Source: Aliirhizobium wenxiniae
Lineage (GTDB): Bacteria > Pseudomonadota > Alphaproteobacteria > Rhizobiales > Rhizobiaceae
Assembly: GCF_014201355.1 (NCBI RefSeq)
Contig: NZ_JACHEG010000002.1
Location: 744,001-808,000 of the forward strand
DNA: 64,000 nucleotides
Reading direction: 5' to 3'
A program made the position numbers and the translations under genes. The notes beneath the pieces are model-generated. The model was given only the letters and a program-made list of their open reading frames with translations. It ran no database searches and had not been told where the DNA came from. The stretch's first letter is position 1. Each line of letters begins with the position of its first letter. Shown piece by piece: positions 1 to 64,000 of this stretch.

Positions 1-592
1 ACACTACCTGCCACGACAGAGGATCGAAGAACCAATGGCCCGTATCGAGCGCGTGGTTCACGAGGTTGACATGGCCCAGACCGGCAATCAGCCAGAGCAT
101 TGCCGAGATCACAAAAAGAACGCCCGGGCGACGATCGTGGAGCAGAAAGATGAAGGGTGCCCAGAGCATAAGCGCGACATACATGGGCAGTATGTCGAGA
201 TTGCCCGGCATATAGGTGAGCAGCATGGCCTGCATGCCGCGAATGCCCGGTTCGGCAAGGAAACCTGCCATGTCTCTGGCGGCCTCGGTGGGCGGCAGAA
301 TGATCGCGAGCCAAGCGGCAAGTGCTCCCATGACGAGAAACAGCAGCAAGTGCGCGAGATAGATACGCCATGCACGGTCCCAGGGCCGTTTCAGGGAGAG
401 ATCACCATTCGGTCGATAATAGGCAAGCGCCGAGGACATACCCGCGAGAAGCACGAAGAGCTCGGATGCATCGGCAAAGCCACGCGAGTGCTGGAAGGTG
501 GCAGAGAAGGTGAATTCGGCGTGGCCGATAAAGATCAGCAGCAGCGTAATGCCGCGTAACAGATCGATCCTGACTTCGCGTTGAATTCCCAT
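1..592 (-). CDS. OpgC-like membrane acyltransferase, partial (N-terminal 197 codons)
   Basis: The visible part starts at an ATG preceded by GGAG at a good distance and opens with MGIQREVRIDLLRGITLLL, the typical start of the OpgC family, followed by several hydrophobic segments separated by short basic loops. OpgC proteins are multi-pass inner-membrane proteins; the founding member succinylates osmoregulated periplasmic glucans, and rhizobia carry many paralogues whose acyl group and acceptor are unknown. The C-terminal half lies beyond base 1 of the window, so neither full length nor substrate can be judged. It is divergent from tlyA. The family call is by pattern recognition of the N-terminus; a related acyltransferase-3 protein is the main alternative. 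Confidence 0.75.
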   Translation of the reverse strand, partial: MGIQREVRIDLLRGITLLLIFIGHAEFTFSATFQHSRGFADASELFVLLAGMSSALAYYRPNGDLSLKRPWDRAWRIYLAHLLLFLVMGALAAWLAIILPPTEAARDMAGFLAEPGIRGMQAMLLTYMPGNLDILPMYVALMLWAPFIFLLHDRRPGVLFVISAMLWLIAGLGHVNLVNHALDTGHWFFDPLSWQVV

Positions 593-847
593 GCGTGTCT
601 CCACGACAAATTCGTCATGAATGCCGTGCAGCCGTTCTTATCGAAAAATCGCTACCCGCCGCTTTATGCGCTTCCTATTATTTTAGCGATTTTCAACTTC
701 TGCCCGATTTCGGGAATTCCCGCCGGTTTCAACGGAAAGTCGCCATTGCTTGTCTGTTTGGCGTTTACGCAATTCCAGACGCAAGACCGGTTGCCACTTT
801 TGCTGGAATTGCTTGCCTTGCGCCAAGGAAACCGCCAAGAGAGCCGC

Positions 848-1603
848 ATGACCCAACATTCATCATCCGTCCGCCTCGACCAGCTGCTGGTCACGCTCAA
901 TCTTTTCGACAGCCGCTCGCGGGCACGCGATGCGATTGCGCGCGGCACCGTGAAGGTGGATGGCAAGGTGGTGACGAAGCCGGCGCAGTCCGTTTCGGCG
1001 GAAGCCGAGATCGTCGTCGATGATCCGGCAAGCACCTATGTGTCGCGCGCGGCGCTGAAACTGATTGCAGCACTCGACCATTTCGGTCTCGACCCGGAAG
1101 GCCTGACCTGTCTCGATGTCGGGGCCTCGACGGGCGGCTTTACCCAGGTTCTCCTGGAGCGCGGTGCGGCGCATGTCATCGCCGTGGATGTCGGCCATGA
1201 CCAGATGCATGAGCGGCTGCGCGATGACGAACGCGTCACCAATATCGAGGGCCTCAATGCCCGCGAGATGACGGTGGACGATATCGACGACGAGCCGGTC
1301 GATTTCATCGTCTCGGATGTCTCGTTCATTTCGCTGAAGCTGGCTTTGCCTCCGGCACTGGAAATGGCGGAACCGGGCAGCCATTGCGTGCTGCTGGTGA
1401 AGCCGCAATTCGAGGCGGGCCGCGAGAATGTCGGCAAGGGCGGCATGCTGAAACAGCCGGAGACCGCGCCGGATGTGGCGGCGGAGCTTGAACGCTGGCT
1501 TGTCGAAGAGATGGCGTGGGAAAGTCTCGGGATGATCCCCTCGCCGATTGCCGGCGGCGATGGCAATATCGAATTCCTGCTTGGCGGAAGGAAGCCATCA
1601 TGA
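848..1603 (+). CDS. tlyA: TlyA family rRNA 2'-O-methyltransferase
   Basis: This 251-residue protein has an N-terminal S4 RNA-binding domain (about residues 8-67) and an FtsJ/RrmJ-like SAM-dependent methyltransferase domain with the SAM loop DVGASTGG at 90-97. K71, D157 (VSDVSF) and K185 (LVKPQFEA) fit the K-D-K catalytic pattern of FtsJ-like enzymes. Family members methylate ribose 2'-OH of cytidines in 16S and/or 23S rRNA; some have been called haemolysins historically, which should not be read as a function here. I chose the ATG at 848 because the S4 domain begins directly after it; a longer reading frame upstream has no family similarity. The stop overlaps the start of the next gene as ATGA, indicating translational coupling. 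Confidence 0.9.
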   Translation: MTQHSSSVRLDQLLVTLNLFDSRSRARDAIARGTVKVDGKVVTKPAQSVSAEAEIVVDDPASTYVSRAALKLIAALDHFGLDPEGLTCLDVGASTGGFTQVLLERGAAHVIAVDVGHDQMHERLRDDERVTNIEGLNAREMTVDDIDDEPVDFIVSDVSFISLKLALPPALEMAEPGSHCVLLVKPQFEAGRENVGKGGMLKQPETAPDVAAELERWLVEEMAWESLGMIPSPIAGGDGNIEFLLGGRKPS

Positions 1604-2844
1604 GCACGGTTACCGTCACGATCGAGCGGCTGGGCGCACAGGGACATGGCGTCGCCGAAAGCGAGTTCGGGCCGGTCTATGTGCCTTACGCGTTGCCCGG
1701 CGAAACGCTGGCGATCGCCCGCAATGGCGATTACGGCACTGTCATGTCGACCTCCAACCCGTCGCCCGACCGGATCGAGCCAATCTGTCGGCATTTCAAT
1801 CCCGACCGGGACAATTGCGGCGGCTGTTCGCTGCAGCATCTGGCGGCACCGGCCTATAACGCTTTCAAGCGTGAACTGGTCATCGATGCGCTGAAGGCGC
1901 GCGGGCTGACACCGGACGTCGGCGAGACCATTGCCTGTCATCCCGGCGAACGACGCCGCGCCGTATTTTCCGTGCGCCGCACCGAGAAGGAACTGCTGCT
2001 CGGCTTCAACCGCGCCGAGACCAACCATATCGTGTCGATCGAGGAATGTCCCATCACCTCGCCCGGCATCGTGGCGAGGCTTCCCGCGATCCGCACCGTG
2101 GCCGCATCGCTTGCCCAAGGATCCGAGACATTCCGCCTGACCGTGCTTGAGACGTTGTCCGGGCTTGATCTCTCGGCCGACGGGTTGAAGAAGCTCGATG
2201 ACAAACAGCGCCGTGCGGTGACCGAAGCTGTCCTTTCGCTGAAGGGGATCGCGCGGGTTTCCGTCAATGACGAGATCATTTTGGAACCGACGAAGCCGAT
2301 TATCGATTTCGGTGGCGTCAACGTCTCGCCGCCGCCCGGCGCATTCACTCAGGCGACCAAGCCTGCAGAAGAGGCGATGGCGGAACTGGTGATGAGCCAT
2401 CTCGGCAAGGCCAAGCGGGTGATCGACCTGTTTGCCGGCTCCGGCACGTTTTCGCTCAGGATCGCCCGCAAGGCGAAGGTTCATGCGGTCGAGGGCGAGG
2501 ACAAGCCGCTCAAGGCACTCGACCTTGCGGCGCGCAATACGCAGGGGCTGAAACCGGTCACGGTGGAAAAGCGCGATCTCTTCCGCCGTCCGATGATGGC
2601 GCAGGAGCTGAAGGTCTATGATGCGGCCGTCTTCGACCCGCCGCGCGCCGGCGCCGAAGTTCAGGTGAAGGAGCTTGTCCGCTCCGGCATCAAGACGGTC
2701 GTGGCCGTTTCCTGCAACCCTGCGACACTTGCGCGAGACCTCAAAATTCTCATCGATGCGGGCTATCGCATCAAGTCGGTGACGCCGATCGACCAGTTTC
2801 TCTGGTCGCCGCATGTGGAAGCCGTGGCGCTGCTTTCGCGTTAA
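1600..2844 (+). CDS. Class I RNA m5U methyltransferase (RlmD/TrmA-type)
   Basis: This 414-residue protein combines a short TRAM-like N-terminal domain, a four-cysteine iron-sulfur motif (C63, C73, C76 and C150) and a C-terminal methyltransferase domain with the SAM motif FAGSGTFSL, the DPPRAG loop and the catalytic cysteine C372 in SCNPATLARDL. The pattern matches the RumA/RlmD-TrmA family, which transfers methyl from SAM to C5 of uridine in rRNA or tRNA. The Fe-S cysteines favour the RlmD/RumA side, but the family does not fix whether 23S rRNA or tRNA is the target. The ATG start overlaps the tlyA stop, so the two RNA methyltransferases form one operon. Confidence 0.88.
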   Translation: MSTVTVTIERLGAQGHGVAESEFGPVYVPYALPGETLAIARNGDYGTVMSTSNPSPDRIEPICRHFNPDRDNCGGCSLQHLAAPAYNAFKRELVIDALKARGLTPDVGETIACHPGERRRAVFSVRRTEKELLLGFNRAETNHIVSIEECPITSPGIVARLPAIRTVAASLAQGSETFRLTVLETLSGLDLSADGLKKLDDKQRRAVTEAVLSLKGIARVSVNDEIILEPTKPIIDFGGVNVSPPPGAFTQATKPAEEAMAELVMSHLGKAKRVIDLFAGSGTFSLRIARKAKVHAVEGEDKPLKALDLAARNTQGLKPVTVEKRDLFRRPMMAQELKVYDAAVFDPPRAGAEVQVKELVRSGIKTVVAVSCNPATLARDLKILIDAGYRIKSVTPIDQFLWSPHVEAVALLSR

Positions 2845-3033
2845 TCTGACGCAAATCTCGCCCCAGTTCGGGGCAGGCTTATTCTGAAGTGCCGCGAAGA
2901 TACACGTTCCAGTATTGCTTTCGGCACTTTTGAATTCCCTCCGATTTACCGAACATTAGGACGAGAGCATATTTCGCCGCCTCGCAGCCTGTTGAAGCAA
3001 ATGACTTGCTTTGCTGCGACGGGAGGGGAAATC

Positions 3034-4638
3034 ATGACAGACGTAGCGATGCATGGGCATGGCGTGCGCGGCATGAAACCGGAGACGCTGCATTCCTTCG
3101 ACGGTATAGGCGATCCCGGCAAATTCGGGGTGATGTTTCCAAATCTTCTGCCGCTTTCAGCCAGCGACGACGCGCTGGCTGAACTGGCGGCAGCTATGCT
3201 GGACAGGCTCGATGCTGCGGGCAATCCGGATCCCGCGGGCGACAACATGAACATCCCGGCCGGATATACCTATCTCGGCCAGTTCATCGACCACGACATT
3301 ACGCTCGACACGACACCGCTCGACCAGCAGAAGGCCGATCCGCTGGCGACGGTGAATTTCCGCACGCCGGCACTCGATCTCGATTCGCTTTATGGCGACG
3401 GACCGGGCATCCATCCCTATCTCTACCAGCGCGATCGCGCCAAGCCGAAGATCATCGGCAAGATGCTGATAGGGCATGCGGCGCAATCACCCGACCAGAA
3501 CGGCCGCAGCATTCCGACACTGCCCAACGACCTGCCACGCAATCAGGTCGGCCATGCGCTGATCTTCGACGAGCGCAATGACGAGAACCTGCTGGTGGCG
3601 CAGATGCATCTTCTGATGCTGAAGTTCCACAACAAGGTGTTCGACAAGGTGGTGGCGGAAAAACCCGGTCTCAGCGACGACGCGCTGTTTAAGGAAACAA
3701 GGCGGATCGTCACCTGGCACTACCAGTGGATCGTGCTGTTCGATTTCGTCGAACGGCTGACCGAACCGGGCCTGATTCAGAAGATCAAACATCAGGGACG
3801 GCGTTTCTACCGCTTCAAGCAGCGGCCCTATATGCCGGCGGAATTTGCGGCGGCCTGTTACCGGCTCGGGCATTCGATGGTGCGGCAGACCTACAGTCAT
3901 AACCAGGTGTTCAACCCGACGGCGGATTCCATCGCTAACGGTACGCTGGGGCTGCTGTTCTTCTTCACCGGAAAATCAGGATCGATCACCGGCGAACTGG
4001 CACCGGTGCCCCCTGCCCCGCCGCCCGCCGCGCAGAACACGCTTCCCTCCAACTGGGTGATCGACTGGCGGCGCTATTTCGATCTCGGCACACCCGCCGG
4101 CGGGAACTTCGCACTCAACCACAGCCGTCGTATCGATCCGCTGCTGACACCGGCACTGCATACGCTGCCGGGACTGATACCCGAAGCACCGCCGCAGCTG
4201 GTGCGGGAGTTCAACCTCGCCTTCCGCAATCTCAGACGCGGTGTGCAGATCGGGCTTCCGTCCGGCCAGGCGGTCTGTCGGGCGATGGGTATCACGCCGC
4301 TGAAACCGGCGCAGGTTGCGACCGGACCGGACGGCAAGGCCGCCAAAAAACACGGGCTGCATGAGGAAACGCCGCTCTGGTATTATGCGCTGAAAGAAGC
4401 GGAGCATTACCACAAGGGCGAACGCCTCGGCCCGATGGCCTCGACCATCGTTGCCGAAACCTTCCTCGGCATGGTGCATGGCGACCATGACTCTTTCCTC
4501 TGGCAACAGTCCGACTGGAAGCCGGAACTGCCAAGCGCGAAGGCCGGGCATTTTACCATGGCGGATCTGATCCGCTTCGTCGGCGATATCAACCCGGTCG
4601 GCACCGCCCTGGAGCAGGCATTGGAACCGCAACCATAA
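3034..4638 (+). CDS. Animal-type haem peroxidase family protein
   Basis: The 534-residue product carries animal haem peroxidase signatures: GQFIDHDITLDT around the distal histidine, VTWHYQWIVLFDF in the middle, and RLGHSMVRQTY containing the likely proximal histidine. Such bacterial peroxidases oxidise small substrates or halides with hydrogen peroxide; the physiological substrate here is not known. No signal peptide is evident, although related proteins can be exported by type I systems. The ATG at 3034 is preferred because GGGAGGGG lies just upstream; an in-frame ATG at 2992 would add 14 residues without a clear ribosome site. It stands alone, convergent with the enoyl-CoA hydratase gene, with a proline-rich insertion near residues 325-345. 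Confidence 0.85.
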   Translation: MTDVAMHGHGVRGMKPETLHSFDGIGDPGKFGVMFPNLLPLSASDDALAELAAAMLDRLDAAGNPDPAGDNMNIPAGYTYLGQFIDHDITLDTTPLDQQKADPLATVNFRTPALDLDSLYGDGPGIHPYLYQRDRAKPKIIGKMLIGHAAQSPDQNGRSIPTLPNDLPRNQVGHALIFDERNDENLLVAQMHLLMLKFHNKVFDKVVAEKPGLSDDALFKETRRIVTWHYQWIVLFDFVERLTEPGLIQKIKHQGRRFYRFKQRPYMPAEFAAACYRLGHSMVRQTYSHNQVFNPTADSIANGTLGLLFFFTGKSGSITGELAPVPPAPPPAAQNTLPSNWVIDWRRYFDLGTPAGGNFALNHSRRIDPLLTPALHTLPGLIPEAPPQLVREFNLAFRNLRRGVQIGLPSGQAVCRAMGITPLKPAQVATGPDGKAAKKHGLHEETPLWYYALKEAEHYHKGERLGPMASTIVAETFLGMVHGDHDSFLWQQSDWKPELPSAKAGHFTMADLIRFVGDINPVGTALEQALEPQP

Positions 4639-4718
4639 AAAGTCGAAATTGCCTGCCCGCCCGCAGGCGAGGCCTGCCGGTGCCGACGTCACAGTCGCAT
4701 CGGCAGGCTGACTTATTG

Positions 4719-5474
4719 TCAACGCTGAAGGAAAGCCTCGAAGGCCGCGCGTGCCTCGGCGCTTTTCAGCCGCGCGGAGAAATGAACGAGTTCCTCGTCA
4801 ATCCGGGCGAGAACCTCATCGCGTGGACCGCGGACGAGATTACGGGCGATCTGCAGAGCCTGGGGCGGTTTTTTGGCCAGTTCGGCACCGATTGCCAGCG
4901 CCTCCATCTCCACCTCGTTCGGACCGACGACCTTCCAGATCAGCCCTGCCTCAAGTGCCGCCTCGGCCGAGAAACCCTCACCGGCCACCAGAAGCGCAAA
5001 CGCCCGTTGATGGCCGATGATCCTCGGCGCAAGCAGGCTTGATGCGGCTTCGGGAACAAGCGCAAGATCAACGAAGGGTGTCTTGAACAGGCTGCGGCCG
5101 GAAGCGACCGTCAGGTCGCAATGAAGATTGAGCGTCGTGCCGATGCCAATCGCCAGGCCATCGACACCCGAAACGAGCGGCTTTTCAGCCTGCGCCAGCG
5201 CCTTGATGAACACGGCTCCAGCGGGTGGCTCCGTGGTGCCCGACATGGCGTAACCGACAAAATCGCCCATGTCGTTGCCAGCGGAAAAGCAGCCTTCGGT
5301 GCCGAGAAACACCACGGCCTTCACTTCGTCATCGGCATTCGCCTCTTCGAGCGCCGCCGTCATGCGCTGATACATGGCGGCGGTGATGGCATTCTTCTTT
5401 TCCGGCCGGTTGAAGCGGATGACTAGGACGCCCGGATAGGCATCGGTACGCTCGACGATGATATGTTCAGTCAA
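4719..5474 (-). CDS. Enoyl-CoA hydratase/isomerase family protein
   Basis: This crotonase-fold protein of about 251 residues contains the oxyanion-hole segments GTEGCFSAGNDMGDF and the DGLAIGIGTTLNLHCDL stretch that aligns with the family's second conserved glycine region. It should hydrate or isomerise an enoyl-CoA, consistent with its position 10 bases downstream of an acyl-CoA dehydrogenase gene in the same orientation. The most probable start is a TTG at 5474 preceded by GAGGAAG; reading further upstream would run into the dehydrogenase stop with no family similarity. The position of the usual second catalytic glutamate (PEAASS) is retained. The exact substrate, fatty acid or branched-chain intermediate, is not determined by sequence. 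Confidence 0.85.
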   Translation of the reverse strand: MTEHIIVERTDAYPGVLVIRFNRPEKKNAITAAMYQRMTAALEEANADDEVKAVVFLGTEGCFSAGNDMGDFVGYAMSGTTEPPAGAVFIKALAQAEKPLVSGVDGLAIGIGTTLNLHCDLTVASGRSLFKTPFVDLALVPEAASSLLAPRIIGHQRAFALLVAGEGFSAEAALEAGLIWKVVGPNEVEMEALAIGAELAKKPPQALQIARNLVRGPRDEVLARIDEELVHFSARLKSAEARAAFEAFLQR

Positions 5475-5484
5475 GATGTCTTCC

Positions 5485-7290
5485 TCAATCCAGCAGGCTG
5501 CGGGCGGCGGCAAGGCTGGCGGAACCTGCCATGACGCGGTCCTTGAGCGCGGAGGTTTCGGCCAGAAGGTTTTCCGCCATGAAACGGCAGAGGCTGAAAC
5601 GCCCGCTCCCCTCGCCATTATCGGCTGCGACCAGCCCGCCCCTGGCGAGATAAACGCCGGTCAGAACGAGGCCAAACAAGCGCTGATAGGGTGTTGCGCC
5701 CGAAAGCGCATCGGTCGTGCGGCCATCCGCCTGAGCTACCAGCAACCACGCGGTCGCCGCCTCCAGAGCGGCGATAGCGGCCCGGAGCCGGTCACCGGTT
5801 TCGCCGAAGTCGGGATCGTTGCGGGCGGAGACCTCATCGGCCACCTGTTTCAGCTCGGCGAGAAACCCCTTAACCTGATCGCCGCCGGAAAGCGGCAGCT
5901 TGCGGGTAACGAGATCGATCGCCTGAATGCCGTTAGTGCCTTCATAGATCGGGGCGATACGGGCATCGCGAAGATAGCGCGCGGCACCGGTCTCCTCGAT
6001 GAAGCCCATGCCGCCATGGACCTGAATGCCGAGCGATGCGACATCGACGCCGATATCGGTGGAGAAGGACTTCGCGATCGGGGTCAGCAGCGCCGCACGC
6101 TCCGCCCAATGTTTGGCCTCTTCACCCTCATGATGATGGGACATGTCGGTCGCATGGGCGCAGGCATAACAAATCGCCCGCGCGCCTTGCGTCAGCGCCT
6201 TCATGGTCAGGAGCATCTGGGCGACATCCGGATGCTCGATGATCGGGTTCATCCCGCTGTTCTGGCCGCCGTTTTTACCGTCTCCCGACCAGCCGGGCGC
6301 CTTGCCCTGCGTGCGTTCCTTGGCGAAGGCGATGGCCTTCTGGGTGGCGGCTTCGGCAATCGCGACGCCCTGAATGCCGACGGCGAGGCGCGCATTGTTC
6401 ATCATCGTAAACATGCAGGCGAGGCCCTTGTTTTCCTCACCGACGAGATAACCGACTGCACCCCATTCCTCGCCGAAGCGGCCGTCGCCGAAGATCATCG
6501 TGCAGGTGGGCGAGCCATGAATGCCGAGCTTGTGCTCGATCGAGTGGCAGAGAACGTCGTTGCGCTCACCCAGCGAACCATCCTCGTTCACCAGGAATTT
6601 CGGCACCAGAAACAGCGAGATGCCGCGCGTGCCGGCCGGCGCATCGGCTAAACGGGCAAGAACCAGATGGATGATGTTGTCGGCGGCGTCATGTTCGCCC
6701 CAGGTGATGAAGATCTTCTGGCCGAAGATGCGGTAGGTGCCATCGTCGCGTGGCTCGGCGCGGGTTTTCAGCACCCCGAGATCGGAACCGGCATGCGGTT
6801 CGGTGAGGTTCATCGTGCCGGTCCATTCGCCGGACACCATCTTTTCGAGAAAAACCGCTTTCAGTTCATCCGAGCCGTGGGTGGAAAGTGCCTCGATCGC
6901 GCCCATCGTCAGTGTCGGGGCAAGCGCGAAGGCCATGGAGGCCGAGTTCCACATTTCCAGCGCCGCGACGTTGAGCATATGCGGCAGGTTCTGGCCGCCA
7001 TAGGCTTCAGGCGCGGTCAGGCCGTTCCAGCCGCCCTCGCGCCAGCGGCGGTAAAGATCCGGCCAGCCCTTCGGCGTCGTCACCTCGCCGTCTTCGAGTT
7101 TCGCGCCTTCACGATCGCCCTTCTCGCCCAGCGACGCGATCTCGCTCGAGGCGAAGCGTCCGGCCTCTTCAAGGATCGCCGCCACCAGATCACCGCTGAG
7201 GTCGCCGAAGCACCCCTCCTCAAGGGCAGCGGAAAGACCGGCAACATGGTTCAACGTGAAGGCAATTTCCTCCACCGGGGCGCTGTACAT
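5485..7290 (-). CDS. Acyl-CoA dehydrogenase (long form, DmdC/AidB-like subgroup)
   Basis: The 601-residue flavoprotein has the long acyl-CoA dehydrogenase architecture: a helical N-terminal domain, the middle beta domain with the FAD/substrate segment GTMNLTEPHAGSDLG (about 158-172), and a C-terminal helical domain ending with the catalytic glutamate E450 in PIYEGTNGIQ. It oxidises acyl-CoA thioesters at the alpha-beta bond, passing electrons to ETF. Proteins of this length are often annotated as 3-methylmercaptopropionyl-CoA dehydrogenase (DmdC), but most rhizobial copies probably act on ordinary fatty acyl-CoA. The downstream enoyl-CoA hydratase gives the next step, so this is a two-gene beta-oxidation operon. 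A palindrome at 7343-7358 upstream is a likely operator. Confidence 0.88.
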   Translation of the reverse strand: MYSAPVEEIAFTLNHVAGLSAALEEGCFGDLSGDLVAAILEEAGRFASSEIASLGEKGDREGAKLEDGEVTTPKGWPDLYRRWREGGWNGLTAPEAYGGQNLPHMLNVAALEMWNSASMAFALAPTLTMGAIEALSTHGSDELKAVFLEKMVSGEWTGTMNLTEPHAGSDLGVLKTRAEPRDDGTYRIFGQKIFITWGEHDAADNIIHLVLARLADAPAGTRGISLFLVPKFLVNEDGSLGERNDVLCHSIEHKLGIHGSPTCTMIFGDGRFGEEWGAVGYLVGEENKGLACMFTMMNNARLAVGIQGVAIAEAATQKAIAFAKERTQGKAPGWSGDGKNGGQNSGMNPIIEHPDVAQMLLTMKALTQGARAICYACAHATDMSHHHEGEEAKHWAERAALLTPIAKSFSTDIGVDVASLGIQVHGGMGFIEETGAARYLRDARIAPIYEGTNGIQAIDLVTRKLPLSGGDQVKGFLAELKQVADEVSARNDPDFGETGDRLRAAIAALEAATAWLLVAQADGRTTDALSGATPYQRLFGLVLTGVYLARGGLVAADNGEGSGRFSLCRFMAENLLAETSALKDRVMAGSASLAAARSLLD

Positions 7291-7342
7291 ATGATCCTCC
7301 TCATCAGCCGTGCAGCCTTGCCTCTCCAGACAAGTAATTCCT

Positions 7343-7358
7343 TTTACGTAAACGTAAA
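7343..7358. promoter_or_regulatory. Palindromic operator upstream of the acyl-CoA dehydrogenase operon (LiuR/fatty-acid-regulator-like)
   Basis: TTTACGT-AA-ACGTAAA is a perfect seven-base inverted repeat with a two-base spacer, 52 bases before the acyl-CoA dehydrogenase start. From memory it resembles operators described for LiuR (MerR family) and related regulators of branched-chain and fatty acid degradation in proteobacteria. No such regulator gene is in the window, so the identity of the binding protein is inference. Confidence 0.6.
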
Positions 7359-7505
7359 GGAGATTGTCAATCGGCAGGTTGTTCCATCATGAAGCAGTCG
7401 CGCATGAGGGGAAAGAAAAATGATAAAGGCGGGACGAGGCCACGCGCTAAAGATTCCTTCGCGAGTTTGATCTAGAACGTCCTTCAGGATACCGGAGTTC
7501 TGCCG

Positions 7506-8510
7506 ATGGATACGCCACCGCTGATGACGCCTGCCATTCCCGGTCTCGTCTGGGCCTACCGCTTCGATGGGCCGACGCGATCCTGCGCGCGGCTGCCGCT
7601 TGAGACGACGGCACGGGAGCTGGATAGCGGGGACGGATTTCTGTGGTTGCACCTGAACCTTGCCGACAGCCGGGTGCCGGCCTTTCTCGAAAACCTGCCG
7701 GGCGTGACGCCGCCGGTGCTGGCTGCGCTGACAACCCGTGACACCCACGCGGCCATCATTCTCGACGAACAGCTGATCTACGGCACGCTGATCGACTTCC
7801 AGAAGGAGTTCGACAGCGAGACGCGCGATATCGGCTGGCTGCATTTCTTCGTCTCCGACCGCATCATCATCACCACAAGGCTGCAGCCGCTACGCTCCAT
7901 CGATCGGCTCAAGGCCCAGATGGAAAAGAACGCGGCACGCTACAAACGACCGATCGACGTATTCGAGACGCTGGTGGCGGAATTCCAGCGGACGCTGATC
8001 TCGCTCGTCATGGAACTGACGGAAGAGCTGAACCTGATCGAGGATTTCGTCTACGACAACGCACCGCGCGACGAACGCCGCAAGCTTGCGCCCGTGCGCC
8101 GCACCGTCGTTCGGCTGCACCGGCATCTGCGAACGGTGCTGACCCTGATGCGGCGTGCTGCTGCTTCCGACGAGGACGAAATGCCGGATGGTTTCGACGA
8201 TGCCGCAGCGAGGCTGATCAGCCGTCTCGAAGCGGTCGATCATGACGTCTATGCGCTGCAGGAACGGGCGCGGCTGCTGCATGAAGAAATCGATTCCAAG
8301 CTTTCGTCGGAAACCAACCGCCACCTCTACATCCTGTCGCTGATGACCGCCTTCCTGTTGCCGCCTTCGCTGGTCACCGGCTTTTTCGGGATGAATACGG
8401 AAGGCCTGCCGTTTGCGCATCTGGAGCACGGCACCCTGTTCGCCTTCGGCGCGATCGGGCTTTCGGTCGCCGCCGCATGGTGGCTGCTCAGGCGCGTCGG
8501 CATTCTCTGA
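7506..8510 (+). CDS. CorA family divalent metal transporter, ZntB-like
   Basis: The 334-residue protein has a large soluble N-terminal domain, a long charged helical region and two C-terminal membrane helices. The signature GMN occurs in GFFGMNTEGLPF between the two helices, as in CorA, and the following residues (TEGLPF) are closer to the ZntB subgroup. CorA proteins are pentameric magnesium/cobalt channels, while ZntB members move zinc; length and loop favour ZntB-like, but sequence alone does not settle the metal. GGAG lies eight bases before the ATG. The gene is monocistronic and convergent with the BA14K-like gene. Confidence 0.82.
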   Translation: MDTPPLMTPAIPGLVWAYRFDGPTRSCARLPLETTARELDSGDGFLWLHLNLADSRVPAFLENLPGVTPPVLAALTTRDTHAAIILDEQLIYGTLIDFQKEFDSETRDIGWLHFFVSDRIIITTRLQPLRSIDRLKAQMEKNAARYKRPIDVFETLVAEFQRTLISLVMELTEELNLIEDFVYDNAPRDERRKLAPVRRTVVRLHRHLRTVLTLMRRAAASDEDEMPDGFDDAAARLISRLEAVDHDVYALQERARLLHEEIDSKLSSETNRHLYILSLMTAFLLPPSLVTGFFGMNTEGLPFAHLEHGTLFAFGAIGLSVAAAWWLLRRVGIL

Positions 8511-8520
8511 AACGACAAAA

Positions 8521-8538
8521 CCCGCGCCGAAGCGCGGG
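8521..8538 (-). terminator. Rho-independent terminator of the first BA14K-like gene
   Basis: CCCGCGC/GCGCGGG forms a seven-base-pair stem with a four-base loop. On the minus strand it is followed by TTTTG, so it ends the transcript of the gene at 8568-9041; it may also stop readthrough from the CorA-like gene. Confidence 0.75.
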
Positions 8539-8567
8539 CTGATCTATCGCGCCATTTCCCGCCCCAC

Positions 8568-9041
8568 TCAGTAATAGGGCGAATAACAGGTCTGGCGCGG
8601 CCCGTTATACGGCTGGAACGAGTTCGAATAGCTATCATAGGACCGGTAGCGGCCCGCGCACCATTCATAGTGGCGCGGGTTCAAGCCGCCTCCGCCGCTA
8701 TAGGCAGGCCGGGGTGCGGGCTCGACATAACGCGGCTGCGAGGCGATCGCTCCTCCGATGATCGCGCCGGCGCCGAAAGCTGCAAGCGGATACCAGTAGC
8801 CGTCGCTGTGACGATGATATCCGTCACGGTGATAACGGTAACCGCGATGACCTCCGTACCAGCCACGGCGCGGGCCATCGCCACGCCAGCCGCGGTCGCG
8901 ATAATATTGCACGTTGCTGACGTCGGATACGACCGGCGCATTCGGTACAGCCGGCAGCGGCAGCGCCTGCGCGGTTCCGAGCGAGCCAGCGAGAACCACG
9001 GCTGAAACAGCTGCAACAGCAAATTTCTTGAACAGAGTCAT
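8568..9041 (-). CDS. BA14K-like secreted protein (copy 1)
   Basis: This 157-residue protein has an N-terminal signal peptide (lysine followed by AVAAVSAVVLAGSLG and an ALA-like cleavage region), a segment rich in Arg, His, Tyr and Gly, a hydrophobic glycine/alanine stretch ([12 protein letters not shown]) that may insert in a membrane, and a C-terminal motif with YEWCAGRYRSYDSYS and a second cysteine near the end. The ending matches the BA14K family, named after a Brucella immunoreactive protein; related proteins bind carbohydrates or affect the envelope, but no function can be assigned here. A paralogue lies immediately upstream on the same strand. Confidence 0.82.
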   Translation of the reverse strand: MTLFKKFAVAAVSAVVLAGSLGTAQALPLPAVPNAPVVSDVSNVQYYRDRGWRGDGPRRGWYGGHRGYRYHRDGYHRHSDGYWYPLAAFGAGAIIGGAIASQPRYVEPAPRPAYSGGGGLNPRHYEWCAGRYRSYDSYSNSFQPYNGPRQTCYSPYY

Positions 9042-9168
9042 TTCGTACTCTCCATTCCCTTAGTTGAAGAGGCGACGCCTCCCGCGCCACCAACTCGCAC
9101 GATAGTCAACAAACATTCCACAACGCTAGGATTTTTATCCTGAAAGCATTCTATACGCGGAAATGTGA

Positions 9169-9196
9169 AAGCCCGGCCGCGTAAGCGTCCGGGCTT
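9169..9196 (-). terminator. Terminator-like hairpin after the second BA14K-like gene
   Basis: AAGCCCGG and CCGGGCTT form an eight-base-pair stem with a 12-base loop, 19 bases downstream of the stop of the gene at 9215-9700. The following minus-strand bases are TTTCACATTT, a weak T-tract, so termination may be incomplete. Confidence 0.55.
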
Positions 9197-9214
9197 GTTC
9201 GTCATGATATCCGC

Positions 9215-9700
9215 TTACCTGTAAGGCGAAACGCAAGAGCGGCGGACACCGGCGCTGGCGACATAGGTGTTGTCCGAAGCACGATAGGTCCGGTAGCGAT
9301 TGGCGCACCACTGATAATGGCTGCCCCCCGAAGCCCGCGGCTGGTTGGCGATGGCCCCGCCGATAATTGCAGCGGCACCGAATGCTGCCAGCGGGAACCA
9401 GTAACCGTTGTGATAGCGATAGCCTTGGCGGCGCTCGCGATATCCGCGGTGGCCGTTGTAATATCCTTCCCGATAGGCGCGTCGATCATGGCGATAGTGA
9501 CGGCGATCGCGATCATGGCGGTAATAGCGGCGATCACGATCGTCGCGACGGTATTGGACCTCGGTCGCCTGGTTGGCGGAACTCTGCACCGCCATCGGTG
9601 CCGCCGGCATCACAGGTGCGGCCGAAACCGGAATAAAACTCGTAGCAAGAACGGCCGCTGCCGTGAAGGCGGTGGCAATGCGCATGCGAAATGCGGTCAT
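9215..9700 (-). CDS. BA14K-like secreted protein (copy 2)
   Basis: The 161-residue product repeats the layout of its neighbour at 8568-9041: a signal peptide, an extended [10 protein letters not shown]-type basic and aromatic region, a hydrophobic [12 protein letters not shown] segment, and a C-terminal [18 protein letters not shown] motif with a final cysteine. The two are tandem paralogues on the same strand, each with its own hairpin downstream, so they are probably separate transcription units. The repeated His/Tyr/Arg pattern is much longer in this copy and could bind metal or polyanions, which is speculation. Function unknown. Confidence 0.8.
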
Positions 9701-9794
9701 GGGATTGTTTCCTCAGATATAAATCAGCGATTCAAAACGCGAGACATGCCGATTTTGTTCCGGGTTATATTCCTTGGCAAAGGAATGCCATGCC

Positions 9795-10286
9795 CTATTC
9801 GCCGGCTTCGTCGTAAATGCGCCGGTTTTCCTCGATGCGGGAGAAGTTGTCCCTGATCCAGAAATTCAGGCCCTGAAGAGACACCAGTATGCCGGCCCCC
9901 AATTCGGTCAGCTCGTATTCGACGCGAGGCGGCACCTCGGGAAAATAGTGTCGCCTGACGAAACCGTCGCGCTCCAGGCCGCGTAGCGTCAGCGTCAGCA
10001 TGCGCTGCGTAATGCCTTCGATGTCCCTTTTCAGATGCGAAAAACGAAGCTTTCGATCCTCTGCAAGCGAGAGGCGCCAGATGACCTGAACCGTCCACTT
10101 GTCGCCCAGACGCCCGCATATTCCGTTTGCAGGTTGCGGCAGGAAAGCCTGATCGCGCTTCACCTGCCTGTCGGTTTTGCTCTGACCTGAATTGTCCAAG
10201 AGTATCACCTGTGTGCCCGAGGCTGAAAATAGTGCCGTCTTCCGGCTGTGTTTCAACAGTATATATGGAGACCCCGTGTTCACCAC
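9795..10286 (-). CDS. HxlR family transcriptional regulator
   Basis: The C-terminal two thirds are a standard HxlR winged helix: RLGDKWTVQVIWRLS, then FSHLKRDIEGITQRMLTLTLRGLERDGFVRR and FPEVPPRVEYELTELG. HxlR proteins commonly repress or activate a divergent oxidoreductase gene in response to reactive electrophiles or formaldehyde. The frame extends to 10286, giving 163 residues, but family members are nearer 110-130; GTG or TTG codons between about 10139 and 10210 are plausible true starts and would leave room for a promoter. It faces the NmrA-like gene at 10299, which it probably controls. Confidence 0.83.
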   Translation of the reverse strand: MVNTGSPYILLKHSRKTALFSASGTQVILLDNSGQSKTDRQVKRDQAFLPQPANGICGRLGDKWTVQVIWRLSLAEDRKLRFSHLKRDIEGITQRMLTLTLRGLERDGFVRRHYFPEVPPRVEYELTELGAGILVSLQGLNFWIRDNFSRIEENRRIYDEAGE

Positions 10287-10298
10287 GAGGGTTCTCAG

Positions 10299-11198
10299 AT
10301 GAAAGAAGACAAACGTCCAATCCTGGTATTCGGCGCCACCGGCCGGCAGGGTGGAGCGGTCGCCGAAGCGCTTTTGAAGGCAAGATGGCCCGTTCGCGCG
10401 ATTGTGCGAGACACTGCGGCCCCCAAATCCGTCGCCCTTCGTCAGGCGGGTGCCGAACTGGTTGAAGGATCATTTGCCGATCTCGATAAATTTCGCGCCG
10501 TGATGGACAGTGCTCATGGCGTGTTCAGCGTATTACCGGCCAACCTGTCAGAGACCGAAGAGGTACGGATAGGATGCGCGATCGCCGATCTTGCAGCCGA
10601 AAGCGGCGTCGCGCATCTCGTCTATTCCTCGGGCGCCAGTTCCGGCGACACACCGACCGGCATCGCCCGTTTCGACGCCAAGCCGCGGATCGAGGCGCAT
10701 ATCCGCCGGCTACCGGTCACCGCAACGATAATCAGACCGATGATCTTCATGGAGATGCTGATCAACCCGGCATTCGGCCTTTCGGAAGGCCGTTACACGT
10801 TCCTCCTCAGGCCGGACCAGTCGATGCAACTGATTGCCGTGGAAGACATCGGAAAATTCGTCGCCGCGATCTTTGCCGATGGGATGCGGTTCAGCGGACG
10901 AACGATGAAGATCGCGAGCGATACCGTGACAGGTCGTGAGCTGGGAGAAATCTTCAGCGAAGCCGCCGGTCGTCCGGTCGTTTATTCCCGCTTTGCCGAT
11001 GAAGTCCTTTCCGCCAACAGCGATCTTAGTCAGCTTGCGGCGATCCTGGATAACGGCCCGCTGGCGGATCACGTGGACCTTGCCGCGATGCGCGAGATCA
11101 ATCCCGAGATCCTTTCCTTTCGGACCTGGCTTGCGACCCAAGGACACCAAGCCTTCGACGCCGTAATCGGGAGTGATCGCACGTCCCACTCGGCGTAA
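10299..11198 (+). CDS. NmrA/NAD(P)-binding oxidoreductase
   Basis: The 299-residue protein begins PILVFGATGRQGGAVAEALL, a Rossmann-fold glycine motif, and continues as an atypical short-chain dehydrogenase of the NmrA/QOR2 type. Such proteins bind NAD(P)H and either reduce quinones or small carbonyls or act as redox sensors. It lacks an obvious YxxxK catalytic pair in the usual place, as is common in NmrA-like members. The ATG at 10299 is preceded by GAGG. It is divergent from the HxlR regulator, a frequent pairing. Confidence 0.78.
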   Translation: MKEDKRPILVFGATGRQGGAVAEALLKARWPVRAIVRDTAAPKSVALRQAGAELVEGSFADLDKFRAVMDSAHGVFSVLPANLSETEEVRIGCAIADLAAESGVAHLVYSSGASSGDTPTGIARFDAKPRIEAHIRRLPVTATIIRPMIFMEMLINPAFGLSEGRYTFLLRPDQSMQLIAVEDIGKFVAAIFADGMRFSGRTMKIASDTVTGRELGEIFSEAAGRPVVYSRFADEVLSANSDLSQLAAILDNGPLADHVDLAAMREINPEILSFRTWLATQGHQAFDAVIGSDRTSHSA

Positions 11199-11204
11199 AA
11201 ACAG

Positions 11205-11240
11205 GCTCCTCCGCAAACTGACGGCACATTGCGGAGGAGC
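11205..11240 (-). terminator. Terminator of the Rieske oxygenase gene
   Basis: GCTCCTCCGCAA and TTGCGGAGGAGC form a perfect twelve-base-pair stem with a 12-base loop. On the minus strand it is followed by CTGTTTTTAC, so it ends the Rieske oxygenase transcript; it also separates the convergent NmrA-like gene. Confidence 0.8.
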
Positions 11241-11248
11241 GCTCAGTA

Positions 11249-12493
11249 TCACGCCACCGCGTAAAGCGTGCTGTCCTTGCCCTGCAGGCGATCGATCATG
11301 AAGTTCGAATACCATTCGACGAACTGCATCACACCGCCTTCATGCGCCTCGGAATAAGGACCGGGTTCATAAGCGGGCGAGCGGATGCCGAAGGCGTTTT
11401 CCTCGACGATCTGCCTGTCCTGGTCGTTGGTCATGTTCCAGACATGGGTCAGCTGCTCGACATCGTAATCGACGCCTTCCACCGCATCCTTGTGGACCAG
11501 CCATGTGGTGGTGACCGCCGTCTCTTCCGGCCCGATCGGGATGACTCGGAAAGAGATCGCGTGGTCGACCAGCATATGGTTCCAGGTGGTCGGGTAATGG
11601 AACAGAAGCATCGTGCCGATATGGGAAATCGTCACGTCGTCGGAAAGCGATCGTTGAACTGCGGGACGGCCGTTCATCGTGTAGCTTTCGGCATCCTCGA
11701 TCAGCGGCATACGCGCCACGCGGAACTGGCCGTCCGGCGACATGTTGAACGTGCTCGGCAAGCCGGCCGCTTCACAGCGGCTCCAGTGTTCGGAAATGAA
11801 CGGATCGTCGCCTGCGCCCTGCACACCGGTCGCAGTCGGCGCTTCCGGGTAGGTGCGGCAGAGTTCAGGATGGTTGCCGGCGCAATGATAACACTCGCGA
11901 TTGTTTTCCCAGACGAGCTTCCAGTTGCCCTTTTCGATAATCGTGTTCTGGGCAGCAACCTTCGTTTCGGGCAGGCGATGCGGCGCCATGTAAGGCTCTA
12001 CCGTTGCGCGAACCGGAGCAAAATCCGGAGCTTCCTTTGCGAGGCAGATAAAGATGTAGCCGGCAACCACCTGACAGTGAACGGGTTTCAGTCCAAACTG
12101 CTTCTTGTCGAAATTCTCGCCCATATGACGGGCCGACATCAGCGAGCCGTCATGCTGGTAGGTCCACTGGTGATAGGGACAGACGAGGCGGGTCGCAGAA
12201 CCCGTTTCCTTGGTGCAGACGCGGTGGCCACGATGGCGGCAGGTATTGTGATAGGCGCGGACATCGCCCTCGCGCGTGCGGATGACGAGAACCGGATAGT
12301 CGCCAACCTGCAGGGTGAAATACATGCCCGCTTTGTTGATCTGGCAATCGTGGCCGGCAAACAGCCAGTCGCGATACCAGATCATCTCGAGATCGAGCTT
12401 GTAATAATCGGGATCGATATAAAAGGGCTGTTCCAGGCTGAAACCTTCGCGGCGGTTCTTCAGCTGCCGCAGAACCTGATTGTGAATGTCCAT
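11249..12493 (-). CDS. Rieske-type oxygenase alpha subunit, glycine betaine/stachydrine/carnitine demethylase-like
   Basis: The 414-residue protein has a Rieske [2Fe-2S] site (C85, H87, C105, H108) and a mononuclear iron site (H203, H208). The residue that bridges the two centres, normally Asp, is Glu (E200 in RECYHC), as known for carnitine oxygenase CntA. Length and the ENNRECYHCAGNHPEL segment place it with GbcA (glycine betaine), Stc2 (stachydrine) and CntA: N-demethylating or C-N-cleaving monooxygenases of quaternary amines. A ferredoxin-reductase partner such as GbcB is not adjacent and must be encoded elsewhere. GAGGAAG precedes the ATG. A cobalamin riboswitch lies about 105 bases upstream in the same orientation, so expression should fall when cobalamin is plentiful. 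Family confident; substrate inferred. Confidence 0.82.
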   Translation of the reverse strand: MDIHNQVLRQLKNRREGFSLEQPFYIDPDYYKLDLEMIWYRDWLFAGHDCQINKAGMYFTLQVGDYPVLVIRTREGDVRAYHNTCRHRGHRVCTKETGSATRLVCPYHQWTYQHDGSLMSARHMGENFDKKQFGLKPVHCQVVAGYIFICLAKEAPDFAPVRATVEPYMAPHRLPETKVAAQNTIIEKGNWKLVWENNRECYHCAGNHPELCRTYPEAPTATGVQGAGDDPFISEHWSRCEAAGLPSTFNMSPDGQFRVARMPLIEDAESYTMNGRPAVQRSLSDDVTISHIGTMLLFHYPTTWNHMLVDHAISFRVIPIGPEETAVTTTWLVHKDAVEGVDYDVEQLTHVWNMTNDQDRQIVEENAFGIRSPAYEPGPYSEAHEGGVMQFVEWYSNFMIDRLQGKDSTLYAVA

Positions 12494-12597
12494 ATGCTTC
12501 CTCGCAATACAAGCAAGCTTCAGGGCATGGACAAGCCGGCAACAATCAATGCAGCCAATTCCCGTCCCGTGCGCCCTCCGCGACCGGTGTCATCAAA

Positions 12598-12800
12598 CTC
12601 AGGCTGGTTTCCGGGCTGAGGAGTTGTCCCAAAAGGACTGCATGGTACCTTCCCGGTCGGCCGTTCGGCTCTGTCCCAGTGGCCGGGGTCGCCCCCTACC
12701 ATGCCTTCAACTCCACCACCGTTGCGGGGGCAGCGCCGGATAGATCTTTGCGATCCGCCGGCTTCCCAATTCTCCGCCTCCCCTAGCGAGGCGGCACCTT
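12598..12800 (-). ncRNA. Cobalamin riboswitch
   Basis: Read on the minus strand, the element has the conserved blocks of the cobalamin riboswitch in order: AAGGTGCC at the 5' end (near 12800), AATTGGGAAGCCGG, ATCCGG followed by GCTGCCCCCGCAACGGTG, GGCCACTGGGA, CGGGAAGG, and a B12-box-like AGCCCGGAAACCAGCCTGAG at 12598-12617. Paired segments GGAGTTG/CAACTCC and GCATGGTA/TACCATGC support the fold. It ends about 105 bases before the Rieske oxygenase start, with no other gene between. In Gram-negative bacteria this class usually blocks translation when adenosylcobalamin is bound. The identification rests on manual motif matching, but six blocks in correct order make it strong. Confidence 0.92.
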
Positions 12801-12967
12801 GAGCTTTGTCATATTTAAGCGGGATGCCGGCCTGTCGCATAGACGACATTGCGACATCGGCCACTGCATTGGCGACGATCGCGCAATAGCATTCGATGTC
12901 GGGGGAAACCGACTGTTAAGGTCTTGCTAATAGTGTTCTTGAAAATTCATTGGGAAGAGCCGCCGCC
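12801..12967. other. Divergent promoter region, no gene seen
   Basis: This stretch separates the 5' end of the cobalamin riboswitch from the hypothetical gene at 12968. It should hold two back-to-back promoters. AT-rich bases at 12811-12819 and 12925-12950 are candidates, but I cannot place -35/-10 boxes with confidence. Confidence 0.4.
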
Positions 12968-13576
12968 ATGCCAGGACAGCTCCGTTATTACGAAGTCAAC
13001 AGGCCCAGGCCCTTGATGGTGCCGCCAAGCAGCGGCAATGCCCATACCGAATTCCTGCGAACCGGCAGAATTCCACGCTCACGCCCTGTCTGGGTTCCGG
13101 ACGAACGCCGCTATCTCACCCATGACGAAGTGGCTGAAAAGACGGGCAAGAAGCTCGAAACTGCCGGCGAAACCACGCATAAGCGGCTGAACAGCTTTCA
13201 CCGGTCCATCCACCTGCCGAAGATCATCTTTCACCGCACGCTGGAGGGTAGCCCGCATCTGGGCTATTGCCATGTGACCGCGGCACGCACCTTCTTTTCG
13301 CAGGATGCGATGGTCAGCTGGTCATTCTACATCGCCAACTTCTCTTCCGAGATCGGCGGCGACGAGGTGTTTTTCGCCCGAATCAATCCACGGAACTCCC
13401 GCATGTATTTCGCCGTCGCCGTGGAAGGTGAAGCGGGCGAACAGGCGCGGATCGACCGGACATGGCGCAGAAACGGGCTTCTGTTTCAGACCAACAGCCC
13501 GCGCGAGGCGATGCGCAACGTGCTGATGCTTGGTGCGCCGAGTGCCGCAGTACGCGAAATCGTCAAAAGGCTTTGA
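12968..13576 (+). CDS. Conserved hypothetical protein
   Basis: This 202-residue protein is not one I can assign to a characterised family. It has no signal peptide or membrane helix, is basic in its first half (NKR-rich stretches and a TGRIPRSRPVW segment), and contains a more hydrophobic middle (VSWSFYIANFSSEIGGDEVFFARI). Good codon use matching the neighbours and GGGAAGAG nine bases before the ATG at 12968 support a real gene; a TTG at 12950 would add six residues. The gene lies 31 bases upstream of the Sua5 gene on the same strand and may be cotranscribed with it. Confidence 0.65.
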   Translation: MPGQLRYYEVNRPRPLMVPPSSGNAHTEFLRTGRIPRSRPVWVPDERRYLTHDEVAEKTGKKLETAGETTHKRLNSFHRSIHLPKIIFHRTLEGSPHLGYCHVTAARTFFSQDAMVSWSFYIANFSSEIGGDEVFFARINPRNSRMYFAVAVEGEAGEQARIDRTWRRNGLLFQTNSPREAMRNVLMLGAPSAAVREIVKRL

Positions 13577-13607
13577 AGAGCCCGCACTCCGCTGTATTGA
13601 CAGCACC

Positions 13608-14600
13608 ATGACAGCCGAAATCATCAACATCACCCTTGAGCCCCAGCGCGCCATCAGCGAGGCAAGCCGTGTGCTCCATGACGGTTTTCCCGTCGCCATC
13701 CCGACCGAAACGGTCTACGGCCTTGCCGCCGATGCGACGCGGCCTGAGGCGATCTCGCGCATCTACGAAACCAAGGGGCGGCCGCAGTTCAATCCGCTCA
13801 TCTGCCATGTCTGCGATATCGAGATGGCAGAGCGTTATGCGGTGTTCGATCCGGCGTCGCGAAAGCTGGCCGAAACCTTCTGGCCCGGTCCGCTGACCAT
13901 CGTCCTTCCGCTCAGGAAAGACAGCGCCATCCATCCGCTGGCAACGGCGGGGCTGGAAACGGTCGGGCTTCGCTGCCCGGAAGGTTTTGCCAACGACCTG
14001 ATCCGCGATTTCGGCCGGCCGCTTGCAGCGCCGAGCGCCAACACGTCCGGCCGGGTCAGCCCGACGGCCGCACGCCATGTGATGGAAGATCTCGGCGACA
14101 AGCTTCAACTGATCATCGACGGCGGCTATTCGCCCGTCGGCGTCGAGTCGACGATCATCCGCGTCGATCCCGAAACCGGCACGATCCTGCTTCTGAGGCC
14201 TGGTGGTCTTGCGGCCATGCATATCGCCGATGTTGCTGGGCGTGACCTTGAGCGTCGCTCAGGCCCTGCCGCGATCATCGAGGCTCCGGGCATGCTCGCC
14301 TCGCATTATGCGCCGGGCGCTACCGTGCGTCTCGACGCGACGGCAATCGAACCGGGCGAAGCGCTGATCCGTTTCGGTGGCCAGCCGGTTGCTGGTGCGG
14401 AAAAGGCTGCGATCGATCTCGACCTCAGCCCATCGGCCGACCTTGCGCAGGCGGCGGCCAACCTGTTCGAATACCTGAAGCGCGCGGATGCCAGCGGTGC
14501 CTCAAGCATCGCGGTTACGCCGATCCCGAACGAGGGACTGGGCGAAGCGATCAATGACAGGCTGGGACGGGCAGCCGCACCCCGCGACGGAGAGGAATGA
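13608..14600 (+). CDS. L-threonylcarbamoyladenylate synthase (Sua5/TsaC type)
   Basis: The 330-residue enzyme has the YrdC fold with IPTETVYGLAADAT, the KGRPQFNPLICHV nucleotide-binding segment and the SANTSGRVSPT loop, followed by a Sua5 C-terminal domain (from about residue 220). It makes threonylcarbamoyl-AMP from threonine, bicarbonate and ATP, the first step of t6A formation at position 37 of ANN-decoding tRNAs. The presence of the extra C-terminal domain makes it Sua5-like rather than short TsaC. Its stop overlaps the start of the next gene as ATGA, so it heads or lies within an operon with the FAD oxidase and ModE-like regulator. Confidence 0.88.
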   Translation: MTAEIINITLEPQRAISEASRVLHDGFPVAIPTETVYGLAADATRPEAISRIYETKGRPQFNPLICHVCDIEMAERYAVFDPASRKLAETFWPGPLTIVLPLRKDSAIHPLATAGLETVGLRCPEGFANDLIRDFGRPLAAPSANTSGRVSPTAARHVMEDLGDKLQLIIDGGYSPVGVESTIIRVDPETGTILLLRPGGLAAMHIADVAGRDLERRSGPAAIIEAPGMLASHYAPGATVRLDATAIEPGEALIRFGGQPVAGAEKAAIDLDLSPSADLAQAAANLFEYLKRADASGASSIAVTPIPNEGLGEAINDRLGRAAAPRDGEE

Positions 14601-16078
14601 CAATGGACGGTTCAGCGGGGGACAATGCAGCGGGCGAGAGCGCAAGGGCTGGTTCAGAGATGGCTTCCGGACTGATCGACCGTTTTGCTGCGATTGTCGG
14701 AAACGCCAATGTGATCCGCGATGCGGCAGGCCTAGCCCCGCATCTGGTGGAAGATCGCGGTCTCTACAAGGGTTCCTCGCCGCTGCTCTTGAAGCCTGCC
14801 TCGACGCAGGAGGTCTCAGCGATCCTGAAACTCGCCAGCGAAACCGGGACATCCATCGTGCCGCAGACCGGTAATACCGGTCTTGTCGGCGGACAGACGC
14901 CGCGTGCCGGCGGCAACGACATCATCGTCTCGCTTGCCCGGATGAACCGCATCCGTGACGTGGACCCGGTTGCGAACGTGCTGGTGGCGGACGGTGGTGC
15001 AATCCTTGCCGATGTGCAGAAGGCCGCGGAAGAAGTGAACCGGCTGTTCCCCCTCTCGCTCGGGTCGGAGGGTTCCTGCCGGATCGGCGGCAATCTTTCC
15101 ACCAATGCGGGCGGCACGGCGGTGCTTGCCTATGGCAACATGCGCCAGCTCTGCCTCGGGCTTGAAGTGGTGCTTCCGACCGGCGAGATCTGGGACGGGC
15201 TGCGCCGGCTGAAGAAGGACAATACCGGTTACGATCTGCGTGATCTCTTCATCGGTGCGGAAGGCACGCTCGGCATCATTACCGGCGCGGTGCTGAAACT
15301 CTTTCCCCGCCCGGTCGGCCATCAGGTGGCGTTTGCCGGGGTTGCCTCGACCGAAGACGCGCTCGCGCTGTTCGACAAGGCCTCGACGCTTTGCGGCATG
15401 GCGCTGACCGGTTTCGAGCTGATGCCGCGGATCGGCATCGAATTCACCTCGCGGCATATCGAGGGGGTTCGCGATCCGTTGTCGGAACCGCATCCGTGGT
15501 ACGTGCTGATCGACATATCGACATCGGACTCGGCCGAGACTGCCGAAGTCATGATCCATTCGCTGCTGGAACAGGGTTTCGAGGCCGGTCTGGTACGCGA
15601 TGCGGTGATTGCCAGCTCGGTTGCGCAGCAGAAGGCGCTGTGGACCATGCGCGAAAGCATGTCCGGCGCCCAGAAGCCGGAAGGCGGATCGATCAAACAC
15701 GACGTGTCCGTGCCTGTTTCGAAGATCCCGCAGTTCATGGCAGAAGCCGAAAAGGCGGTTCTCGCCGCCATGCCAGGCGCGCGCGTGTGCGCCTTCGGCC
15801 ATATGGGCGACGGCAATATCCACTACAACATCTCCCAGCCGGTAGGCGCCGACAAGCAGGCGTTTCTCGACCGCTGGCGCGAGATCAATGAGATCGTCCA
15901 TACGATCGTTCTTGCTGCGGGCGGGTCTATTTCCGCCGAACATGGCATCGGCCAGTTGAAGCGCGACGAACTTGCGCATATCCGCTCGCCGATCGAAATG
16001 GAGTTGATGGCCCGGATCAAGAAATCCTTCGATCCGGCCGGCATCATGAACCCGGGCAAGGTCATCATCGCCCCATGA
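14597..16078 (+). CDS. FAD-binding D-2-hydroxyacid dehydrogenase (GlcD/D2HGDH type)
   Basis: The 493-residue flavoprotein has a PCMH-type FAD domain with VPQTGNTGLVGGQTPR and GSEGSCRIGGNLSTNAGG, and a C-terminal cap ending EHGIGQLKRDEL and NPGKVI. This arrangement is that of D-2-hydroxyglutarate/D-lactate dehydrogenases and GlcD. D-2-hydroxyglutarate dehydrogenase is the most common identity for single-gene members without glcE/glcF neighbours, as here; the substrate is inferred. The start codon overlaps the Sua5 stop, with GGAGAGG just upstream, and its stop overlaps the ModE-like gene as ATGA. The first 25 residues are low in conservation, so an ATG at 14603 or later is also possible. Confidence 0.83.
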   Translation: MTMDGSAGDNAAGESARAGSEMASGLIDRFAAIVGNANVIRDAAGLAPHLVEDRGLYKGSSPLLLKPASTQEVSAILKLASETGTSIVPQTGNTGLVGGQTPRAGGNDIIVSLARMNRIRDVDPVANVLVADGGAILADVQKAAEEVNRLFPLSLGSEGSCRIGGNLSTNAGGTAVLAYGNMRQLCLGLEVVLPTGEIWDGLRRLKKDNTGYDLRDLFIGAEGTLGIITGAVLKLFPRPVGHQVAFAGVASTEDALALFDKASTLCGMALTGFELMPRIGIEFTSRHIEGVRDPLSEPHPWYVLIDISTSDSAETAEVMIHSLLEQGFEAGLVRDAVIASSVAQQKALWTMRESMSGAQKPEGGSIKHDVSVPVSKIPQFMAEAEKAVLAAMPGARVCAFGHMGDGNIHYNISQPVGADKQAFLDRWREINEIVHTIVLAAGGSISAEHGIGQLKRDELAHIRSPIEMELMARIKKSFDPAGIMNPGKVIIAP

Positions 16079-16455
16079 GCCATATCCGGAAAACCACGAT
16101 CCGCATCGATTTCGATATCGGCGTCAGGCTCGGGCCGGGAAAGGCGCAACTGCTCGAACTGATAGAGGAACATGGCTCGATCCGCGCCGCCGGGGCCTCT
16201 ATCGGCATGTCCTACCGGCGCGCATGGCTGCTTTCGGACGAGATTAACCGGATGTTCCGCGAACCTTCGATCTTTACTCGCCATGGTGGAAAAAGCGGCG
16301 GCGGGGCCGGCCTTACCGAGTTCGGCCGGGAGCTTCTTTCCCGTTATCGACGGATGGAAACCGCCATGCTGGAAGCTGCCGACCAGGATCTGGCATGGCT
16401 GTCGTCCAATATCGACGCGACCTTCACACCCTTCTCCAAAAAAGACGACGGCTGA
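16075..16455 (+). CDS. ModE N-terminal-domain-type winged-helix regulator, lacking the molybdate-binding domain
   Basis: This 126-residue protein matches the DNA-binding half of ModE: LLELIEEHGSIRAAGASIGMSYRRAWLLSDEINRMF and the wing GGKSGGGAGLTEFGRELL. Full ModE has two C-terminal Mop-type molybdate-binding domains; these are absent here. Short ModE-like proteins are common in alphaproteobacteria and some respond to other signals or act as modified repressors. It overlaps the stop of the FAD oxidase by four bases. No molybdate transporter genes are in the window. Confidence 0.78.
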   Translation: MSHIRKTTIRIDFDIGVRLGPGKAQLLELIEEHGSIRAAGASIGMSYRRAWLLSDEINRMFREPSIFTRHGGKSGGGAGLTEFGRELLSRYRRMETAMLEAADQDLAWLSSNIDATFTPFSKKDDG

Positions 16456-16460
16456 TTTTT

Positions 16461-16504
16461 CGCCCGGGCTTTCTGCCTGCGGCATCGGCGATCCGGGCGG
16501 TTTT
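16461..16504 (+). terminator. Terminator of the Sua5-oxidase-ModE-like operon
   Basis: CGCCCGG and CCGGGCG form a seven-base-pair stem around a 25-base loop, followed by GTTTTCC. It lies just after the ModE-like stop. Confidence 0.6.
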
Positions 16505-16770
16505 CCACAGACCCGAAAACGCGATCGCAAAGGCGTGTCTCGCAGCGATACGCCTTCAATCCAAGCTGACGCGTTCACTCTTCGGAAACTGCAATAATTG
16601 CGGCATTCGGTAACCATCCACCAAGGCAAACTTTCCTTAACCGCGATTTTTAAGGGGTTTTCGTAAGCCCGCCGCCTAATGTGAGCCCATCAGAGGACAA
16701 AAGTCCCGCAGAGAAACGAATACGGGAAACCGGAAGCGGCTCTCAGGTAAAACAAGGGTAGCATAAAGCG
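16505..16770 (+). other. Non-coding leader region before the conserved gene at 16771
   Basis: No credible gene is seen. From about 16640 the strand reads as an untranslated leader with purine-rich sequence and several GGA/AGG triplets; an AT-rich tract (TTCCTTAACCGCGATTTTTAAGG) near 16630-16653 is a possible promoter area. I found no riboswitch motif. Confidence 0.35.
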
Positions 16771-17337
16771 ATGAGCAAAACCGTTCTGAAGCCCGAATGG
16801 GCAGGGTCGACATTGAGGCTCGATCCGTCTCGTTTTCCGCAGCAGATTACCTATGCGCTGCGCGAGACCTCAGGAGATGTCACAATCACCATCGACGAGC
16901 GCGGCGCTGTGCTGCGCAAGATCCTTCCGGGTAGCGGCCTGCCGCTGTCCTTCGCCCTGCCGGCACGCGCTTTCAAGGGTGTCGCCGCCCGCGCGATCGA
17001 CCATGGCGACGGCGAAGTTACCGTCACGCTCGAACTCCATCACGACGATCCGGATCTCTGCATTCCGCTTCTGGTAGCGCACGATCTCTGCGACATCGCC
17101 GCCGACTGGCGCAGCTGGTCTGAAGCCTTTCACATTCCGATGCTGATGGTGGAAGCCGATGGCGTTGCCCGTCCGCTGGAAAACCATATCGGCGACGTGC
17201 GCAACCATGGCACCAAGCAGCGCCGCCGTCACTCCTATTTCGCCGCAAGGCGTCCCCGTTTCCTCGTTCGCCGCACGACCGGCAGCCTCGGCGTCGCGAT
17301 GAGGATCGAAGGCCGGGAAATCATCGCGCGCCGGTAG
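16771..17337 (+). CDS. Conserved rhizobial protein, DUF6101-like
   Basis: The 188-residue protein has no signal peptide or membrane segment. It starts with a beta-rich region (TLRLDPSRFPQQITYAL...DVTITIDERGAVL) and ends with a strongly basic tail (KQRRRHSYFAARRPRFLVRRTTG) that could bind nucleic acid. I believe it belongs to DUF6101, found mainly in Hyphomicrobiales, but no function is known. It is a single gene with a strong terminator downstream. Confidence 0.7.
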   Translation: MSKTVLKPEWAGSTLRLDPSRFPQQITYALRETSGDVTITIDERGAVLRKILPGSGLPLSFALPARAFKGVAARAIDHGDGEVTVTLELHHDDPDLCIPLLVAHDLCDIAADWRSWSEAFHIPMLMVEADGVARPLENHIGDVRNHGTKQRRRHSYFAARRPRFLVRRTTGSLGVAMRIEGREIIARR

Positions 17338-17368
17338 GACTGTCCCCTAGCCTGCAAGGCGTAGCGCG

Positions 17369-17394
17369 AAGCCCGGCTTGATCAAGCCGGGCTT
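17369..17394 (+). terminator. Rho-independent terminator
   Basis: A 26-base perfect palindrome (arms AAGCCCGGCTTGA) is followed by TTTC on the plus strand, ending the gene at 16771-17337. It also lies between convergent genes and could limit readthrough from ubiA. Confidence 0.8.
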
Positions 17395-17418
17395 TTTCAG
17401 TTCAGGATATTTCCAGCA

Positions 17419-18372
17419 TCAGAAGATCAGCGACAGAAGGAGGCCGGCAAAGAGTATTGCGCCGACGCGATTGTTGGAAAGGAAGAGATCCCGGCACTGG
17501 GCGGTGTTGCGGATATCCAGAATGAGAATCTGCCAGCCCAACATGACGACCATAGCGATCAGCCCGACATAGGCGAAGAAACCGGCACCGGCAGCGATAA
17601 AGGACAAGAGAAGAAACAGGACGGTTACGCCGTAGAGCCCGACAAGGCAGGGTTTTGCCTTGTCGCCGAATAGACGAGCTGTTGAGCGCACGCCGATCAG
17701 TTCATCATCCTCGATATCCTGATAGGCATAGATCGTGTCGTAACCGATCGTCCAGGCAACGGCACCGATATAGAGAAAGACCGGAGCCCAGGAGAGCGAT
17801 CCGAAGATTGCCGCCCAGCCCATCAGCGCGCCCCAGGAAAAGGCAAGCCCCAGGAAGAACTGCGGCCAATCGGTAAAACGTTTGGCGAAGGGATAGATCG
17901 CGACGACAGCGAGCGAGGCGATGCCGAGCACGATGGAGAAGGTGTTGAACTGAATAAGGACAAGTAGTCCGACCAGCGCCTGCAAGACGATGAACACCTT
18001 GGCACCGAAACGGGACACGCGGCCCGACGGCAACGGACGCGAGCGGGTGCGCGCCACTTCCATGTCGATATCGTGGTCGACGAGATCGTTATAGGCGCAG
18101 CCGGCGCCACGCATGGCGACCGAGCCTATGAACATCAGGAAGAGATAGAAGATGATCGTGCCCGCCGATGGCTCCAGACCATCGGGTGCCGCGTCCGCCG
18201 CAAGAGCGATGGACCAGAAGCACGGCCACATCAGAAGCTGCCAGCCGATCGGACGATCCCAGCGGGCAAGCTGGGAGTATCCCCAGAGCGATCGCGGCAG
18301 CACGCGATAGACAAAATTGTCGGAAGGAGCATCGGCCACGCGGGCGGCATCATTTGGGGCGTTTGTCATCAT
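17419..18372 (-). CDS. ubiA: 4-hydroxybenzoate polyprenyltransferase
   Basis: The 317-residue integral membrane protein has about eight helices and both prenyltransferase aspartate motifs: NDLVDHDID after the second helix and YQDIEDDELIG after the sixth. With the RPIGWQLLMWPCFWS start it matches UbiA, which attaches the polyprenyl chain to 4-hydroxybenzoate in ubiquinone synthesis at the inner membrane. The polyprenyl diphosphate donor is presumably made by the synthase at 37378-38394 in this same window. The first 25 residues are variable; the ATG at 18372 is followed by a second ATG, either of which could be used. Confidence 0.92.
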   Translation of the reverse strand: MMTNAPNDAARVADAPSDNFVYRVLPRSLWGYSQLARWDRPIGWQLLMWPCFWSIALAADAAPDGLEPSAGTIIFYLFLMFIGSVAMRGAGCAYNDLVDHDIDMEVARTRSRPLPSGRVSRFGAKVFIVLQALVGLLVLIQFNTFSIVLGIASLAVVAIYPFAKRFTDWPQFFLGLAFSWGALMGWAAIFGSLSWAPVFLYIGAVAWTIGYDTIYAYQDIEDDELIGVRSTARLFGDKAKPCLVGLYGVTVLFLLLSFIAAGAGFFAYVGLIAMVVMLGWQILILDIRNTAQCRDLFLSNNRVGAILFAGLLLSLIF

Positions 18373-18435
18373 GCCGAGTTTCTAGCGCCGGGGATTTGGG
18401 GTGGTCAAGCGGTCGCAGCCGCTCGCGTGTCGCTG

Positions 18436-18484
18436 CCCCTCATCCGCCTGCCGGCACCTTCTCCCCGCTTGCGGGGAGAAGGGA
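18436..18484. repeat. RIME-like short palindromic repeat
   Basis: The sequence CCCCTCATCCGCCTGCCGGC followed by a stem of CCTTCTCCCCGC and GCGGGGAGAAGG (18457-18482) has the look of the interspersed palindromic elements found in many copies in Rhizobium and Agrobacterium genomes. It lies between ubiA and cfa. Only one copy is in this window, so the repeat status rests on memory of the element. Confidence 0.65.
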
Positions 18485-18503
18485 CCAAGCCGCAGCCGCA
18501 CCA

Positions 18504-19760
18504 TCACACCGCAATCTTGTCCAGCGGCAACCGGCTCTGCTCAAAAGCCCGCAACTCCGCTTCCCGTTCGTAGATGTAGTCACGCGTATCGGGCACAGCC
18601 TGGCGCTTCTTGACGATCTGGATCTGGAAGATGTGGAAGGCTTCGTGGGTGAAGGCCATTTCAGAGGCTGCGAGATAGAATTCCCACATCCTGACGAAAC
18701 GCTCGTCGTAAAGAGCCTTCGCCCTTTCCTTGTTCGCCATGAAGCGCTCGCGCCAGTGACGCAGCGTATAGGCGTAATGCATCGGCAGGATCTCGACATC
18801 GGAGACCAGAAGACCCGCCTTTTCGATCGAGGGAATGACCTCCGCCAGCGACGGGATATAGCCGCCCGGGAAAATATACTTCTCGATCCAGGGATTGTTG
18901 TAGATCGCCGGATAGGGCTGGCCGATCGAATGCAGGACCATGACGCCGTCATCCGACAGAACGTCGTTCACCTTGTTGAAGAACTTCTTGTAGTTCAGCC
19001 GGCCGACATGTTCGAACATGCCGACGGAGACGATGCGGTCATAGCTCTTGGTCGGCGGCAGGTAATAATAGTCCTGCAGTTCGAAGCGGACGCTGCCCGC
19101 GAGACCCCGCTTGGCGGCGCGTTCGCGGGAGATCTTCAGCTGTTCGGTCGATAGCGTGATGCCGGTCACATCGACGCCGGAGCTTTCCGACAGATACATC
19201 GCCATGCCGCCCCAGCCGGAGCCGATTTCCAGCGCCTTCTGACCCGGCTCGGCCAGAAGCTTTGCCACGATATGGCGCTTCTTGGCGATCTGCGCCTCGT
19301 CCAGCGAAATGCCGGGCGGATTGAAATAGGCGCAGGAATATTGCCAGTCCTCGTCGAGAAAGAGCGAGAACAGCTTTTCGTCGAGATCGTAGTGATGCGA
19401 GACGTTCTTGCGATTGTGGTTGATGGGAACGCGATTGCGGAACTGCGCCTCGATCATGCGCCCGATACCGCGGACGATCATGCCGAATGTCAGGCCTTCG
19501 GACAGGGTGTTGTCCTTGATCAGAGCCAGGAACTCATAGATGTCCCCCTCTTCCACGAGGAGACGGCCATCCATGTAGAGCTGGCCGAGTTGCAACTGCG
19601 GATCACGCAGAAGCGCCAATTCCGATGCCTCGTCGGTGAAGCGGATGGCCACCGACCGGCCTCCCCCTCCTCCATATCGCTGTTCGCCTCCCGTCCCACG
19701 GACGGTGAGAGTGCCTATCTTGATGATTTTGCTAAGAAGATCGTGAAGGGACGAGTTCAC
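18504..19760 (-). CDS. cfa: Cyclopropane-fatty-acyl-phospholipid synthase
   Basis: The 418-residue protein has an N-terminal lipid-binding domain and a SAM methyltransferase domain with LEIGSGWGGMAMYL and the FEHVG segment; the family motifs SCAYF and NPWIEKYIFPGGYIPS are present. It methylenates cis-double bonds of membrane phospholipid acyl chains from SAM. The start is a GTG at 19760 with AGGAGG seven bases upstream. The protein is somewhat longer than the Escherichia coli enzyme, as usual in alphaproteobacteria. Rhizobia often have two cfa genes, so this may be one of a pair. Confidence 0.9.
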   Translation of the reverse strand: MNSSLHDLLSKIIKIGTLTVRGTGGEQRYGGGGGRSVAIRFTDEASELALLRDPQLQLGQLYMDGRLLVEEGDIYEFLALIKDNTLSEGLTFGMIVRGIGRMIEAQFRNRVPINHNRKNVSHHYDLDEKLFSLFLDEDWQYSCAYFNPPGISLDEAQIAKKRHIVAKLLAEPGQKALEIGSGWGGMAMYLSESSGVDVTGITLSTEQLKISRERAAKRGLAGSVRFELQDYYYLPPTKSYDRIVSVGMFEHVGRLNYKKFFNKVNDVLSDDGVMVLHSIGQPYPAIYNNPWIEKYIFPGGYIPSLAEVIPSIEKAGLLVSDVEILPMHYAYTLRHWRERFMANKERAKALYDERFVRMWEFYLAASEMAFTHEAFHIFQIQIVKKRQAVPDTRDYIYEREAELRAFEQSRLPLDKIAV

Positions 19761-19865
19761 GGACCCACCTCCTGAATACTAAGGGAACCTTACTATTTTT
19801 CGAAATCTAGCGTCTATTCCTCGGACTGCAAGCACATTCCGGTCATGAAAATGACACGAAACAGC

Positions 19866-19894
19866 ACGCCGTCAAACGGGTTGTTTGACGGCGT
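19866..19894 (-). terminator. Hairpin terminator after tex
   Basis: ACGCCGTCAAAC and GTTTGACGGCGT form a perfect twelve-base-pair stem with a five-base loop, 39 bases downstream of the tex stop. The T-tract on the minus strand is weak (GCTGTTTCG). The hairpin also lies upstream of cfa, so a regulatory role there is possible. Confidence 0.65.
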
Positions 19895-19932
19895 ACACCT
19901 AATGGTAGCAATGACATTGATGCTTGTAGAAT

Positions 19933-22233
19933 TCAGCGCTTTTTTAAAGCTTCTGCGAGCGCTGCGCCGAATGCGCCCTGCGAAGAGGGCTTTTCGGTCT
20001 TCATGAATTTTTGATTGGAAGGGCGCTCATTTTTGCCCGGACCACGCGGCGGAGGGGCGCTTTCGCCTCCGTCCTTGCGCATTGTCAAGCCGATTCGCTT
20101 GCGCTTGACGTCGACTTCGACCACCCGAACCTTCACCACGTCGCCGGCCTTGACCACTTCATGCGGGTCCTTGACGAACTTGTCGGCCAGTTGCGAGACG
20201 TGCACGAGACCATCCTGATGCACGCCGATATCGACGAAAGCGCCGAAGGCCGCAACGTTGGTGACCGTGCCTTCTAGCAGCATGCCGGGCTTGAGATCGG
20301 TAATCTCATCGATACCGTCTGCAAAGGTGGCGGTCTTGAAGCTCGGGCGCGGGTCGCGGCCGGGCTTTTCCAGTTCGGCGATGATATCCTTCACCGTCGG
20401 CAGACCGAACTGCTCGTCGATGAACTGGCGCGGATCTACGGATTTCAAGGCCGCGCTGTCGCCCATCAGGGTGCGCAGGTCGCGACCGCACGCGGCGACG
20501 ATCTTCTTCGCCACGCCATAGGCTTCCGGGTGAACGGAGGAGGCATCGAGCGGCTCCTTGCCGTTGGGAATGCGCAGAAAGCCGGCTGCCTGTTCGAAAG
20601 TGCGGTTGCCGAGGCGCGCAACCTTCAGGAGATCCTTGCGGCTTTGAAAGGCGCCATTCAAATCGCGATGGGCAACGATCGCCTCGGCAATCGACTTGCT
20701 GAGGCCGGAAACGCGGGCAAGCAGCGGGGCGGATGCCATATTGAGGTCGACGCCGACAGCATTCACCGCATCTTCGACGACGGCATCGAGCGAACGGGCG
20801 AGTTTGCCCTGATCGACATCGTGCTGGTACTGGCCGACGCCGATTGCTTTCGGTTCGATCTTTACCAGTTCCGCCAGCGGGTCCTGCAGGCGACGGGCGA
20901 TGGAGACCGCGCCGCGCAGCGACACGTCGAGCCCAGGGAATTCGGCGGCCGCCGTTTCGGAAGCGGAATAGACCGATGCGCCGGCTTCCGAGACGATAAC
21001 CTTGGTCGGCTTGGCCCCCGGAAGAGATGACAGCATGTCTGCCACCAGCTTTTCCGTCTCGCGGCTGCCGGTACCGTTGCCGATGGCGATCAGTTCGACA
21101 TTATGTTTGCGGATCAGCGAAGCAAGTTCCGCCTGCGTCCCGCGCAGGTCGTTCTTCGGCGGGAAGGGATAGACGGTCGAGGTGTCGATCAGCTTGCCGG
21201 TGGCATCGACGATCGCCACCTTGACGCCAGTGCGGATACCCGGATCGAGACCCATGGTGGAGCGGGAACCGGCGGGAGCGGCAAGCAGCAGGTCCTTAAG
21301 ATTGCGGGCGAAGACGTGGATGGCATCTTCTTCGGAGCGCTCGCGCATTTCCCGCATCAGGTCGAGCGACAGGGAAACAGAGAGTTTGACGCGCCAGGTC
21401 CAGCCGGCAGCTTCCATCAGCCACAGGTCACCCTTACCGGAGCCGCGGATTTCGAAGGCCGCGGCGATGATGCGCTGCGCCGGTTTTACCGGGGATGTGT
21501 CGTCGGCATCGACATCGATCGTCAGCGTCAGCATTTCCTCGTTCCAGCCGCGCAGCATGGCGAGCGCGCGGTGGCCGGGCACGGTTGCCCAGCGTTCCGT
21601 GTGATCGAAATAGTCGGCGAACTTGGCGCCCGCCTCCTGTTTTCCATCGACGACCTTGGCACGCAGGACCGCGCCATCGCGCATGTGCTGGCGCAGGCGG
21701 CCGAGAAGATCGGCATTTTCGGAGATGGTTTCGGCGACGATATCGCGCGCGCCATCGAGCGCCGTCTTCACGTCGGCAACCTCACCCTGCACATAGGTTT
21801 CGGCAAGCTTTGCCGGATCGGCGTTGCGATCGGCCCAGATGGCTTCTGCCAGCGGGCCTAGTCCCCGTTCGCGGGCGATCTCGGCGCGGGTGCGGCGCTT
21901 CGGCTTGTAGGGGAGATAAAGGTCTTCGAGTTCGGCCTTGGTGGCGGCACCGGCAAGCTTGGCTGCCAGTTCGTCGGTCATCTTGCCCTGGGTATTGATG
22001 CTGTCGACGATCGAGACGCGGCGAGCTTCCAGTTCGCGCAGGTATACGAGACGTTCGGCGAGATTGCGCAACTGCGTATCGTCGAGACCGCCGGTCACTT
22101 CCTTACGGTAGCGCGCGATGAAGGGAACCGTCGCGCCTTCATCCAGCAAACCGATTGCGGCCTTGGCCTGATCCGGGCGTGCGTTGATCTCGGCAGCAAT
22201 CGCAAGGCTGAGTTTCTGGATGTCGGCGGCCAT
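19933..22233 (-). CDS. tex: Tex family RNA-binding protein
   Basis: This 766-residue protein carries the Tex arrangement: N-terminal helical domain, a YqgF/RNase H-like domain ([17 protein letters not shown]), a helix-hairpin-helix segment ([27 protein letters not shown]) and a C-terminal S1 RNA-binding domain ([21 protein letters not shown]), then a charged tail. Tex proteins bind RNA and affect transcription and stress tolerance. I place the start at the ATG 22233 because GAGGA precedes it; a TTG five codons earlier is also in frame. The gene stands alone, with a hairpin downstream. Confidence 0.9.
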
Positions 22234-22459
22234 GGAAGTCCTCGTCAAATTCGGGAGGCGCGACCATAGTCAAACTTTGCGGCAAGACAACACCGCCTTG
22301 CCCTGCGCTCACAGGATGATGAGGAGCATGTGCCAAAACGTGCCAGCGTTCAGCAAGTGATAACCGTCACTCGGTGGATAAATACGTGACATCTTCTCGC
22401 ATTTGCAGCCCTCCCTATAGTTAGCCGCGCCGCATGATGCGGCACGCATGGAGGTATGA

Positions 22460-22642
22460 ATGCCCAGAAGAATCGCCACCCAACTAGCCAGTGATGAGGC
22501 GGTGGGCTCCGAGGAGCTTGAGGCCGCCATCATCTACCTGAGCGAAAAGATAAAAGATGCGGCCAAAAGAGACGAACCGGTTCCCTTCCTCGCCTATAGA
22601 AACCGGCTGATTTTCCAAACGACACTGGCGTTGCGCCGGTAG
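22460..22642 (+). CDS. Small conserved hypothetical protein (60 aa)
   Basis: This short gene has GGAGG five bases before its ATG, and codon use like that of its neighbours. The product is charged, without membrane segments, and contains a likely amphipathic helix (EELEAAIIYLSEKIKDAAKRDE). I do not recognise a family. It sits between tex and purD in the opposite direction to tex. Confidence 0.6.
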   Translation: MPRRIATQLASDEAVGSEELEAAIIYLSEKIKDAAKRDEPVPFLAYRNRLIFQTTLALRR

Positions 22643-22799
22643 GAATATTTCACGCTCTAGAAATATATCATCAAGGCCGTGCCGACCCTGTTATCCCTGT
22701 GGGGCCGGCCGCCAACCGGGTGCATATCGGCCGCAGACCCTTGACCTTTGCGGCAACGAGCCTTAACCGCCCCAGTGAAAACAACCATGAGGGCGGTTT

Positions 22800-24071
22800 A
22801 TGAAGGTTCTGCTGATCGGCTCAGGCGGCCGCGAACATGCACTGGCGTGGAAGCTTGCGCAGTCTCCCAAACTGACTGCCCTTTATGCCGCTCCCGGCAA
22901 TCCCGGTATCGCGGAACATGCCGAGATCGTTTCTCTTGATGTCGATGATCACGGCGCAGTTGCCGAATTCTGCCTGACCAACGGTATCGACTTCGTCGTC
23001 GTCGGCCCGGAAGGCCCGCTGGTTGCCGGTATCGCCGACGTGCTGCGTTCCAAGAACATCGTCGTCTTCGGACCTTCGGCCGCTGCAGCGCAGCTCGAAG
23101 GCTCCAAGGGTTTCACCAAGGATATCTGCGCCCGCTATAACATCCCGACCGGAGCATACCGTCGCTTCACCAATGGTGAGGAAGCCAAGGCCTATGTGAC
23201 CGAGCAGGGTGCACCGATCGTCGTCAAGGCGGACGGACTTGCCGCTGGCAAGGGTGTCACCGTTGCGATGACTGTCGAGGAAGCGCTTGCCGCAATCGAC
23301 GACTGCTTCGACGGCGCTTTCGGGGCAGCCGGCGCGGAAGTCGTGGTCGAGGCCTATCTCGATGGCGAAGAGGCGAGCTTTTTCTGCCTTTCCGACGGCA
23401 AGACGGCGCTGGCGCTGGCAACTGCGCAGGACCACAAGCGTGTCGGCGACGGCGATACCGGACCGAACACGGGCGGCATGGGCGCCTATTCCCCTGCCCC
23501 GGTGATGACGCCCGAAATGGTCGAGCGGACGATGAAGGAGATCATCGAGCCGACGATCCGCGGCATGGCGGAAAGCGGCCATCCGTTCACCGGCGTCTTC
23601 TTCGCCGGCCTGATGATCACCCAAAAGGGTCCGGAACTGATCGAATACAATGTCCGCTTTGGCGATCCTGAATGCCAGGTTCTGATGATGCGGTTGAAGA
23701 GCGATCTTCTCGAACTGCTCTATGCCGCCGCAACCGGCACGCTCAACCAGGTGGAAGCGCTGTGGAGCGATGACGTGGCGCTGAGCGTCGTCATGGCATC
23801 CAAGGGATATCCCGCCGCCTATGACAAGAACACGCCGATTGCCAAGCTGCCGGCAACCGCCCGGGGCGAGAAGATCTTCCACGCAGGCACGGCGATCAAG
23901 GACGGGCAGTTGGTCGCGACCGGAGGCCGTGTGCTCAACGTTACCGCCATCGGCCATAATGTTCGCGAGGCACAGGCCGGGGCCTATTCTCTCGTCGAAG
24001 GCATCACCTGGGAAAACGGTTTCTGCCGCCGCGATATCGGCTGGCGTGCGGCCGCGCGGGAAAATTCCTGA
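22800..24071 (+). CDS. purD: Phosphoribosylamine--glycine ligase
   Basis: The 423-residue ATP-grasp enzyme starts [20 protein letters not shown] and contains [13 protein letters not shown], the [14 protein letters not shown] loop and the metal-binding [11 protein letters not shown]. It is glycinamide ribonucleotide synthetase, the second step of purine synthesis, joining glycine to phosphoribosylamine with ATP. Length is normal. The gene is monocistronic here, with the 157-base region before it holding its promoter. Confidence 0.95.
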
Positions 24072-24197
24072 CGGATTGGTCGCTTTCCTTTTGGTGATGT
24101 GACCGATCGTTACAGGTTAAGTCGTTATTTACCGGTTCTCCTGACGGGATCGAAACCACTGATGGACTAGGCATGGTGCAAAGAGAGGATTTGCATC

Positions 24198-24674
24198 ATG
24201 CGCCATCTGGCCCTTACAGCCTTCGTGCTTTTCGCCGGTACTGCCCAGGCGCAGTCTGTCATGCCATTTCCTGGCAATACGCATGGAACGACCCCAAGCA
24301 TGCTGAGCATGACTTGCGAAACCTGCCCTCCTCTCAAGACGGCCGAAGACAGTAACTACAAGGTTCCAGAGCTGAAAGGCAGCATACAATCGGTCTCGCT
24401 TATGGAGATCGACGGCCAGAAAAAGATCGTACGTACCAATGCTTGGATGGGCGGCTCGCCGGTCGTCCATATCAGCAAGGTACCGGACTGGATGAATGTC
24501 GATCAAATTCAGGCTGTGATTGCAACCACGAGCGGCAGATATGTCCAGACGGAAGTCCAGACCGCCAGCCATCAAGCTGACCTGATCGACCTTGAGTCAA
24601 AGACAGGCGCCGTGGAGAAAAACACCTCCAGCGAGCAGAATGTAAAAGATACTCCACTGAGGTTGAGCGAATAA
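24198..24674 (+). CDS. Small secreted hypothetical protein (possibly HPE1-like)
   Basis: The 158-residue product has a signal peptide (MRHLALTAFVLFAGTAQAQS) and is therefore likely periplasmic or secreted. A CETCPPL motif near residue 40 places two cysteines three residues apart, and the middle holds a VRTNAWMGGSPVVHISK segment. This resembles a rhizobial group sometimes annotated as plant virulence effector HPE1-like, but my recollection is not certain and no role should be assumed. Lower GC content than its neighbours is noticeable in the last third. It is preceded by AGAGGA. Confidence 0.6.
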   Translation: MRHLALTAFVLFAGTAQAQSVMPFPGNTHGTTPSMLSMTCETCPPLKTAEDSNYKVPELKGSIQSVSLMEIDGQKKIVRTNAWMGGSPVVHISKVPDWMNVDQIQAVIATTSGRYVQTEVQTASHQADLIDLESKTGAVEKNTSSEQNVKDTPLRLSE

Positions 24675-24952
24675 CGAGAGCTGCATATTTCGCCGTCAGC
24701 AAGATACAATATTTCTAATACTTCTGCCCAGACTTGCTAAATTCCATATCGAGCCGAAAAATCGCGATAACGGTCGATAATATATCCGTTATCATCAGGC
24801 ATTCGCCCAAAACTTAAATTTTTATTCAAAAATACAGGGCATTTTTAGCCCTGTGCGATGCAGCACGAATTTTGCGCAGGATGCGCTCTTCCCCACACTT
24901 GAAGTCTATTCGGCTGCCGGACAATGGCGGCCCGCATGGTCGCGAGGATTCC
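24675..24952 (+). other. AT-rich intergenic region with two hairpins
   Basis: This 278-base gap before the chemoreceptor is AT-rich. GATAACGG/CCGTTATC (24766-24793) and ACAGGGC/GCCCTGT (24834-24854) form hairpins; neither has a strong T-tract. They may end the upstream transcript or lie in the chemoreceptor leader. Confidence 0.4.
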
Positions 24953-26785
24953 ATGAAGAACCTGAAGATCTCCCATCAGCTCGTCCTGCTCGTGCTGACA
25001 TTAATGGTCGCCTTCGCGGTCGGTACCTATTTCGAACTGCGCGCATCCACCAGCGCCATCTACGCAGAGCGCTACGGCATGCTGCGCAGCCAGGTGGAAT
25101 CCGGCATCGGCATCCTGAAGAAATTCCAGGAGCGCGAGGCAGCCGGCGAGCTGACGCGCGAAGATGCCCAGAAACAGGCCTTCGCAGCCGTCGCAGCCAT
25201 GACCTTCAAGCCGGACGGTTATCTCTACGCCTATGATTATGACGTGACGATGCGCCTGCATCCGGACCCCAAGCGTCTGGGCCAGAATTTCAAGGGCAAG
25301 CCTGACAGCCAGGGCTTCATGTATCGCGACGAGCTGGTGAAGATCGGCCGCGCCGGCGGCGGCACCGCCGACTTCCTTGGCCCCAAGCCCGGCGAACAGG
25401 GTGAGGATTTCCGCAAGAGCTCCTACGCGCTCGCTTTCGAACCCTGGCAGCTGGTTCTTGTTACCGGTGTCTATGTCGATGACCTCGAAGCCCAGGTCCG
25501 TTCGGATATCATGAAGGCGGTCGGCATCGGGGCCGGCATCCTTCTGCTTGCCGCCATTCTTGCGCTGGTCGTCATCCGCAATATTTCCGGGCCGCTCAGC
25601 GATATTCGCAACGCACTGAACGCCGTTGCCGACGAGAATGTCGATCTCAAGATCCCGCATACCGGCATGACGAACGAAGTTGGCCTGATGGCCCGCGCCA
25701 CCGAAGCCTTGCAGCAGAAGGTGCGCGAGCGCCATGCGATGGAAGAACGCCAGCAGCGCAGCCAAGAAGAGCTGGACGGCGAACGCCAGCAGAACCTTGA
25801 CATGCAGCGTGACGAGGCAGCACTCCAGGCCCGCGTCGTCTCCACCATCGGCTCTGCTCTCGAAAACCTCGCCAAGGGTGACCTCACGGTTCGCTGCGGC
25901 GATCTCGGCAGCCGCTATGCCGGCCTGCGCGACAATTTCAACGAGGCGCTCGGCCATCTCGAAGCGGCCATGTCCAAGGTCAATGCCAAGGGCATCGATA
26001 TCGGCGGCTCGAAGGAGGAAATCCGTCGCGCTTCCAACGAACTGTCGCAGCGCACTGAGCGCCAGGCGGCAAGCCTGGAAGAAACCTCGGCCGCTCTCGA
26101 CGAACTGACGGTTGCCGTCAAGCAGACTGCCGACGGCGCTCGCGAGGCTGCCCAGCGGGTTGTCACGGTCAGCGGCGAAGCGAACCGCAGCGATGCCGTG
26201 GTCGCCGAAGCGATTGAAGCCATGAGCGGCATCGAGCAGTCTTCCGGTGAGATCTCCAAGATCATCGGCGTCATCGACGAGATTGCCTTCCAGACCAACC
26301 TGCTTGCGCTCAACGCCGGCGTCGAGGCCGCGCGAGCCGGCGAAAGCGGCAAAGGCTTTGCCGTCGTCGCCCAGGAAGTGCGTGAACTCGCCCAGCGTTC
26401 GGCAGCCGCCGCCAAGGAGATCAAGGACCAGATCTCGCATTCCTCGCATCAGGTGGAAAACGGTGTGCGCCTGGTGGGCGAGGCCGGCGAAGCGCTCAAG
26501 CGAATTTCGAGCCAGGTGAAGGCTGCAAGCGACATCGTCAGCAAGATCGCTGATTCTGCTGCCGAACAGGATTCGACACTGCGTTCGATCTCCTCGTCGC
26601 TCAACCATCTCGACCAGGCAACCCAGCAGAATGCCGCCATGGCGGAAGAGACCACGGCATCAGCCGAAGCTCTCGCAGTCGATACGGAAGACCTGCTCAA
26701 CCTGATCCGCGGCTTCCGCGTCAGCGGCTCCCGCAATGCCGACAACCTGCGCGACATGGCCGGCCAGATGCGCATGGCTAGCTGA
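24953..26785 (+). CDS. Methyl-accepting chemotaxis protein with single Cache sensor domain
   Basis: The 610-residue protein has a membrane helix at about 9-28, a periplasmic single Cache domain (about 30-190, with GYLYAYDYDVTMRLHPD), a second helix at about 195-217, a HAMP linker and a cytoplasmic MA signalling domain with the hairpin tip EIAFQTNLLALNAGVEAARAG. Single Cache domains often sense small organic acids or pyruvate; the ligand is not predictable. The ATG at 24953 follows GCGAGGA. No CheR/CheB docking pentapeptide is evident at the C-terminus. Confidence 0.92.
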   Translation: MKNLKISHQLVLLVLTLMVAFAVGTYFELRASTSAIYAERYGMLRSQVESGIGILKKFQEREAAGELTREDAQKQAFAAVAAMTFKPDGYLYAYDYDVTMRLHPDPKRLGQNFKGKPDSQGFMYRDELVKIGRAGGGTADFLGPKPGEQGEDFRKSSYALAFEPWQLVLVTGVYVDDLEAQVRSDIMKAVGIGAGILLLAAILALVVIRNISGPLSDIRNALNAVADENVDLKIPHTGMTNEVGLMARATEALQQKVRERHAMEERQQRSQEELDGERQQNLDMQRDEAALQARVVSTIGSALENLAKGDLTVRCGDLGSRYAGLRDNFNEALGHLEAAMSKVNAKGIDIGGSKEEIRRASNELSQRTERQAASLEETSAALDELTVAVKQTADGAREAAQRVVTVSGEANRSDAVVAEAIEAMSGIEQSSGEISKIIGVIDEIAFQTNLLALNAGVEAARAGESGKGFAVVAQEVRELAQRSAAAAKEIKDQISHSSHQVENGVRLVGEAGEALKRISSQVKAASDIVSKIADSAAEQDSTLRSISSSLNHLDQATQQNAAMAEETTASAEALAVDTEDLLNLIRGFRVSGSRNADNLRDMAGQMRMAS

Positions 26786-26797
26786 TTACACACTATC

Positions 26798-26828
26798 GAG
26801 ACCCCGTCCAACTCGGACGGGGCTCTCT
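26798..26828 (+). terminator. Hairpin downstream of the chemoreceptor gene
   Basis: GAGaCCCCGTCC and GGACGGGGcTCTC form a strong stem just after the stop. It has no T-tract, so the second hairpin at 26855 probably does the terminating. Confidence 0.45.
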
Positions 26829-26854
26829 CCAAGTTACGCGGGGGACGCGGGGAG

Positions 26855-26896
26855 GAAAGCCGTCAGGACAATATGGTCCGGCGGCTTTCTCTTTTT
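26855..26896 (+). terminator. Rho-independent terminator of the chemoreceptor gene
   Basis: GAAAGCCG and CGGCTTTC pair around a loop with an inner GGAC/GTCC stem, followed by TCTTTTTC. Confidence 0.75.
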
Positions 26897-26940
26897 CAGG
26901 ACCTTTTCGGGATCAGTGCGATAGCTGCAAATGCGCAACG

Positions 26941-27434
26941 TCAGGCTTTTGCCAGCAACTCGATGAGTTCTTCCACCTGACGATCGGAACGCACGACAAT
27001 ACCCGCCTGCTCCAGAAGCGCTGCCGTCACGCCGTTTCCTGCGTGTTTCAGCCCGCCGAACGATCCGTCATAGATAAAACCCGAGCCGCAGGATGGGCTG
27101 CCATCGATCAAGAGAGCATGGGTGCAGCCGTGAGCCTTCGCAAATTCCAGCGCGTGACGGGCACCCGCGACAAAGGCCTCGGTCACGTCGCCGCCGGTGA
27201 TCTCCATGACCCGCGCCCGCCCCTCAAGCACATCGGCGCCGGTCATACCCTTCTCGATCTCGGCAGGCGGCCGCGGCACGCTCATGCCGCCGGCCAACTC
27301 CGGGCAGATCGTCACCAGCCTCCCCTCCTCCCGCCAGCGATCGATCGCCGGATGGACAAGCGGCTTCCCTTGCCGTCATAGCGAACGGCATGGCCGAGAA
27401 GGCAGGCGCTGATGAGAATTTTTGAAGCTGTCAT
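26941..27434 (-). pseudogene. DUF523 family gene with a frameshift
   Basis: Two reading frames together make a DUF523 protein. The first, from the ATG at 27434, reads MTASKILISACLLGHAVRYD; the second, from about 27370 to 26941, reads KPLVHPAIDRWREEG, then LVTICPELAGGMSVPRPPAE to a normal C-terminus with GSPSCGSGFIYDG. They meet at 27363-27373, where one base appears to be missing. DUF523 proteins are about 150-160 residues with conserved cysteines and no settled function; all expected blocks are present across the two frames. Either the gene is a recent pseudogene or the base is a sequencing error. A GTG at 27315 could start a shorter product lacking the N-terminal cysteine. Confidence 0.75.
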
Positions 27435-27642
27435 TGCTGTTCATCGAGATGGCGGCGGATATCGGCCTTTTCGTGGAGGATACGAACGATTTCGACCTGG
27501 CCGTCATCGGCACTTACATAGAAAACATGCGAAGCCCCGCCTCGACAACCTCATCAACAGTGTCGAAGCGTCCGCTTTCCAGTTCACGCGAGACGAAGCT
27601 TGTGGCCTGATCGCTGACTGTGACTTGCACGGGCTTGTTCAT
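27431..27642 (-). pseudogene. parD/parE toxin-antitoxin remnant (antitoxin N-terminus joined to toxin C-terminus)
   Basis: An ATG at 27642 with GGAG six bases upstream starts MNKPVQVTVSDQATSFVSRE and continues LESGRFDTVDEVVEAGLRMF, which is the N-terminal DNA-binding half of a ParD antitoxin; it stops at 27514. Directly at that point, in another frame, the sequence reads FYVSADDGQVEIVRILHEKA and DIRRHLDEQQ to a stop at 27431, which is the C-terminal end of a ParE toxin. The rest of both genes is missing, so an internal deletion fused the two. The ParE stop overlaps the start of the DUF523 gene. Neither part should be functional as a toxin-antitoxin system; the antitoxin fragment may still bind DNA. 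Confidence 0.75.
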
Positions 27643-27697
27643 CGAAGGCTCCAGGACAATTCCACACGCAGTTTAACACGGAGCACGTCATGGAAAA

Positions 27698-27720
27698 AAG
27701 CCCCGGACAAACGGGGCTTT
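27698..27720 (-). terminator. Rho-independent terminator of glyS
   Basis: AAAGCCCCG and CGGGGCTTT form a nine-base-pair stem with a short loop, followed on the minus strand by TTTCC. It lies about 40 bases downstream of the glyS stop. Confidence 0.8.
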
Positions 27721-27760
27721 GCATAGCGAGAGGACGTGAGCCAGTGCGCGGAACCGCGCC

Positions 27761-29914
27761 TTACCCCGAAATTTTGGAGAAATCCGCAACCGTACCGGTC
27801 GCTTCGCGGATGGCCTTGAGCAAGGCCAGACGGTTGGCGCGGATGGCGGTGTCCTCGTCGTTGACCAGAACGTCCTCGAAGAACTTGTCGACCGGCGCGC
27901 GCAGCTTCGAGAGTGCGGCCATGGCCGACTGGAAGTCTTCCTTCCCGCTCGCTTCCGCAGCCTCGCTGGAAGCAGCCTTGATCGCGGTCCAGAGCGCCTT
28001 TTCGGCATCGAGCTTCAGGAGTTCTTCCGCGACGCCTTCGGCAACAACGGTGCCCTTCTTCTCTTCGGCGGCAAGCAGCTGGGTGGCACGCTTGGTGCCG
28101 GCCAGCAGGTTAAGGCCGTCATCCGATGAAATGAAGGAGGTCAACGCTTCGGCGCGGCGAGCGACGAGCAGAAGGTCGTCGGTCTCAGGCGTCAGCACGG
28201 CATCAATGATGTCGTGGCGCGCGCCCATATCGCGCAGATAAACCTTCAGGCGATCGTGGAAGAAGGAGAGAAGGTCGGCATCCTTCGTCGTCGCCAGCAG
28301 CGGCAGGCGAACATTCCGCTCCAGCAGAATGCGCACGACGCCCAGCGCCGCGCGGCGCAGCGCATAAGGGTCCTTCGAGCCGGTCGGCTTTTCGTCGATA
28401 GCCCAGAAGCCGACGAGCGTGTCGAGCTTGTCGGCAAGCGCCACGGTGATCGCAACCTTGTCCTTGGGCACGCGGTCGGACGGGCCCTGCGGCTTGTAGT
28501 GATCCTCGATGGCAATCGCGACGGATTCGTTTTCACCCTGCAGGCCGGCATAACGGCGGCCCATCAGGCCCTGCAATTCGGGGAATTCGCCGACAGCTTC
28601 GGTGCGCAGGTCCGCCTTGGCAAGCACTGCGGCGCGATCAACGAGGATCGGATCGGCACCGACGATCGGGGCCAGTTCCTTGGCAAGCGCGCGGATGCGG
28701 GTGACGCGTTCGCCCTGCGTGCCGAGCTTGGCATGGAAGGTGACGTTCAGCGCATCGAGCTTGGCCATGCGCTGGTCGAGCGGCTTCTTCAGGTCGAGAT
28801 TGAATTTCTTCGCCGAGTCCGCAAGCGTGCCGAGATCCGGCAGGTCGCCCTGGTCGCGGGTCCAGAAGTGCTTGGCGTCGGACAGGCGGGCACGCACGAC
28901 CTTGCCGTTGCCGTGAATGATTTCCTTGCCGCCGTCCTTGGCATCGATATTCGAGATCAGGATGAAATGGTTCGACAGGCCTTCCTCGGCACCCTGCGGC
29001 CGGGTGACGAAGCATTTCTGGTTGGTCTTGATCGTCAGGCGGATGATTTCGGCCGGGATTTCGAGATAATCTTTCTCGAACGTGCCCATCAATACATGCG
29101 GCCATTCGACGAGGCCGGAAACCTCTTCGAGCAGGCCCTCATCCTCGACCAGATCGAGACCGCTTGCGAATGCCAGATCACGGGCATCATGCAGGATCAT
29201 GTCCTTGCGGCGGTCGGCATCGAGCATGACCTTCGCCTTTTCGAGGCTTGCCACGTAGTCATCGAAACGGCGCACGGTGATGGCATCCGGCGCATGGAAA
29301 CGGTGACCATAGGTCACGTTGCCAGCGGTGATGCCGTCAATCTCGAAGGGGATGACCTTGGTCTCGTCGTGTTCGGACCCGAAGGTGCAAATGATCGACT
29401 GCAGCGGGCGTACCCAGCGGAGACTTTCAGAACCCTTGCCTTCGATGCCGCCATAGCTCGACCCCTTGGGCATGGAAGCGAAACCGGAGCGCATCGATTT
29501 CGGCCAGGGGAAGGAGCGGATGATGCCGGGCATCACGTCTGAAATGATCTCCTCGGCGGCGCGGCCGGCCTTGGAGACAATCGCGACGTAGAAATCGCCC
29601 TTCTTCGGATCAGTTGCCACCTGGGCTTCGGAAATATCGGCAAGGCCTGCCTTGCGCAGGAAGCCGGCGATCGCCTGTTCCGGCGCCTTGGTGGACGGGC
29701 CCTTGATCTCTTCGCGCAGATCGGCGGAGCGTGCGGTCAGGCCGCGAATGTCGAGCGTCAGCCGGCGCGGCGTCCAGTATTCGCGCGCACCCTCATAGGT
29801 CAGGCCTGCATCCACCAGCGCGTCGGTCACGAGCTTTTTCAGGTCACCCGCCGCCTTGCGCTGCATGCGGGCGGGAATTTCCTCGGAGCGAAGTTCTAGA
29901 AGCAGGTCGGGCAT
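27761..29914 (-). CDS. glyS: Glycine--tRNA ligase beta subunit
   Basis: The 717-residue protein begins [20 protein letters not shown], the standard GlyS start, and continues with [20 protein letters not shown] and the HD-like segment typical of the beta subunit, ending with an anticodon-binding DALR-like region. With GlyQ it forms the alpha2beta2 glycyl-tRNA synthetase of most bacteria. The start at 29914 has only a weak ribosome site; a longer frame upstream lacks similarity. glyQ is 2.7 kb upstream on the same strand, with lemA and a DUF2207 gene between them. Confidence 0.94.
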
Positions 29915-30006
29915 GGGGCTCAAGTCTTTGCGCTGAAAATAATTGTGTGGCGGGCTTAGCAAGCCCGTCCGCAAAAGTCATCAGTTCTCATCGGGAAAGT
30001 GGAGGC

Positions 30007-31956
30007 CTACCAGCCTCCGCCGCCACCGCCACCGCCACCGCCGCCAGAAAAACCACCTCCCCCGCCACCGCCGGACGAAAAGCCGCCGCCGGAGAAACCG
30101 GAGGAGCCAGAAGAAACCGGCGCGGGAATGGTCGAGGCGATGGTGGAGGCCATGGACGAGGAAAAGCCACCAATGCTTTCGCCAAAATTGCTGCCCGAAT
30201 GGCCGTGGTACCAACCGGGATCATAAGCGAGTGCGGCAGCGCCCGTTGTCGCAGTGGCAAGCCATGCCTGGAAGGCCTGGTTCCAGGGCTTCTCAACACC
30301 GAGCGCCACCGCATAGGGCAGAAGTTTTTCGAAATGCTGCGGCGACATGGCCGGCGCGCCGGCCATGTTCATCCGATCCTTTTCGGCGACCGTCAGATAG
30401 AGGCGCAGGCCCTCGATATGCTGCATCAGCTTGGCACCAAGCGGTGTCGGCGCGCCCATCAGGAAAAAGAAGATCACGTTGGTCACAACGATGCCGGCGA
30501 CGGCGACGAGGATGGGCCAGTGATCATTGGCCGTCAGCTCCTCGACAAGCGCGGTCATGATGGCAGAGAAGATCAACAGGAGCACGAAACCCATGAACCC
30601 GCCGATGATGACTGCGCCGATCTTGTTGCGCAGCGTCGCACCGCGCCGAAAGCTCAGTCCCAGCCGCGCCGAAAGAATGCTCATGAACACTGACACGAAC
30701 ACGACAGCAACGAGAAAACCGGTGACGTCCGTCTCTATCTCACCAAGGATCATCACGGTGACGAGAAGCGCGAGGCTGAACACGATGCCGCCGATCGTGT
30801 AGAGGATATTGGAGCGATAATATCTGCCGCGATGTTCGCTCTCGATCGCCTGGCGGAACTTGCGACCCGCTTCCTGCACCTTCTCGCCATTCGACGAGCT
30901 GATCGTCAGCGTGTTGCCCGCCTTGCCGACCGCACCGAGAAGCGCCGACTGGCCGGCCGGAAGATCCTTCGGCAACGGCTTGTCTGTTCGCTTGATGGTA
31001 ATCGTACTGCCGATCTCGGTCAGGACAGCATATCCCTTTACCGCAAGATCGAGAATGCTGGCGGAAAACGCCGGCCAGCCGGCGCCGTTAAACCCCTTGT
31101 TGTCGATGTAATTGACGAGGGCGGGCGAAAGCCCGTCCGGCGCATCCCAACGCGGCACGATCGTGCCTCCATCCGGATCCCGCCCGACACGCATCCAGAA
31201 GACGACGTAGTAGAGGACAATCAGGACAAGTCCCGCGACCGCGATGATATCGGCCTTGTAGTCACGCAGCCACCAGGTGCGCAGCTGCTCCGCGGAGGGT
31301 GGGGCGATGATACCCTTCGGCACGGCGGCGACAACTGTGAGGCCTTCTCGGCTGCCGAGCCACTGCGTTGTGGCGAAGGTCGCCTCGTTGCCGTTGATCG
31401 CAGATGTGGCATTGGTGGCGCGAGATCCAAACGGCCCGGTATAGGCTGCCACCCTGTCGACGCGACCTTCCGGAAAGACAATGCGCGCCGAGACCTTGCC
31501 GATGGGGAACTGCCATTCGGTGCCGGTGACGTTCCAGTAAACCTCGTCATGATCGGCAAAATACCGGATCATCCGGTCGGTTCTGTAGGTCAGGACATAG
31601 GTGTGCAGGCCGCGCGACAGAAGCGTATCTGCATTCCCGAAATAGATGCGGATACCACGATCGATCGTCTCGGTGCGATAGGGCTCCGGGTGACCGTCTC
31701 GCGTGACGGAAAGGACATCGAACCCGACGCGGATGAGGCGGCCGTCGCCATCCAGCATGGTCAGGGGGAAATCGCGAAATATGCCGCGACGGATAAACAA
31801 TCCTTCGGCATTGACTGTAATCGTCTCGCTGACCGTCAGATCGCCATTGCGAGCGACCTCAACCTTGGAGCGGTAGTCGGTGATCCGTTCATCTGCCACG
31901 GCAGGCAGAACGAAGGTGGCAAGCAAGGCAAGAGCAACGAGAAGGCGCCGAAACAT
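30007..31956 (-). CDS. DUF2207 domain membrane protein with glycine-rich tail
   Basis: The 649-residue protein has a signal peptide, a large extracytoplasmic DUF2207 domain (about 25-230), a membrane helix near 235-255, further helices around 390-470, and a C-terminus almost entirely of glycine with serine and phenylalanine, ending in tryptophan. DUF2207 proteins commonly neighbour LemA, as here, 14 bases downstream of it, and the two probably act together at the inner membrane; no function is established. The glycine tail is typical of the family (often annotated with a TPM-like feel) and gives the opposite strand a long proline frame that is not a gene. Confidence 0.85.
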   Translation of the reverse strand: MFRRLLVALALLATFVLPAVADERITDYRSKVEVARNGDLTVSETITVNAEGLFIRRGIFRDFPLTMLDGDGRLIRVGFDVLSVTRDGHPEPYRTETIDRGIRIYFGNADTLLSRGLHTYVLTYRTDRMIRYFADHDEVYWNVTGTEWQFPIGKVSARIVFPEGRVDRVAAYTGPFGSRATNATSAINGNEATFATTQWLGSREGLTVVAAVPKGIIAPPSAEQLRTWWLRDYKADIIAVAGLVLIVLYYVVFWMRVGRDPDGGTIVPRWDAPDGLSPALVNYIDNKGFNGAGWPAFSASILDLAVKGYAVLTEIGSTITIKRTDKPLPKDLPAGQSALLGAVGKAGNTLTISSSNGEKVQEAGRKFRQAIESEHRGRYYRSNILYTIGGIVFSLALLVTVMILGEIETDVTGFLVAVVFVSVFMSILSARLGLSFRRGATLRNKIGAVIIGGFMGFVLLLIFSAIMTALVEELTANDHWPILVAVAGIVVTNVIFFFLMGAPTPLGAKLMQHIEGLRLYLTVAEKDRMNMAGAPAMSPQHFEKLLPYAVALGVEKPWNQAFQAWLATATTGAAALAYDPGWYHGHSGSNFGESIGGFSSSMASTIASTIPAPVSSGSSGFSGGGFSSGGGGGGGFSGGGGGGGGGGGW

Positions 31957-31970
31957 CCGCGGCCTCCGGC

Positions 31971-32522
31971 TCAGAATTTCACGGTAGGTACAGCCCGATC
32001 GGCCTCGTTCTCGATCTCGAAATATTCGCGCTTGGAAAAGCCGAAGGGGCCAGCGACGAGATTGGCCGGAAAGCTCTCGACCTTGATGTTCAGGTCGCGG
32101 GCCGAGCCATTGTAATAACGCCGCGCCATCTGGATCTCGCTTTCGATCGTCTCCAGCGAGGTCTGCAACTCGGCAAAATTCTGGTTAGCCTTAAGGTCCG
32201 GATAGGCTTCAGCGAGCGCGAAGAGTTTTCCGAGTGCCTGTGAGAGCAGGCCTTCCGCCTGTGCACGGCCGGCAACATCACCTGTCGGCACCGCCTGCGC
32301 TTGGTTGCGCAGCTTCACTACCTCTTCGAGCGTGCCCTTCTCGTGGGCCGCATAGCCCTTCACGGTCTCGATCAGGTTGGGGATGAGATCGGCGCGGCGC
32401 TTCAGTTGCACATCGATGCCGGACCAAGCCTCTTCCGCCATCTGCCGAGCGCGAACGAGGCCGTTATAGATGACGATCACATAAAGAGCGACAAGTGCGA
32501 TAAGGCCAAGTGCGATGTACAT
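31971..32522 (-). CDS. LemA family protein
   Basis: The 183-residue protein has one N-terminal membrane helix (YIALGLIALVALYVIVIYNGLV) followed by a long helical coiled domain with RRADLIPNLIETVKGYAAHE and NVKVESFPANLVAGPFGF-type ending typical of LemA. The protein is held at the inner membrane with the helical part outside. It is cotranscribed with the DUF2207 gene. Its ribosome site lies inside a hairpin that ends next to the start codon, so translation may be controlled. Confidence 0.9.
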   Translation of the reverse strand: MYIALGLIALVALYVIVIYNGLVRARQMAEEAWSGIDVQLKRRADLIPNLIETVKGYAAHEKGTLEEVVKLRNQAQAVPTGDVAGRAQAEGLLSQALGKLFALAEAYPDLKANQNFAELQTSLETIESEIQMARRYYNGSARDLNIKVESFPANLVAGPFGFSKREYFEIENEADRAVPTVKF

Positions 32523-32527
32523 AAAAA

Positions 32528-32555
32528 TCCCCCGAGGTACCTAAACCGCGGGGGA
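32528..32555 (-). promoter_or_regulatory. Hairpin sequestering the lemA ribosome-binding site, with T-run
   Basis: On the minus strand TCCCCCG pairs with CGGGGGA across a 14-base loop; the second arm contains the lemA Shine-Dalgarno sequence, and TTTTT separates it from the ATG at 32522. The same structure has the form of a terminator for the glyQ transcript. Whether it terminates, blocks lemA translation, or both, is inference. Confidence 0.6.
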
Positions 32556-32605
32556 GACTATGTCGCTAACGCCGGATTGTCACCGGAAATTGATAATCGG
32601 CAGGT

Positions 32606-33568
32606 TCAGGCGGCCTTTTCGCCGAAATTCGCGCCGCCTGCATCGGTCAGCAAGAAGGCTTCGCCGCAGGCTTTTGCCAGCGTGCGGACGCGCAGGATGT
32701 AGCTCTGGCGTTCAGTCACCGAGATCACGCCGCGGGCATCGAGCAGGTTGAAGACGTGGGATGCCTTGATGCATTGGTCGTAAGCCGGGAAGACGCATTT
32801 GTGCAGCATCTGGTTGGCGTTGTCGCCCGGTGCACCGGCAGCGAGAAGGGCCAGGCATTCCTTTTCTGCATCGATGAAATGGCGATGCAGCATTTCGGTA
32901 TTGGCGTATTCGAAGTTATGGCGCGAATATTCCTGCTCTGCCTGCAGGAAGACATCGCCATAGGAGATCTTCTCTTCGCCTTCGCGGCCGTTGAAATTCA
33001 GGTCATAGACGTTGTCGACGCCCTGGACATACATGGCGAGGCGTTCGAGACCGTAGGTCAGTTCACCTGCAACAGGGGAGCATTCGATGCCGCAGACCTG
33101 CTGGAAGTAAGTGAACTGCGAGACTTCCATGCCGTCGCACCAGCATTCCCAGCCAAGACCCCAGGCGCCGAGCGTCGGGCTTTCCCAGTCGTCCTCGACG
33201 AAACGCACGTCATGCAGAAGCGGATCGAGACCGATCGCCTTCAGCGAGCCGAGGTAAAGCTCCTGCAGGTTGGAGGGGTTAGGCTTCAGAATAACCTGAT
33301 ACTGGTAATAGTGCTGCAGACGGTTTGGGTTTTCACCGTAACGGCCGTCGGATGGACGACGCGAAGGCTGAACGTATGCGGCCTTCCAAGGCTTGGGACC
33401 AAGCGCACGCAAAGTGGTTGCCGGATGGAAGGTGCCGGCACCGACTTCCATGTCGTAAGGCTGCAGCACGGCGCAGCCCTTGTCCGCCCAGTAGTTATGG
33501 AGCGTCAGGATGAGCGCCTGAAAAGAGCGCTTGGGGTCCATGTGTTCGGGCAGATCGGTCATGGGCAT
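32606..33568 (-). CDS. glyQ: Glycine--tRNA ligase alpha subunit
   Basis: The 320-residue protein has the typical GlyQ features: [37 protein letters not shown] and [20 protein letters not shown]. This class II core performs glycine activation and, with GlyS, charges tRNA-Gly. Two close in-frame starts exist, at 33568 and 33562, and no strong ribosome site separates them. A hairpin with T-run lies between its stop and lemA, so glyQ may be largely uncoupled from the following genes. Confidence 0.94.
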
Positions 33569-33644
33569 ATCGGCATCGTTTGATTGAGGATGCGGACGAG
33601 TGCCACGCGAGGCGGCGGGGGTCAAGCGTGAAGGCACGAGTGCC

Positions 33645-33836
33645 TTATTCTTCTTCCTTCTTCACCCGATACTCGCCCGTTACCGGATCCTTCTCCAGCG
33701 TACCGACAGCACCGGTCTGGCGTTCTTTTTCCTGCTGCTTGCGGCGTGCGGTCAGTCTTTCCGCGTCCTTGATGAAACGCTTGTAGAGCATCCACCCGCC
33801 GACGATCAGCACGGCCATGAATATAAGCTGGGCCAT
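33645..33836 (-). CDS. Small membrane protein (63 aa)
   Basis: The product has one N-terminal membrane helix ([19 protein letters not shown]) and a charged cytoplasmic tail with [14 protein letters not shown] at its end. The short conserved-looking tail and its place between the SppA-like protease and glyQ on the same strand argue for a real gene. I do not recognise a family; similar single-helix proteins are common in rhizobia. Confidence 0.65.
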
Positions 33837-33893
33837 TTCCCCTCGAAGTCCTTATAAAAAGCGCCTCGCCCTTGAGGCGAAGCGCATCAGGCA

Positions 33894-34760
33894 TCAGAGC
33901 CCGTATCGGCTCCACAATGCCCTTTCTTCGATACTGGCGGCAAGTCCCGCCCCCGCTTGCGCGGCGATTTCACCAAAGGCCGGTGTCGATACATCCACGC
34001 CTGGCAGCCGCTTGCCGAACAGGGTGCGGGCGCTGCCGATCAGTTCGAGGCGGACATCCTTGCCGAAGCGGCGTTTCAAGACTTCGCGCATATCGCCAAG
34101 CCCGTCGATCAGGCCGAGCTCCAGACCTCTCGAACCGGTCCAGAACAGGCCGGAGAAAATCTCCCCGTCATCGGACAGACGCTCGCCGCGGCGCATCTTC
34201 ACCATGTCGATAAAGACCTTGTGGATCTCGACCTGCAGCGTCTTCAGATATTCGATATCGCTATCCTTTTCCGGCTGGAACGGATCGAGGATGACCTTGT
34301 TTTCACCGGCGGTATAGACGCGACGCTCGATGCCGATCTTCTTCAGCATTTCAGGGAAACCGAAGCCGCCCGAAACGACACCGATCGAACCGACGATCGA
34401 GGTCGGGTCGGCAAAGATCTCGTCACCCGCCAGCGCGATCATGTAGCCGCCTGAGGCCGCGACATCCTCGACGAAGATCAACACCTTCTTCTGCTTTTCT
34501 TCGGCAAGCGCCCGGATGCGCTGGAAGATCAGCCGCGATTGCACGGGCGAGCCGCCCGGGGAGTTCACCGAGATGGCAACAACCGGCGTCTCCTTGTTGG
34601 CGAATGCCTTTTCCAGCATCGGGGCTGCCGTCGCCAGGCTCAATGTCGGCTTGAACTGGCTTCCGCCCGTCATGATCGCCCCATGCAGGCGAACGACAGG
34701 TATCGCCAATCCCTTCTTGCGAAAACGCTTCGGGAGCAGACGATTGAACAAGCCAGCCAT
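33894..34760 (-). CDS. S49 family serine protease (SppA/SohB-like)
   Basis: This 288-residue protein matches the signal peptide peptidase A family: NSPGG at 67-71, the catalytic serine S103 in VAASGGYMIA and the lysine K155 in AGENKVILDPF. S49 proteases cut leftover signal peptides or small membrane proteins at the inner membrane. There is no clear membrane anchor at the N-terminus, only a short hydrophobic stretch (LAIPVVRLHGAIM), so the protein may be membrane-associated through oligomerisation, or the catalytic part could be cytoplasmic. The neighbouring 63-residue membrane protein could be a partner. Confidence 0.86.
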   Translation of the reverse strand: MAGLFNRLLPKRFRKKGLAIPVVRLHGAIMTGGSQFKPTLSLATAAPMLEKAFANKETPVVAISVNSPGGSPVQSRLIFQRIRALAEEKQKKVLIFVEDVAASGGYMIALAGDEIFADPTSIVGSIGVVSGGFGFPEMLKKIGIERRVYTAGENKVILDPFQPEKDSDIEYLKTLQVEIHKVFIDMVKMRRGERLSDDGEIFSGLFWTGSRGLELGLIDGLGDMREVLKRRFGKDVRLELIGSARTLFGKRLPGVDVSTPAFGEIAAQAGAGLAASIEERALWSRYGL

Positions 34761-34851
34761 TTAAGATCCTTCCAGAATATCGGTTCAGCAATGCATGTAG
34801 GCATTGGAACGACAAGTGCAATCGCTGTGTTCCAACCAAGGTTTACGGCTT

Positions 34852-34870
34852 ATTGCGAATGACTTGCAAT
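34852..34870. promoter_or_regulatory. Mur/Fur-type operator upstream of mntH
   Basis: ATTGCGAATGACTTGCAAT is a 19-base imperfect palindrome with seven of nine pairs matching, 48 bases before the mntH start. Its form is like the Mur (manganese-responsive Fur homologue) boxes known before mntH and sit genes in rhizobia and Brucella. The regulator itself is not in the window. Confidence 0.6.
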
Positions 34871-34917
34871 TTCATTCCAAACAAGCAAGATGCCGGCATT
34901 GCCTATCCGAGGATCAC

Positions 34918-36258
34918 ATGGATTTCTCCCGCATAAAGACCGAGAGTGGCTGGCGGCAAGATGCCCGCGAGGCGTCGCTGTCGGATGTCTATCAATCAGT
35001 CAAGGTCACCCGCCACGGTTCGAAGCTCAGGCGCATTCTAGCCTTTGCCGGGCCGGGGTACCTTGTAGCAGTCGGCTATATGGATCCCGGCAACTGGGCG
35101 ACCTCGCTCGCCGGCGGGTCGAAATTCGGTTACGCGCTACTTTCGGTCGCACTGCTTTCAAACCTGATGGCGATCGTGCTGCAATCGCTCTGCGCCCGGC
35201 TGGCGATCGCCTCGGGCCGCGATCTGGCGCAGGCCTGCCGTGATGCCTTTCCGCGGTCGGTTTCGGTCGTTCTCTGGGCATTGGCGGAGATCGCCATCAT
35301 CGCTACAGATATTGCCGAGGTGATCGGCACGGCGATCGGGCTCAACCTGATTTTCGGCATCTCGCTGGAAGTCGGCGTTCTCGTCACTTCGCTCGACGTA
35401 TTTCTGATCCTCTATCTGCAGCGGCTCGGTTTCCGCTGGGTCGAGGCCTTCATCATCACGCTTCTCGGGGTCATCGCCGTCTGTTTCGGCGTGCAGATCT
35501 TCTTTGCCGATCCGGTCTGGTCGGAGGTCGCCTTCGGCTTCGTGCCGACGACGGAAATCGTCAAGAACCCGGAAATGCTCTATCTGGCGCTCGGCATTTT
35601 AGGCGCGACCGTGATGCCGCATAATCTTTACCTTCATTCCGGCATCGTGCAGACGCGCGATTTCGGCAAGACGGTGCCGGAAAAGCGTGAAGCCCTGAAA
35701 TTTGCAACGATCGATTCCACCGTTGCGCTTACCTTCGCGCTGATGATCAATGCTGCAATTCTCATTCTTGCGGCCGCGGCCTTCAATGCCAACGGGCACA
35801 CCAATGTGGTCGAACTCGGCCAGGCGAATGCGCTTCTGTCGCCCATCCTCGGGCTGGCTCTGGCACCGGTTTTCTTCGGCATCGCCCTGCTCTGCTGCGG
35901 CCTCAACTCGACCGTGACGGCAACGCTTGCCGGGCAGATCGTCATGGAAGGTTTTCTGCATATCAAGCTGAAACCGTGGGTCAGGCGCGTGGTCACCCGG
36001 GCGATCGCGATCGTGCCGGCCGGCATCGTCACCATCTGGTATGGCGACGCGGGAACATCCGAGCTTCTGATCCTCACACAAGTCGTGCTCAGCCTGCAGC
36101 TTTCCTTCGCCGTGTTTCCGCTGGTCATGTTCACGACCAGCAAGGCGAAGATGGGCGCACTCGTCGCGCCACGCTGGCTGGCGGCGCTTGCCTATCTGAT
36201 TGCGCTCGCCATTGCCGCGCTCAATGTCAAACTGCTGATCGACGTGGTGAGCGGCTGA
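34918..36258 (+). CDS. mntH: NRAMP family manganese/divalent metal transporter
   Basis: The 446-residue protein has about eleven membrane helices with the NRAMP metal-site motifs MDPGNWATS (DPGN at 56-59) in helix 1 and MPHNLYLHS in helix 6. It brings Mn2+ (and possibly Fe2+) in with protons. GAGG precedes the ATG at 34918; a longer frame upstream would overlap the operator and has no similarity. Its last 32 bases overlap the 3' end of the convergent methyltransferase gene. Confidence 0.92.
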
Positions 36259-37063
36259 CAACGCGACGCACATAGGCCGAGCGGCCATTGTTCAGGTCGT
36301 CGACATCGGCGTTGAACGAATGGCCGTCTGGACCATGCACGACAAGCGGGGCGCGGAATATCAGCCTTGCCTTTGATCCCTTGATCGCCGTCACGAGAAT
36401 GCGGGTCGCGTCTTCGCCGGGTCGCGGATGGACGGGGGTGATTTCCACGCCGCCGAAACGTTTTCCGCAGGCGGAAAGAATATCGGCAATCGATTCAGGC
36501 CGTGCGATCAGCGACAGCTGCCCGCCGGGCTTCATGATTGCGCCTGCCGTCTTCAGCCAGGCTTCGAACAGGCCGTCCGTCAGCGCATGGGCTTCCGCCT
36601 TGAGGTTGTCGGGCGTCTTCCTATCCCCGGCGTGGTTGAAGGGCGGGTTCATGATGACGTGATCGTGAACCTCGTCCTCAAGACCTGCCGCGACCCGCGC
36701 CTTGCCCGTCAATGTCACGTCCGCTTCGACCACGCTCACGCGGTCCGCGAGGAAGGTGTTTTCGGGTAGTCCAATGCTCCGTCTGGCGTAATCGGCCATG
36801 ACCGGGAACTTCTCGATCAAAAGAACACGAGCCTCGCCAAGCCGCGAGGCGACCGCAAGGCCGGCCGCCCCTGCCCCGGAGCCCAGATCGGCAACGCTTG
36901 AAGGCCCTTCGCTCGCCACCAGCGAGGCAAGCAGCATGGCATCTATGCCCGAGCGATGCCCTTCATTCCTGGGCTGTACGACATGAAAGCGCCCCCGATG
37001 GAAAGCGTCGATGGTGAACTCATGTCCCCGCGGATCGGGCTTGGTCAGGTCGGGTGCATTCAT
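36227..37063 (-). CDS. SAM methyltransferase of the TrmN6 (YfiC)/HemK-like type
   Basis: The 278-residue protein has a SAM motif DLGSGAG (59-65) and NPPF (139-142), the signature of N6-adenine or glutamine methyltransferases. Overall it resembles TrmN6/YfiC, which methylates A37 of tRNA1(Val), though rhizobial members are a separate branch. The C-terminal 15 residues are arginine/serine-rich and overlap mntH on the other strand. The start overlaps the stop of the DUF2007 gene (ATGA), so the two form an operon. Confidence 0.8.
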
Positions 37064-37281
37064 GGCCGCAATTCGGCCTCCAGGCCGGCATCGCGCAGGA
37101 TGGTGCGGGCTTCTTCAGCGCGCCCATCTTCCACCAACAGACGGCGTTGCAAAAGGCCAAGCGAACCTTCCAGCACGCTCATGGACTGGTCGGCGACAAG
37201 GCAATGGATACCGGCATCCTTCATCAGGCTTTCCGCAAGTGACAGTGTGACGACATCATTGGTGCGGATAAGCTCGATCAT
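37060..37281 (-). CDS. DUF2007 domain protein (73 aa)
   Basis: The sequence MIELIRTNDVVTLSLAESLM followed by KDAGIHCLVADQSMSVLEGS and an [13 protein letters not shown] end matches the small DUF2007 family of putative signal-transduction proteins with a ferredoxin-like PII-related fold. Function is unknown. It overlaps the methyltransferase gene by four bases and lies divergent from the polyprenyl synthase gene. Confidence 0.82.
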   Translation of the reverse strand: MIELIRTNDVVTLSLAESLMKDAGIHCLVADQSMSVLEGSLGLLQRRLLVEDGRAEEARTILRDAGLEAELRP

Positions 37282-37377
37282 CAGGCACCCTTTCGTGAAA
37301 AGCCCTTTATGTTTTTGCCCTACCGCCCTATGACGACTTACTAGTCTCGTCTCATACATTTCCAGGGAGGCCTGAAC

Positions 37378-38394
37378 TTGGGCGTCGTCATATCGCTTGA
37401 AGAAGGCAAAAACAAATCTGCATCCGTAAAGCCGCTGGTGGATCTCACCAAGACGGACATGGATCGCGTCAACCAGTTGATCCTGTCTAAGGCCGGCTCG
37501 GATGTACAGATGATCCCGGAAGTGGCCAACCATCTGATCTCTTCCGGCGGCAAGCGGCTGCGCCCGATGCTGACGCTCGCATCGGCTTCGATGTTCGGGT
37601 ACCAGGGCGAAGGCCATGTGAAACTCGCGACATCCGTCGAATTCATGCACACGGCGACGCTTCTGCATGACGACGTGGTCGATGAAAGCGATCTTCGCCG
37701 CGGCAAGTCCACCGCCCGAATGATCTGGGGCAACCAGGCAAGCGTCCTCGTCGGCGACTTCCTGCTCGGCCAGGCGTTCAAGATGATGGTTGATGTCGGT
37801 TCGCTCGAAGCGCTCGACGTGCTTGCGACCGCAGCCGCCGTGATTGCCGAAGGTGAAGTGCTGCAGCTTTCCGTCGCCAAGAACCTTGAAACGACCGAGG
37901 ACGATTATCTCTCCGTCATCCGCGCCAAGACGGCGGCACTGTTTGCCGCGGCCGCCGAAGTCGGCCCGATCATCGCCAATGCCGACAAGGCAAGCCGTTC
38001 GGCCCTGCGCTCCTACGGCATGAACCTCGGCTACGCCTTCCAGATGGTCGATGACGCACTGGATTACGGCGGCAAGTCTGCCGATCTCGGCAAGAATGTC
38101 GGCGACGATTTCCGTGAGGGCAAGATCACCCTTCCCGTCATCCTCGCTTTCCGTCGCGGCACGCAGGAAGAACAGGCTTTCTGGCGCAGCGCGATCGAAA
38201 AGGGCGAGAGCAGCGACGAGAACCTTGAAAAGGCGCTAGGTCTGATCACGAAGCACGATGCGCTGAAGGATACGATCGCGCGTGCCTTGCATTACGGCAA
38301 GATCGCTCGCGATGCTCTTGCACCGCTTCCAGCCGGTCCGCTCAAGGATGCGATGATGGAAGTCATCGACTTCACCATCCAGCGGGTGAACTGA
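37378..38394 (+). CDS. ispB: Polyprenyl diphosphate synthase (octaprenyl/decaprenyl type)
   Basis: The 338-residue protein has both aspartate-rich motifs of trans-prenyltransferases: LHDDVVDES (DDxxD at 98-102) and DDALDYGGKS. It elongates farnesyl diphosphate with isopentenyl diphosphate to the C40-C50 chain used by UbiA for ubiquinone; alphaproteobacteria generally make Q-10, so decaprenyl is likely. The start is a TTG at 37378 with GGGAGG seven bases upstream. The gene symbol follows the E. coli octaprenyl enzyme. Confidence 0.88.
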   Translation: MGVVISLEEGKNKSASVKPLVDLTKTDMDRVNQLILSKAGSDVQMIPEVANHLISSGGKRLRPMLTLASASMFGYQGEGHVKLATSVEFMHTATLLHDDVVDESDLRRGKSTARMIWGNQASVLVGDFLLGQAFKMMVDVGSLEALDVLATAAAVIAEGEVLQLSVAKNLETTEDDYLSVIRAKTAALFAAAAEVGPIIANADKASRSALRSYGMNLGYAFQMVDDALDYGGKSADLGKNVGDDFREGKITLPVILAFRRGTQEEQAFWRSAIEKGESSDENLEKALGLITKHDALKDTIARALHYGKIARDALAPLPAGPLKDAMMEVIDFTIQRVN

Positions 38395-38531
38395 TCAATC
38401 TGCCGTGACACCCCTTTGGGGATAGCTGTGCTCGCGGCAGATTTCCTTGCGGACCTGCTTCAAAAAAGCCATTCTGTTATGAATCATTCGGCGCATTCCT
38501 GCGGCGACGCGTCGCCGACACGCCAGCTTTC

Positions 38532-40382
38532 ATGAAAGGCCCGTTTATGCGGCAGACAAACCGTCATCTCCTGCTTTCCAGCGTCGCGCTCGCGGCATGC
38601 CTGGTGTTCGGTTCTGTGGCGGGCGCCGCCACACCGGAAGCCAAGCCTGCCGAAGAGAAGGCGGCGACGTTCGGGGCGCGTGACGTGAAGTCGTTTGCCG
38701 GCGCGTTTCTCGCTGCCCGCACGGCCGATGTCGATCACGACTATCCGACAGCAATCGCGCTTTATCGCAAGGCGCTCGATTTCGAGCCTGCCAATCTGGA
38801 AATCCGCGAACGGCTGATGATCTCGCTTCTTCTCAACGGCGATTTTGCCGAGGGGCTGAAGGAAGCCGACGCGCTGAAAGGCGATACCGCCGTCGAGCGC
38901 GTGACGAAGATCGTGCGCGGACTGGATGCGCTGCGCAGCGGCAAATACGACAGCGCCAAGAAGATTCTTGCCTATGAGGGACCGAACGATCTCGACCGGT
39001 TGACGCATCTTCTTCTGTCCGGCTGGGCCGAGGTCGGTGCCGGGAAGGGTAAGAAGGCGATCTCGACGATCAGCGGCCTTAAAGGTCCCGCCTGGTTCAA
39101 GGTCTTTACCGATTACCATCTCGGTGCAATGGCGATTGTCGCCGGTGACACCTCGACCGCCCGCCAGTATCTCAACCGGGCCGTGACCAATAATGAAGCG
39201 GTCGCTACCGCCCCGGATACGTTCATGCGCGCCGTCATGGCGCTGGCGCGATTGGAAGCCTCGGCCGGCAATAAGCAGAAAGCGCTCGATGCGATCTCGG
39301 TCGGCGACGGCATGATCTCCAATTACGCTCCGCTCAAGGCGCTTCGCCAGAGCATCGAGAAGGGTGAAACGCCGGCCCAGCAAGTCACCACTGCTGCCGA
39401 AGGTGCAGCCGGCGTGCTCTTCTCCATCGGCGGGGCACTGAACCGCCAGGGTGCGGAAGACATGGTGGCGCTTTACCTGCAGATCTCTCATGCGCTCGAC
39501 GAGAAGAGCGCCGATACGCTGATCATGCTCGGCGGCATTGCCGAAAAGCTGGAACAGCCGCAGCGCGCCATCGCATTCTACCAGCAGGTTCCCGAGGATT
39601 CGCCGATGCGGCGGATTTCCGAACTGCAGCTCGGCATCACGCTTTCCGATACCGGCAAGATCGATGAGGCCAAGAGCCACCTGAAGGAACTGATACAGTC
39701 CGACCCGGCCGATATCCGCAGTTACATCGCCTATGGCAGCGTTCTTTCCGAGGCCAAGGACTACAAGGAGATGGCCGCGAATTACGACAAGGCCGTAGAA
39801 GTCATCGGCTCGGTGCCGCGGCAGAGCGACTGGTCGGTGTTCTTCCAGCGCGGCATTGCCTATGAGCGCCTGAAGGAATGGCCGAAGGCCGAACCCAATT
39901 TCCGCAAGGCACTGGAACTGAACCCTGAACAGGCGCAGGTTCTGAATTATCTCGGCTATTCGCTGGTCGACATGAACCTCAACCTGGACGAAGGCCTGAA
40001 GATGATCCAGGCGGCCGTCGATGCGCGCCCCGATGACGGCTATATCGTCGATTCGCTCGGCTGGGCTTACTATCGCCTCGGCCGCTTCGACGATGCGGTG
40101 ACGGAGCTTGAAAAGGCGATCCAGCTGCGCGCCGGCGATGCCACGATCAACGACCATCTGGGTGACGCCTATTGGCGGGTCGGGCGCAAGCTCGAAGCCG
40201 TCTACCAGTGGAACCGCACGCTCATCTCCGAAGGTGAAGACGTCAACCGCGAGCATGTGAAGCAGAAGATCGAAAACGGCCTGCCGGCGCTCGATCCGAA
40301 TGCCACCAATACGGTGCGCAACCAGACGGAAACGCCGGCTCAGATCGCTCCGGCTCCTGCTACGCCCGACAAGAAGTCCTGA
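38532..40382 (+). CDS. Tetratricopeptide repeat protein, exported
   Basis: The 616-residue protein starts with a signal peptide (LLLSSVALAACLVFGSVAGA, with a cysteine inside the hydrophobic core but no clear lipobox) and consists mostly of TPR helices, clearest at about 330-560 (GIAYERLKEWPKAEPNFRKA and NYLGYSLVDMNLNLDEGLKM). The TPR array suggests a protein-binding scaffold in the periplasm. It ends in a low-complexity TPAQIAPAPATP tail. The stop overlaps the start of ispE (TGATG), so the genes are translationally linked, a common arrangement in rhizobia. Confidence 0.85.
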   Translation: MKGPFMRQTNRHLLLSSVALAACLVFGSVAGAATPEAKPAEEKAATFGARDVKSFAGAFLAARTADVDHDYPTAIALYRKALDFEPANLEIRERLMISLLLNGDFAEGLKEADALKGDTAVERVTKIVRGLDALRSGKYDSAKKILAYEGPNDLDRLTHLLLSGWAEVGAGKGKKAISTISGLKGPAWFKVFTDYHLGAMAIVAGDTSTARQYLNRAVTNNEAVATAPDTFMRAVMALARLEASAGNKQKALDAISVGDGMISNYAPLKALRQSIEKGETPAQQVTTAAEGAAGVLFSIGGALNRQGAEDMVALYLQISHALDEKSADTLIMLGGIAEKLEQPQRAIAFYQQVPEDSPMRRISELQLGITLSDTGKIDEAKSHLKELIQSDPADIRSYIAYGSVLSEAKDYKEMAANYDKAVEVIGSVPRQSDWSVFFQRGIAYERLKEWPKAEPNFRKALELNPEQAQVLNYLGYSLVDMNLNLDEGLKMIQAAVDARPDDGYIVDSLGWAYYRLGRFDDAVTELEKAIQLRAGDATINDHLGDAYWRVGRKLEAVYQWNRTLISEGEDVNREHVKQKIENGLPALDPNATNTVRNQTETPAQIAPAPATPDKKS

Positions 40383-41362
40383 TGTCTCTGGACATGACAT
40401 CGTCCGAAATCAAAAGGCCCGCCACAGATGCGGGCCTTTTCGGCTTCGCCCTCACCGAATTTGCGATTACCGAATTTGCGCCGGCGAAGATCAATCTGGC
40501 GCTGCATGCCGTCGGCCGGCGCGCGGACGGGTATCACCTGCTCGACAGTCTCGTAACCTTTGCCGCCGATACGGACGATGCGAGAGAAGGTGCACCCGCC
40601 GGAGACCGGCTGGGTTTCAGCCTTTCCGAAAAGGACGCATTTTCGATTTCCGGCCGGTTTGGCGAAGGGCTCTCACCTGATCCAGATGCAGTCCAGCAGA
40701 ACCTGGTACTCAAGGCTCGCGATATTCTGCGTACTGTGCTTGACGCGAAAGGTATTACTGCTCCGCCGGTTACCATCCATCTGCAAAAGAACCTGCCGAT
40801 CGCCTCTGGCATCGGTGGCGGATCGGCCGATGCGGCAGCAACCCTGCGCGGTCTGCTACGCCTGTGGGATGCGCAAATCAGCGAGCTGGAACTTTCGGCA
40901 CTTGCGCTTTCGCTCGGCGCCGATGTGCCGATGTGCCTGAAAAGCCGGCCGCTTGCCGCAAGAGGCATCGGTGAGGACATCACCATGCTCGATACCATGC
41001 CGTCTTTCGCCATCGTGCTCGGCAATCCGCTTCGCGGCGTTTCGACACCGGATATTTTTCGGCGGCTGACGAACAGGAACAATCCTGCCATTCCAGCCCT
41101 TACCGGAGACTGGCAAGCCGATCTCAGCGCCCTGCGCAACGATCTGGAGCCGCCGGCGCGCTCGCTGGTCAGCGAGATCAGCGAGCTTTCCGAACTGATG
41201 GCGACCGAAGATGCGTGGCTTGCCCGCATGTCCGGTTCCGGTGCGACATATTTCGGACTGTTTGAAACGACAGCCAAAGCGGTAAACGCTGTGAACCATC
41301 TTCAGAGCAAGCGGCCAGACTGGTATTTCACAGCCGCACGGACCATCGGAGCGAAACAATGA
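40382..41362 (+). CDS. ispE: 4-diphosphocytidyl-2-C-methyl-D-erythritol kinase
   Basis: The 326-residue GHMP kinase has PAKINLALHAVGRRADGYH (34 onward), the ATP-binding LPIASGIGGGSADAA (138-152) and the C-terminal MSGSGATYFGL. It phosphorylates CDP-ME in the MEP isoprenoid pathway. About 30 extra residues precede the usual start, so translation might begin later, but the overlap with the TPR gene supports the ATG at 40382. Downstream moaB overlaps by four bases. Confidence 0.92.
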   Translation: MSLDMTSSEIKRPATDAGLFGFALTEFAITEFAPAKINLALHAVGRRADGYHLLDSLVTFAADTDDAREGAPAGDRLGFSLSEKDAFSISGRFGEGLSPDPDAVQQNLVLKARDILRTVLDAKGITAPPVTIHLQKNLPIASGIGGGSADAAATLRGLLRLWDAQISELELSALALSLGADVPMCLKSRPLAARGIGEDITMLDTMPSFAIVLGNPLRGVSTPDIFRRLTNRNNPAIPALTGDWQADLSALRNDLEPPARSLVSEISELSELMATEDAWLARMSGSGATYFGLFETTAKAVNAVNHLQSKRPDWYFTAARTIGAKQ

Positions 41363-41907
41363 TCGGGATAGACGAAATGCGCAGCTTCATTCCGCTCGGC
41401 ATCGCGGTCCTGACTGTCTCCGATACGCGCACACTCGAAGACGACAAGTCGGGCCAGACGCTCGTCGACCGCATCGAGGCGGCAGGGCACATACTGAAAG
41501 CCCGCGCCATCGTTACCGACGACCGCGAAAAGATCGCCGGACAGGTGACGGCCTGGACGCTCGACCCGGAGATCGATGTCGTCATCACCACCGGAGGCAC
41601 CGGCTTTACCGGCCGCGACGTGACGCCGGAAGCGCTAGAGCCGTTGTTCGAAAAGCGGATGGATGGGTTTTCGGCGCTGTTTCACCGTATTTCCTATGAC
41701 AAGATCGGCACATCGACGATCCAGTCGCGCGCCACGGGCGGCGTACTCAATGCCACCTATATCTTCGTCATTCCCGGCTCGCCCGGCGCCTGCAAGGATG
41801 CCTGGGACGGGATATTGAAGGCGCAGCTCGACTATCGCCACATGCCCTGCAATTTCGTCGAGATCCTGCCGCGGCTGGACGAACATCTTAAGCGCACCAA
41901 AGGCTGA
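41359..41907 (+). CDS. moaB: Molybdenum cofactor biosynthesis protein B
   Basis: This 182-residue protein belongs to the MogA/MoaB family, with VLTVSDTRTLEDDKSG and TTGGTGFTGRDVTPEA (78-93). MoaB/MogA bind molybdopterin and in some organisms adenylate it. Its ATG overlaps the ispE stop, so it ends the TPR-ispE-moaB operon. Confidence 0.92.
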   Translation: MIGIDEMRSFIPLGIAVLTVSDTRTLEDDKSGQTLVDRIEAAGHILKARAIVTDDREKIAGQVTAWTLDPEIDVVITTGGTGFTGRDVTPEALEPLFEKRMDGFSALFHRISYDKIGTSTIQSRATGGVLNATYIFVIPGSPGACKDAWDGILKAQLDYRHMPCNFVEILPRLDEHLKRTKG

Positions 41908-41909
41908 GA

Positions 41910-42425
41910 TTACCGGCTCTTGACGACCCATGCCGGAATAAGCTGGCTCATCAGCTTCGTCGCCTTGTGGCCCTTTGCCAGCGCTTCCAGACTCATGCCC
42001 GATTTGGCGACCGCAATCGCGCTCTTCTTCGGCAGGATCAGCCCGTATTCCAGCGGCGGAACGGAACGCCCGATACGCTGGAAGAACGACCGGCGGTAAT
42101 TGCGCGACGGCGAAAAGCGCGCCGGCTGCTTGTGGATCGCCAGATGCTCGATGACTTCCTCGATCCAGCCGCTTTGCGGACGTGCGCCCGCCTCGATGAA
42201 CAGCAGCCATTCACCCCGCGCGCTGCGCAAGACATCCTTGATGTCCCAATGATTGTGAAACCGGCAGCCGGCAGCATCCGCCACGCGGGACGAACCATCG
42301 CGCGACGCGTGATCGAGCACGATCACGTCACTTACAAGTCCTTCCACGGCGGCAGTGACAAGGATCGAAAGCGTCTGAGCAAGCTCGGCTTCCTGGTCCC
42401 TGCATTCCATCAAAACAGTCAGCAT
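41910..42425 (-). CDS. Small GT-A type glycosyltransferase-like protein
   Basis: This 171-residue protein has a family 2-like glycosyltransferase N-terminus (MLTVLMECRDQEAELAQTLS, DVIVLDHASRDGS, and SARGEWLLFIEAGARP), but it is only about half the length of typical enzymes. The usual DxD metal motif appears as EAGA, lacking both aspartates, so catalysis is doubtful. It may be a divergent or regulatory member. It is convergent with moaB, two bases apart from its stop, and is divergent from the radical SAM gene. Confidence 0.7.
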   Translation of the reverse strand: MLTVLMECRDQEAELAQTLSILVTAAVEGLVSDVIVLDHASRDGSSRVADAAGCRFHNHWDIKDVLRSARGEWLLFIEAGARPQSGWIEEVIEHLAIHKQPARFSPSRNYRRSFFQRIGRSVPPLEYGLILPKKSAIAVAKSGMSLEALAKGHKATKLMSQLIPAWVVKSR

Positions 42426-42552
42426 TTCTGACCTTTAACCCATAGCTCACGCAAAAGCCAGCAATGAACAAAGTTTGTTCTTGCAATGTTCTCATTTTGG
42501 CGATAGGAATTTAGTCATCGAGAACGGGAAATGATCCCGTCAGGAGCCTTCA

Positions 42553-43710
42553 ATGACAGAGCTGTCCCAACTGCGGCAGGGTGCGTTTGCGCCCGCCCAT
42601 ACGGCTGACATTGCCGATGCACTGGTCCAATCGTCCGGGCTCAGGATCGAGATCGATCGGCGGCGCGGCAGAGGCGCCGGTCTGAACCCGAGCGGACGCT
42701 TCGAGGAGGAGCGCCGCGAGGTATTCGATGACGGCTGGCAAACGCTCGAGGAGCTGGAGCCGTTCCGCACGGAAGTGCAGGTCGAGAAGCCGAAAACGGC
42801 GATTACGCGCAACGACAGCCCCGATATCGGCTTCGACCGCTCGATCAATCCCTATCGCGGCTGCGAGCATGGTTGCATCTATTGTTTTGCAAGGCCGAGC
42901 CACAGTTTCATGGGCCTTTCGCCGGGTCTCGATTTCGAAGCAAAACTGTTTGCCAAGCCGGACGTGCCACGGCTGCTCGAGCGCGAACTCAGCAAGCCGG
43001 ATTACAAGGTCCGGGCAATCGCAATCGGCACCAATACCGATCCCTACCAGCCGATCGAGCGGGAATGGCGGATCATGCGCCAGATCCTCGAAGTGCTGCA
43101 GAAGGCCAATCATCCGGTGGTGATCGTGACGAAATCGGCGCTCGTCATGCGCGATATCGACATTCTTTCCGACATGGCCTCGAAGGGCCTGGCCAAGGTC
43201 GGGATTTCTGTAACGACGCTCGATCGCAAGCTGGCGCGCACGATGGAACCACGTGCCTCGACACCGTCCAAGCGACTGGAAGCGATCAAGGCGCTTTCGG
43301 ATGCCGGCATACCGACGGCGATCATGGCTTCGCCGATCATTCCTGCGCTGAACGACCATGAGATCGAACGCATTCTGGATGCCGGCCATGCGGCGGGTGC
43401 GACGGAAGCAAGCTACGTCCTGCTTCGCCTACCGCTGGAAGTAAGCCCGCTGTTTCGCGACTGGTTGCTGCGCAACTATCCGGATCGCTACCGGCATGTG
43501 ATGTCACTGATCCGCTCGATGCGAGGCGGCAAGGATTACGATGCCGAGTTCGGCAAGCGGATGAAGGGTGCCGGTCCTTATGCCTGGCAGATCGGCCGCC
43601 GTTTCGAAATGACGACCAAGCGACTGGGGCTCGGGCGGCGCGGCATGCATTTGCGCGACGACCTGTTCATCCGCCCGAATGGCGGCGGCATCCAGCTTTC
43701 GCTTCTCTAA
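42553..43710 (+). CDS. PA0069 family radical SAM protein
   Basis: The 385-residue protein has the radical SAM cluster motif CEHGCIYC (C104, C108, C111) in the context NPYRGCEHGCIYCFARPSH, characteristic of the PA0069 subgroup related to spore photoproduct lyase. It should bind a [4Fe-4S] cluster and generate a 5'-deoxyadenosyl radical; the substrate is not known. The N-terminal 80 residues and the long C-terminal part after the barrel are conserved in this group. An AGGAG site is just before the ATG. Confidence 0.86.
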   Translation: MTELSQLRQGAFAPAHTADIADALVQSSGLRIEIDRRRGRGAGLNPSGRFEEERREVFDDGWQTLEELEPFRTEVQVEKPKTAITRNDSPDIGFDRSINPYRGCEHGCIYCFARPSHSFMGLSPGLDFEAKLFAKPDVPRLLERELSKPDYKVRAIAIGTNTDPYQPIEREWRIMRQILEVLQKANHPVVIVTKSALVMRDIDILSDMASKGLAKVGISVTTLDRKLARTMEPRASTPSKRLEAIKALSDAGIPTAIMASPIIPALNDHEIERILDAGHAAGATEASYVLLRLPLEVSPLFRDWLLRNYPDRYRHVMSLIRSMRGGKDYDAEFGKRMKGAGPYAWQIGRRFEMTTKRLGLGRRGMHLRDDLFIRPNGGGIQLSLL

Positions 43711-43903
43711 GATAAGGAACCATAGCGTCAGAAGGACACGCAGGAAGGGAATCGTCCAAGAATGCCCGCGCATTCTCAGCCAAATTTTTCTTCAGTCCTT
43801 CGCATGTCGAGTTTCATATCATTCATGCGCCTTCCGTGAGGCAAGGCATATTCAACTTCGTTCTCGGTAAGGTCTCCGCCCCCTTGCTCCGCCGAGAACA
43901 TTG

Positions 43904-43959
43904 CCCCGAGCCCACCGCCATGAGCGCGGTGGAAAGCGAAGCCGCACTCGCTTTCGGGG
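43904..43959. repeat. Three-way-junction palindromic element upstream of rnhB
   Basis: An outer stem CCCCGA/TCGGGG encloses two hairpins: CCACCGC/GCGGTGG (43912-43932, seven base pairs) and AAGCGA/TCGCTT (43934-43953). The fold works on either strand. The compact cloverleaf-like form suggests a structured RNA or an interspersed palindromic repeat rather than chance. There is no known family that I can match. Confidence 0.5.
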
Positions 43960-43995
43960 TTGCAGGAGATCGGGACGGCGTGCGAGCTTGCCGCC

Positions 43996-44661
43996 ATGTT
44001 GGTTCACACGCCGCCCGATTCTCCGATGCTTTTCGATATTCCCCTCACCTGTGATTTCAGCCTGGAACTTGCCGCCCGCAATGCCGGGCACTGGCCAGTT
44101 GCCGGAACCGACGAGGCAGGCCGTGGGCCGCTCGCCGGCCCGGTGGTCGCCGCAGCGGTGATCCTCGATCCCGACAATATCCCGGCCGGTCTCAACGATT
44201 CCAAGAAACTCTCGCTCAAGCAGCGCGAAGCCCTGTTTGAGGCGATCATGGCGACCGCCCATGTGTCGATCGCCTCGTCCGGCCCGCGCCTGATCGACGA
44301 CATGAACATTCTGCGCGCCAGCCTCGATGCCATGCGCCGTGCTGTCGGCGGCCTACCGGTCGCTCCGGCACATGTACTGGTCGATGGCCGTGACGTGCCC
44401 AAGGGCTTTTCCTGTTCCGGTACTGCCGTCATCAAGGGCGACAGCCGTTCCGTCTCGATCGCCGCCGCCTCGATCATCGCCAAGGTGACGCGAGACCGGA
44501 TGATGGACCGCGCCGGCCTCGTTTACCCGGCCTACGGCTTTGCGAAACATGCCGGCTACGGGACGAAACAGCATCGCGACGCGATCATCTCGGACGGGCC
44601 TTGTGCTTTGCACCGGATGAGCTTTCGGCCGTTGAAGACGGACGATGTGTCGGAAAGATAG
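43996..44661 (+). CDS. rnhB: Ribonuclease HII
   Basis: The 221-residue enzyme contains [19 protein letters not shown] with the metal-binding D39-E40 pair, [15 protein letters not shown] and [17 protein letters not shown]. RNase HII cuts RNA in RNA-DNA hybrids, including single misincorporated ribonucleotides. I chose the ATG at 43996 over a TTG at 43960 and an ATG at 44026; the first ~30 residues are poorly conserved so the start is uncertain. Confidence 0.92.
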
Positions 44662-44784
44662 AATTTTCGTCCTTCGACCGAACAATCGATGCTATTTCTG
44701 GCAGAGCATCAGCTAGGTCATTTGTTTGACGTGCACGGCATGTACGCCCCCAAGGAGATTTAAATCCTAAATGGGACATCCCGC

Positions 44785-45465
44785 ATGATACCTGCTGTTA
44801 TGTTTGATCTGGATGAGACCTTATTTGATAGATCCTCGTCCTTGCGCATCTTTATCCAGCAGCAATTTTTACGAATTGCAATTGGCAGATTTCGCAATTT
44901 TAATGAGTTAGCTGATAGGTTTCTCCAGCTGGATAACCGAGGGCGTGTTTCAAAACGTGATGTATATCGGACCATTGTTGATGAGATCGGCAGCAGCAAT
45001 GAGCACTTAGCTGGCGATTTGTTCGACGATTACGAAGTGAACGCTTGGCGTTATGCTCGTCCCTTTGAAGACACGAGAGATACTCTCCTATGGCTGAGGA
45101 ATGCCGGCATTAAGACCGCGATCGTCAGCAATGGCCAAACTCATATCCAGCTGAGAACATTATTGGCACTGAATCTCGATCGTCTGGTGGACACATACCT
45201 AATCTCCGAACAGGAGGGCTGCAGGAAACCCGATGCTGCAATTTTCCTTAAAGCAGCAGAGAGACTATCGGTGAAGGTGGAGGACTGCTTATTTGTCGGA
45301 GATTCCCCTGAAGCCGATATTCTAGGCGCTCGCTCCGTCGGTATGCGAACAGTTTGGTTCCCGAATGGAGCCGAGTGGCCTCACGCTTATTCATTTGAAC
45401 CCAGTGCCACGATCAGTAGATTGCAGGAACTAAGGCCCATTATTGAACATTGGCATCGAGCCTAG
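44785..45465 (+). CDS. HAD superfamily hydrolase (subfamily IA), atypical composition
   Basis: This 226-residue protein has all four HAD motifs: FDLDETLFD (D8, D10), VSNGQT, the lysine region CRKPDAAIFL and GDSPEADI. It is probably a small-molecule phosphatase of the YjjG/phosphoglycolate type. Its DNA is noticeably more AT-rich than the neighbours and uses rarer codons (many AGA, TTA and ATA-like codons), so it is likely acquired. It has its own terminator downstream shared with the F0 operon. Substrate unknown. Confidence 0.82.
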   Translation: MIPAVMFDLDETLFDRSSSLRIFIQQQFLRIAIGRFRNFNELADRFLQLDNRGRVSKRDVYRTIVDEIGSSNEHLAGDLFDDYEVNAWRYARPFEDTRDTLLWLRNAGIKTAIVSNGQTHIQLRTLLALNLDRLVDTYLISEQEGCRKPDAAIFLKAAERLSVKVEDCLFVGDSPEADILGARSVGMRTVWFPNGAEWPHAYSFEPSATISRLQELRPIIEHWHRA

Positions 45466-45540
45466 TATTAGGGCGTTATGAATGACGACGCGGGCAGCAT
45501 ACAAATACCCCTCACCTCGGCATATTTCGACCAAATAACA

Positions 45541-45570
45541 AAAAAGCCGGGCGTTTCCACCCGGCTTTTT
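45541..45570. terminator. Bidirectional terminator
   Basis: AAAAAGCCGGG and CCCGGCTTTTT form an eleven-base-pair stem with an eight-base loop and T-runs on both strands. It lies between the convergent HAD gene and the F0 ATP synthase operon and should end both. Confidence 0.88.
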
Positions 45571-45592
45571 CAAATTCCATATATGATCGAAA

Positions 45593-46072
45593 TCAGTTCA
45601 GGCGTGACTGGACCTTGGCGACGGCGTCCTTGAAGAGGGCGGTCTGGGTGGTCTTGTCGGTCTTCGAAGCAATCACCTTGCCGGCTGCTTCGACAGCGAT
45701 GTCGATGGCGGCGGACTTGACGGCGGTGATGGCGTCGGCTTCAGCCTGCTTGATCTTCTGTTCCGAGAGCGCGTTGCGGCGAGCAACGAATTCCTCGGTT
45801 TTCTGGCGGGCTTCCTCGGTGAGAAGAGCGGCTTCGCGTTCGGCAGCGGCCAGCAGGGCTGCAGCTTCGGCTTCGGCTTCCTTGCGCTTCTTCTGGTATT
45901 CGGCCAGCAGTGCCTGGGCTTCCTCACGCAGGCGCTTTGCCTCGTTAAGTTCGGCGCGGATGTTGTCGGCGCGCTTGTCCAGCGACTTCGCCATCACGCC
46001 CGGAACCTTGATGTAGACCATCAGGCCAAGGAAGAGGACGAGACCGATAAGGGCCCAAAATGTTGCGTCCAT
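45593..46072 (-). CDS. atpF: F0F1 ATP synthase subunit b
   Basis: The 159-residue protein has one N-terminal membrane helix (FWALIGLVLFLGLMVYIKV) followed by a long coiled-coil region with many Ala, Glu, Lys and Arg. Together with b' it makes the peripheral stalk. It is the last gene of the F0 operon, four bases after atpF'. Confidence 0.92.
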   Translation of the reverse strand: MDATFWALIGLVLFLGLMVYIKVPGVMAKSLDKRADNIRAELNEAKRLREEAQALLAEYQKKRKEAEAEAAALLAAAEREAALLTEEARQKTEEFVARRNALSEQKIKQAEADAITAVKSAAIDIAVEAAGKVIASKTDKTTQTALFKDAVAKVQSRLN

Positions 46073-46075
46073 GGA

Positions 46076-46687
46076 TCAGGCTCCCGTCTTGGCAGCTGCG
46101 ACAGCAGCCTTGATGTCGTCGCCGGTGGCCTTGCCGCCGATCAGCTGATCGACGATCGCGGTCGCGGTTTCCTCGGCAATCGTGCCCACTTCGGCAAAAG
46201 CCTTGGACTTGATTTCGCCGATGCGGGTTTCGGCTGCAGCAAGCTTGGCTGCAAGTTCCGCTTCGATCGCGGTGCGATCGGCAGCGGCCTTGGCCTTGGC
46301 GTCGTTGCGGGCAGCGTCAGCAATGCCGTTCGCCTTGGAACGGGCCTGAGCCAGTTCCTTTTCGTAGGTCTCGACAGCTGCGTCGGCTTCCGCCTTCAGG
46401 CGGCTTGCTTCTTCGAGATCGCCGGCGATACGGCCCTTGCGATCTTCGATGATGCCGCCAACGCGCGGCATGATGACCTTCTGAATGACGAGATAGAAAA
46501 GGCCAAAGGTGATGGCGAGCCAGAGCAGCTGCGACGCGAAATGCGACGAGTCGAATGGCGGGAAACCCGCAGACTCATGCTCTCCGCCGTGAGCGACGCC
46601 GGTTTCGGTATGAACCTCGCCTGCGGGCGCAGCAGGCGTTTCAGATGCGGCCGGCGCGGTCTGCGCGTATGCCGAGGTCACGAACAT
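46076..46687 (-). CDS. F0F1 ATP synthase subunit b'
   Basis: The 203-residue protein has an N-terminal extension rich in Ala, Pro and Thr (a signal-like [18 protein letters not shown]), then a membrane helix ([19 protein letters not shown]) and a long coiled coil. Alphaproteobacteria have two different b-type subunits, b and b', as do photosynthetic organisms. I chose the third in-frame start, ATG 46687, because GGAGG sits five bases before it. Often named atpF2 or atpG. Confidence 0.9.
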
Positions 46688-46780
46688 CATCACCTCCAGG
46701 TGAATTCCATATAAAGTGGATCACGGCTCACCGTTTCCGGCCGGCCGTGATCCTATCCTATGCCGCTAGACGATTAAGTC

Positions 46781-47008
46781 TTAGACAGCGAACAGGAGAA
46801 GGAGAGCTACGAGCAGCGAGAAGATGCCCAGAGCTTCCGTAACGGCGAAGCCGAAGATCAGGCGGCCGAACTGGCCATCAGCAGCCGACGGGTTACGCAG
46901 AGCGCCCGACAGGTAGTTGCCGAAAATCGTGCCGAGGCCGATGCCTGCGCCACCCATGCCGAGGCAAGCGATACCTGCGCCGATGTACTTTGCTGCTTCC
47001 GCGTCCAT
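46781..47008 (-). CDS. atpE: F0F1 ATP synthase subunit c
   Basis: The 75-residue proteolipid has two membrane helices linked by a polar loop ([15 protein letters not shown]). The proton-carrying carboxylate is E58 in [10 protein letters not shown]. It forms the rotor ring. The short length and the [10 protein letters not shown] start are typical of rhizobia. Confidence 0.95.
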
Positions 47009-47076
47009 GATGAACTCCTTCGAATGGTTTGTTGCGGCTTTGGACTGGTGCCCTCAAGCACCAACGACTTTATTTC

Positions 47077-47829
47077 TCAGTGACCGTCCGGATGCAGGGC
47101 ATCGTTCAGGTACATGCATGTCAGGACTGCGAAGACGTAGGCCTGAAGGAATGCAACGAGAAATTCCAGACCGGTCAGAGCGACGGTCATGATGAGGGGC
47201 AGGATGGCCGTGCCGATGCCGAGCGCACCGAGTGCACCGAGCGAGGTCACGAAGCCTGCGAAAACCTTGAGCGTGATGTGGCCGGCCAGCATGTTTGCGA
47301 ACAAACGAACCGAGAGGCTGATCGGGCGGGCGATGAACGAGATGACCTCGATCAGAACGACCAGCGGCAGCAGCGCGCCGGGAACGCCAGACGGCACGAA
47401 GAGCTTGAGGAAGCGAAAACCGTGCTTGGCAAAACCGTAGACCACGACGAGACCGACGACCAGGATCGACAGGGCGAAGGTGACGATGATCTGGCTGGTG
47501 ACGGTGAAGAAGTAAGGGAACATGCCGATCAGGTTCGCCGTCAGGATGAACATGAACAGCGAAAAGACCAACGGGAAGAATTTCATGCCGTGGCTGCCCG
47601 CCCCTTCTCGCAACATATTTGCGACGAATTCATAGGACATTTCGGCAACCGACTGCGCGCGGCCCGGGATCAGCGAGCGCTGCGAGGTCGAGAAATAGAG
47701 AAAGCCGGCTGCAATAGCGACTGTCGCAACCATGAACAGGGAAGCATTGGTGAAAGAGAAGTCGATGCCACCGATTTCAATCGGCACGATCGTGTTGATG
47801 TGGAACTGATGGATCGGATCGTTTGCCAC
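47077..47829 (-). CDS. atpB: F0F1 ATP synthase subunit a
   Basis: The 250-residue integral protein has five to six membrane helices. The helix with the essential arginine reads [19 protein letters not shown]. It forms the proton half-channels next to the c-ring. The start is [11 protein letters not shown] and the gene follows atpI in the same direction. Confidence 0.94.
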
Positions 47830-47890
47830 CGTTTACCCTCTTTCGATGACCGCCCGCGCGGCCTGTTCACCAAGACGACCCGAGGTCGCC

Positions 47891-48238
47891 TCACTTCTTG
47901 TCTTTACTGCTCCGGCTTTCAAGGTGCGGCGGTTGAGCCACCATACCTACAGCGCGGAGCACACTTAGCACACCGGCACAAAAACCGAGGAGGACAAAAA
48001 GTATCATCCCCCAGGGTTTTGAGCCGATGGCCCAATCAATCAGATAGCCTATGATCCCGCCAACCGCGATCGCAGAGATGAATTCGGAGGAAATCTTCAA
48101 TCCGAGCGCCATGCCCTTGCGGCTGGCTTCCGACTGTCCGTTCTTCCGATCCTCTGCCGCGTCTTCCGCCTTTCTTTCAGCCAAGGCTGCAGAAAGGCGC
48201 TTCCGGCGCTCATCAAGACCATCATCAGGGTCGTCCAT
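47891..48238 (-). CDS. atpI: AtpI family assembly protein
   Basis: The 115-residue protein has a charged, Asp/Arg/Glu-rich N-terminus (DDPDDGLDERRKRLSAALAE) and two membrane helices (FISAIAVGGIIGYLIDWAI and LFVLLGFCAGVLSVLRAVG). AtpI is the first gene of most F0 operons and assists c-ring assembly, or carries Mg2+. The ATG at 48238 is chosen because GGAGG precedes it; earlier in-frame starts exist. Confidence 0.85.
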   Translation of the reverse strand: MDDPDDGLDERRKRLSAALAERKAEDAAEDRKNGQSEASRKGMALGLKISSEFISAIAVGGIIGYLIDWAIGSKPWGMILFVLLGFCAGVLSVLRAVGMVAQPPHLESRSSKDKK

Positions 48239-48478
48239 CGCATCCTCCATCACCGGCTCTCCCGCACGGCAAAGCCGTGCAACGGTTAGCGAGGGATTTC
48301 GCGCCTTCCGGCCCTCTTTCAAGTGCGCGCAACATAGTTTTCACCGCCTTGCTAGTCAAGGCGCTGAACAAGCTTGCCACAAGCGTTTTAAAGCTAATGA
48401 ATTCATCGCCTTATAGCATAAGTGACGCTATGGCGGATAAAACTGTTGCGGGAATCGGCGGGCACTGGGGCGCTTGTA

Positions 48479-49657
48479 TCAGCTCCAACCACCACCATAG
48501 GTTCTATAGAAGACGTGTAAACCGATGCGTCCGACCTTTTTCATCGTCTTCGCCCAGTTCGGTCGGACATAGGTTGCGTGATAATGTGTCGCAGAGCCGA
48601 CCTCCGGCATCCAGATCTTGCCCGCGGTGACGGCCATGGCCACCTCACGCGCCGTCTTCCAATGATCCTGCGAGCGTATCCGGTCCTTGATATTGTCGCA
48701 GGCGAAGGAAAACTGGCAGCGGTTTCGCCAATCCTCGTTCTGATAGACGACATCGCAGATGGTATCCGGATATGCCGGATTGCGCACCCGATTGAGGATG
48801 ACCTGGGCGACCGCGGCCTGGCCGCGCACCGATTCGCCCCGCGCCTCGAAGTAGATGCCGGATGCCAGGCACTGCTGCTGTTTGGGCGAGAAGGAATCGG
48901 CCGGCAGCGGATTGGCCGCCCAGGCGTGGTCTTCCGGACCGATCGGCGGGATGAACCTTCCCGCCTCGGGCTTCTTCAGAATTGCATCGAAAGGTGACTG
49001 GCGGGAAAAATCCGGTGCGGACGAGGCATAGGCCGTGGCGAGGATATCGGCATGATCGTTAGTCACGAGGCTGGCGATCATCGGCGGAAGGCTCTTTTCC
49101 TTCACCTCGTCCTTGCGGAAATAGAATTCGGCCACTTCGACCGGTTGCTGACTGGCCTGCTCGCCCTTGGCGACCTTGACGAAGGCAGTCATCTCATCCT
49201 CGTCATCGACAGGCTTTGTCAGCGAACTCGAACGATCGAGGATGGAGCCGGCAGAGAATGCCTTCGGCGGCAGCATCGGCATGACGGCAACGATGCGGCC
49301 CTTCTTTTCAGAGCGGTTGATGCGATCTTCGTCGGGCGTCCCTTCGCCCGGCTTGTCCTTGTCGGCCAACGCCACCCTGCGCCCGTCCGGCAGCGCGACG
49401 CCGGCATCGCCGCCAAGCACATGCGAGCCACCCGGAAAGGCAAGCGAGGCCGTGTGGAGCGATCCGGCCGGCGACTGGGTAATCACCATCCTCCAGCTTT
49501 CAGACGGCCCGTTCACACCGGAAAACAGGTCAGTGAGGTCACCCTGGGAGGGAACGGAAGGAAAGGCCAGCCAGGCGGCAAAACCGAACAGAACCGGAGA
49601 GGCCAATCTGTCCCAACGCGGCAGGGACCTCTTACGCAGAACTCTTTTCGAACGCAA
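48479..49657 (-). CDS. Cell wall hydrolase, SleB-like
   Basis: The 392-residue protein has a membrane anchor or signal segment (LASPVLFGFAAWLAF) near its N-terminus, a long low-complexity region, and a C-terminal SleB/Hydrolase_2 domain (about 265-390) with SGIYFEARGESVRGQAAVAQVILNRV, where the glutamate of YFEARGE is the expected catalytic residue. These enzymes cleave peptidoglycan glycan strands. The start is a TTG at 49657 with GGAG upstream. It is monocistronic and probably periplasmic. Confidence 0.82.
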   Translation of the reverse strand: MRSKRVLRKRSLPRWDRLASPVLFGFAAWLAFPSVPSQGDLTDLFSGVNGPSESWRMVITQSPAGSLHTASLAFPGGSHVLGGDAGVALPDGRRVALADKDKPGEGTPDEDRINRSEKKGRIVAVMPMLPPKAFSAGSILDRSSSLTKPVDDEDEMTAFVKVAKGEQASQQPVEVAEFYFRKDEVKEKSLPPMIASLVTNDHADILATAYASSAPDFSRQSPFDAILKKPEAGRFIPPIGPEDHAWAANPLPADSFSPKQQQCLASGIYFEARGESVRGQAAVAQVILNRVRNPAYPDTICDVVYQNEDWRNRCQFSFACDNIKDRIRSQDHWKTAREVAMAVTAGKIWMPEVGSATHYHATYVRPNWAKTMKKVGRIGLHVFYRTYGGGWS

Positions 49658-49861
49658 AACGGCAACTCCACAAGGTAACCATAGAAGCCCGCAAGAGGAC
49701 GTGCGGGACAGCGACTATGCTTGAAGAGTGAATCATTAACCTTGATGAGCGGTTAACGCACAGACAGAAAGCCTTGCGCCACAGCCTCCTTCAGCACACG
49801 CGCATTTAACAAAGACGTGAATGTTGCCTCAAGGACACGCGGTAGAGGTGATCCATTCCGC

Positions 49862-51763
49862 TCAGATGATGACGTGCGCACCGAGTTCGACCACACGATT
49901 AGCCGGCAGATGGAAATAGTCGGATGGGTCGGTCGCAGCATTGGCCATGGCGATATAGAGCCGGTCCTGCCACATGGGCATGCCCGATTCGGCATCCGGC
50001 ACCAGCTTCCTCCGGCCAAGATAAAACGAGGTCGACATGATGTCGAACTTGAAGCCGGTCTTGCGCAGATAGGCGAGCGCCTGGGAGACATTGTGCGACT
50101 GCATGAAGCCGAAGCGCAGTTCTATCACGGTGAAGCGCTCGGAGATTTTTTCGACACGATATCGCTCCTCGATCGAAACGCGCGGCTTGTTGACGGTGCG
50201 AATGGTCAGGATGACGTTCTTCTCATGCAGAACGTGATTGTGCTTGATATTGTGCAGCAGTGCCGCGGGTGCAGTTTGCGGATCGCTGGTCAGAAAGATG
50301 GCGATGCCAGGCACCGAGACCGGAGCATGATCCGACTTCTTCTCCACCATAGGCACGAAGGTGTCGAGCGGCACATCGATGCGACGCGTCTTTTCGAACA
50401 GGATCGCGGTGCCGCGTTTCCAGGTCCACATGATGATGGTGAAGAACGCGGCCATCATCGCCGGCACCCAGCCGCCATCATGGATCTTCAGGAGATTGGC
50501 TCCAAGGAAAACCAGCTCGAAGGCGAGCAATGGCGCCAAAACCATAATCGCCACCGTCTGTGGCCAGTTCCAGCGAAGGCGGACGAATTCGAAAGCCATG
50601 AGGGTCGTTACCACCATCGCGCCGGTCACCGAAATGCCATAGGCGGTAGCAAGCGCCTCCGAGCTTTCGAAACCGAGAACGAGCGCTATCACGCCGACAA
50701 GCAGCAGCGTGTTGACGCCAGGCAGGAAGATCTGCCCCGTATTGGTCTCCGAGGTGAAGAGGATCTGCATGCGCGGCAGGTAACCGAGATGGATCGCCTG
50801 GCGCACGAGCGAGAAAGCGCCGGTAATCACCGCCTGGCTGGCAATGATCGTCGCAGCTGTCGCCAGAAGGATGACCGGGATAAGCGCCCATTCGGGAAAC
50901 ATCAGATAGAAGGGATCGCTCATCGCTTCCGGATGCTGCAGCACCATCGCGCCCTGGCCCAGATAATTCAGCGTCAGCGCAGGGTAGACCAGAAGGAACC
51001 AGGCCAACTGGATCGGCTTGCGGCCGAAATGACCAAGATCGGCATAAAGCGCTTCCGCCCCGGTCACCGTCAGAAAGACCGCACCAAGCACGACGATGCC
51101 GGCAAAGCCCTCGCGCAGCATGAATTCCATCGCATACCAGGGATTGAAGGCCTTCAGAATATTCAGATCATCGGCGATATGCACGAGCCCTATCGCACCC
51201 ATGACGATGAACCAGAGGGCGGTGATCGGCCCGAAGAAACGCGACACCAGGGCAGTGCCCTTCGACTGTATGGCGAAAAGCGCAATCAGAATAACCACGG
51301 AGATGGGAAGAACCGCGCTATCCAGCTTCGGCGTGACCAGTTTCAAGCCCTCGACCGCGGACATCACAGACAGCGCCGGCGTTATCATCGCATCGCCAAG
51401 GAAGAGGGCTGCGCCGATCAGGCCGAGCAGCATCAGCATGGCGCGCTGTCCATTGGCTGACTTGGTCAGAAGCGCCAGAAGCGAGAGCGTGCCGCCTTCA
51501 CCGTCGTTGTCGGCCCTGAGCAAAAAGATCACGTATTTCAGCGTAACGATGATCGTCAGGGTCCAGATCATCAGCGAGATCAGGCCGATGATTTCCATAT
51601 GAGTGAGGCCGTCGCTGGCAACGGGCTTCAGCGCCTCGCGGAATGCATAAAGCGGGCTGGTGCCGATATCACCGTAAACGACGCCGACGGAGCCGAGAGT
51701 GAGTGCAAACAGGCTGTGAGTACGCGTCTTTTCGGCAGCGTGATGTTCAGCGGGGTGACCCAT
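49862..51763 (-). CDS. kup: Kup (Trk-type) potassium uptake protein
   Basis: The 633-residue protein has about twelve membrane helices with [20 protein letters not shown] near the N-terminus and a cytoplasmic C-terminal domain, the hallmarks of KUP/HAK/KT transporters. It is a K+/H+ symporter useful at low external K+ or low pH. Rhizobia often have two kup genes; this is the only one in the window. Confidence 0.93.
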
Positions 51764-52140
51764 AGAGTGCCTGACTTCAGTCAGCCTTTCCAGAAGACGA
51801 CGGACGATGAAACGGATAACGGCATGCGCAACAGAATGGGCGGAACAGAGCGGACGAACTTCCAGACTAGGGTTACGATGTGCAGACTATTTTGGCAGGT
51901 CGGGCTTTGATCACTCTCAATTTTTGCCCGGAACCAGCCAGCGACCCCGTCGCCTGCCAGCAAGCGAGGCGACGATAAGAGCGGCAATAGCCAAAACATA
52001 GGAGGCGGGGTGCCCCGGACAGCAGAGGGAAAATGGCGCTTGAAAGCCTTCTGCGCAAGGGCCTTGCGGCGATCGGCCACAAGCCCCTCGCTGCATAAGG
52101 CGGTGACACCGCAAAAGAAGGCGCCAGAGTTGCGGCCGTC
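51764..52140. other. Intergenic region, no convincing gene
   Basis: This 377-base stretch lies between kup and mrp. A short minus-strand frame ending at 51917 contains one hydrophobic helix (SYVLAIAALIVASLAG) but has no good start or ribosome site; it could be a decayed or very small membrane protein. I do not call it. Confidence 0.35.
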
Positions 52141-53295
52141 CTATTCGAAAACGATTGACGGCGCCTGGCGACGTTTGCCTTGCGAGAGCTGCGCCCAGAC
52201 CTTGGCGGCGATATCCTTGTAGATGCCTGCAATCTGGCTGTCCGGTTCGGCATGCACGATCGGCGTGCCGAGATCGGAACGTTCGCGAATATCCATCGTC
52301 AAGGGCACTTCGCCGAGGAAGGGAACGCCGATGCGGTCGGCTTCCGCGCGGGCGCCGCCATGACCAAAGATGTCATAGCGCTTGCCGGTATCGGGGGCGA
52401 GGAAATAGCTCATGTTCTCGACGATGCCGAGAAGCGGGATTTCCACCTTGCGGAACATCGTCACGGCCTTGCGGGCATCGATCAATGCCAGGTCCTGCGG
52501 CGTGGACACGATCACCGCACCAGCGAGCGGCACCTGCTGGGCCATGGTCAGTTGCGCATCGCCGGTGCCGGGCGGCATGTCGACGACGAGAACATCAAGA
52601 TCGCCCCAAGCGACTTCACGCAGCATCTGCAGAAGCGCCGACTGGACCATGGGGCCGCGCCAGATCATCGCCGTTTCCTCATCGACGAGGAAACCCATCG
52701 ACATGGCCTTGAGACCGTAGTTTTCCATCGGCTTGATCAGCCGGCCGTCGATCTGTTCGGGCCTGCCGGAAATCTTCAGGAGCCGTGGTACGGACGGCCC
52801 GTAGATATCCGCATCGAGAATGCCGACACGCAGGCCGTTGGCCTGCAGCCCGAGCGCAAAATTGACGGCAGTGGTGGATTTGCCGACGCCGCCCTTGCCG
52901 GATGCGACCGCGACGATCGCGCCAACACCGGGAACGCCGGCCTTCACGTTGCCCGGACCACGGGATGGACCGCCGGCGGGGGCATGAGCGTGCGAATGAC
53001 CATGAGCCGAGGGGGCCGCAGTCTGCTGCGGTGCTGCAGACGCCTTGCGGTCCGCCGTCAATGTGACCAGCGCACCTTTGACCCCCGGCACTGATGTGAC
53101 CGCCTTTTCGGCGGCCAGCCGCAAGGGCTCCAGTTCCTGAGCCTTATCTGCAGGCACGGTGATCGAAAAATAGACCTTGTTATCGGAGATGAAGACGTCG
53201 GACACCATGCCGCGGCTCACAAGGTCGCTTTCCAGGTCCGGACTGCGAACCTTGCCGAGTGCTTCGAGCACCTGGGTTTTCGTTACATCCGGCAT
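52141..53295 (-). CDS. mrp: Mrp/ApbC family iron-sulfur carrier ATPase
   Basis: The 384-residue protein has an N-terminal DUF59 (MIP18-like) domain (about 5-80), a His-rich linker (HGHSHAHAPAG, about 98-108) and a P-loop NTPase domain with the deviant Walker A GKGGVGKST (133-141). The family binds and transfers [4Fe-4S] clusters. The usual CxxC, expected at 300-303 in the segment VENMSYFLAPDTG, is replaced by APDT, so cluster binding may differ. AGGAG precedes the ATG at 53295. Confidence 0.9.
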   Translation of the reverse strand: MPDVTKTQVLEALGKVRSPDLESDLVSRGMVSDVFISDNKVYFSITVPADKAQELEPLRLAAEKAVTSVPGVKGALVTLTADRKASAAPQQTAAPSAHGHSHAHAPAGGPSRGPGNVKAGVPGVGAIVAVASGKGGVGKSTTAVNFALGLQANGLRVGILDADIYGPSVPRLLKISGRPEQIDGRLIKPMENYGLKAMSMGFLVDEETAMIWRGPMVQSALLQMLREVAWGDLDVLVVDMPPGTGDAQLTMAQQVPLAGAVIVSTPQDLALIDARKAVTMFRKVEIPLLGIVENMSYFLAPDTGKRYDIFGHGGARAEADRIGVPFLGEVPLTMDIRERSDLGTPIVHAEPDSQIAGIYKDIAAKVWAQLSQGKRRQAPSIVFE

Positions 53296-53360
53296 GTCGA
53301 GCTCCTGCTTGTCCTCAAGCGCATCCCGGCTTTTCGCCACGGCGCACATTCATTGCTGCT

Positions 53361-53389
53361 ATATAGGAGTTGCTGCCACATACCGGCAA
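53361..53389 (-). promoter_or_regulatory. Predicted mrp promoter
   Basis: On the minus strand TTGCCG (53384-53389) and CTATAT (53361-53366) are spaced by 17 bases, about 65 bases before the mrp start. The CTATATAG is itself palindromic, so the plus strand also has a -10-like sequence here. Confidence 0.4.
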
Positions 53390-53396
53390 GACGAAT

Positions 53397-53451
53397 AAAG
53401 CCGCTGTCTGGATGGCAGCCAATGGGCGCTCGATCCGGACAGCGGCTTTTT
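53397..53451 (+). terminator. Long-stem terminator on the plus strand, with no plus-strand gene before it
   Basis: AAAGCCGCTGTCTGGAT (53397-53413) pairs with ATCCGGACAGCGGCTTT (53433-53449) over 17 base pairs with one wobble, across a 19-base loop, and TTC follows the last T. The strong form suggests a terminator or part of a small RNA. Confidence 0.65.
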
Positions 53452-53644
53452 CTTGGTCGCGTCTCTTGGTACGCTTTTGAAGTCCCCTCTGGACCTATTT
53501 CTAAGCAAGCATGAAACGTGCCAGTCTGAAAGAGGGTATTTTAGCACTTTTTTGCAGTAATTTTCGGAGCAACCGTCGTATAAGACGGCATTTCGCACTG
53601 CAGCAAACAAGGTTCGCACATCATTTGTGCAGATTAGCGAAAGC
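53452..53644. other. Intergenic region downstream of the luxR-like gene
   Basis: No gene seen; the frames here lack ribosome sites and similarity. The region is AT-richer than average. Confidence 0.35.
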
Positions 53645-54367
53645 CTATTTAATCAGTCCTATGCGCAAAGCCTTGGCCACAGCCTGGGTGCGATTGACGG
53701 TATCCAGCTTTTTGGCGGCACGATTCAAGTAATGATTAACGGTATGTTCTGACAGGCCGAGGATATCGGCGATCTCGGCGCTTGTCTTGCCCGCTGCCGT
53801 CCAGGTCAGGCAATCGATCTCGCGATCCGTCAAAAGATCGGTCGCACGAACGTCCATGTTTCGGATTTCGGCAAGCCGGTCAAAAATATGGATCGCCGCA
53901 AAAGTCATTTCCATCAACTGCTGGCGATTCGGTTCGCTCCCCAAACCGCCGATGACAACTGCCCCCCTGGCTCCAGCCGGATCGTGGACCGGAATGCAAG
54001 CGCCGCGCACGATCCCAAACCTGCCGAACACGGCTGCCATTTCCGGCGTTTCTGCATCGCGCTCAAGGTCGAAAGTGAATGGCACCGCGGAGCGGCGCAG
54101 ATGACGCACGACAAAACTTGAGCGGATCATTCCTTCGCGATCGAAAAGCGAAACGAGTTCGGACGGCCAGTTATTGATGATAGCACTGCCGGACAGGCCC
54201 AAGGCGGTTGCCGGAGGAAGATTGAGAACCATGAAATTGCGGAAGCCATAAAACTCCGCCAATTTCTTGGTGAAACGGAAGACATCGAACTGAGTCTTCA
54301 AACCTGCAATCTCCTCGACATCGACGTCGAAGGTAATCAGGTCGGCGGCCGTTTCCGTTTTAGACAT
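53645..54367 (-). CDS. LuxR family regulator with autoinducer-binding-type domain
   Basis: The 240-residue protein has an N-terminal domain (about 20-165) of the acyl-homoserine-lactone-binding type and a C-terminal LuxR HTH (about 175-235) with LTDREIDCLTWTAAGKTSAE and LGLSEHTVNHYLNRAAKKL. No luxI gene is in the window, so it is an apparent solo regulator. Ligand and targets unknown. Confidence 0.85.
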   Translation of the reverse strand: MSKTETAADLITFDVDVEEIAGLKTQFDVFRFTKKLAEFYGFRNFMVLNLPPATALGLSGSAIINNWPSELVSLFDREGMIRSSFVVRHLRRSAVPFTFDLERDAETPEMAAVFGRFGIVRGACIPVHDPAGARGAVVIGGLGSEPNRQQLMEMTFAAIHIFDRLAEIRNMDVRATDLLTDREIDCLTWTAAGKTSAEIADILGLSEHTVNHYLNRAAKKLDTVNRTQAVAKALRIGLIK

Positions 54368-54738
54368 TTTCTAACTTCTCTGTTCCGAATGCGCAGGATT
54401 GGCGGCGCAAGCACACGAATCATTCAGGTGATTTTCGGAGATCGCTCATTGGGAGAAAAGGCAAAAGTTGCAATTTCCTTGCATTTCTTCCCGCATCGCG
54501 TGTCTTACAATATAGGAGCTTCCACTGCAGACTTAAAAGAGATGTTAATTTTTTTCGCTATCAACCGTTTTATCAATACTGACAGGTACTCGTCTTAGCA
54601 GAGTTCTCGCGCGGGCGACACGAGGCTGCAGGTTATTAGCTGGGGATGACGCATCTTGAGCGGCCGGTGTGGACAGGGACGCCGCAATATGGCGAATAGG
54701 CAGCGGCGATAACATCACCGTATCCGGGAGGGAAAAAG
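54368..54738. other. Divergent promoter region, no gene
   Basis: This 371-base gap separates the LuxR-like regulator from the SMP-30 gene. It is AT-richer than its surroundings (notably 54470-54600) and presumably carries both promoters. No palindrome of lux-box form was found by eye. Confidence 0.4.
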
Positions 54739-55620
54739 ATGGCATCCGTTCATTCGTTCAAAGGCACGGTATTGTCTTCCAGCTTGTGCGAACTGGGCGA
54801 AGGGATCAGCTTCGAAGCCGAGACCAATACGCTGTGGTGGTGCAATATTCTCGGCAAGGCGCTGCATGCCCTTGATATGGCAACCGGTATCGAGAGCGTC
54901 CATCCGCTTCCGGTGATGGCGAGCGTCGTTGCGCGGATCGATGCTGACACACAACTGATCGGCAGCGACAAGGGGCTGTTCCTCCGTAACCGAGCAACCG
55001 GCGAACTTGCGCCGCATTGTGAACTCGAACCCGGCAATGACGGCAATCGTTCGAATGACGGGCGCGTACACCCCTCTGGCAGCCTCTGGATTGGTACGAT
55101 GGGACGCACTGCTGCCGATGGTGCCGGCGCGATCTATCATGTCTCCCGAGGCGTGGTGACAAGGCTTTACGACGCAATCAGCATACCGAACTCCATCTGC
55201 TTTTCTCCCGATGCAGCGACAGCCTACTTCGTCGATACGCGCGGCAACCGGTTGATGAAAGTTGCGATCGACCCCTCAACCGGTCTTCCAGCGGGCCAGC
55301 CATCCGTCTTCGTCGACGGCAGCGCGGATGCCGGCGGTATCGATGGGTCTATCTGCGATGCCAAAGGCCATCTGTGGAATGCACGCTGGGGCGAAGCGGC
55401 GCTCGATCATTACGATGCTGCCGGAACCTTCATTCAGCGATACCAGCTGCCGGCCAAGAGGACGACCTGCCCCGCCTTTATCGGTAACGGCCGCATCGCT
55501 GTCACTTCCGCCTGGGAGGGGCTGGACGCTGCCGGCCGCGCGGCTGATGCGATGGCCGGTGCGACATTTGCAGTCGATGCCGGCGCAGAGGCCAAATACG
55601 ACCCTGCCTATCGCCTCTGA
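54739..55620 (+). CDS. SMP-30/gluconolactonase family protein
   Basis: The 293-residue protein is a six-bladed beta-propeller of the SMP-30 type, with LGEGISFEAETNTLWWCNI, NDGRVHPSGSLWIGTM, IPNSICFSPDAATAYFVDT and DGSICDAKGHLWNARWG. The conserved E, N and D residues form the metal site of sugar lactonases (gluconolactonase, L-arabinolactonase). Without adjacent sugar dehydrogenase or transporter genes the lactone cannot be named. Confidence 0.88.
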   Translation: MASVHSFKGTVLSSSLCELGEGISFEAETNTLWWCNILGKALHALDMATGIESVHPLPVMASVVARIDADTQLIGSDKGLFLRNRATGELAPHCELEPGNDGNRSNDGRVHPSGSLWIGTMGRTAADGAGAIYHVSRGVVTRLYDAISIPNSICFSPDAATAYFVDTRGNRLMKVAIDPSTGLPAGQPSVFVDGSADAGGIDGSICDAKGHLWNARWGEAALDHYDAAGTFIQRYQLPAKRTTCPAFIGNGRIAVTSAWEGLDAAGRAADAMAGATFAVDAGAEAKYDPAYRL

Positions 55621-55785
55621 CGACCAAAGGCGCGTCTCAAACCAAGACGTTCTCAGCGTAAAAAACAGCATTCGGGGAACCAATGCTGTCCCTGCTTGTT
55701 TCATTATCGAGCCGCAGCCGCGACGACTTCCCGGTCGAGGCAGTGGTTTTATGTAACGATAACAAATGGAAAAGGCAGGAACACC

Positions 55786-56391
55786 ATGAAGAAGACCTTT
55801 GGAGCACTTATTGCGGCCGCCCTCATGACGTCCACCGCCCTTGCGCCGGCATTCGCCCAGACCAACAATGCTACGCCGGCTACCCCTGCAGCACCGACGG
55901 CGCCGGCCGAGACCAATACGATGGCACCGGCAGCCGGCTCGGCAACATCCGCTGCGGCTGATGCATCCTATCTGACCCAGCAGTCGGAAACCCAGGTCAG
56001 CGCCAATGATTACATCGGCAAGCAGATCTACAACGCTGGCGACGAGAGCATCGGCAAGGTCAACGACCTGATCCTCGAAGAAAACGGCGGCATCGTCGCG
56101 GCGGTTGTCGGTGTCGGCGGCTTCCTCGGCATTGGCACAAAGGATGTCGCACTGCCGATGAGCAAGATCAGCATGACCCGCGATGCCGAGAAAAACGACG
56201 TACGCCTGACGACGACCGAAACGGCCGAAGCGCTTCAGTCCGCCCCGGAATTCAAGACGTTGGGCGACAAGCAGGCTGAGACGGACGCAACCACGACATC
56301 GTCCACGACTACGACGCCGGCCACCCCTGCCGCGCCGGCAGCCCCCGCAACTGGTGGCGATACAAACTCGTCGACGGCGACAAAGCCTTAA
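55786..56391 (+). CDS. PRC-barrel domain protein, exported
   Basis: The 201-residue protein has a signal peptide (KKTFGALIAAALMTSTALAPAFAQ), an Ala/Thr/Pro-rich spacer, a PRC-barrel domain (about 75-150: YIGKQIYNAGDESIGKVNDL, then FLGIGTKDVALPMSKISM) and a Thr/Ala/Pro tail. Periplasmic PRC-barrel proteins are common in rhizobia and some are linked to envelope stress. AGGCAGGA precedes the ATG at 55786. Function unknown. Confidence 0.82.
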   Translation: MKKTFGALIAAALMTSTALAPAFAQTNNATPATPAAPTAPAETNTMAPAAGSATSAAADASYLTQQSETQVSANDYIGKQIYNAGDESIGKVNDLILEENGGIVAAVVGVGGFLGIGTKDVALPMSKISMTRDAEKNDVRLTTTETAEALQSAPEFKTLGDKQAETDATTTSSTTTTPATPAAPAAPATGGDTNSSTATKP

Positions 56392-56445
56392 AGCTTAAAG
56401 CCCGGAGCGAGCCATCCGCCACGTGTGATGCGATGAGAATGACAG

Positions 56446-56472
56446 AGGGCGGTGCCGCGGCGCCGCCCTTTC
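56446..56472 (+). terminator. Terminator-like hairpin after the PRC-barrel gene
   Basis: AGGGCGG and CCGCCCT form a GC-rich stem followed by TTTC. It lies 55 bases after the stop and between convergent genes. Confidence 0.55.
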
Positions 56473-56478
56473 GTCGAT

Positions 56479-58536
56479 CTACAGGAGAGAACAGAGCCGT
56501 AATGCATCATAGACGGCCGCATGGATGTTGCGGCTCGATACGGCATCGCCGATCCTGACGAGATCGAAAGTGGCATCTTCGCTCTTGAGAGGCAGCGGCG
56601 CACGGCGGTCGATCAGGGCGCGGTAATCCACCGCTCCGAGATTTCTCGACAATGGCTTTAATGCGAGAAACAAGTCGGCATTGGCCACGGTGCCGTGTTC
56701 CACCACCACCTGACCGACCTGACGCTCAACAGTCACGGGCGAGTAATCCGAACCGAGAACCGCTGTCAGGCCATTGCCATTACGCCGCACGGATTTAAGC
56801 CGCGTGTTAATCGTGACCTTCACGTTCCTTTCCGCGAAGCTCTTTGCATAGGGCACATGGTTCATGCCGCCCATTTCCGGTGCGAAAAACCGCTCGGGAG
56901 AGACCAGTTCCAGCTCCGTGCCGCTTGATGCGATAACTTCGGCCGCACTCATGCCCGGATGGCCGCCATTGTCGTCGAAAAGAAGAACCGGAGCTTGAGG
57001 CTTTGCAGTACCCGCCAGGATATCCCAGCTCGAGGTAACGAGATCCTCACCCTCGTCCAGCTCGGGCAATTGTGCGAAACCTCCTGTGGCAACAACAACA
57101 AGCTCGGGATCGAGCGACAGGACGTCATCCGCCTCGGCGTAGATGTCGTAACGGATTTCCACACAGAGACGTTCGAGTTCCGACAGGCGCCAATCGATAA
57201 TGCCGATCATTTCGCGCCGGCGGGGATTGCGGATGAGAAGATTGATCTGGCCGCCAGCCTCTCCCGTCGCTTCGAGCACTGTTACCGAATGCCCCCGTTC
57301 GGCCAGAACCCGTGCCGCCTCCAGCCCTGCCGGACCGGCGCCGACGACAACGGCGCGCCGTGCCTCATGTGCAGGAGCGATATCATGGGAAATCAGCGCC
57401 TCGCGGCCGGTCGCCGCATTGTGGATACAGAGCGCTTCGCCGCCCTCATAAATCCGGTCGAGGCAGTAGGTAGCGCCGACACAGGGGCGAATGCGCGCCT
57501 CTTCGCCCCGCATGATCTTTCTGACGATATGCGGATCGGCGATATGGGCACGGGTCATGCCGACCATATCGAGCTTGCCGTCCGCGATCGCGTGGCGGGC
57601 GGTTGCAACATCGGCGATGCGGGCCGCGTGAAAGACCGGGAATTTCGTCGCCACCCTCACCTCGCCGGCAAAATCAAGATGCGGCGACGCGCGCATGCCC
57701 TGGATCGGGATGACATTGTTGAGATCGGCATCGTGATCGATATGGCCTCTTATGACATTGAGGAAATCAACATTACCGGAGGCGACCATCCGCCTTGCGA
57801 TCTCGATACCCTCCTCGCGCGACAGGCCTTTTTCCCAATCCTCGTCCGTCACCAGCCGAATGCCGACAATGAAATCCGGCCCCACCGACTTTCGGACCGC
57901 CTTCAACACCATGTCGGAAAAGCGCATGCGGTTTTCCAACGAACCGCCGAATTCATCCTCGCGCCGGTTGGTGGCGGGCGACCAGAACTGGTCGATCAGA
58001 TGGCCATAGGCCTCGATCTCGATCCCATCGAGACCACCTTCCTTCATGCGCGCAGCCGCATCGGCATAGTCGGCAACGATCCGCTCGATGTCCCAGTCCT
58101 CCATTTCCTTGGGAAAGGCGCGGTGAGCGGGTTCGCGGATAGGGGACGGTGCCAGCACCGGAAGCCAGTTGCCCTTGTTCCAGTTGGTTCGCCGGCCGAG
58201 ATGGGTGAGCTGAATCATCACCGCCGTGCCAAGCTCATGACAGTCGTCGGTCAGCCGCTTCAGCCATGGGACGATCTCGTCCTTGTAAGCCAGAAGGTTG
58301 CCGAAGGCGGGCGGGCTATCGACCGAAACGCTGGCCGACCCCGCCGTCATGGTCATGGCGATGCCGCCCTTGGCCTTTTCCAGATGATAAAGCCGATAGC
58401 GATCCTTAGGCATCCCGTCTTCCGAATAGGCCGGTTCATGCGCTGTCGACATGATGCGGTTTTTCAGCGTCAGATGCCTGAGCTGAAACGGCTGCAGAAG
58501 CGGATCGTTAGATGTCAGATGCTTCGATATCGACAT
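56479..58536 (-). CDS. OYE/trimethylamine-dehydrogenase-type flavoprotein, StcD/DgcA-like N-demethylase
   Basis: The 685-residue protein has an old-yellow-enzyme FMN barrel (1-340), a cysteine-rich Fe-S linker (RPCVGATYC...LCIHN, C352, C358, C370) and a C-terminal FAD/NAD(P) domain with VVVGAGPAGLEAARVL (397-410). Length and the HNAATGRE segment match N-methylproline demethylase StcD and dimethylglycine demethylase DgcA. The second of the four usual cluster cysteines is alanine (A355). The ATG at 58536 is chosen because the OYE domain begins with NDPLLQPFQLRHLTLKNRI. The gene stands alone; the Rieske oxygenase at 11249-12493 would catalyse an earlier demethylation in the same type of pathway. 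Substrate inferred. Confidence 0.8.
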   Translation of the reverse strand: MSISKHLTSNDPLLQPFQLRHLTLKNRIMSTAHEPAYSEDGMPKDRYRLYHLEKAKGGIAMTMTAGSASVSVDSPPAFGNLLAYKDEIVPWLKRLTDDCHELGTAVMIQLTHLGRRTNWNKGNWLPVLAPSPIREPAHRAFPKEMEDWDIERIVADYADAAARMKEGGLDGIEIEAYGHLIDQFWSPATNRREDEFGGSLENRMRFSDMVLKAVRKSVGPDFIVGIRLVTDEDWEKGLSREEGIEIARRMVASGNVDFLNVIRGHIDHDADLNNVIPIQGMRASPHLDFAGEVRVATKFPVFHAARIADVATARHAIADGKLDMVGMTRAHIADPHIVRKIMRGEEARIRPCVGATYCLDRIYEGGEALCIHNAATGREALISHDIAPAHEARRAVVVGAGPAGLEAARVLAERGHSVTVLEATGEAGGQINLLIRNPRRREMIGIIDWRLSELERLCVEIRYDIYAEADDVLSLDPELVVVATGGFAQLPELDEGEDLVTSSWDILAGTAKPQAPVLLFDDNGGHPGMSAAEVIASSGTELELVSPERFFAPEMGGMNHVPYAKSFAERNVKVTINTRLKSVRRNGNGLTAVLGSDYSPVTVERQVGQVVVEHGTVANADLFLALKPLSRNLGAVDYRALIDRRAPLPLKSEDATFDLVRIGDAVSSRNIHAAVYDALRLCSLL

Positions 58537-58746
58537 GGGCGCGCTCTCGTTCAGCCGAGAAAGGATCATCGCCGAGGAGCGGGCTTTCCGCGACGAGCAG
58601 ATGCGCCGCTTGGTGTCTGTAAAACGGCAGGAGCGGATTATGCAGTCTGCGATGGCCTTCTCTTTGTTCTTGTCAAAAAGGACCTCGGACACAGTTACTG
58701 AGAACACGCCGTAGCGGCCAACCGACGAGGAAGAAGGAGAGAAGCT

Positions 58747-59010
58747 ATGGGAGTTGCAGCTGCCATCATTTTTTTGAGCTTGGCATCATGGTGGTTTGCC
58801 AAAGCAAACAAAACCGCAATTACCTGGCTCGGTTTCGTAATTTTTGTCTTAGGCCTCGTTCCCATTACGGCGATAACGAGCTTTCATCCGTACATGCTGT
58901 TAGCGATAGGCCAAGCGCTTGTAACTTTCCCGCTCGTGCCAATTGGCGTCGCGGTGATGGTATTCGGTCAATACCTGTATAAGTCGAAGCTTGAACAAAA
59001 AGAACCCTGA
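58747..59010 (+). CDS. Small membrane protein (87 aa)
   Basis: The product is mostly hydrophobic with two to three membrane helices (AAAIIFLSLASWWFA, ITWLGFVIFVLGLVPITAI, LLAIGQALVTFPLVPIGVAVMVF) and a charged tail (KSKLEQKEP). AAGGAGAG lies just before the ATG. Codon use is more AT-rich than the neighbours. I do not recognise a family. Confidence 0.6.
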   Translation: MGVAAAIIFLSLASWWFAKANKTAITWLGFVIFVLGLVPITAITSFHPYMLLAIGQALVTFPLVPIGVAVMVFGQYLYKSKLEQKEP

Positions 59011-59085
59011 GCCACTCAACGTCAGGCAGGGACCTCAGCTTGTCATGACGCTGAAGCACTGTTTGCGGATACTTCGTGCAATATC

Positions 59086-60441
59086 TCAGATCCGCTCAAG
59101 CGCCATGAAGTCGTGGTAGTGATCCTGAAGGTAGCGCAGTGTCGCTGCGCCATCCACGGGCCTGCCGTAGTGATACCCCTGCCCCATGCCGCAGCCGAGC
59201 GCGCGCAGCATGTCGACATCGGCCTGTTCCTCGATACCTTCGGCAACAACGGAGAGATCCAACCCCTGGCACATGGCAATGATGGCGCGCACGATATGTT
59301 CCGACGCGCGGTCGGAGGTGATGCGTGAGATGAAGGCGCGGTCGATCTTGACCTTGTCGAAGGTGAAGTCGCGCAGCCGGCCAAGGCTGGATTGGCCGGT
59401 GCCGAAATCGTCGAGCGAAATGCGCACGCCGCTTGCCCGCAATTCCGAGATGATCCGCTGGGCGGTATCGGCCGACGTCATCACCGCGGTTTCGGTGATT
59501 TCCAGTTCCAAGCGGCGCGGATCAAGCCCGACGCGCGACAGCGTCGAGAGGATGTTGCGGGATGTGCCCGGATCCATGAGCTGGGCAGAAGACAGGTTGA
59601 AAGACAGGAAAAGCTCTCGCGGCCATGAAAGTGCAGCCTCTGCGGCCTTGCGCAGCAGCGTATCCGACAACGCGTCGATAAAGCCGCGCTCTTCGGCCAG
59701 CGGCACGAAGACGGCAGGCGAGACGAAACCGAGATCGGCATCGCGCCAACGCGCCAAAGCCTCGAAACCCACCACCACGCCGTCGCGGATGCGCACGATC
59801 GGCTGGAAATGCACGTCGACCGCATCCGTGATGATCGCGTTGCGCAGCGCCTGCTCGATCTGCGTGGCACGCTTCATTTCCTGGGCAATTTCAGTGGAAT
59901 AAACGGTGATCTGGGCGCGGCCACGGCGCTTGGATCGGTAGAGGGCCGTTTCGGCGCTCTTCAGCAGGTTTTCGAATTCCTCACCTGCGAAAGGATAGAT
60001 GGCAAAACCGAAGGATGCCGAAAGGCGAACATTGCGGTCGCCCAGATCATAGGGAGCAGACAGCACATCTTTCATCATCTGACCGATGCGCTCCGCCCCT
60101 ACCCGCTCGAAGACAAGAGGAAGGACAAAGGCGAATTCATCGCCATCATGGCGTGTCACCGTCGCACCATCGGGCATGCAGGCCTTCAGACGATGGGCGA
60201 CCTGGCAGAGGATTTCGTCACCCGCTTCCGAGCCGAACAGATCGTTGATCGGCTTGAAGCCGTCGAGATTGGCGATACAGATGGCAAAGGGAGCCGGATC
60301 GTCGGCGCGTTCGGCTGCAAGCAGGCGCACCTTGTCGCGCAACCGGTAGCGGTTGCCCAGGCCCGTCAACGGATCGCTGTAGGCCATGGCCTGCAATTCG
60401 TTCTGGCTGACGTGCGGCAATGGGTTGCCCGCTAGCTTCAT
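59086..60441 (-). CDS. GGDEF-EAL protein (c-di-GMP metabolism)
   Basis: The 451-residue protein has a GGDEF domain directly at its N-terminus (about 15-180) and an EAL domain (about 195-445). The active site of the first domain is DGDEF (99-103), not GGDEF, so cyclase activity is doubtful; it may bind GTP and regulate. The EAL domain has EALARW, SLDDFGTG and the conserved ELEITE, so phosphodiesterase activity is likely. It starts 85 bases after the PAS-receiver gene in the same direction and is probably in its operon. Confidence 0.87.
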   Translation of the reverse strand: MKLAGNPLPHVSQNELQAMAYSDPLTGLGNRYRLRDKVRLLAAERADDPAPFAICIANLDGFKPINDLFGSEAGDEILCQVAHRLKACMPDGATVTRHDGDEFAFVLPLVFERVGAERIGQMMKDVLSAPYDLGDRNVRLSASFGFAIYPFAGEEFENLLKSAETALYRSKRRGRAQITVYSTEIAQEMKRATQIEQALRNAIITDAVDVHFQPIVRIRDGVVVGFEALARWRDADLGFVSPAVFVPLAEERGFIDALSDTLLRKAAEAALSWPRELFLSFNLSSAQLMDPGTSRNILSTLSRVGLDPRRLELEITETAVMTSADTAQRIISELRASGVRISLDDFGTGQSSLGRLRDFTFDKVKIDRAFISRITSDRASEHIVRAIIAMCQGLDLSVVAEGIEEQADVDMLRALGCGMGQGYHYGRPVDGAATLRYLQDHYHDFMALERI

Positions 60442-60526
60442 AAAAAATCCTGCTCATCGAAACGAGCGAAGGATGAGGGACAAAGATTAAGAAACTCTGG
60501 TTATGTATCAGCTTATGCCAATATGG

Positions 60527-62206
60527 TCACGAAACGGGCCAGGCTTCAGCTGCTATCTCGTCTTCGTCCGAGAGCAAATACCTCTGGAATACGGCATCCA
60601 GTGCTTCCGGGCTGATCGGCTTCAGGATCACATCGTTCATACCGGCCTCGATGCAGGCCTCGCGGTCACGGTCGAACGCTTGCGGCAGGACAGCGATAAT
60701 CGGCACCGCCTGAACTCCGTCCTCAAGTGCACGGATCGCCGCAGACGCCTCGAAACCGGTCAGTTTCGGTAGCGTTACATCCATCAGAACAAGGCGCGGC
60801 GAATGCTCGCGCCAAAGGCGGACTGCCTCTTCGCCATCAGTCGCCAGAACGTAGCTATAACCAAGCCCTTCGATGATCTGTGAAAAGACGATCTGATTGA
60901 CCTCATTATCCTCGGCAACAAGGACATCGATACTCTCGTCCTTCGAAACCGGCCCGAACGACGGCTCGTCGATTGGCGGCAATACGATTTCATCAACGGG
61001 TTTGGCCAGTTCGGTGGCGATCCGAGCTGGCAGGCCAGGCCCGAAAATTCCTTCTTCGACACGCAGTGAAGTTACGCCATAGGCTTCGGCGATCTGCTTC
61101 AACTCGGCCGGCATGCGGGCATCGATAACGACGAGATCGATGCGGACATCGGCTTCGGCCGCAAGCTGAAGAAACAGGGTGAATTCGTCGGCGTCGGCTG
61201 CGGCTGAAACATCGGCGGCCTGGCGGGAAAGGACATCGATCGCCTCCGCCACCGTGTCGGCGAAACGGCTTACAACGAGTATCTTTGCGCCAGCGACGGC
61301 GGAGAGCGGGTCGACAGCCGAGCTCGAAACGGCGCTCCGGGTCATGTCGATCGGAACAAAGCCGGAGACCCATTCGCTCGATTGCTGCGACAGATCGGTA
61401 CGGACGCCGGCGACAACCGACGACACATCCTGCTTGACGGTTACAAGGTAATAACGGCCGGGCTTGCCGATCCGATATTTGTGGACGATCGTCAGCGCGG
61501 TCGAACCATCCGGGCGGGTGATGTGCTCGGGAAGCTGGATCGGGTCGCCGGTTTCATAGACATGCTGGTTGATCGGCGTAAGGCGGTCTTCGAAGGCCTT
61601 GGAATTGATGTCGGAACCCTTGTGACCAAGGATCGCATCCGCGGGCAGATCGAGGAAATCGCAATTGGCCTTGTTGACCGCGACGAAGGTGGAGTTGCGG
61701 TCCTTGACGCTGATCGGGAAAGGCAGGTTGTCGAGGACTTCCTCGGTCACCTGGACCCGTTCGGTATCGAGGCGCCACTGCTCCTCGCGCTTCTTCTGTT
61801 CGGAAACATCCTTGATGACGCAGACGCCGTAGCCGGATGGAAGACGGCGCTTGACGACACTCAGCCAGCGATCGGGACCGGGGCGCTCCAGGCTTTCCGA
61901 ACGCTCCTTCCACAGACCGGCAATCTGTTCGGCAACCCAATCCTCGCGATTGAGCGCACGGCGATAATTGTAGGTGTCGGCGACAAGGCGGATACCGGCA
62001 TCATACATGGCAGCGAGAAGATCGCGAATACGGGTTCCCGGCACCAGCAGACGGGGCTGTACCCGTGTGATGCTCGCGATCTGCTGGCTGGCAAATACGA
62101 CAAGATCGTTCCTGTCGTAAAGCAATACAGCCGCGGACAAGCCTTCGGCCAGTGCTTCCAGAATGGCAGTCTGAATGTTCGGATCCGCCGCGTCCAAATC
62201 ATTCAT
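60527..62206 (-). CDS. PAS and receiver domain response regulator
   Basis: The 559-residue protein has two PAS domains (about 10-135 and 150-275), a degenerate receiver-like domain (about 310-405, AKILVVSRFADTVAE) and a normal receiver (about 428-545, with LVLMDVTLPKL and LKPIS). In the second receiver the usual switch Thr/Ser after strand four is replaced (IIAVLP). No kinase or output domain is seen. It is probably the sensor for the downstream GGDEF-EAL protein. Confidence 0.8.
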   Translation of the reverse strand: MNDLDAADPNIQTAILEALAEGLSAAVLLYDRNDLVVFASQQIASITRVQPRLLVPGTRIRDLLAAMYDAGIRLVADTYNYRRALNREDWVAEQIAGLWKERSESLERPGPDRWLSVVKRRLPSGYGVCVIKDVSEQKKREEQWRLDTERVQVTEEVLDNLPFPISVKDRNSTFVAVNKANCDFLDLPADAILGHKGSDINSKAFEDRLTPINQHVYETGDPIQLPEHITRPDGSTALTIVHKYRIGKPGRYYLVTVKQDVSSVVAGVRTDLSQQSSEWVSGFVPIDMTRSAVSSSAVDPLSAVAGAKILVVSRFADTVAEAIDVLSRQAADVSAAADADEFTLFLQLAAEADVRIDLVVIDARMPAELKQIAEAYGVTSLRVEEGIFGPGLPARIATELAKPVDEIVLPPIDEPSFGPVSKDESIDVLVAEDNEVNQIVFSQIIEGLGYSYVLATDGEEAVRLWREHSPRLVLMDVTLPKLTGFEASAAIRALEDGVQAVPIIAVLPQAFDRDREACIEAGMNDVILKPISPEALDAVFQRYLLSDEDEIAAEAWPVS

Positions 62207-62543
62207 GGATGAAACTCCGTATGCTTTCGGGATGGCTTTAGGCCACTCCCGGTCAGCCGATTCAACGTACGATCGGCAAAACTTCCTTCACGCTCGTCAA
62301 TGGGAACATGCTGGCTGCAAGTCATCAACGAATGACCGGATTGTTGTGGCGGTGCCCAGCTGGCCACCACTCCGGTCATTCGCGAAGAGCAGAGATACTC
62401 TCCCGGATTCATCCAATTTCTCACATGAACCCTAGCCCGTTTACCTTAAGGCCGGATTAATGGCGTTTCCCATTGAGACGATTGCCGAGGATAATCCTGT
62501 CGCAGCACTTTCCTCCGGCCGCAGAATCCCCGAAAATAGTGGC
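62207..62543. other. Divergent region between the PAS-receiver gene and mutL
   Basis: This 337-base region contains the long hairpin at 62329-62382 and both promoters. No gene is called. In frame with mutL, an ATG at 62460 could extend it by 28 residues, but the family start at 62544 is more likely. Confidence 0.4.
62329..62382. repeat. Long imperfect palindrome
   Basis: CGAATGACCGGA (62329-62340) and TCCGGTCATTCG (62371-62382) are perfect inverted arms of 12 bases. The stem continues with seven of eight pairs (GTTGTGGC/GCCACCAC) after a small bulge, leaving a 12-base loop. It is not next to the end of any gene, so it is not an ordinary terminator. Confidence 0.6.
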
Positions 62544-64000
62544 ATGTCTGTAAAGCTCCTGCCTGAAACCCTGATCAACCAGATCGCCGCCGGCGAAGTC
62601 ATTGAACGGCCCGCCAGCGCGACCAAGGAATTGATCGAGAATGCGATCGACGCCGGTGCGACGCGCATCGAAATCGCCACGGCCGGCGGGGGCAAGAGCC
62701 TTGTCCGCGTCACCGACAACGGATCGGGCATGGATGCGGCGGATCTGGAACTGGCCGTGCGTCGCCATTGCACCTCGAAGATCTCGACGACACTCGACGA
62801 TATCCACACGCTCGGTTTCCGCGGGGAAGCGCTGCCGTCGATCGGTTCGGTTGCGCGACTGACGATCACCAGCCGCCGCCACGGCGATCCGTCCGGCTCA
62901 CAGGTTTCCGTCAATGGCGGCGCCGCGATCCCGGTCAAGCCGGCGCCGGCCAATCCCGGTACGGTAGTCGAGGTGCGCGACCTGTTCTTTGCCACCCCTG
63001 CCCGGCTGAAATTCATGAAAACCGAGCGGGCGGAGGCGGCAGCGATCACCGAAGTCGTCAAGCGCATGGCGATCGCATTCCCGCATATCCGTTTCGTGCT
63101 GTCCGGTTCCGACCGCTCGACGCTGGAATTTGCCGCCACCGGTGACGACCATCTCGCCCGTATGGCGCAGATCCTCGGCCCGGAATTCAAGGAAAATGCG
63201 ATCGAGATCGATGCCGGGCGCGAGGATGTTTCGCTGTCCGGTTTCGTCGGCGTACCGACCTTTCACCGCGGCAACTCGGCGCATCAGTTTGCCTTCGTCA
63301 ACGGGCGGCCGGTGCAGGACAAGCTGATCCTGTCTGCGATCCGCGGTGCCTATGCCGAACAAATGCCGGCCGGGCGTTATCCGGTCGCAGTCCTGTCGAT
63401 CGACCTCGACCCCGCCTTCGTCGACGTCAATGTGCATCCGGCCAAGGCCGACGTGCGCTTCCGCGATCCGCAACTGGTGCGCGGGCTGATCGTCGGAGCC
63501 ATCCGTCAAGCGCTGCATCGCGAAGGTGACCGCGCCTCGACCACCGGGGCTGCCGCCATGCTGCGTGCCTTCCAATCCGGTTCGTTCCAGCAGCCGCCCG
63601 CTCAACCGGGCTTTTCCGAGAGCTCGAGATCCGGCTTTCCGCAACGCTCTTATCCGCTTTCCGCGCCTCCTCAACAGAACTGGACTGCATCGTCATCGCC
63701 TTCCCGACCGCTCGATCAGGCGGTTGCGCCCAGCTATCAGTCACGTCCGACACAGGCCGGCTTCGATGCTTTCTCCACTCCGACAGCACGGGCCGATGTT
63801 GTCGAGGAAAGTGCGTATATCCCGGAAACCACCGCCGCCGGTTACCGGCTGGGTGCTGCCCGCGCGCAGGTTCATGAGAACTACATCGTCGCCCAGACAG
63901 AGAAGGGTCTCGTTATCGTCGACCAGCATGCCGCGCATGAACGTCTGGTCTACGAGAGCCTGCGCAAGGCGCTGGAAAATGACCGCCTTGCCTCGCAGGT
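62544..64000 (+). CDS. mutL: DNA mismatch repair protein MutL, partial
   Basis: The visible 485 codons start with [20 protein letters not shown] and contain the GHKL ATPase motifs NAIDAGA, DNGSGM and TSKI, and [14 protein letters not shown] Pro/Ser/Gln-rich linker follows (about 330-420), then the beginning of the C-terminal dimerisation domain ([26 protein letters not shown]). MutL couples mismatch recognition to strand removal. The gene continues past the window end. Confidence 0.95.

Follow-up and report, generated by a model that had tools for sequence, protein, structure and literature searches.

Why does a cobalamin riboswitch stand in front of a gene for a Rieske oxygenase of the quaternary-amine type? 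The question arises from a 64,000-nucleotide stretch of the Aliirhizobium wenxiniae genome, here called the window, and we approached it through the RNA element, the predicted enzyme and the other traits of the genomes in which the two occur together.

The riboswitch and its target gene

The only gathering-level Rfam match within the 64 kb window is the cobalamin riboswitch aptamer RF00174 at 12817-12585 on the minus strand (76.5 bits against a cut-off of 31.5, E 4.5e-17), and it spans the full model (1-189 of 189). An initial annotation had recognised a riboswitch of this class on the minus strand from the letters alone, which the search bears out; its span of 11249-12800 starts at the end of the open reading frame, and the riboswitch extends 17 nt past the other limit, to 12817. 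The Rfam score and the conservation across orthologs rule out a chance match. The source genome holds seven RF00174 matches in total, one of which precedes an nrdI-nrdE-type operon (gene names assigned by eye from the open reading frames).

Among 40 related leaders, 24 of the 56 consensus pairs of the aptamer show changes on both sides in at least two sequences. Read from the sequence, loop L5 (GCCCCCGC, 12724-12731, minus strand) forms one half of a predicted kissing loop, and the other half is loop L13 (GCGGAGGGC, 12573-12581, minus strand) of a downstream hairpin, whose complementarity to L5 leaves a single base bulged; the two names follow published cobalamin riboswitch structures. Between them lies the B12 box GCCACTGG (12676-12683, minus strand), which recurs as an identical motif in identical order in the orthologous leaders. 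The L13 motif GCGGNGGGC is exact in 118 of 129 riboswitch-bearing leaders, 20-28 nt 3' of the aptamer core, and with at most one mismatch it is found at the conserved place in 124 of the 129, its pairing with L5 being predicted. It occurs in only one of 65 riboswitch-less leaders, and the six other riboswitches of the source genome lack it. One leader with a 68.8-bit aptamer from an MtgB-positive genome (L019) has no L13 at the conserved place. The covariation and the conserved L13 partner indicate that the aptamer RNA is under selection.

The Rieske open reading frame (12493-11249, minus strand; 414 amino acids) begins 91 nt 3' of the riboswitch. Folding predicts a hairpin at 12496-12518 (minus strand) over the Shine-Dalgarno sequence GAGGAAG (12503-12497), although the whole segment, with a z-score of -1.55, is not significant alone. 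Arms covering the Shine-Dalgarno sequence are present in 46 of 126 riboswitch-bearing leaders compared to 16% in shuffles, and in 7 of 61 riboswitch-less leaders compared to 12% in shuffles. A terminator consensus scan with loops of 3-8 nt listed none on the minus strand in the leader. Control is probably exerted at translation, via the predicted Shine-Dalgarno hairpin.

Downstream of the stop codon, an inverted repeat with a T-run (11197-11240, minus strand) was recognised by eye as a likely transcription terminator. Its 12-bp arms, GCTCCTCCGCAA (11240-11229) and TTGCGGAGGAGC (11216-11205), are followed by CTGTTTTT; the loop is longer than those scanned for, so the repeat was not listed. Because of this repeat and because the next gene, an NmrA-type open reading frame, lies on the opposite strand, the Rieske gene looks like the only gene of its transcript, in agreement with the earlier claim that nothing else lies downstream.

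The Rieske enzyme and its predicted substrate

Pfam (PF00355, Rieske; PF00848, Ring_hydroxyl_A; both above cut-off), NCBIfam and conserved residues place the protein in group Vb, the GbcA/Stc2 type, and it is the only one of this kind in the source genome. The Rieske Cys2His2 ligands C85, H87, C105 and H108, the bridging glutamate E200, the iron-binding histidines H203 and H208, the Cys-x-x-Cys pair C201 and C204, and N198 are identical in all 195 aligned orthologs including the window. Candidates for the third iron ligand, from the alignment, are among others the aspartates at 357 (194/195) and 359 (195/195). N198 corresponds to position 203 of CntA, where, in the accessible text of PMC7948474, an asparagine in place of tyrosine marks clade Vb, the demethylases.

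The top NCBIfam matches of the oxygenase and the reductase are GbcA and GbcB, known from Pseudomonas and Chromohalobacter. Both matches lie under the equivalog cut-offs: the window protein scores 499.8 bits against 670 for GbcA (NF058607), with 513.8 and 535.3 bits for the S. meliloti and Paracoccus orthologs, and the reductase scores 385.7 bits against 500 for GbcB. Unlike GbcA/GbcB, the window gene has a riboswitch in front, and the source genome is without the reductase gene: a protein search for a GbcB-like reductase found none there (best 28% over 138 amino acids), whereas in riboswitch-bearing orthologs such a gene usually follows downstream, adjoining the Rieske gene in 118 of 128 loci. 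As the usual partner gene is missing, we infer an unlinked reductase in the source lineage. Identity to Stc2, the S. meliloti stachydrine demethylase, is 57% (222 of 390 aligned positions) with the same catalytic residues, but the window protein falls into a separate clade of the tree. CntA, the third relative named in the initial annotation beside GbcA and Stc2, is a far weaker match (104.7 bits).

Glycine betaine is the predicted substrate, on the grounds of the Vb asparagine, the GbcA/GbcB matches and the neighbourhood of the Paracoccus pTAV3 ortholog (68.5% identity). The latter comprises a BCCT transporter, fdhA, ETF subunits, folD and purU, with a GcvT/sarcosine-oxidase-like FAD enzyme and a GlxA-type regulator nearby, and it reads as betaine-like. 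It is also conceivable, if unlikely, that the enzyme acts on proline betaine or another methylated amine and backs up another MttB-family paralog. The identity to Stc2 would fit this, as would the second MttB paralog of the source genome. Of the Stc2 contacts given in the accessible part of PMC10952381, Trp353 is kept and Ala223 corresponds to Thr222 here. However, the Stc2-type gene on S. meliloti pSymA, with stc4 and LysR neighbours, has no riboswitch and is separate from the ortholog of the window gene, and the Paracoccus neighbourhood also speaks for betaine. A different substrate would leave the logic of the switch unchanged.

Spread of the pairing and co-occurrence with MtgB

The search of rhizobial relatives proposed in the initial annotation found the pairing conserved: the riboswitch precedes 129 of the 194 Rieske orthologs that could be assessed (at least 63% identity), with the B12 box 185-274 nt 5' of the ATG. 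The ortholog set comprised 195 rows including the window, after removal of five named loci whose DNA duplicated other rows; one row at a contig end (L077) was left out, which gives 194. Riboswitches were called by a motif scan with a threshold of 44, reverse-complement leaders reaching at most 39. Fifty of the 129 positives are Rfam-confirmed (the window, 11 of 20 loci, five more, and 33 of 33 sampled motif-called positives); the other 79 were called by the motif scan alone. The two methods agreed in 19 of the 20 loci; L019 was missed by the scan and found by Rfam. The Rfam check of negatives covered 35 of 35 in a 120-genome subset and 13 of 33 of the remainder; paralogs of 52-58% identity (L208-L216) were judged by motif scan only.

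We found that the riboswitch tracks MtgB (PF06253), a predicted corrinoid betaine-type methyltransferase whose presence was scored by PF06253 and a protein search at 1e-100. Across the 194 rows of the rhizobial ortholog set, riboswitch and MtgB are both present in 125 and both absent in 59, while six have MtgB only and four the riboswitch only. A predicted B12-dependent counterpart is found in the same genome, and the riboswitch is absent where MtgB is absent, with 10 exceptions in 194; one genome (G236) was scored MtgB-positive on a paralog-level score (3.4e-195). The four cases with the riboswitch only belong to one genus and have weak aptamers (56-61 bits) with no L13 at the conserved place. 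The six genomes with MtgB only (L045, L046, L059, L073, L160 and L164) are Rfam-negative before the Rieske gene. On the tree, nine independent pairs gave 7.6 concordant and 0.0 opposed (p 0.0078, range to 0.031), and the 120-genome subset alone gave six pairs (p 0.031, range to 0.0625). Being a property of the whole genome, MtgB presence might be a proxy for another linked trait, and further MttB paralogs are frequent in the genomes examined. About 132 of 215 MtgB-positive genomes of the family are without a Rieske ortholog, so the Rieske spare appears to be optional.

MetE presence shows no association with the riboswitch (Fisher p 0.61; pairs p 1) and was rejected as the explanatory trait. 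The initial annotation had offered a MetH-based rationale, in which a shortage of B12 limits MetH and demethylation might supply one-carbon units; in a fuller version, the Rieske enzyme would be induced once MetH fails and would feed one-carbon units or homocysteine methylation. The MetH search covered 80 of the 120 subset genomes: 41 with both riboswitch and MtgB, and each of the 39 that lack at least one of them. MetH is kept in all 33 tested genomes that have neither riboswitch nor MtgB, and seven of the 45 riboswitch-bearing genomes tested gave no match at 1e-200; it was likewise rejected as the explanatory trait. A methionine link would fit the position of metH, found no farther than about 10 kb from the Rieske gene in 7 of 71 MetH-bearing genomes and adjoining the operon in Cereibacter, as well as the dual role of MtgC and MtgD, which in the accessible text of PMC12478193 serve both methionine synthesis, as parts of a split methionine synthase, and betaine demethylation in R. 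pomeroyi. Against it, oxidative demethylation would presumably consume the betaine needed by an MtgE/Bmt-type route. Together with the MetH counts and the indifference of MetE, this makes the MetH rationale distinctly improbable.

The riboswitch and MtgB might also have been lost jointly, without any functional tie, wherever B12- or betaine-related regions drop out in general. The small number of changes on the tree, 13 for the riboswitch and 12 for MtgB, leaves some room for such co-inheritance, but we regard it as very unlikely. The 35 riboswitch-less subset genomes all retain the Rieske gene and RF00174 matches elsewhere, and 33 of them retain MetH; in the source genome the riboswitch is on contig C2 and MtgB on contig C1, and MetE does not co-vary. 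A general loss of B12 regulation is ruled out by RF00174 matches in all 40 genomes checked, 35 of which had been scored as lacking the riboswitch at the Rieske gene (positions compared by eye).

A candidate B12-free stand-in for betaine demethylation

Taken together, we consider it probable from these comparative data that the riboswitch-Rieske unit is a cobalamin-repressed, O2-dependent stand-in for the genome's predicted MtgBCD-type betaine demethylase. The near-perfect, tree-controlled co-occurrence with MtgB supports the part of the initial interpretation in which the enzyme replaces a B12-dependent demethylation, while the MetH shortage finds no support. Since the riboswitch is kept almost only with MtgB in rhizobia, it likely turns the Rieske enzyme on when B12 is short, so that repression is the likely direction of control. 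The gene would stay silent as long as cobalamin occupies its leader RNA; a shortage of B12 or cobalt would lift the block, and the enzyme then made would demethylate glycine betaine, or a closely related compound, to dimethylglycine and formaldehyde.

The source genome carries an MtgBCDE-type cluster, with MtgB and MtgC-, MtgD-, DUF1638- and MtgE-type genes, the MtgC-type protein scoring under its own family cut-off (204.8 against 370). This matches the MtgBCDE gene set, for which we presume the same substrate; however, MtgBCDE performs B12-dependent methyl transfer without O2, and its protein families are unrelated to the Rieske enzyme. The accessible text of PMC12478193 states that an MtgBCDE-type set is colocalised in S. 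meliloti, and that R. pomeroyi mtgC and mtgD mutants revealed a need for both genes in betaine demethylation.

B12 riboswitches control B12-free isozymes such as MetE and class I RNR (NrdAB). Such B12-independent isozymes were reportedly described by Rodionov et al. in 2003 (J Biol Chem), who are also said to have counted an operon called "ardX-frdX" (aromatic ring dioxygenase, ferredoxin) among the B12-regulated ones. The present locus resembles these cases in that the riboswitch sits on a B12-free enzyme and is kept where a B12-dependent counterpart is present; it differs in that the predicted reaction is a catabolic demethylation and the two enzymes are unrelated. The one-carbon product differs as well, being methyl-H4F via a corrinoid for the MtgB route and formaldehyde for the Rieske route.

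The initial annotation knew of no earlier account of the pairing, but it is not wholly undescribed. A cobalamin riboswitch upstream of S. meliloti smc00982 was listed by Rfam match in 2007 (PMC2245857) and tabulated beside SMc00982 in PMC2573895, and the gene is described as "likely encoding a dioxygenase" in PMC2848018; the accessible text of these three papers gives it no B12-related role. SMc00982 is the probable S. meliloti ortholog of the window gene: in strain Ak57 the ortholog is flanked in the same gene order as in the window and carries the riboswitch, and SMc00982 is equated with the Ak57 gene from position and description rather than alignment. Unlike the window, SMc00982 is accompanied by a reductase gene. 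PMC12478193, in its accessible part, credits Barra et al. (2006) with revealing, besides Bmt, another betaine-catabolic system of S. meliloti, for which SMc00982 and its reductase are one candidate, beside MtgBCD itself. In the open-licence literature we found no paper joining cobalamin riboswitch, Rieske and betaine; the first two terms co-occur, by listing, only in genome papers on Caldithrix and Azotobacter. The word dioxygenase is absent from the accessible main text of PMC3766115, and a lead to MesD/MesX was dropped, as riboswitch, Rieske and demethyl- are absent from the accessible text of PMC7857596.

Outside the rhizobia, the riboswitch precedes Stc2-clade Rieske genes in six of 14 Rhodobacterales plasmid loci (Phaeobacter, Ruegeria TM1040, Tritonibacter with two, Cereibacter and Gemmobacter) and is missing from the other eight; the gene of Rhizobium CB3090 (L249) is riboswitch-less. 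A bolder view, which we offer tentatively and rate somewhat below even chances, is that the cobalamin riboswitch serves as a points-switch for methyl groups, in an arrangement repeatedly taken up, by GbcA-like genes of the Rhizobiaceae and by Stc2-clade genes of the Rhodobacterales. With B12 present, a corrinoid would hand betaine methyls on to tetrahydrofolate and methionine; with B12 absent, the RNA would release the oxygenase and the methyls would be burned off as formaldehyde. O2-dependent demethylation might then be a general B12-free reserve of alphaproteobacteria living on plant and algal betaines.

For the stand-in that we favour, the analysis provides a likely function, partner and reason for a riboswitch target known in S. 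meliloti since a 2007 list that assigned it no role. The principle of placing B12-free isozymes under B12 control would then reach beyond biosynthesis to the catabolism of a major osmolyte. In rhizobia, and perhaps in roseobacters, cobalt or B12 limitation is predicted to shift betaine use from B12-dependent to O2-dependent demethylation.

A cobalamin riboswitch in front of a Rieske oxygenase gene

The initial annotation had read a cobalamin riboswitch in front of a Rieske oxygenase gene, and the Rfam search of the window bears this out. Positions 12817-12585 of the minus strand match RF00174 over the full model length; the score is 76.5 bits against a cut-off of 31.5 (E 4.5e-17), and no other RNA match at gathering level was found in the 64 kb. 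The Rieske ORF (12493-11249, minus strand, 414 aa), which holds Rieske and ring-hydroxylase catalytic domains, starts 91 bases after the riboswitch. After its stop codon, an inverted repeat and a T-run can be read by eye; the gene beyond them is on the opposite strand. Two adjoining ORFs of the window (8568-9041 and 9215-9700) encode small secreted-type proteins that are Gly/Tyr/Arg-rich in the middle; in S. meliloti Ak57, the comparable place holds an annotated BA14K family protein, a likeness by position alone.

In total, Rfam identified seven cobalamin riboswitches in the genome. The remaining ones stand before an nrdI-nrdE-type operon, a BtuF/HmuT-type periplasmic binding protein, a BluB-like protein, a CobW-type operon and membrane proteins (ORFs named by reading). 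The B12 regulon is thus an ordinary one apart from a single unusual member, the Rieske gene. Among the seven, locus L006 (G000:C2:297754-297948) stands before a 225-aa membrane protein. A second cobalamin-riboswitch-like element was also noted by motif scan in a Hyphomicrobiales MAG (L098, 7378-8031, minus strand, B12 box near 7851), where it adjoins the riboswitch-Rieske pair and lies between metH and a 123-aa ORF, its would-be target.

The consensus fold of 40 diverse leaders shows both-side changes in at least two sequences at 24 of 56 pairs. In the pooled set of loci described below, which includes the best 80 of 587 from one scan, GCGGNGGGC lies 20-28 nt past the aptamer core in 118 of 129 riboswitch-bearing leaders, and in 124 of 129 with at most one mismatch. 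It would pair with loop L5 (GCCCCCGC), complementary except for one bulge, and is taken as the L13 partner of a predicted kissing loop. Arms covering the Shine-Dalgarno sequence near the start codon are enriched in riboswitch-bearing leaders (46/126 versus 16% in shuffles) and not in riboswitch-less ones (7/61 versus 12%; same set, best 80 of 587 included), which hints at control of translation.

The riboswitch and MtgB change together

Orthologs of the Rieske protein at 63% identity or more occur in 120 of 297 family genomes, including A. wenxiniae. We read the leaders in all 120 and at 80 named loci, the best 80 of 587 from a single contig scan; removal of five duplicates left 195 rows, 194 of them assessable. 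In this pooled set, best 80 of 587 included, the riboswitch was found before 129 of 194 orthologs, which gives the pairing sought in other rhizobial genomes, and was missing before 65. Rfam confirms it at 50 of these 129 loci, among them every motif-called positive of a sample (33/33, 75.7-117.3 bits). The B12 box lies 185-274 nt upstream of the start codon. Motif scanning detected no riboswitch before Rieske paralogs of 52-58% identity from the same family (L208-L216; the L216 leader has only 176 nt).

Betaine demethylation in Ruegeria pomeroyi needs MtgC and MtgD, the corrinoid methyltransferase MtgB (PF06253-type) is proposed as their methyl-donating partner, and MtgBCDE are stated to be colocalised in S. 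meliloti (PMC12478193, PNAS 2025). A. wenxiniae encodes a corresponding set: an MtgB that scores 758 bits with PF06253, a corrinoid protein with glycine-betaine MtgC as its top family (204.8 bits, below the cut-off of 370), an MtgD-type pterin-binding protein, a DUF1638 protein and an MtgE/Bmt-type protein, the last above its cut-off.

MtgB was scored in all genomes of both sets. In the 119 other family genomes with the ortholog, 80 have both riboswitch and MtgB, 33 neither, four the riboswitch only and two MtgB only; in the named set (79 of the best 80 of 587 assessable), the numbers are 46, 29, 0 and 4. Pooled with the window and without duplicates, again with the best 80 of 587, they are 125, 59, 4 and 6. 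Fisher's test, which takes no account of kinship, gives p ~1e-37. On the Rieske tree of this set, best 80 of 587 included, MtgB differs within nine independent pairs; the riboswitch changes in step with it in 7.6 of them on average and never in the opposite sense (p 0.0078, range to 0.031). The 119 genomes alone give 6 pairs, 5.8 concordant and 0 opposed (p 0.031, range to 0.0625). The two R. lusitanum records differ in both at once: Opo-234 has riboswitch and MtgB, SEMIA 4060 neither.

All four genomes with the riboswitch only (G169, G094, G229, G283) come from a single genus (g94). Aptamer scores there are 56-61 bits, the B12 box is GCCCCTG and L13 is lacking at the conserved place; these look like decaying switches. 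Since the metH match carries one in-frame stop in three of these genomes and is partial near a contig end in the fourth, methionine synthesis that depends on B12 may also be in decay in this genus. Locus L019 also lacks L13, yet its genome has MtgB.

Relation to methionine synthesis and B12 regulation

MetE is not associated with the riboswitch (15/84 genomes with versus 8/35 without, p 0.61; tree pairs p 1). RF00174 matches occur somewhere in all 40 genomes checked, and in the 35 genomes scored riboswitch-less Rfam gave no such match at the Rieske gene. One proposed rationale was that B12 shortage limits MetH and thereby makes demethylation useful; metH indeed lies within ~10 kb of the Rieske gene in 7 of 71 MetH-bearing genomes and close to the Rieske locus of Cereibacter. 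However, MetH (at 1e-200) is kept in all 33 genomes without riboswitch and MtgB and is found in 34/41 with both, 4/4 with the riboswitch only and 0/2 with MtgB only, which disfavours this explanation. From these controls, we conclude that the riboswitch follows the B12-dependent demethylase MtgB and not general B12 metabolism as gauged by these traits. The joint changes favour the other rationale, in which the Rieske enzyme would replace B12-dependent demethylation.

Enzyme family, reach and proposed role

The top NCBIfam family of the Rieske protein is GbcA glycine betaine monooxygenase; since the score of 499.8 bits falls below the curated cut-off (670), the protein is not filed as GbcA. Its nearest solved structures are 3n0q, the best match, 3vca and 4qup (532-537 bits), of which we take 3vca to be Stc2 and 3n0q to be a structural-genomics entry from Ruegeria sp. 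TM1040, formerly Silicibacter. Stc2 is identical at 222 of 390 positions. The protein carries the marks of the demethylase clade Vb of quaternary-amine Rieske oxygenases (PMC7948474, PMC10952381): bridging Glu200, the Cys201-Cys204 pair, His203, His208 and Asn198 at the CntA Tyr203 position. Together with the four cluster ligands, these residues are invariant across 195/195 aligned orthologs, best 80 of 587 loci included. In the same set, a reductase gene directly follows at 118/128 riboswitch-bearing and 38/65 riboswitch-less loci; the top family of this reductase in relatives is GbcB (385.7 bits, cut-off 500). A GbcB-like reductase was not found in the A. wenxiniae genome (top match 28% over 138 residues). 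The gene is absent from the Rieske flanks read here, in L038-L043, L051, L057 and L060, and in the R. leguminosarum group (e.g. L113).

S. meliloti Ak57 has the ortholog with a 100-bit riboswitch, the gene order of the window and, on the same record, an MtgB of 89.5%. The Stc2-type gene on pSymA (strain ABS7), next to stc4, has no riboswitch. The same holds for the ortholog on Paracoccus versutus pTAV3 (68.5%), which is surrounded by genes for a GlxA-type regulator, ETF subunits, folD, purU, a reductase, a BCCT transporter, an FAD enzyme with GcvT/sarcosine-oxidase-like parts and a glutathione-independent formaldehyde dehydrogenase. This looks like a betaine locus, and the position of the dehydrogenase beside the operon fits an oxidative demethylase. 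Outside Rhizobiaceae, six of 14 Rhodobacterales plasmid loci have the riboswitch directly before the Rieske gene (Phaeobacter, Ruegeria TM1040 on megaplasmid locus L238, two Tritonibacter, Cereibacter, Gemmobacter), and eight do not (four Paracoccus, Salipiger, Ponticoccus, Pseudosulfitobacter, Qingshengfaniella). All six genes fall in the Stc2-containing clade, so the pairing either had two origins or is ancient with frequent losses.

Rodionov et al. (2003) reportedly contains an 'ardX-frdX' entry. The initial annotation knew of no description of the pairing; a cobalamin riboswitch before smc00982 was listed in 2007 (PMC2245857) and tabulated in 2008 (PMC2573895), and SMc00982 is described as a likely dioxygenase (PMC2848018). 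For a link of this enzyme to MtgB, we found no report in the open-licence literature.

Overall, leader and gene, their conservation and their joint changes with MtgB are observed, and we propose that cobalamin would repress the Rieske gene. Acting with O2 on glycine betaine or a closely related compound, the enzyme would substitute for MtgBCD under B12 or cobalt shortage, and the one-carbon product would shift from methyl-H4F to formaldehyde. The Rieske oxygenase may thus be called a B12-independent isozyme under B12-riboswitch control, a known kind that would differ here in serving betaine demethylation.
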